6,019 nt of DNA from SAR202 cluster bacterium (GTDB lineage Bacteria > Chloroflexota > Dehalococcoidia > SAR202 > CAJWER01). Positions 1 to 6,019 of the stretch are shown piece after piece (the first letter of the stretch is position 1; each line of letters starts with the position of its first letter). Both the position numbers and the translations under genes were made by a program. The notes beneath the pieces were generated by a model, which searched no databases, had not been told where the DNA came from, and saw only the letters and a program-made list of their open reading frames with translations. The stretch lies in assembly GCA_030740335.1 (NCBI GenBank), contig JASLXL010000064.1, positions 1-6,019 of the forward strand, written 5' to 3'.

Positions 1-1827
1 CAACGCATCCATTTTCCTGCCATACTCCGTGGTCAGCGGATAGTCATCCAGTCGCCCCTTGTAATTGTACGGCTCATAGCTGATGACGTAGCGGTACAAC
101 AGGCATTGGTTGATCATGCTGCGATCATTGAAGCCGGTCACCGCTGTCATGAAAAGGCCCTCCGGTAGCATATAGCGCGAAAGTGGGATGTGCTCCTTGC
201 TCTGGCTGCGATGATACGACAGGTGATAAACGTCCATCTCCCAGTCGTAGCACCCTTCGCCCGCATAGAGGAACTGGGAATTCACCGGCTGCGAGAGCTG
301 CTGGAAACGGCGGATGAACAGCCGGTCGTTGGCGTAAACTGGCGCGGCATGGCGGTGGCCGTGGGTAGAGTCAAAGCACAGCAGTGCTGGTTCGTGATGC
401 TGACTTTCGTCAAAGAGAATGCCCGCTGCACCTAACTCCAGAATTTTCTTGAACTCCTCGGTGCATACGTTCAGGTATTCTTCACTGAGGAAGCACATTG
501 GAACGAGTCGCTTCGTATTGATGTCCAACAGCTGCGTCGCTGTTTGGTACTGGTAACCGCCGAACACGTGGTGGTCGCCATAAGGATCCTTGATGGCAAG
601 TCGAATCAGGTCCTCTCGAAATCTCTCCGTCGCTCGGTCAGCCCAGGTGAATTTGGTAAAGAGCACCACCATCACTCCCATAGCATGGATCTTGGCGATG
701 GCGTCCTTGAGTTCCTCAAAGGTACCCAATCGCGGGTCTGGATCGTGGGAGGGGTAGCCTTGGTCTTGTCCGCCGTGATTCCAGCCCACGAGCTGGATTG
801 CTTTGACGCTGTGGCGTCTGCAATCCTCACCGATCTTGGGTAAATCGCGAAAGGAGATGCGTAGTTCGTCTTCGGGTGAGTTGATGTGAATCTGCTGCCA
901 GGCGTGCGGTTCTCGAGCCCAGGAGGGCACCGTTGGTGGCTTCATCCACGAGCTTCGCCATTTTTTGTAGATGTCGACACCTCTATGCCATGTGCCCTGA
1001 AACGGTTCGAGAGCAATTGGCGTCAAGCCGCGAGTCTCTCCCGGCTGAATGTATGGGACATGAACCGCCGCAAAGCGTGTGGCAACCTCTCGTCCTCCGA
1101 CAATCAACTCCTCACCTATACGGCTGTCAATCGAACTGCCGTAGCCCTGGCGTAGTTCGGTATGCCAGGCCACCACTTCAGTAGCGGACGTACGAACACC
1201 GACATACAATCCCTGCTTCGCGCCGCGCAATAGGATGTATGGGGCCATCGGCGCACCGCAGGACTGATTGGCAGGTGCAAACTGTGTCGGGTGGTCTACA
1301 CCCCAGTAGCCGCGCAAGCTCTGATAGTTGGGCCACATTGCCCACTGCTGCGCGCTGGCATAGTGGTAGGAAAAAGCCTCGAACCATTCCTCGTCTTCCG
1401 GATGCTGCACGTCGCCAAGGTAAGGACAGTAGACGTTCTCAATCACGTACCGCGATCGGTTTTCAACGGTAAGGACAAAGACGGCCTGGGTCGCCGACAG
1501 GGTGACTACGAGTTTCACGGTAATGGGCAGTACGCCATTATGCTCAGACATGACACTATCCCACACCAGCGTCGCCTCGCGTTTGTCTTTCGTAACCGTT
1601 AGCGACGTCAGGCTCTGTTTCTCACCGTGCACCACGTTGTTACGCCGACCCTTAGCATTCCAGTCGCCGGTATCCCGTTGCGGGACCAGGAGACGGAACG
1701 AGAGTCCCAGATGTTCGCGGTCAAGGATGGCCCAGTCTGTGGCGACGGCGTTCAACCCTACCAACGCACCGGTCCTATGATTGAATGTCAGACGAAGGAC
1801 ATCGTTTTCCAGCGCAAATGTTTTCAC
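1..1827 (-). CDS. DUF6259-like glycoside-hydrolase-type protein, C-terminus off the window
   Basis: The minus-strand frame is open from GTG 1827 to the left edge, giving 609 residues without a stop. The upstream in-frame TAA lies at 1854-1852. An AAGGGGG stretch (1839-1845) sits 11 bases before the GTG and supports that start. The N-terminus (residues 5-30, 'LENDVLRLTFNHRTGALVGL') resembles the beta-sandwich that opens DUF6259-like and other glycosidase-associated proteins. A TIM-barrel-like part follows: 'GWNHGGQDQGYPSHDPD' at 348-364, a helix, then 'GVMVVLFTKFTWAD' at 384-397. Candidate active-site acids are D473/E474 in 'ILFDESQHH' and E524 in 'YAGEGCYDW'; these roles are inferred. No signal peptide is seen, so a cytoplasmic location is likely. 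A carbohydrate-related role is inferred from fold and motifs; substrate and reaction are unknown. The family name is from memory of the motifs and is less certain than the gene. Confidence 0.85.
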   Translation of the reverse strand, partial: MKTFALENDVLRLTFNHRTGALVGLNAVATDWAILDREHLGLSFRLLVPQRDTGDWNAKGRRNNVVHGEKQSLTSLTVTKDKREATLVWDSVMSEHNGVLPITVKLVVTLSATQAVFVLTVENRSRYVIENVYCPYLGDVQHPEDEEWFEAFSYHYASAQQWAMWPNYQSLRGYWGVDHPTQFAPANQSCGAPMAPYILLRGAKQGLYVGVRTSATEVVAWHTELRQGYGSSIDSRIGEELIVGGREVATRFAAVHVPYIQPGETRGLTPIALEPFQGTWHRGVDIYKKWRSSWMKPPTVPSWAREPHAWQQIHINSPEDELRISFRDLPKIGEDCRRHSVKAIQLVGWNHGGQDQGYPSHDPDPRLGTFEELKDAIAKIHAMGVMVVLFTKFTWADRATERFREDLIRLAIKDPYGDHHVFGGYQYQTATQLLDINTKRLVPMCFLSEEYLNVCTEEFKKILELGAAGILFDESQHHEPALLCFDSTHGHRHAAPVYANDRLFIRRFQQLSQPVNSQFLYAGEGCYDWEMDVYHLSYHRSQSKEHIPLSRYMLPEGLFMTAVTGFNDRSMINQCLLYRYVISYEPYNYKGRLDDYPLTTEYGRKMDAL

Positions 1828-2178
1828 GATTCGTACATCCCCCTTCTCAACTTACAGTCTCAATTCCTAGCAGGGTAGGAGTAGACCTAGCTACAGAAAC
1901 GCTCGTCTTTTCGCGGGAAACGCCATTTGATCTGAGAGCCCTCCACGTTCCGGCCTCTGCAATTGACTCTCGCAGTATATGTATCGTTCTCGAACATGTC
2001 CTGGACGAGGCTACTGGGCTAACAGGTGAATAGCGAGGATGCTATTAAGGCTAATAAGGCTGTTGTGAGATAGAGGGAGATATCTCTATGCCCCCGTTGT
2101 ATCTAATCCCCCATGGGACGCCTAGCCGTTGGGTTGTATATGGAGGGAGGAGGTTACAGAGTCAGGATGTATATGAGG
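1828..2178. other. Spacer of about 350 bp without a supported gene
   Basis: No frame on either strand here gives a recognisable protein. The stretch holds the ribosome binding site of the DUF6259-like gene (about 1839-1848), a 10-bp palindrome GAGATATCTC (2080-2089) and one short copy of the dispersed repeat at 2099-2127. A short minus-strand frame starting at an ATG near 1998 has no clear ribosome binding site or known motif. No convincing -35/-10 pair was found for the gene to the left. Confidence 0.5.
2099..2127 (-). repeat. Short copy of a dispersed repeat (copy C)
   Basis: The 29 bases here match 4649-4676 almost completely, with one inserted T and about two substitutions. The shared core is CCCCCATGGGACnCCTAGCC on the plus strand. 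The matching copy at 4649 lies directly next to a tRNA-Ala 3' half, while this one lies downstream of the AlbA_2 relic. The core contains the palindrome CCCATGGG. The similarity fades on both sides. Confidence 0.6.
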
Positions 2179-2376
2179 TCAGAGACCATTGAGCTCGATA
2201 TAGTTGACGGTCTGTTCGGGATCTAGGGCACGAGTGGTATTGCCTACTCGGATAAAGAACTCCCTTCCCCTCTGGCCGTCCAAGAATGTGGGCTCTGATG
2301 ACTTGGATGTCTTGACCACACAAATTGTCTTCCCGTCCATATCTGTGATCAGTCCGGCGTTTCTTGTCCGCAACAC
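2179..2376 (-). pseudogene. Orphan C-terminal tail of a Schlafen AlbA_2-type (putative DNA-binding/ATPase) protein
   Basis: The minus-strand frame ends at TGA 2181-2179 and encodes about 65 residues from GTG 2376. The segment 'GKTICVVKTSKSSEP' (15-29) followed by 'REFFIRVGNTTRALDPEQ' (38-55) matches the end of AlbA_2 domains, where 'F/Y-x-R-x-GN-S/T-T-x-x-L' is diagnostic. A whole AlbA_2 domain is about 120 residues and usually carries a further C-terminal region, so the N-terminal half is missing. The frame stays open upstream but overlaps the aldolase-like gene in a different frame, so no more of the domain can be recovered. A GAGGG at the aldolase stop codon lies about 12 bases before the GTG, so translation as a coupled small protein is possible. 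A gene remnant is more likely. Intact relatives include restriction- or defence-associated regulators; nothing here shows such activity. Confidence 0.65.
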
Positions 2377-2390
2377 CGATGGGTATTCCC

Positions 2391-3464
2391 TCAGTGGATG
2401 ATACCGCGTTTCGCGATCGGCCAGACCGTCTCTATCCCTTCTCCTTGCGTGCCGTAGACGACTTCACCCAGGGAGGTGACCAGGCTCGCGTAGTTGGGAA
2501 TGACGGTGATGCGCTCGCCGACCTTGGGTTTGGGATGACACGAACTCACATCTGTGTGTCCGTGTTCCTCGGACATACCGTAAACAGTGGCCTCGGGATA
2601 CTCGACGATGTGCCCCATTCCGATGCCCAGGTCGGCCCCCATGTTGCTGAACGTCTTGCGGCCAGCATCGAAAATGGCCCGGTCCTCCGTGGGGCGACTT
2701 ACAATAGTGCATCGCACAGTGAGAGCGCACTGTTCAAGCGTGGCAGGACTCTGGAGTACCTTCATGCGGTCGTAGTAGACGTACATTCCCGGGCGGGTCT
2801 CGGTAATGCCATAGGGCCACTCGTCCCGCAAGATGTAGACGGTGGCGTGGGCACTCACGATTTGCGCATTCAGGCCACCTGCAACAAGCAGGTCGAGGGT
2901 CTCCCGAAAAAACGCATCCACTGCTTGGTTGTACCCCTCTTCCGGGAACCCTCCCTTGTATGTCATTATTCCGCAGAACTCCACGGCGGGTAGACGCGAT
3001 ATGATCTGGGCCAAGGCCAGTGCGGCCTGGGTTGTGGTCACCCCAGTGCGCTGACCTCCTGTGTCGCACTCAACGACAAGGCCGATCGTAGAGCCGTATC
3101 CTGCTGCCGCCTCGGATATGCCACGTGCGACGATCTCAGAATCAATGGCGACGGCGATGCTTGTCCTTGCCGCCAGCCTGGCCAAGCGGTCCAGCTTGCC
3201 GTGGCCAACGATGTTGAAACACAGGAGGATGTCGTCGATTCCCGAGGCAACCATCGTCTCCGCCTCGGCAAGCGTCTGGCATGTGACGCCTTGTGCTCCG
3301 GCCTTCAGTTGCATATGGGCGATGGCGGGGATCTTGTGGGTCTTGATGTGGGGCCGGCAGCGAATCTTGCGTTCATCCAGGAATGCCTGCATGCGTCTTA
3401 TGTTGTCTTCCAGAATGTCCAGGTCCACGGTCAGTGCCGGTGTGTCCAGATCGTTCACATGCAT
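2391..3464 (-). CDS. D-threonine aldolase / D-serine dehydratase-like PLP enzyme with altered metal site
   Basis: The 357-residue product has the usual length of the DSD1/D-threonine aldolase family (fold-type III, alanine-racemase-like barrel). 'LDTPALTVDLDILEDNI' (6-22) is the standard start, and 'RPHIKTHK' (37-44) contains the expected PLP Schiff-base lysine K41. 'VVECDTGGQRTGV' (130-142), 'TETRPGMYVYYD' (221-232) and 'FDAGRKTFS' (265-273) also fit. Family enzymes cleave or deaminate D-beta-hydroxy amino acids in the cytoplasm using PLP and a divalent metal held by an HxC or HxD motif after 'PN'. Here that place reads PNYAS (323-327), so Y325 and S327 replace both ligands. The Gly-rich loop usually written SGGGT reads 'SAHAT' (204-208). 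A changed substrate, a metal-free mechanism or loss of activity are all possible. The ATG at 3464 is the natural N-terminus; its ribosome binding site is weak (AGGGAT about 11 bases upstream). Confidence 0.9.
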   Translation of the reverse strand: MHVNDLDTPALTVDLDILEDNIRRMQAFLDERKIRCRPHIKTHKIPAIAHMQLKAGAQGVTCQTLAEAETMVASGIDDILLCFNIVGHGKLDRLARLAARTSIAVAIDSEIVARGISEAAAGYGSTIGLVVECDTGGQRTGVTTTQAALALAQIISRLPAVEFCGIMTYKGGFPEEGYNQAVDAFFRETLDLLVAGGLNAQIVSAHATVYILRDEWPYGITETRPGMYVYYDRMKVLQSPATLEQCALTVRCTIVSRPTEDRAIFDAGRKTFSNMGADLGIGMGHIVEYPEATVYGMSEEHGHTDVSSCHPKPKVGERITVIPNYASLVTSLGEVVYGTQGEGIETVWPIAKRGIIH

Positions 3465-3556
3465 TAGCTCACATCCCTGACTAAGCTCAAGAACTGACTC
3501 GCGACCATGTCATTGTCCATCCTTCGATGGTCCCTCTGTTGCACCCTGAGGTGTCG

Positions 3557-3646
3557 GAAGACGAGCGTAGCGTCTTTGAACAGGACGATCGGGCTGCTTC
3601 ATCTCCGATCGGGGTGACAAAACGATACCACCATAGTCATGACTAT
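3557..3646. repeat. REP-like hairpin cluster with a 14-bp perfect palindrome
   Basis: Three inverted repeats follow each other in the spacer upstream of the aldolase-like gene. AAGACG (3558-3563) pairs with CGTCTT (3571-3576). CGATCGG (3586-3592) pairs with CCGATCG (3605-3611). ATAGTCATGACTAT (3633-3646) is its own reverse complement. A smaller CCATC-CTTC-GATGG hairpin lies near 3529. No T-run follows, so these do not look like intrinsic terminators. The arrangement resembles dispersed intergenic REP-type elements; the palindrome could instead be a dimeric operator. Confidence 0.5.
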
Positions 3647-3660
3647 CCCAGACACGCCTG

Positions 3661-3750
3661 AGTCCTAACCTTTCAGGCTCCTCACCACCTCGCATGACCT
3701 TGCCTCTGGGAGCAGTATAGGCTAGGGGGAAAAGGGAGCTAGGGCGACCA
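3661..3750 (-). repeat. Dispersed repeat, copy A
   Basis: This stretch aligns with 4667-4760 over about 90 bases with scattered substitutions and small gaps. The best block is TGCCTCTGGGAGCAGTATAGG (3701-3721) against GCCTCTGGGGACAGTATAGG (4711-4730). The right end overlaps the last codons and the premature stop of the PD40 relic (3744-3739), so the repeat appears to begin where that gene is cut off. Although a frame is open across it on the minus strand, the sequence shows no protein motif. Confidence 0.6.
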
Positions 3751-3957
3751 CGAAGGCGCCCCATCACTACCTGGGCTGTCGGTGAGTCTGGTCTGACCTG
3801 TGCCGTCCGCCGTCACGACCGGAACTGAAGACAATTTTGGAACTATCTGGCGACCAAGAAGACCACTGGTCCGCCTCAGGATTGTTTGTCAGTCGTGTCT
3901 GGTCGGAGCCCCGGGCGTGGGTGTGGGGGTTGGGGTAGGAGGCACAGGCTTTGAATG
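3739..3957 (-). pseudogene. Relic of a secreted TolB-like PD40 beta-propeller gene, frameshifted and truncated
   Basis: Read on the minus strand, three pieces of one protein appear in order. Frame 0 gives a Thr-Pro linker 'PVPPTPTPTPTPGAPT' (3948-3901) and then a stop at 3891-3889. The +1 neighbouring frame gives 'LTNNPEADQW' and 'WSPDSSKIVFSSGRDG' (3892-3809), a clear PD40 blade. Frame 0 then resumes with 'ADGTGQTRLTDSPG' and 'SDGAPSWSP' (3810-3742), the link to and start of the next blade, and stops at TAG 3741-3739. Intact genes encode several such blades behind a signal peptide and linker. Between 'GRDG' and 'ADGTG' about six residues usual in the family are missing, which explains one frameshift by deletion. 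Signal peptide and later blades are absent. The end coincides with dispersed repeat A. Confidence 0.75.
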
Positions 3958-3995
3958 CCGAACCTGTTGCCGTGAATTACTTTGGACTCCCAATA

Positions 3996-4490
3996 TTAAA
4001 TTTCATGTGGGGTGATTACCACAATCGGTATATGGCGTGAAGTTGCTCTCATATAATTATCATAGCCTCCATATGTAGCAACTGCTTTTCCCCACATCTC
4101 CTCGTACCCAGGGTCAGTTGTGTCTATTATGGAAGCTTTAGCTTGTTTGACTTTAGCCCCAATTCTAATCTGCACTGCGGGGTTCTGCAGAATGTTAGTC
4201 AACCAAGCCGGATGAACTGGGCTACCTCCGAAGGATGCAACCAGAATGTATTTTGCCCCATAAGGAATCGCGGTTAGAGGAACACTCCGTTTCTTTCCGG
4301 ATTTCCTGCCCGTCGTTGTCAGTAATGAAAACCTTACTGTGCCAAGTTGTTTTCCGACTCTACCTCTCGAAATACGATAGATGTACCCATGAATCTTCGA
4401 GACAATCCTAATTAAATTGAATTTACCTCTCATTACTCTCCATGCCATTGGTAAACGACTCGACCACAAACGAAGCCTGTAGTATGGCAA
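3996..4490 (-). CDS. Deazaflavin (F420)-dependent nitroreductase-family protein (DUF385/Ddn-like)
   Basis: Up to 164 residues, ending at TAA 3998-3996. 'LLTTTGRKSGKKRSVPL' (56-72) is the family's phosphate/cofactor-binding motif. 'ASFGGSPVHPAW' (85-96) with 'NILQNPAVQI' (99-108) and the end 'TSRHIPIVVI' (150-159) follow in the expected order. Characterised relatives bind coenzyme F420 (some F420, FMN or haem) in a split beta-barrel and reduce varied substrates; the substrate here is unknown. The TTG at 4490 gives the longest form but has no clear ribosome binding site. The ATG at 4433 (residue 20, with GGAGAG just upstream at very short spacing) would give 145 residues, closer to the family, so the start is uncertain. 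The gene is visibly AT-richer than the neighbouring coding regions, which hints at separate acquisition. Confidence 0.85.
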   Translation of the reverse strand: MPYYRLRLWSSRLPMAWRVMRGKFNLIRIVSKIHGYIYRISRGRVGKQLGTVRFSLLTTTGRKSGKKRSVPLTAIPYGAKYILVASFGGSPVHPAWLTNILQNPAVQIRIGAKVKQAKASIIDTTDPGYEEMWGKAVATYGGYDNYMRATSRHIPIVVITPHEI

Positions 4491-4598
4491 TTTGAGACAA
4501 TGCTACCCAGAATTTATAAACACTTCTCTAAACCCCCCAGAAGGCAATACCCCAATAACCAATGTCTTTAAGGATGGCTGTGTATCTGGAGGATATAG

Positions 4599-4640
4599 TG
4601 GAGCTGAGGGGATTTGAACCCCTGACCCCCTCCTTGCAAA
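4599..4640 (-). pseudogene. 3' half of a tRNA-Ala(TGC)
   Basis: On the minus strand the sequence runs from an anticodon loop TTTGCAA (4640-4634, anticodon TGC) through the 3' anticodon stem GGAGG, the variable loop and a perfect T arm AGGGG-TTCAAAT-CCCCT. It ends with the acceptor strand CAGCTCC and A73 at 4599. The T at acceptor position 70 would form the G3-U70 pair that identifies tRNA-Ala. The 5' half cannot be found: the preceding bases do not pair with the anticodon stem and instead lead into the dispersed repeat. CCA is not encoded. Such halves, cut at the anticodon loop, are typical of tyrosine-integrase attachment sites. Confidence 0.75.
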
Positions 4641-4648
4641 GCGCAGTC

Positions 4649-4760
4649 GTACCTAACCCCCATGGGACTCCTAGCCCTTAAGTTTTCCACCCACCACCCC
4701 GCATAACCCTGCCTCTGGGGACAGTATAGGTTAAGGGGCAAGGGGGTAGGGGAGTGACCG
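4649..4760 (-). repeat. Dispersed repeat, copy B (longest copy)
   Basis: This copy combines the parts seen separately elsewhere. Its left part (4649-4676) matches 2099-2127, and 4667-4760 matches 3661-3750. It begins nine bases beyond the tRNA-Ala 3' half, in the place where the 5' half of the tRNA should be. G- and C-rich runs such as AAGGGGCAAGGGGGTAGGGG (4733-4752) are prominent. No coding signal is seen. Confidence 0.6.
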
Positions 4761-4777
4761 AACAATGTAGCTTGCGT

Positions 4778-4796
4778 TTGCTAACATATTGCTAAC
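4778..4796. repeat. Direct repeat TTGCTAAC x2, 11-bp period
   Basis: TTGCTAAC occurs at 4778-4785 and again at 4789-4796, exactly one helical turn apart. Together with a similar pair at 5033-5051 it flanks the tRNA-Arg relic. Closely spaced short direct repeats near tRNA attachment sites are commonly arm-type binding sites of tyrosine integrases or excisionases; that role is inferred here. Confidence 0.5.
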
Positions 4797-4872
4797 GTAC
4801 TCGGCAACACGTCGTAACACCATTCAGCATGTTAGATACGGTAGGGAGAGATACTGACGAACCACACGTTCT

Positions 4873-4960
4873 AAGCCCGTACTCAAATGTATAGAACAAC
4901 ACCCGGTGCTACGTTCTTCGGAACCGAGGGTCGTGGGTTCGAATCCCTCCGGGCGCGCCA
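4873..4960 (+). pseudogene. Decayed tRNA-Arg(TCG) with intact 3' half and encoded CCA
   Basis: The 3' half is well kept: loop CTTCGGA (4916-4922, anticodon TCG), stem ACCGA, variable loop GGGTC, T arm GTGGG-TTCGAAT-CCCTC (one T-T mismatch), acceptor CGGGCGC, G73 and CCA (4958-4960). The 5' half is recognisable but decayed. AAGCCCG (4873-4879) stands where GCGCCCG is needed. TACTCAAATGTATAGAACA follows the usual TAGCTCAATTGGATAGAGCA with a lost G10 and several changes. CGGT (4904-4907) can pair with ACCG (4923-4926), but eight extra bases GCTACGTT separate it from the anticodon loop. The mismatched acceptor stem and the insertion make function unlikely. Isotype is read from the anticodon and from similarity to bacterial tRNA-Arg. 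Confidence 0.65.
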
Positions 4961-4969
4961 CCTTTCCAC

Positions 4970-5020
4970 CGCATAACGAAGGCGTCCACGGGTTATAGCC
5001 CGGGACGCCTTCGTTATGCG
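4970..5020. repeat. 18-bp perfect inverted repeat downstream of the tRNA-Arg relic
   Basis: CGCATAACGAAGGCGTCC (4970-4987) and GGACGCCTTCGTTATGCG (5003-5020) are exact reverse complements. After a single bulged A, CGGG (4989-4992) pairs with CCCG (4999-5002) around the loop TTATAG, giving a nearly continuous 22-bp stem. It starts nine bases after the encoded CCA. The only downstream T-run is TTTT at 5030-5033, ten bases away, so an ordinary intrinsic terminator is doubtful. A tRNA-processing or termination hairpin, or a recombination-related site, are alternatives. Confidence 0.75.
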
Positions 5021-5032
5021 TAACGTCCGTTT

Positions 5033-5051
5033 TGGTCACGAAATGGTCACG
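5033..5051. repeat. Direct repeat TGGTCACG x2, 11-bp period
   Basis: TGGTCACG occurs at 5033-5040 and 5044-5051 with AAA between. Repeat length (8) and period (11) are the same as in the TTGCTAAC pair at 4778, but the sequence differs. The two pairs lie on opposite sides of the tRNA-Arg relic, as integrase arm sites often do. No integrase gene is present in the window. Confidence 0.5.
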
Positions 5052-5129
5052 GATTCCCTGCGACCGCATCACTGAGCGCGATATTGCATATGGCCAGAGT
5101 CGTATGGTAGTTTGACTGGACAACTTAAT

Positions 5130-5220
5130 ACCCGTCTCGAGCGGTAGGCGAGGCCCTCAGGCCAGCGACCCTACCCGGCAACCTTAACTCTAAAGGTGCC
5201 CTGAGGAAACGACGAGGTCC
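5130..5220 (+). promoter_or_regulatory. SAM-IV-like (SAM-I/IV clan) riboswitch aptamer
   Basis: The conserved core of the SAM clan is present: CCGGCAAC (5175-5182) and GGTGCC (5195-5200) on either side of hairpin P3 (ACCTT 5181-5185 with AAGGT 5193-5197). P2 is GGTAGG (5143-5148) with CCTACC (5170-5175). The P2 loop carries CCTCAGG (5155-5161), which pairs perfectly with CCTGAGG (5200-5206) just after P3; this pseudoknot placement is characteristic of SAM-IV. P1 is CGTC (5133-5136) with GACG (5211-5214), and the P1-P2 joint contains the usual GAG. There is no SAM-I-type P4 arm. An intrinsic terminator begins 24 bases later, so S-adenosylmethionine-dependent attenuation of the small genes at 5322-5743 is the likely output. 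I see no good promoter upstream; TTGACT at 5112-5117 lacks a properly spaced -10. Confidence 0.7.
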
Positions 5221-5243
5221 GTCAAGGACAAAGGGTCCGGCAA

Positions 5244-5271
5244 GCTCTCCGTACTTCGGAGGGCTTTTTTT
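5244..5271 (+). terminator. Intrinsic terminator of the riboswitch leader
   Basis: GCTCTCCG (5244-5251) pairs with CGGAGGGC (5257-5264), with one G-T pair and loop TACTT, followed directly by seven T (5265-5271). It lies between the aptamer and the small genes, as in transcriptional attenuation. The 3' strand of P1 (GACGAGG, 5211-5217) can pair imperfectly with CTCTCCGT in the left arm and might act as an antiterminator. GGAC (5226-5229) has two mutually exclusive partners, GTCC 5217-5220 and GTCC 5235-5238, which also suggests switching. Confidence 0.85.
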
Positions 5272-5304
5272 ATTGCCTCTCGTCTACCTGCTCTACGGCG
5301 GCAG

Positions 5305-5316
5305 AAAGGAGGTGAT
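5305..5316 (+). promoter_or_regulatory. Very strong Shine-Dalgarno sequence deciding a TTG start
   Basis: AAAGGAGGTGAT matches the 16S rRNA anti-Shine-Dalgarno almost fully. GGAGG ends nine bases before TTG 5322. Such a complete site upstream of a rare start codon supports translation of the 65-codon frame. Confidence 0.8.
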
Positions 5317-5321
5317 TAGAT

Positions 5322-5519
5322 TTGCCGAACGTGCGCAACTTGCAGGAATTAGAGGAGTACTCGCGTCAGATCGCAAAAGGGTTAGACACGTTGGAGTTGG
5401 TGTCGCTAGAAGAGCTAGTGAGGCGGACGGGCTGGGATCATGCCAAGAATATCGGCGCCATTATGGTGTCGTCACCACCACGTACCAAGAAGGGGAATTC
5501 AATTTGCCAAAACGATTGA
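5322..5519 (+). CDS. Small unrecognised protein, first of a tandem pair (65 aa)
   Basis: TTG start with a near-perfect ribosome binding site and stop TGA 5517-5519. I do not recognise the family. The first 40 residues are charged and probably helical ('LQELEEYSRQIAKGLDTLEL', 7-26; 'VSLEELVRRTGWDH', 27-40). Then comes the short hydrophobic 'NIGAIMVSSPP' (43-53) and a basic end 'RTKKGN'. There is no signal peptide or membrane segment. The 'IGAIMV-x-SPP' part recurs in the next gene, with clear identity at DNA level as well (5448-5478 against 5646-5676), so the two are probably diverged duplicates. Its 3' end overlaps the start of the second gene by 16 bases, and it supplies that gene's ribosome binding site. 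Expression is probably governed by the SAM-type leader upstream. Confidence 0.7.
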   Translation: MPNVRNLQELEEYSRQIAKGLDTLELVSLEELVRRTGWDHAKNIGAIMVSSPPRTKKGNSICQND

Positions 5520-5743
5520 CGATGCAGGAATTCGATTCACTTTTACAGGGACTTTTCAAAGAGTACGGCATATCGGGGTATCGCCCGGGAAAGTGGGCGG
5601 AGGAGGAGTTAGACACGTGGGAGACGGACTCGGATCCTATGACGACTATCGGCGCTATTATGGTTCCGTCACCCCCGGCTACGACCCGGAAGTCTAGCCG
5701 TAGCCGGAGAAGGAAGTCCAAGTCCCGCGCTATAGACGACTAG
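5504..5743 (+). CDS. Small unrecognised protein, second of the pair, with basic Ser/Arg/Lys tail (79 aa)
   Basis: I chose TTG 5504 because AAGGGG (5490-5496 region) lies about seven bases upstream and the start mirrors the first gene (TTG CCG/CCA, then a CAGGAATT motif, 'LQEL' against 'MQEF'). ATG 5522 is an alternative. Residues 7-45 are acidic to neutral ('EFDSLLQGLFKEYGISGYRP', 'KWAEEELDTWETDSD'). 'TIGAIMVPSPP' (48-58) matches residues 43-53 of the first protein. The C-terminal tail 'TRKSSRSRRRKSKSR' (61-75) is strongly basic and could bind nucleic acid; that is inference. No known domain was recognised. The start lies inside the first gene in another frame, so the two are likely translationally coupled. 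A strong terminator follows 18 bases after the stop. Confidence 0.65.
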   Translation: MPKRLTMQEFDSLLQGLFKEYGISGYRPGKWAEEELDTWETDSDPMTTIGAIMVPSPPATTRKSSRSRRRKSKSRAIDD

Positions 5744-5761
5744 GCGTGAGGCAGGTCAGCT

Positions 5762-5807
5762 GGGGCGCGCTAGTAGCTTTGAAGGAGCTGCCAGCGCGCC
5801 CCTTTTT
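5762..5807 (+). terminator. Intrinsic terminator ending the small-gene cassette
   Basis: GGGGCGCGCT (5762-5771) pairs perfectly with AGCGCGCCCC (5793-5802), with an inner AGCT/AGCT pairing, followed by five T (5803-5807). It lies 18 bases after the stop of the second small gene and separates the cassette from the gene starting at 5952. Confidence 0.85.
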
Positions 5808-5827
5808 GTCTCCCAATGTCTGGCACG

Positions 5828-5843
5828 GGTAGCCGTCGCTACC
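5828..5843. repeat. Small hairpin in the leader of the last gene
   Basis: GGTAGC (5828-5833) and GCTACC (5838-5843) form a 6-bp stem with a CGTC loop in the region between the terminator and the next gene. It has no T-run. Its role is unknown, and a chance occurrence is possible in this GC-rich stretch. Confidence 0.3.
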
Positions 5844-5951
5844 GCTATTATTCTTCCGCAGAGCCGCAGCACAAGCGCCGGCGGCAGCCCGGTTGCGTCC
5901 AGGGCGTCGCGTCCGTACACTGCGGCCACGTACACCCTCATGAGGAACGCC

Positions 5952-6019
5952 ATGACCGCGAGAGATGCCCAGCACATCGGGTCCGACCGGCAGCTGTTCG
6001 TAGACGAGCACTGGATCGC
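5952..6019 (+). CDS. Start of a glycosidase/sialidase-like 'QLFVDE' protein, cut by the window edge
   Basis: Only 22 codons are visible from ATG 5952. GAGGAA (5942-5947) lies four bases upstream and favours this ATG over the in-frame ATG 5940, which has no ribosome binding site. The segment 'IGSDRQLFVDEHWI' (9-22) resembles the start of uncharacterised proteins of environmental bacteria that read 'R-QLFVDD-LI' and carry glycosyl-hydrolase-like beta-propeller folds. This would match the carbohydrate theme of the DUF6259-like gene at the other end. No signal peptide precedes the motif. The call rests on a single motif. Confidence 0.55.
   Translation, partial: MTARDAQHIGSDRQLFVDEHWI

What the first reader, a model, noticed from the sequence alone, without database searches (positions are those of the whole stretch)
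5130..5743. SAM-IV-like riboswitch and attenuator leading into two tiny unknown genes
A complete SAM-clan aptamer (P1-P3, pseudoknot, GGCAAC/GGTGCC core) and an intrinsic terminator precede a pair of small genes with no resemblance to methionine or SAM metabolism. Riboswitches of this class normally control methionine or sulfur genes, so small basic or amphipathic proteins as the output would be new. It lies next to tRNA relics, so the cassette could be mobile.
Basis: partly seen in the sequence, partly recalled or inferred. Interest (0 to 1): 0.75.

Follow-up and report, generated by a model that had tools for sequence, protein, structure and literature searches.

The report
SAM-sensing switch before shuffled small genes
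A stretch of bacterial DNA of unknown origin carries a genuine but unusual RNA sensor of the SAM-IV type in front of two tiny related protein genes whose relatives were found only on short, probably environmental database contigs, so a switch best known from methionine genes seems here to govern something unknown.

Summary
Window 5133-5252 matches Rfam SAM-IV at 37.1 bits (cut-off 38), E=6e-4. P1, P2a and pseudoknot PK-1 all form and, against 30 methionine-linked SAM-IVs, carry five two-sided compensatory changes. P4 is absent, as in SAM-IV; the second pseudoknot PK-2 was not found. A strong terminator follows. The two small frames are overlapping paralogues (65 and 79 aa) of a family of 12 further database proteins, all on short contigs; none was found in the genome and viral collections, nor for gene 2 in phages or plasmids. 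Members are mosaics: shuffled fronts, a fixed IGxIMV core, alternative tails.

Of 43 SAM-IV hits in 296 genomes, 30 precede methionine/sulfur enzymes, but none of the 11 hits under 90 bits does. The tRNA pieces are 3' halves; no integrase was seen in the seven frames scanned.

Best reading: a SAM-IV-type off-switch for a small-protein pair made when SAM is scarce. Ligand, switching and protein function are untested; the switch-gene link rests on one locus.

The parts
5133..5252 (+). SAM-IV-type aptamer: P1 5133-5136/5211-5214, P2a 5141+5143-5148/5170-5176, P2b 5152-5154/5161-5163, PK-1 5155-5160/5201-5206, P3 5177-5179/5198-5200 and 5182-5185/5193-5196, possible P5 5217-5220/5226-5229
   Evidence: RF00634 match 37.1 bits E 6e-4; pairs checked
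5242..5271 (+). Intrinsic terminator (attenuator): 10-pair hairpin 5242-5266 and U run to 5271
   Evidence: site; z -4.5, 0 of 200 shuffles
5274..5301 (+). Post-terminator leader that can pair with the aptamer 5' strand 5133-5155 (-29.6 kcal/mol), mutually exclusive with the aptamer; its first bases can instead pair with the ribosome-binding site
   Evidence: long helix matched by 23 of 2000 and 28 of 2000 shuffles; the helix masking the ribosome-binding site (5271-5285 with 5304-5317) is no better than shuffles (737 and 632 of 2000)
5305..5314 (+). Ribosome-binding site AAAGGAGGTG of small gene 1
   Evidence: read from sequence
5322..5519 (+). Small gene 1, TTG start, 65 aa, QE...TGWDHAKNIGAIMVSSPP + short tail KKGNSICQND
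   Evidence: relative P0008 97% identical
5504..5743 (+). Small gene 2, TTG start at 5504 (79 aa) or 5516 (75 aa, TTGA overlap with stop of gene 1), QEF...IGAIMVPSPP + basic tail RKSSRSRRRKSKSRAIDD
   Evidence: relatives P0001 95%, P0002 83%; those begin at the equivalent of 5516
5762..5807 (+). Long GC-rich hairpin and T run, likely terminator of the pair
   Evidence: -40.3 kcal/mol for 5746-5812, z -4.8; not listed by the scan
4591..4645 (-). Part of a tRNA-Ala, by my reading its 3' half (relic)
   Evidence: matches annotated tRNA-Ala; incomplete
4901..4962 (+). Part of a tRNA-Arg, by my reading its 3' half (relic)
   Evidence: matches annotated tRNA-Arg; incomplete

Best explanation
A working SAM-IV-type riboswitch controls a co-transcribed pair of small paralogous proteins. 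Shown by sequence: the aptamer with its SAM-clan core, the terminator, the overlapping small frames and their mosaic family. Inferred: SAM is the ligand; with SAM bound the aptamer holds its 5' strand, the terminator stops transcription and, in transcripts that run through, the leader 5271-5285 masks the ribosome-binding site (off). Without SAM the 5' strand (5133-5155) pairs with 5274-5301 instead, opening the ribosome-binding site (on). The proteins would thus be made when SAM or methionine is short. My most likely reading of the proteins is short, largely unstructured accessory adaptors: an N-terminal helix, a fixed IGAIMV-x-SPP motif that docks on something, and in gene 2 an arginine/serine-rich tail suited to nucleic acid or the ribosome. 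Several recombining copies probably exist per genome or population. My odds: riboswitch plus real paralogous genes about 0.85; SAM-dependent off-switching of the pair about 0.55; the adaptor role about 0.25.
For: SAM-IV match; all P1, P2a and PK-1 pairs kept with five two-sided changes against 30 methionine-linked SAM-IVs: P1 1, PK-1 2, P2a 2; GGCAAC/GGTGCC core kept. Terminator z -4.5. Mutually exclusive long helix, matched by about 1% of shuffles and 21 of 2351 control windows; with the aptamer forced, GGAGG is predicted paired (unpaired 0-0.05), when free 0.34-0.95. Coding: 4 synonymous against 1 non-synonymous difference between the paralogues over the ten core codons; ribosome-binding site and TTGA overlap; 12 related database proteins. 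Tandem pairs are suggested elsewhere: P0007 and P0010 both list a 1055-base contig, P0002 and P0011 both list 3426 bases. Mosaic: P0004 and P0007 share 100% of the first 18 residues but 64% of the middle; P0005 and P0009 share 96% of the middle but 61% and 44% of front and tail.
Against: The score is below the curated cut-off (37.1 against 38). PK-2, a SAM-IV feature, is not found. The masking helix and both antiterminator candidates are no better than shuffles. The folding model forms the terminator equally with and without the aptamer (pair probability 0.97 and 0.97 at 5274), and the TTG start is more paired in the free state (unpaired 0.01-0.03) than with the aptamer (0.78, 0.33, 0.00), which goes against the on-state. 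No shuffle or slide control was run on the compensatory counts. Over the full 54-nt repeat the paralogues show no third-position bias. No DNA relative of the locus could be fetched, so the link of this RNA to these genes is seen once. The structure models are poor (pLDDT 59), so the adaptor role rests on composition alone.
Confidence: 0.55

Rival explanations
1. Leftover riboswitch: the aptamer came from a lost methionine operon and now happens to sit before unrelated small genes without regulating them.
For: Low score and no PK-2; the region holds relics: partial tRNAs and degraded repeats; the model shows no gating of the terminator; the link is seen in one locus only.
Against: Two-sided changes keep P1, P2a and PK-1 paired, which drift would not be expected to do; the terminator is intact and the leader runs straight into a ribosome-binding site.
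Confidence: 0.2
2. The aptamer is a divergent SAM-clan RNA that senses another ligand, and the small genes belong to that ligand's biology.
For: None of the 11 SAM-IV hits under 90 bits is followed by the usual methionine/sulfur enzymes, and one of them (L026) reads AGCTCC where the other divergent rows read GGCAAC or AGCAAC, so the low-scoring group may include changed specificities.
Against: The window keeps the GGCAAC/GGTGCC core.
Confidence: 0.1
3. The small genes are precursor peptides (RiPP-like): N-terminal helix as leader, cut and modified near the IGAIMV-SPP core.
For: Short tandem paralogues with a low-confidence N-terminal helix, overlapping and mosaic.
Against: The most conserved parts are the core and, in 8 of 13 members, the C-terminal tail, not the front; no modification enzyme or exporter among the seven frames scanned; no significant Pfam, PHROGs or NCBIfam match.
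Confidence: 0.12
4. The small frames are not expressed proteins but a repeated, non-coding or decayed element.
For: P0012 shares only the front and runs off into an unrelated sequence, P0011 has a cut tail; no third-position bias over the whole repeat; the structure models are poor.
Against: Synonymous changes in the core, ribosome-binding site, TTGA overlap, open frames kept in 11 database proteins with the core.
Confidence: 0.08

Closest known systems
SAM-IV riboswitch (Rfam RF00634)
   Same: 4-bp P1, four-base turn, P2a/P2b, PK-1, P3, no P4, a 3' region with GGCAAG
   Different: 37 bits against 84.9-116.6 for 33 of 43 sampled hits; no PK-2 found; followed by a terminator; stands before unknown small genes
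Divergent SAM-IV RNAs before other genes in sampled genomes (L025, L026, L032, L034, L036 here)
   Same: Same architecture, scores 45.6-60.4 bits, not followed by the usual methionine enzymes
   Different: Mostly larger, unrelated proteins; the L032 copies keep a plausible PK-2 (CCACC/GGTGG, by eye); no relative of the window's small proteins in 396 sampled genomes apart from one rejected hit
SAM-I (RF00162) and SAM-I/IV (RF01725; number recalled) riboswitches
   Same: Shared ligand core
   Different: SAM-I has a P4 helix, absent here; SAM-I/IV lacks PK-1 (PMC6890682, passages seen), present here

Membership tests
SAM-IV riboswitch | Score above the Rfam curated cut-off (38 bits) | tested here: not met
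   37.1 bits, E 6e-4
SAM-IV riboswitch | 4-bp P1 and four-base turn before P2 | tested here: met
   CGUC/GACG, turn UCGA
SAM-IV riboswitch | PK-1 between the P2 loop and the strand after P3 | tested here: met
   5 of 5 aligned pairs, two with two-sided changes
SAM-IV riboswitch | No P4 helix between P3 and P1 | tested here: met
   After the PK-1 strand (ends 5206) only AAAC remains before P1 at 5211
SAM-IV riboswitch | P5 hairpin 3' of P1 | tested here: inconclusive
   Rfam placement breaks pairs; GUCC/GGAC 5217-5229 possible but competes with other 4-bp hairpins
SAM-IV riboswitch | PK-2 between the P3 loop and the 3' end | tested here: not met
   Only 4-5 base partners, all in the terminator or U run
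SAM-IV riboswitch | Binds SAM | not testable with these tools
   needs in-line probing; the GGCAAC/GGTGCC core is kept
SAM-I riboswitch | P4 helix | tested here: not met
   four bases between the PK-1 strand and P1
SAM-I/IV riboswitch | Absence of PK-1 | tested here: not met
   PK-1 present; definition from passages of PMC6890682
RiPP precursor | Adjacent maturation or export genes | tested here: inconclusive
   None among the seven frames scanned; only 276 bases of window lie beyond gene 2, so downstream is open
Mobile gene cassette or integrated element | Integrase or paired attachment sites | tested here: inconclusive
   partial tRNAs, no integrase among the seven frames scanned; window ends nearby

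The most novel reading that the evidence does not exclude
A SAM-IV variant without PK-2 controls a rapidly recombining multi-copy family of small proteins, built from interchangeable front, middle and tail modules around a fixed IGAIMV core, that cells deploy when SAM runs short. That would be a SAM-linked variable small-protein system of unknown purpose outside methionine metabolism.
Probability: 0.2. Interest if true: 0.75.

Novelty: new variant of a known kind. Interest (0 to 1): 0.48.

Why it matters
If the leader responds to SAM, the target genes say what else cells do when SAM is scarce, and an unknown mosaic protein family gets a testable condition of expression. The side result, that low-scoring SAM-IV RNAs in the sampled genomes sit away from the usual methionine genes, suggests a wider set of SAM-clan switches with unexplored targets or ligands.

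Tried and rejected
Host identity: no whole genome is held for the window. The second genome scan, with the alanine-racemase-like protein, gave one relative at 36% in a record titled Agrococcus sp. (1 of 20 pattern matches), too distant to name the host. The phylum used is that of this record's genome; no tool named it, and I take it as Actinomycetota from the title alone. Whether the window is actinobacterial is unknown.

Small-protein relatives: none confirmed in genome contigs (80 pattern matches) or viral contigs (150); none for gene 2 in phages or plasmids by tblastn; gene 1 was searched there only as DNA inside 4590-6019, which matched tRNA stretches in the rows shown. In 396 genomes the single hit, G154 at 6.5e-4 with one stop inside, looks by eye like an antisense or shifted reading of an RHS-like repeat and has no SAM RNA: rejected. 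Weak DprA winged-helix match (E 0.016, below cut-off; 2 of 13 members): rejected. PDB profile search: one match, E 1.6. PADLOC: none. Fold searches were not run because both models are poor. The database sources are listed only as ena and jgi; that the contigs (543-3426 bases) are metagenomic is my inference.

An exact search of viral contigs for one intergenic repeat (that at 3683 and 4692) found nothing. Literature: searches (25 of 72 papers listed) showed no title or abstract on SAM-IV with small unknown proteins that I recognised; the 2008 SAM-IV paper is not held. Passages only were seen of PMC6890682, PMC3766115, PMC8190616 and PMC9232105. PMC8190616 counts 16 SAM-IV among Mycolicibacterium prophages.

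Mended on the way: one search had P1 and P5 off by one base; one search forced inner P3 pairs out of register, so its forced energies and accessibilities are replaced; one search listed inner P3 pairs out of register, so P3 is not counted, nor is the P2a pair opposite a gap in all 30 references. The 32-sequence alignment misplaced P1 of several divergent rows and was not used.

Full report
Observation. The aptamer is real. Rfam SAM-IV aligns end to end at 5133-5252 with 37.1 bits, E 6e-4 for the 6-kb window against 4227 families. The score is 0.9 bits short of the curated cut-off; one lower match of the same clan was left out by the tool and is not named. I compared the window with all 43 SAM-IV hits from 296 genomes (strict filters were used there, so weak hits may be missing). 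In a 44-sequence alignment the window keeps 39 of 58 columns that are near-invariant among the 30 methionine-linked RNAs. Of its 19 departures, 8 fall into four pairs that changed on both sides and still pair; a fifth such pair lies in a variable part of P2a. By helix these are one in P1, two in PK-1 and two in P2a, and all 4, 5 and 7 pairs of these helices form. PK-1 columns are shown unpaired in the Rfam match, so PK-1 adds. These are counts for one sequence against a related set, without shuffle, slide or phylogenetic control.

What differs from SAM-IV. The solved SAM-IV has P1, P2a, P2b, P3, P5, PK-1 and PK-2 and no P4; SAM-I has P4; SAM-I/IV lacks PK-1 (PMC6890682, passages). The window fits SAM-IV except that no PK-2 partner for its P3 loop exists at the usual place; only 4-5 base matches to the terminator or U run occur. 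P5 is ambiguous. I therefore call it SAM-IV-like rather than a full member.

Expression platform. The terminator 5242-5266 folds far better than shuffles. The folding model forms it alike with and without the aptamer (0.97 and 0.97 for a transcript ending at 5274), so its gating is not explained. Beyond it, 5274-5301 can pair with the aptamer's own 5' strand 5133-5155 at -29.6 kcal/mol; 23 and 28 of 2000 shuffles and 21 of 2351 other stretches do as well. With the aptamer forced, the same leader covers GGAGG of the ribosome-binding site (unpaired 0-0.05); in the free fold GGAGG is more open (0.34-0.95). Against this reading, the TTG start is nearly fully paired in the free fold and partly open with the aptamer. 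The covering helix by itself is not better than chance (737 and 632 of 2000), nor are antiterminators on the 5' arm (1351 and 1505 of 2000) or the 3' arm (534 and 315 of 2000). An off-switch is the natural reading, with modest support.

The genes. Gene 1 (5322-5519) has AAAGGAGGTG at 5305-5314 before its TTG start at 5322. Gene 2 begins at TTG 5504 or at TTG 5516, overlapping gene 1's stop as TTGA; relatives P0001 and P0002 start at the latter. The two are paralogues; over I-G-A-I-M-V-x-S-P-P their DNA shows 4 synonymous and 1 non-synonymous difference, while over the 18-codon repeat differences fall 2, 6 and 5 on the three codon positions. Database relatives number 12 (7, 3 more, 2 more), from sources listed as ena or jgi on contigs of at most 3426 bases. 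Eleven have the IG(A/V)IMV core; P0012 does not. No family library gives a significant match.

Mosaic family. Splitting at the core gives incongruent similarity. P0004 and P0007 are identical over 18 residues, then 64%. P0005 and P0010 share 94% at the front, 50% in the middle and 41% in the tail. P0005 and P0009 share 96% in the middle, 61% at the front and 44% in the tail. Tails come in types: RKSSRSRRRKSKSRAIDD in 8 of 13 aligned members, KKPQQQ..RKQGE in 2, KKGNSICQND in 2, QKGE in 1. Where two members seem to share a contig, by equal listed contig length (1055 and 3426 bases), and in the window, exactly one of the two carries the first tail. This points to tandem pairs and recombination among copies; copy number per genome is unknown.

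What SAM-IV normally controls. Of the 43 hits, 30 are followed, by a frame starting within 450 bases, by a relative of one of four reference genes: class-V aminotransferase 16, MetY-like 9, MetX 3, MetZ-like 2. Nine of these proteins were checked in Pfam: Aminotran_5 in 4, Cys_Met_Meta_PP in 4, alpha/beta hydrolase in 1; the MetX, MetY and MetZ labels are mine from recall. The other 13 are not: all 11 hits under 90 bits and 2 of 32 above. One of those two (L042) lies near a rhodanese gene; the other (L040) is unassigned. Five of the 11 come from one genome and two from another, so they are not independent. Of the 11, L038 precedes a weakly glutathione-transferase-like frame, below Pfam's cut-offs (L037's similar frame was not scanned); L039 a solute-binding-like protein by eye; L025 and two of three in L032 a TY-Chap3 gene; the third in L032 and L024, L026, L034, L036 frames without Pfam match. 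The window belongs with this low-scoring group.

Surroundings. The left 4.5 kb carries three minus-strand genes (DUF6259, an alanine-racemase/D-serine-dehydratase-like protein, an F420H2-dependent quinone reductase). Between these and the riboswitch lie pieces of tRNA-Ala and tRNA-Arg, degraded repeats and a perfect 18-bp inverted repeat with arms at 4970-4987 and 5003-5020. These resemble integration footprints, but no integrase was seen among the seven frames scanned, so mobility stays open.

Verdict. Observation confirmed; interpretation partly supported. A SAM-IV-like leader without PK-2 before an unknown mosaic small-protein pair is a new variant of a known kind, of moderate interest. The main weakness is that the leader-gene link is seen once and nothing is known of the proteins' role.

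Noticed in passing
L032:2012-6315 (G285:C4) and L033, L034 in the same genome: One genome holds five SAM-IV-like RNAs; three, plus a SAM-I RNA, lie within 4.3 kb, each before a different uncharacterised gene (two with TY-Chap3), near transposase-like frames by eye.
   Followed up: partly
L035:1830-3332 (G237), L047 (G119), L050 (G222): Relatives of one uncharacterised 442-aa protein lie near SAM-clan RNAs in 3 of the 6 genomes (of 396) that have a match: SAM-IV in two, SAM-I in one, the last a weak match.
   Followed up: partly
L036:2161-2279: A 58-bit SAM-IV hit directly before a 98-aa frame without Pfam match.
   Followed up: no
L026:1501-1620: A SAM-IV hit whose GGCAAC core reads AGCTCC, possibly a changed ligand.
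   Followed up: no
4970-5020: Perfect 18-bp inverted repeat (-44.8 kcal/mol for 4965-5025, z -10.7) just after the tRNA-Arg piece, without a clear U run.
   Followed up: no
3683-3736 and 4692-4745; 2108-2135 and 4657-4684: Degraded intergenic repeats, 83% and 86% identical; the first was not found in viral contigs by exact pattern.
   Followed up: partly
3996-4490: The F420H2-dependent quinone reductase gene has GC3 of 0.40 against 0.66 and 0.71 in the other two minus-strand genes, so it may be acquired.
   Followed up: no
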